Below, piece by piece: positions 1-5,004 of a stretch of DNA of 5,004 nucleotides. Both the position numbers and the translations under genes were made by a program. Position 1 is the stretch's first letter. The number at the start of each line of letters is the position of its first letter. Source of the DNA: Anaerolineae bacterium (lineage in GTDB: Bacteria > Chloroflexota > Anaerolineae > UBA1429); NCBI GenBank assembly GCA_007118555.1, contig SKRJ01000225.1:1-5004 (forward strand), read 5' to 3'. The notes under the pieces were generated by a model. It had not been told where the DNA came from. It searched no databases and was given only the letters and a program-made list of their open reading frames with translations.

Positions 1-825
1 ACCGAGCAGATGCTGGGCGCCGCTGTGGGGCGGCTGCGCGGCGCCGTGGCGGTGGCGCAGGTTGCCGTGGCTCAGGCGCGCGAGGCGAGGCTGCTGGCCC
101 CGGAGCAGGAGGCGACCTTTGTGAGCCAGATGCTGGCCGACACGCTGGATGTCACGGTACAGCCAACCGTCGTCAGCGAGCTGCATTGGTCGGGCGGGGT
201 GGCCCTGGGAGAGGCCTCGTTGACCGGTGCAACCGGCGCGCAACAGGCGTCGGCGGGGCAACTGGTCACCTGGGTGCAGATCACGCTCCTGGGCGCCGCC
301 GAGGTGCTGGTGGGCGAACGCCTGATGGGAACCTGGAACAGACTGTTGATCACGCCCACGCGGCGCAACACGCTGCTGGCGGGCAAACTGTTTGCGCGGC
401 TGCTCCTGGGCCTGGCACAGATGGCGCTGCTGATCCTGGGCGGCATCTACCTTTTTGGCGTGAACTGGGGCGACAGTTTGGCCGCGGTGGCGCTGGTGTC
501 GGTGGCTTTTGCCGTGGCCATGGTGAGTCTGGGCATGGTGCTGGCGACTTTTATGCGGACGCGCAGCCAGGCCAATGCCACCGTGATCGGCCTCTCGATG
601 GGCATGGCGGCCCTGGGCGGAGCCTGGTATCCCCTGGAGATCACGCCGCCCCTGTACCAGCAGATCGTCCAGATACTGCCCTCGACATGGGCCATGCGAG
701 GCTACACGAACCTTCTGGTCCGCAACGCCGATGTGACCGGGGTGCTCCCCGAGGTGGGTGTGCTTCTGGGCTTTGCGCTCCTGTTTCTGGCCCTCGGGGC
801 GCTGCGCTTTCGGCAGGTCGACTAG
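1..825 (+). CDS. ABC-2 type transporter permease, C-terminal part (5'-truncated by window edge)
   Basis: Membrane permease subunit of an ABC-2 family exporter, which would pair with a separate ATPase to move a drug, lipid or polysaccharide-type substrate across the cytoplasmic membrane. The frame is open to base 1, so the ATG at 10 is probably internal and the gene starts upstream. The first ~80 visible residues are hydrophilic, with an Ala/Arg/Gln-rich helical stretch, and match the extracytoplasmic region that ABC-2 permeases carry after their first membrane helix. Five hydrophobic segments follow, at about nt 259-315, 394-459, 478-552, 574-627 and 745-807. Between the first two lies the family-typical cytoplasmic loop with GERLMGTWNRLLITPTRR (nt 310-366). 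After the fourth comes GGAWYPLEITPP (about nt 616-651), corresponding to the usual G-G-x-x-x-P-x-E-x-x-P segment, then LPSTWAMRGY. It ends FRQVD, a normal short cytoplasmic tail. The substrate cannot be told. It is probably the last gene of its operon, because a hairpin and then a new promoter follow. Confidence 0.88.
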   Translation, partial: TEQMLGAAVGRLRGAVAVAQVAVAQAREARLLAPEQEATFVSQMLADTLDVTVQPTVVSELHWSGGVALGEASLTGATGAQQASAGQLVTWVQITLLGAAEVLVGERLMGTWNRLLITPTRRNTLLAGKLFARLLLGLAQMALLILGGIYLFGVNWGDSLAAVALVSVAFAVAMVSLGMVLATFMRTRSQANATVIGLSMGMAALGGAWYPLEITPPLYQQIVQILPSTWAMRGYTNLLVRNADVTGVLPEVGVLLGFALLFLALGALRFRQVD

Positions 826-1040
826 CGCCTACGAGTCGGGGTGCAGCCTGTTGGCGTCGCCCCTGCTGTTTCCATGTGCGCCTCCTGACATGGATTGCCA
901 GTGCCCCTGCGCACCGTTCGCAGGTTCTACCTCTCGTTCCCGGAGAGCCGACATGCTAACCCTGTCCTTTATACGGGGAGGAGTCTATTGAGCTTTTTGC
1001 AGTAGATGGATGCTCGAACCTATCAGCAGGAATGCCTACG
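826..1040. other. Intergenic region with no supportable gene
   Basis: This is the larger part of the 296-base gap between the permease and the chaperonin. Apart from the hairpin at 838-863, I see only a 6-bp inverted repeat GTGCGC/GCGCAC (876-881 and 909-914). There is also a purine-rich GGGGAGGAG (975-983) that resembles a ribosome binding site but leads only to a five-codon TTG reading frame. No tRNA-like fold, no CIRCE-type heat-shock element (TTAGCACTC-N9-GAGTGCTAA) and no conserved coding frame is evident. Confidence 0.6.
838..863 (+). terminator. Weak terminator-like hairpin after the permease gene
   Basis: Starting 13 nt past the permease stop, GGGGTG (838-843) pairs with CGCCCC (858-863, one G-T wobble). 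After a 2x2 internal mismatch, GCC (846-848) pairs with GGC (853-855) around a TGTT loop. The downstream tail TGCTGTTTCC is only modestly T-rich, so intrinsic termination would be inefficient. The location between a stop codon and a new promoter is the main support. Confidence 0.3.
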
Positions 1041-1069
1041 TTGGCGCGTGTTTTCAATGATGGTATACT
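1041..1069 (+). promoter_or_regulatory. Sigma70-type promoter with extended -10 for the chaperonin-propeller operon
   Basis: The -35 element TTGGCG (1041-1046, four of six consensus bases) is separated by exactly 17 bp from the -10 element TATACT (1064-1069, five of six). The -10 is preceded by TGG (1061-1063), giving an extended -10. The predicted transcription start is near 1076, giving a leader of about 46 nt before the ATG at 1122. The local sequence is more AT-rich than the flanking genes, as expected for a promoter. Any ATG upstream of about 1076 in this frame would not be on this transcript. Confidence 0.7.
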
Positions 1070-1080
1070 GGCCGCGCCAA
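1041..1080. repeat. 8-bp inverted repeat flanking the promoter, candidate operator
   Basis: TTGGCGCG (1041-1048) is the exact reverse complement of CGCGCCAA (1073-1080). The left arm covers the -35 element and the right arm covers the predicted transcription start. The arm centres are 32 bp apart, close to three helical turns, so both would face the same side of the DNA. That geometry fits a dimeric or tetrameric repressor clamping the promoter. It is not a CIRCE element, so HrcA control is not indicated. A chance match of 8 bp in GC-rich DNA cannot be excluded. Confidence 0.4.
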
Positions 1081-1106
1081 GGATGACGACCAATAGCGAC
1101 AGAAAC

Positions 1107-1113
1107 AAAGAGG
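1107..1113 (+). promoter_or_regulatory. Ribosome binding site that fixes the chaperonin start at 1122
   Basis: AAAGAGG lies 8 nt before the ATG at 1122. The two upstream in-frame ATGs at 1032 and 1083 lack a comparably placed Shine-Dalgarno sequence, and the one at 1032 lies upstream of the predicted promoter. The GroEL family alignment also begins at 1122. Confidence 0.75.
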
Positions 1114-1121
1114 TTTATGCT

Positions 1122-2723
1122 ATGCCCAAGCCCGACGTTCTACTAGGAGAAGACAGTCGTACTGGTATGCTCCGAGGATTCGAGTCGGTGGGGCGCCTGA
1201 TGGCGCTCACCCTGGGACCCATTGGGGGCAATATCGCCAACGAGAGGGATGGCACTCGCGAGATCGAGATCCTGCGCGACGCCGCCACAGCCGCCCGGCG
1301 TGTGATCGAGATTCCCAATGTGCGTGAGAATCCGGGCGCTATGCTCATGCGCCATATCGTGTGGAATGTTCGGGAGCAGGTGGGCGATGGCAGTGCCACG
1401 GCGGCGGTGATTGCCCACGCCCTGGCCAAAGAGATGCAGCGTGTCATTGCGGCCGGCGCCAACGCCATGATCGTCAAGCGGGGCGTCGAGCGGGGATTGC
1501 GGGCGGCCGTCAAGGCACTCGACGAGATGGCCATGCCCTTGGAGGGCGAGGAGAACATCGCGGCGGTGGCAACCGCGGCGGTGGGCGACGCCGAGATCGG
1601 CAAGGTGCTGGGAGAGATCTTTGACGTCCTCGGGCCCCACGCCAGCGTCGTGATCGTGCCCTATGTGGCCACCGATCACGATCGGGTGTATCGGGAGGGG
1701 GCGCGATTCCGGGGGGGCTATGTCTCCTCCTATCTCGTAAATGATGAAACCCGGCGCATGGCGGTTCTGGAGGATGTCCATATCGCTGTGGCCGACATGA
1801 ACTTTGCAACCGCCGAGAGCGCCGCCAACCTCCTCGAGCAGGTGGTGGCCGCCGGCGGCAAGAACCTCTTTGTGATCTGCAAGCTCTGCTCTGACAAGGC
1901 CATCGGCGTATTCGCTGCCAACAACGATGGCAAAAAGATCTTTTCCTCGGCGGCCACCCTCAAGCCGATCGGCGATGCGCGGCGCGGCACCTTTGAGAAC
2001 ATCGCCATTCTGACCGGAGCCCAACCCCTGAACGACAAGATGGGTATGGCCCCGGAAGAGATCACGATCCACGATCTGGGCCACGCCGACAGGGTGGTGG
2101 TGGAAAAAGAGGCCTTTACCATCGTGGGAGGCAAGGGCGATCCTGGCGCCCGACAAAAGCGGATTCAGGAGCTGCGCGAACGGGTGCGCAAAGCGCACGA
2201 CCCCGAGGAGCGTGATACGGCCCGAGAGCTGCTCACCAGCTTTTCCGAGGGGGTCGCCGAGCTGCGTATCGGCGCTCTCACCGGTCAGGAGCGCAAAGAG
2301 TTGACCGAGATCGCCGAGCAGGCCATCAAGACGGTGACGGCGGGCATGGAGAGCGGCGTTGTGCCGGGCGGCGGGGCAGCCTATCTGGCCTGCATCCCCG
2401 CTGTGAATGCGCTGGAGGCAACCGGGGACGAGGCCTTTGGCATCCAGATCGTGGCCCGCGTGCTCGAGGAGCCGCTCCGTCGTATAGCAGCCAACTCGGA
2501 TGTGCATCCGCCCCTGGCCCTCGCCGAGGCGCAGGCGCGAGGCGTGGGCTATGGCCTGGATGCGCGTACGGGAGAAATCGTGAACATGCTGGAGGAGGGC
2601 ATCGTAGATCCCGCCATTGTGGCGCGGCGGGCCCTCGAACATGGCGTCAGTGGCGCCCTCATGCTGCTTACCACAGACGCCCTGGTCATCCATCGCAAAC
2701 CCAAGGAGAATGTAGAGCCATGA
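1122..2723 (+). CDS. Divergent group I chaperonin (GroEL/Hsp60-like) lacking the catalytic aspartate
   Basis: A 533-aa cytoplasmic protein that aligns with GroEL (about 548 aa) over its whole length. The ATG at 1122 is chosen because it has a good ribosome binding site, lies downstream of the promoter, and gives MPKPDVLLGEDSRTGMLRG, matching the GroEL N-terminus (FGEDARxAMLRG). Domains by homology: equatorial ~1-135 and 411-533, intermediate ~136-190 and 375-410, apical ~191-374. Retained: TLGP at 30-33, Asp53 (GroEL Asp52), GDG at 88-90 (Asp87), VPGGG at 414-418, Asp496 (Asp495). Altered: Gln400 sits where GroEL has the ATP-hydrolysis residue Asp398; DGTTT reads DGSAT (89-93); Lys51 is Arg52. 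In the apical groove Tyr200, Tyr204 and Leu239-equivalent hydrophobicity persist, but positions equivalent to Val263/Val264 are Ala265/Ala266. The C-terminus ends KPKENVEP with no GGM repeat. It is intact, with no frameshift. No groES is adjacent. Known: GroEL Asp398 mutants bind but barely hydrolyse ATP. Inferred: a specialised, non-housekeeping chaperonin paralogue; whether it forms rings is unknown. Confidence 0.93.
   Translation: MPKPDVLLGEDSRTGMLRGFESVGRLMALTLGPIGGNIANERDGTREIEILRDAATAARRVIEIPNVRENPGAMLMRHIVWNVREQVGDGSATAAVIAHALAKEMQRVIAAGANAMIVKRGVERGLRAAVKALDEMAMPLEGEENIAAVATAAVGDAEIGKVLGEIFDVLGPHASVVIVPYVATDHDRVYREGARFRGGYVSSYLVNDETRRMAVLEDVHIAVADMNFATAESAANLLEQVVAAGGKNLFVICKLCSDKAIGVFAANNDGKKIFSSAATLKPIGDARRGTFENIAILTGAQPLNDKMGMAPEEITIHDLGHADRVVVEKEAFTIVGGKGDPGARQKRIQELRERVRKAHDPEERDTARELLTSFSEGVAELRIGALTGQERKELTEIAEQAIKTVTAGMESGVVPGGGAAYLACIPAVNALEATGDEAFGIQIVARVLEEPLRRIAANSDVHPPLALAEAQARGVGYGLDARTGEIVNMLEEGIVDPAIVARRALEHGVSGALMLLTTDALVIHRKPKENVEP
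2703..2708 (+). promoter_or_regulatory. Ribosome binding site for the propeller gene, inside the chaperonin 3' end
   Basis: AAGGAG lies 11 nt before the ATG at 2720 and is read as part of the chaperonin's last codons. Together with the ATGA stop/start overlap it indicates translational coupling. Confidence 0.7.
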
Positions 2724-4624
2724 GTGTTACGGAACAAGCGTCTTCGGGCGATCGCTGGGAGTGCATAGGGCCCGTCGCCGGCGGGGGTACGGTGTTTAGC
2801 GTTGCGATCTCCTCTCGCGGGCAAGAGACCCTCTATTGGGCCGCCACGGGTTGCGGCGTGTTCATGTCGGACGACGAGGGCGAGACCTGGCAGCAGCGAA
2901 TCAATGGATTGACGACGCCGCTGGTCAGCGCTATGGCCGCGGCCCCCAATGGGGCGCTTTTTGCAGGCTCGCTGAACGCCGAGCTGTTTCGCTCCATGGA
3001 TTTTGGCAAGACGTGGCAACGGGGCACGCAGGGCTGGGATGCCGAAGGCACCGTTACCGCCATGGCAGTCTCGCCCAAGTACATGGAGGACGGTGTGGCC
3101 TATGCCGCTCTCGATGGCGGCGCGCTCATGGTCACGCGCAACTCGGGCCGGCATTGGGAAGACAGCAGCTTTGGCATGAACAGCATGACGGTCATCGCTG
3201 TGGCGGTGACGCCCAGTTGGGAGCAGTACGAGACCATGTTCGGCGCCACCGATCAGGGCGTATACATCTCGCGCAATGGCGGCCGCGCCTGGCGCGCCAC
3301 GAACCTGATGCTGGACGAGCAGGTGGGCGTGATCATCGTGAGTCCCGACTATGCCAACGACGGGACCGTGTATGCGGGCACCGAGTCGGGCGCACTGTAC
3401 ATCTCGACGGATCAGGGGCGCAACTGGGAGCAGCTCCATGAAGAGATCGCCGACGGGCCGCTGAACTGCATGTGGGTGGCCCCCGATTTCGCCGAGAGCG
3501 GCCGTCTGGTGGCCGGCATCGGCAACGGCATCTATATCTCCTCGGACCGCGGCACCACCTGGAGCCTGGCGTACGAGATGCCTGGCGCGGTGCTCTCTCT
3601 GGCCGGAGACGGCGCCGTGGTGCTGGCCGGCATCCATGATGCGGGCGTCTACCGCTCGCTGGATAGTGGCGATACCTGGCAATCGGCTACGGGCAATCTG
3701 GCGGCCCGCGGCTTTGCGCGCCTGATGAATAGCGATGGCCTGCTCTGCACCATGGGGCCGCAGGAGGGCGTGTACTTTTCCGAGGACGCCGGAGATACCT
3801 GGCGCGCGATGGAGGGTCTGGAGATGTACCTGCCCCTGGCCGCCCTGTCGATGCCGGGGGATGGCCAGGTCTTCCTTTCCAGCCAGGAGTTGGGCATCCT
3901 GCGCGGGACGGCCTATGGCACGAACTGGCGCCTGCGCTATGAGAAGGAAGGCGTCTCTACCCTGTTGGTGCTGCCCAAAGAGAACCTGGGCTGGGCCGGC
4001 ACGGTGGAGGGCGAGTTGCTCACCAGCCGTGATGGCGGCATGAGCTGGCAGCCCGTGGAGGACCCGCCCACAGAGGGGCAGGAGGTACTCACCATCGTGG
4101 CCTCGCCGAACTTTGCCGAGGACCGTACTCTTTACATGGGCACGGTGATCGAGGGCACGCGCTCCCAGCCGACGCGGGTGGCGCTATGGCGCTCGCGCAA
4201 CAGGGGCCGCACCTGGCACCAACTGACCACGCAGCAGACCGACTCGCGCTGGGTGCACATCACCATGCCGGTGGGCGTCACTGACGGGGTGGCCGATCAG
4301 GCCGTCCTGGCCACGGGGCCCTATTGCCTGCGGCCGCTGCGCCGCGCCAAGGACGTCTGGATCAGCACGGCGGTGGATCCCAACGGCGCCAACGTGCTCA
4401 GCCTGGTGGCCATCGGCGAGATCGACAATGGCGCCCTGCTGTATGCGGCCACGGGCAATGGCGTCTACCGCTCCACCGATGGCGGACGCACGTGGCACGC
4501 CTTTGCCGAGGGCATGGAGGGCCAGAGCGTGATCGGCCTGACGCTCCTGGGCGAGGGCGATTCTCGCGCGCTATATGCCATGGGCCTGGGCGGGCTGGTC
4601 TGGAAGCGATCGATCGCGGAATAA
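2720..4624 (+). CDS. Multi-blade Asp-box (BNR/sortilin/Ycf48-like) beta-propeller protein
   Basis: A 634-aa protein made nearly throughout of repeating blades of about 40-56 residues with the pattern S/A-P-[ND]-[FY]-x-x-D ... Y-A-G-T ... G-V-Y-x-S-x-D-x-G-x-x-W. Asp-box motifs (S-x-[DN]-x-G-x-x-W) are at residues 49-57, 91-99, 138-146, 183-191, 228-236, 273-281, 312-320, 353-361, 435-443, 491-499 and 584-592, with a degenerate one at 395-403. Such motifs form beta-hairpin turns at blade edges in sialidases, sortilin/VPS10, xyloglucanases and the photosystem II assembly factor Ycf48. No sialidase catalytic set is evident to me, so an enzyme call is not made. The N-terminus (MSVTEQASSGDRWE) has no signal peptide and there is no membrane helix, so it is predicted to be cytoplasmic, unlike many BNR proteins. 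It overlaps the chaperonin stop by ATGA and shares its promoter, so it is likely the chaperonin's client or partner. The repeat count suggests two propellers of six to seven blades or one large one. Confidence 0.9.
   Translation: MSVTEQASSGDRWECIGPVAGGGTVFSVAISSRGQETLYWAATGCGVFMSDDEGETWQQRINGLTTPLVSAMAAAPNGALFAGSLNAELFRSMDFGKTWQRGTQGWDAEGTVTAMAVSPKYMEDGVAYAALDGGALMVTRNSGRHWEDSSFGMNSMTVIAVAVTPSWEQYETMFGATDQGVYISRNGGRAWRATNLMLDEQVGVIIVSPDYANDGTVYAGTESGALYISTDQGRNWEQLHEEIADGPLNCMWVAPDFAESGRLVAGIGNGIYISSDRGTTWSLAYEMPGAVLSLAGDGAVVLAGIHDAGVYRSLDSGDTWQSATGNLAARGFARLMNSDGLLCTMGPQEGVYFSEDAGDTWRAMEGLEMYLPLAALSMPGDGQVFLSSQELGILRGTAYGTNWRLRYEKEGVSTLLVLPKENLGWAGTVEGELLTSRDGGMSWQPVEDPPTEGQEVLTIVASPNFAEDRTLYMGTVIEGTRSQPTRVALWRSRNRGRTWHQLTTQQTDSRWVHITMPVGVTDGVADQAVLATGPYCLRPLRRAKDVWISTAVDPNGANVLSLVAIGEIDNGALLYAATGNGVYRSTDGGRTWHAFAEGMEGQSVIGLTLLGEGDSRALYAMGLGGLVWKRSIAE
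2864..4495 (+). repeat. Array of Asp-box blade repeats within the propeller protein
   Basis: Eleven clear and one degenerate S-x-[DN]-x-G-x-x-W boxes recur at spacings of 42, 47, 45, 45, 45, 39, 41, 42 and 40 residues for the first ten. A looser C-terminal part follows (56, then 93 residues). The last gap is long enough to hide one blade whose box has decayed, around residues 545-556. The repeats are conserved at protein level but have diverged in DNA sequence, so this is an old duplication series rather than a recent tandem expansion. Confidence 0.85.
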
Positions 4625-4640
4625 GCACCGAAATAAAGGG

Positions 4641-4665
4641 CGGGGCGCTCGCAAAGAGCGCCCCG
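4641..4665. terminator. Strong, probably bidirectional rho-independent terminator
   Basis: CGGGGCGCTC (4641-4650) pairs perfectly with GAGCGCCCCG (4656-4665) around a 5-nt GCAAA loop, beginning 17 bases after the propeller stop. On the + strand the tail is GTTTCTGC. On the - strand the stem is followed by CCCTTTATTT, a better T-run. It sits in the 50-bp gap between two convergent genes, ending 9 bases short of the opposing stop codon, so it most likely terminates both transcripts. Confidence 0.85.
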
Positions 4666-4674
4666 TTTCTGCTG

Positions 4675-5004
4675 CTAGGCGTCAAGGTCCGGGTTGCCGG
4701 GGCCAAAGTGGCGCAGCATGACCAGCGGCTCGGTCTGGCTCAGGTTGCGTACGCGCACGCCGGCGATGGCGGCCTCTTCGCTGACAAAGAACTCGTCGTT
4801 GGTGAGCTGGCCAAAACGGATCATGGCCGGGGTCTCGATGGCCCAGGGGCCCAGCTCGCCGTGGCCCTGTACCGCGATCAGCCCATAGCAGCCTGCATCG
4901 CGTAGGGTCGCCTCGCGTCCGGGGTAGATCGTCGTCTGCTTGGCGGAAAAGCTGGGGCTGCGATAGGCGATCCACTCGTCGCGGCAGCCCAGCTCCTCGG
5001 CCTC
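4675..5004 (-). CDS. Cupin / mannose-6-phosphate isomerase-like protein, C-terminal part (5'-truncated by window edge)
   Basis: The last 109 codons and TAG stop (complement of 4675-4677) of a gene that enters from the right edge, so its start is not visible. The frame reads EAEELGCRDEWIAYRS at the edge and ends MLRHFGPGNPDLDA. The alternation of short hydrophobic strands with Gly turns (YGLIAVQGHGELG, then AIETPAMIRFGQ, then DEFFVSEEAA) is what the second beta-barrel of cupin-type sugar-phosphate isomerases looks like. The segment TNDEFFVSEEAA...EPLVMLRHFGPGNPD resembles proteins I recall annotated as mannose-6-phosphate isomerase-like or cupin proteins. No metal-binding His/Glu set can be confirmed in this fragment. 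It converges on the propeller gene, so it is not part of that operon. I am confident it is coding and only moderately confident of the family. Confidence 0.8.
   Translation of the reverse strand, partial: EAEELGCRDEWIAYRSPSFSAKQTTIYPGREATLRDAGCYGLIAVQGHGELGPWAIETPAMIRFGQLTNDEFFVSEEAAIAGVRVRNLSQTEPLVMLRHFGPGNPDLDA

What the first reader, a model, noticed from the sequence alone, without database searches (positions are those of the whole stretch)
2319..2321. Chaperonin with Gln in place of the catalytic ATPase aspartate (GroEL Asp398)
From GVAELRIGAL through VPGGG the protein aligns without gaps to GroEL GVAVIKVGAA...VAGGG. At the position of Asp398 (V-E-D-A-L in GroEL) it reads A-E-Q-A-I, giving Gln400, codon CAG. 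In E. coli GroEL, replacing Asp398 leaves ATP binding but nearly abolishes hydrolysis. Asp53 and Asp89, the other key nucleotide-site acids, are kept. The reading frame is intact and well conserved elsewhere, so this looks like a functional change rather than decay. It suggests a slow or locked ring, or a scaffold role.
Basis: partly seen in the sequence, partly recalled or inferred. Interest (0 to 1): 0.72.

Follow-up and report, generated by a model that had tools for sequence, protein, structure and literature searches.

The report
Chaperonin that lost its catalytic aspartate
A second GroEL-type folding machine in Chloroflexota bacteria has lost the aspartate that lets GroEL split ATP quickly, has no groES lid gene beside it, and is encoded directly before a predicted propeller-shaped protein that it likely helps to fold in what would be a slow cycle.

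Summary
In detail: codon 400 (2319-2321, CAG) of an intact 533-aa GroEL-type ORF is Gln at GroEL Asp398, in predicted helix M; Asp53, Asp89 and Asp496 are kept. In the close group none of 110 readable homologues has Asp there (Gln 78, Glu 20, His 7, Met 2, Val 2, Ile 1), while 28 of 28 housekeeping Chloroflexota GroELs do. dN/dS 0.095 argues against decay. The protein belongs to a well-supported clade of second chaperonins without a neighbouring groES. Simplest tree reading: Asp lost once, the site then drifting; early branches keep Asp.

The next gene (2720-4624, ATGA overlap) encodes a predicted cytosolic double seven-bladed propeller. The pair holds in 13 of 13 family genomes that carry this chaperonin; in fetched loci a propeller follows 56 of 87 divergent chaperonins (51 of 82 without loci fetched by propeller) and 0 of 25 housekeeping ones.

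I propose a slow-cycling chaperonin dedicated to this propeller, as CCT serves WD40 propellers. ATPase, ring form and client are untested. Some propeller-linked relatives keep Asp, so pairing does not require its loss.

The parts
1122..2723 (+). divergent group I chaperonin, 533 aa
   Evidence: ORF; Pfam Cpn60_TCP1 151.9 bits against cut-off 34.3; full-length GroEL-like model
2319..2321 (+). codon 400, CAG = Gln, at the position of GroEL Asp398
   Evidence: conservation
1278..1280 (+). codon 53, Asp (GroEL Asp52), kept
1386..1388 (+). codon 89, Asp (GroEL Asp87), kept
1395..1397 (+). codon 92, Ala at GroEL Thr90
   Evidence: Ala in 146 of 167 divergent rows, Thr in 28 of 28 housekeeping rows
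2607..2609 (+). codon 496, Asp (GroEL Asp495), kept
2720..2723 (+). ATGA: start codon of the propeller gene overlaps the stop codon of the chaperonin gene
   Evidence: the same 4-base overlap in 13 of 13 family genomes that carry the chaperonin
2720..4624 (+). partner gene: BNR/Asp-box beta-propeller protein, 634 aa, predicted cytosolic, predicted two seven-bladed propellers

Best explanation
The window encodes a second, divergent GroEL-type chaperonin that lacks the catalytic Asp398 and is likely a slow-cycling chaperonin dedicated to folding the predicted double beta-propeller encoded by the next, overlapping gene. Shown: Gln stands at the Asp398 position while the nucleotide-binding acids remain; no Asp occurs at this site in the close group; no groES lies beside the gene; the propeller gene follows with a 4-base overlap throughout the family genomes that have the chaperonin. 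Predicted: ATP would still bind and move the apical domains, but hydrolysis would be slow, as in the GroEL D398A mutant (about 2% of wild type), so that a bound client would dwell long in the ring. Inferred: the client is the co-translated propeller, whose ends must meet to close each ring of blades, a job that the eukaryotic chaperonin CCT does for WD40 propellers. Untested: ring form, use of the housekeeping GroES, and whether release needs any hydrolysis.
For: Gln400 in helix M, gap-free alignment. 0 of 110 readable close homologues with Asp against 28 of 28 housekeeping rows. dN/dS 0.095 for the chaperonin and 0.065 for the propeller. Divergent clade split from housekeeping at 100/100. No groES beside divergent copies, against 26 of 27 housekeeping copies with it (L062 judged by eye). 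Propeller 4-base overlap in 13 of 13 family genomes; propeller behind 56 of 87 divergent loci, 51 of 82 without those fetched by propeller, 0 of 25 housekeeping. In the class search 33 of 39 propeller places lie beside a divergent chaperonin. E. coli D398A about 2% ATPase and slow client release (PMC3813556 passages). CCT folds propellers and is described as retaining clients on its low-ATP side (PMC6599039 passages).
Against: No biochemistry. Four propeller-linked divergent chaperonins keep Asp (L144, L153, L154, L158), so the partner does not require slow hydrolysis. 31 of 87 divergent loci have no propeller behind them, and 5 of 39 propeller places have no chaperonin in the fetched stretch, so neither needs the other everywhere. 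Glu at the site (33 of 167) may still work as a base. Asp53 is kept and could support some hydrolysis. Adjacency can mean shared regulation only.
Confidence: 0.45

Rival explanations
1. An ordinary, general second chaperonin that kept useful ATPase: Asp53 with the new residue or a shifted water does the chemistry, and the propeller is only an operon neighbour.
For: Asp52, Asp87 and Asp495 positions held in 160, 164 and 164 of 167 divergent rows; Glu at 398 in 33 rows. Divergent chaperonins also occur without a propeller (31 of 87).
Against: The site drifts to residues that cannot act as a base (Arg, Lys, Asn, Ala, Val, Met). No groES beside it. The overlap with the propeller gene is kept in 13 of 13 family genomes.
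Confidence: 0.2
2. The propeller is not the client but a lid or cofactor: a seven-bladed disc caps or clamps the seven-membered ring in place of GroES.
For: No groES beside it; GroES/client groove positions altered (Leu234 Gln in 67 and Ala in 31, Val264 Ala in 98 of 167; roles recalled); predicted seven-bladed rings.
Against: The propeller is one chain, not a heptamer with mobile loops; its size varies from about 282 to 721 aa next to divergent chaperonins; 31 of 87 divergent loci lack it; housekeeping GroES is available in the family.
Confidence: 0.1
3. A subunit for mixed rings with housekeeping GroEL, in which ATPase-poor subunits act as a brake.
For: Housekeeping GroEL is present in the same genome and the fold is the same.
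Against: About 33% identity to housekeeping copies and many altered contact residues, for instance Arg197 to Gly in 124 of 167 rows, make co-assembly less likely; not tested.
Confidence: 0.1
4. A ring that no longer cycles at all and serves as a holdase or scaffold (near the first reader's locked-ring or scaffold idea).
For: Six divergent rows have lost a second acid as well (Asp52 in L110, P0120, L164; Asp87 in L162, L166, L168).
Against: In the window's own protein the binding acids are kept; the apical groove stays partly hydrophobic (Leu237 in 143 of 167).
Confidence: 0.1

Closest known systems
E. coli GroEL and its D398A mutant
   Different: 31 to 32% identity, natural Gln, no groES beside it, altered Thr90, Ile150, Arg197; has a propeller partner
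Eukaryotic CCT/TRiC with WD40 propeller clients
   Same: What it may work like: a chaperonin that serves propellers, with low-ATP subunits (PMC6599039 passages)
   Different: CCT is group II, eight-membered and hetero-oligomeric; this protein is group I by sequence and fold
Chlamydial GroEL2 and GroEL3
   Same: Diverged, groES-less GroEL paralogues in bacteria (PMC5904260 and PMC1892554 passages)
   Different: NCBIfam models for them score far below cut-off (112.8 and 93.9 against 600 bits); state of their Asp398 not checked
Phage EL chaperonin
   Same: Distant GroEL relative that does not use E. coli GroES
   Different: Keeps the catalytic Asp (Asp412) and is an active ATPase (PMC7185714 passages)

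Membership tests
Group I chaperonin (Cpn60) superfamily | Cpn60_TCP1 profile over its cut-off and full-length GroEL-like fold, closer to group I than to group II | tested here: met
   PF00118 151.9 against 34.3 bits; best solved relatives are group I, E 2e-84, against 8.7e-27 for the best group II row listed; fold
GroEL proper (NCBIfam equivalog TIGR02348) | score over the equivalog cut-off | tested here: not met
   332.0 against 582.1 bits
GroEL proper | catalytic Asp398 | tested here: not met
   Gln400
GroEL proper | groES gene beside it | tested here: not met
   none upstream in the window; in fetched divergent loci only L062 was flagged, through its housekeeping copy
GroEL proper | ATPase and GroES-dependent folding | not testable with these tools
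   needs purified protein
Divergent Chloroflexota chaperonin clade (described here) | falls on the divergent side of the split from housekeeping GroELs | tested here: met
   100/100 support in two trees
Divergent Chloroflexota chaperonin clade (described here) | C-terminal proline | tested here: met
   ends in ...NVEP; Pro last in 160 of 167 divergent rows, 0 of 28 housekeeping rows
F510_1955 BNR family (propeller partner) | NF045728 score over cut-off | tested here: met
   208.2 against 175 bits; its glycosylhydrolase label was not tested

The most novel reading that the evidence does not exclude
Bacteria evolved their own propeller-folding chaperonin: a groES-less second GroEL that gave up its catalytic aspartate in one event, let the site drift, and became a slow, ATP-held ring for a double seven-bladed propeller made by translational coupling, as client or even as lid; a group I counterpart of CCT and its WD40 clients.
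Probability: 0.35. Interest if true: 0.82.

Novelty: new variant of a known kind. Interest (0 to 1): 0.66.

Why it matters
Asp398 is the residue that gives GroEL its fast ATP hydrolysis. A natural clade that lost it while staying under purifying selection, with relatives that kept it, gives a ready experiment on what chaperonins need hydrolysis for. A conserved propeller partner would also make it a bacterial chaperonin with one dedicated client, and a test of why propellers so often need chaperonins.

Tried and rejected
Decay or sequencing error: rejected by the intact frame, dN/dS 0.095 and the same codon in L004. Misalignment with another Asp in the site: rejected; the stretch is gap-free and the residue lies in predicted helix M. 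Gln as a fixed, special residue: rejected; the site varies. 'All divergent chaperonins lack Asp': this held in the class search apart from L106 and P0119 but was corrected by the phylum search, which found early branches with Asp, some with a propeller. Chaperonin-propeller fusion: the long homologues printed (P0022, P0114, P0118) only have N-terminal extensions. Heat-shock CIRCE operator: 0 matches in the window with up to 3 mismatches (motif recalled). Promoter and terminator scans were at chance level. Link between Asp loss and propeller presence: no power on the tree (6 independent pairs on starred branches, Asp state differing in at most 1). Structure listings for the propeller mix GH74 enzymes, WD40 and designed propellers; no function was read from them and GH74 catalytic residues were not tested. 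Blades were not counted in the model itself. Paper searches found nothing on this family in the held open-licence library (listings only).

Full report
What is there. The window is a whole contig (G000:C450) of a draft genome of 2.6 Mb, 78% complete. The nearest named relative is an Anaerolineae MAG with a 91%-identical protein (L004). The window holds the end of an ABC-2 permease (1-825), the chaperonin (1122-2723), a BNR propeller protein (2720-4624) and part of a gene without Pfam or NCBIfam match on the other strand (4675-5004).

Conservation. Among the 120 best homologues listed the site reads Q78 E23 H9 V3 M2 D2 I1 R1 gap1. In the close group of 111 rows it reads Q78 E20 H7 M2 V2 I1 gap1, with no Asp. 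In 167 divergent rows, non-redundant at 90%, Asp remains in 14; Gln 76, Glu 33, Arg 15, His 12, Lys 7, Asn 3, Val 3, Ala 1, Met 1, and two rows not printed. All 28 housekeeping rows have Asp398, Thr90 and Arg197; divergent rows have Ala at Thr90 in 146 and Gly at Arg197 in 124. Asp52, Asp87 and Asp495 hold in 160, 164 and 164 of 167 (gaps counted as not holding). Six divergent rows have lost a second acid: Asp52 in L110, P0120 and L164, Asp87 in L162, L166 and L168. The genome's housekeeping copy L002 keeps Asp398; L003 begins after the site.

History. A 69-row tree with column 398 left out separates 53 divergent from 16 housekeeping sequences at 100/100. After the phylum search a 66-row tree keeps that split and shows early branches with Asp (L167/L169, L161/L163, L153/L154/L158, L156/L160/L165) and then a 44-row clade (98/97) without it except for L106, a long branch, and L144: at least three changes between Asp and non-Asp. 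The simplest reading is one loss, followed by drift among at least seven residue types in the tree, with two retentions or regains; several inner forks are open. Between the window and L004, dN/dS is 0.095 for the chaperonin and 0.065 for the propeller.

The partner. In the order, represented by 15 genomes of one family, 13 carry this chaperonin at 53 to 100% identity. G007 shows only a housekeeping-like match; G014 has a divergent chaperonin of another type with Arg at the site (L034). In 13 of 13 the propeller gene starts in a 4-base overlap with the chaperonin stop; two propellers are cut by contig ends (L057, L059), and for L059 (G006) the rest lies at the edge of another contig. In 298 genomes of the class, 39 propeller places in 37 genomes score at E 1e-35 or better. 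I place 33 beside a divergent chaperonin (one beside a fragment at a contig edge, L145; one split over contigs, G006), 5 without one in the fetched stretch (G103, G161, G040:C500, G028, G104) and 1 undecided (G076, contig edge). Of 89 divergent loci fetched, 56 have a propeller behind the chaperonin, 31 do not and 2 have too little sequence; of 28 housekeeping loci 0 of 25 do and 3 are too short. Without the five loci that a propeller search had brought in it is 51 of 82. At 90% non-redundancy it is 42 of 64 against 0 of 21 (Fisher 4e-8, ignoring descent and still with those five); at 70% the control shrinks to one row and tests nothing. By residue, propeller present: R21 E13 Q11 D4 N3 H2 A1 K1; absent: D12 H8 K6 R5. 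Pairing therefore occurs with and without Asp, and the tree needs at least seven gains or losses of it.

No groES. Of 27 housekeeping copies (E. coli included) with at least 400 bases upstream, 26 have groES just upstream. Of 67 such divergent loci the script flagged only L062, where it had measured the housekeeping copy in the same stretch; there the divergent gene points the other way and groES lies on the opposite strand. Positions that bind client and GroES (roles recalled) are less hydrophobic: Leu234 is Gln in 67 and Ala in 31, Val264 is Ala in 98 of 167; Leu237 stays Leu in 143.

How it likely works. In E. coli, D398A leaves about 2% ATPase, slows one apical movement more than 60-fold and slows client release (PMC3813556 passages). 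By analogy the window's ring would bind ATP and move but hydrolyse slowly. CCT folds propellers, whose ends must meet to close the last blade, and a passage in PMC6599039 describes clients as retained on the CCT side with low ATP use. A slow ring made together with a double propeller fits that picture. ATPase, ring form and client are all untested; Asp-bearing propeller-linked relatives show that slow hydrolysis is not a precondition for the pairing.

Other settings. Where no propeller follows, the neighbours differ: sugar ABC permeases and dioxygenase-like genes (L083, L088, L112), a transaldolase-like gene (L094, L096), read by eye from ORFs printed and not tested with profiles. This hints at a family of specialist chaperonins in different operons.

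Literature. Passages were seen of PMC3813556, PMC5904260, PMC7185714, PMC1892554, PMC6599039 and PMC11166852; no paper was read whole. PMC11166852 reports another chaperonin, from a cold-loving bacterium, with strongly reduced ATPase that client binding activates. None of the searches listed a paper on this family, in a library of open-licence PMC papers only.

Noticed in passing
L080, L083, L084, L088-L090, L116, L117: Caldilineaceae-type genomes carry a His398 chaperonin without a propeller; in L083 and L088 it follows sugar ABC permease-like genes and faces a dioxygenase-like gene, while some of the same genomes also have an Arg398 type with a short propeller (about 300 aa).
   Followed up: partly
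L094, L096-L100: Lys398 chaperonins without a propeller; a transaldolase-like gene lies downstream in L094, L096, L098 and L099 (read by eye).
   Followed up: no
L162, L166, L168; L110; P0120; L164: A second ATP-site acid is gone as well: Asp87 to Asn in three Glu398 proteins; Asp52 to Lys, Asn and Ser in the other three.
   Followed up: partly
L140, L142, L143, L150, L151: Related propellers without a chaperonin in the fetched stretch.
   Followed up: partly
L062 (G002:C12): The divergent pair lies about 2 kb from the housekeeping groES-groEL operon, in the opposite orientation.
   Followed up: no
G000: L002, L003: The window's genome has two partial housekeeping GroEL copies with different C-termini.
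   Followed up: no
4675-5004 (-): C-terminal part of a gene without Pfam or NCBIfam match, 425 aa in L004, also beside the pair in L005.
   Followed up: no
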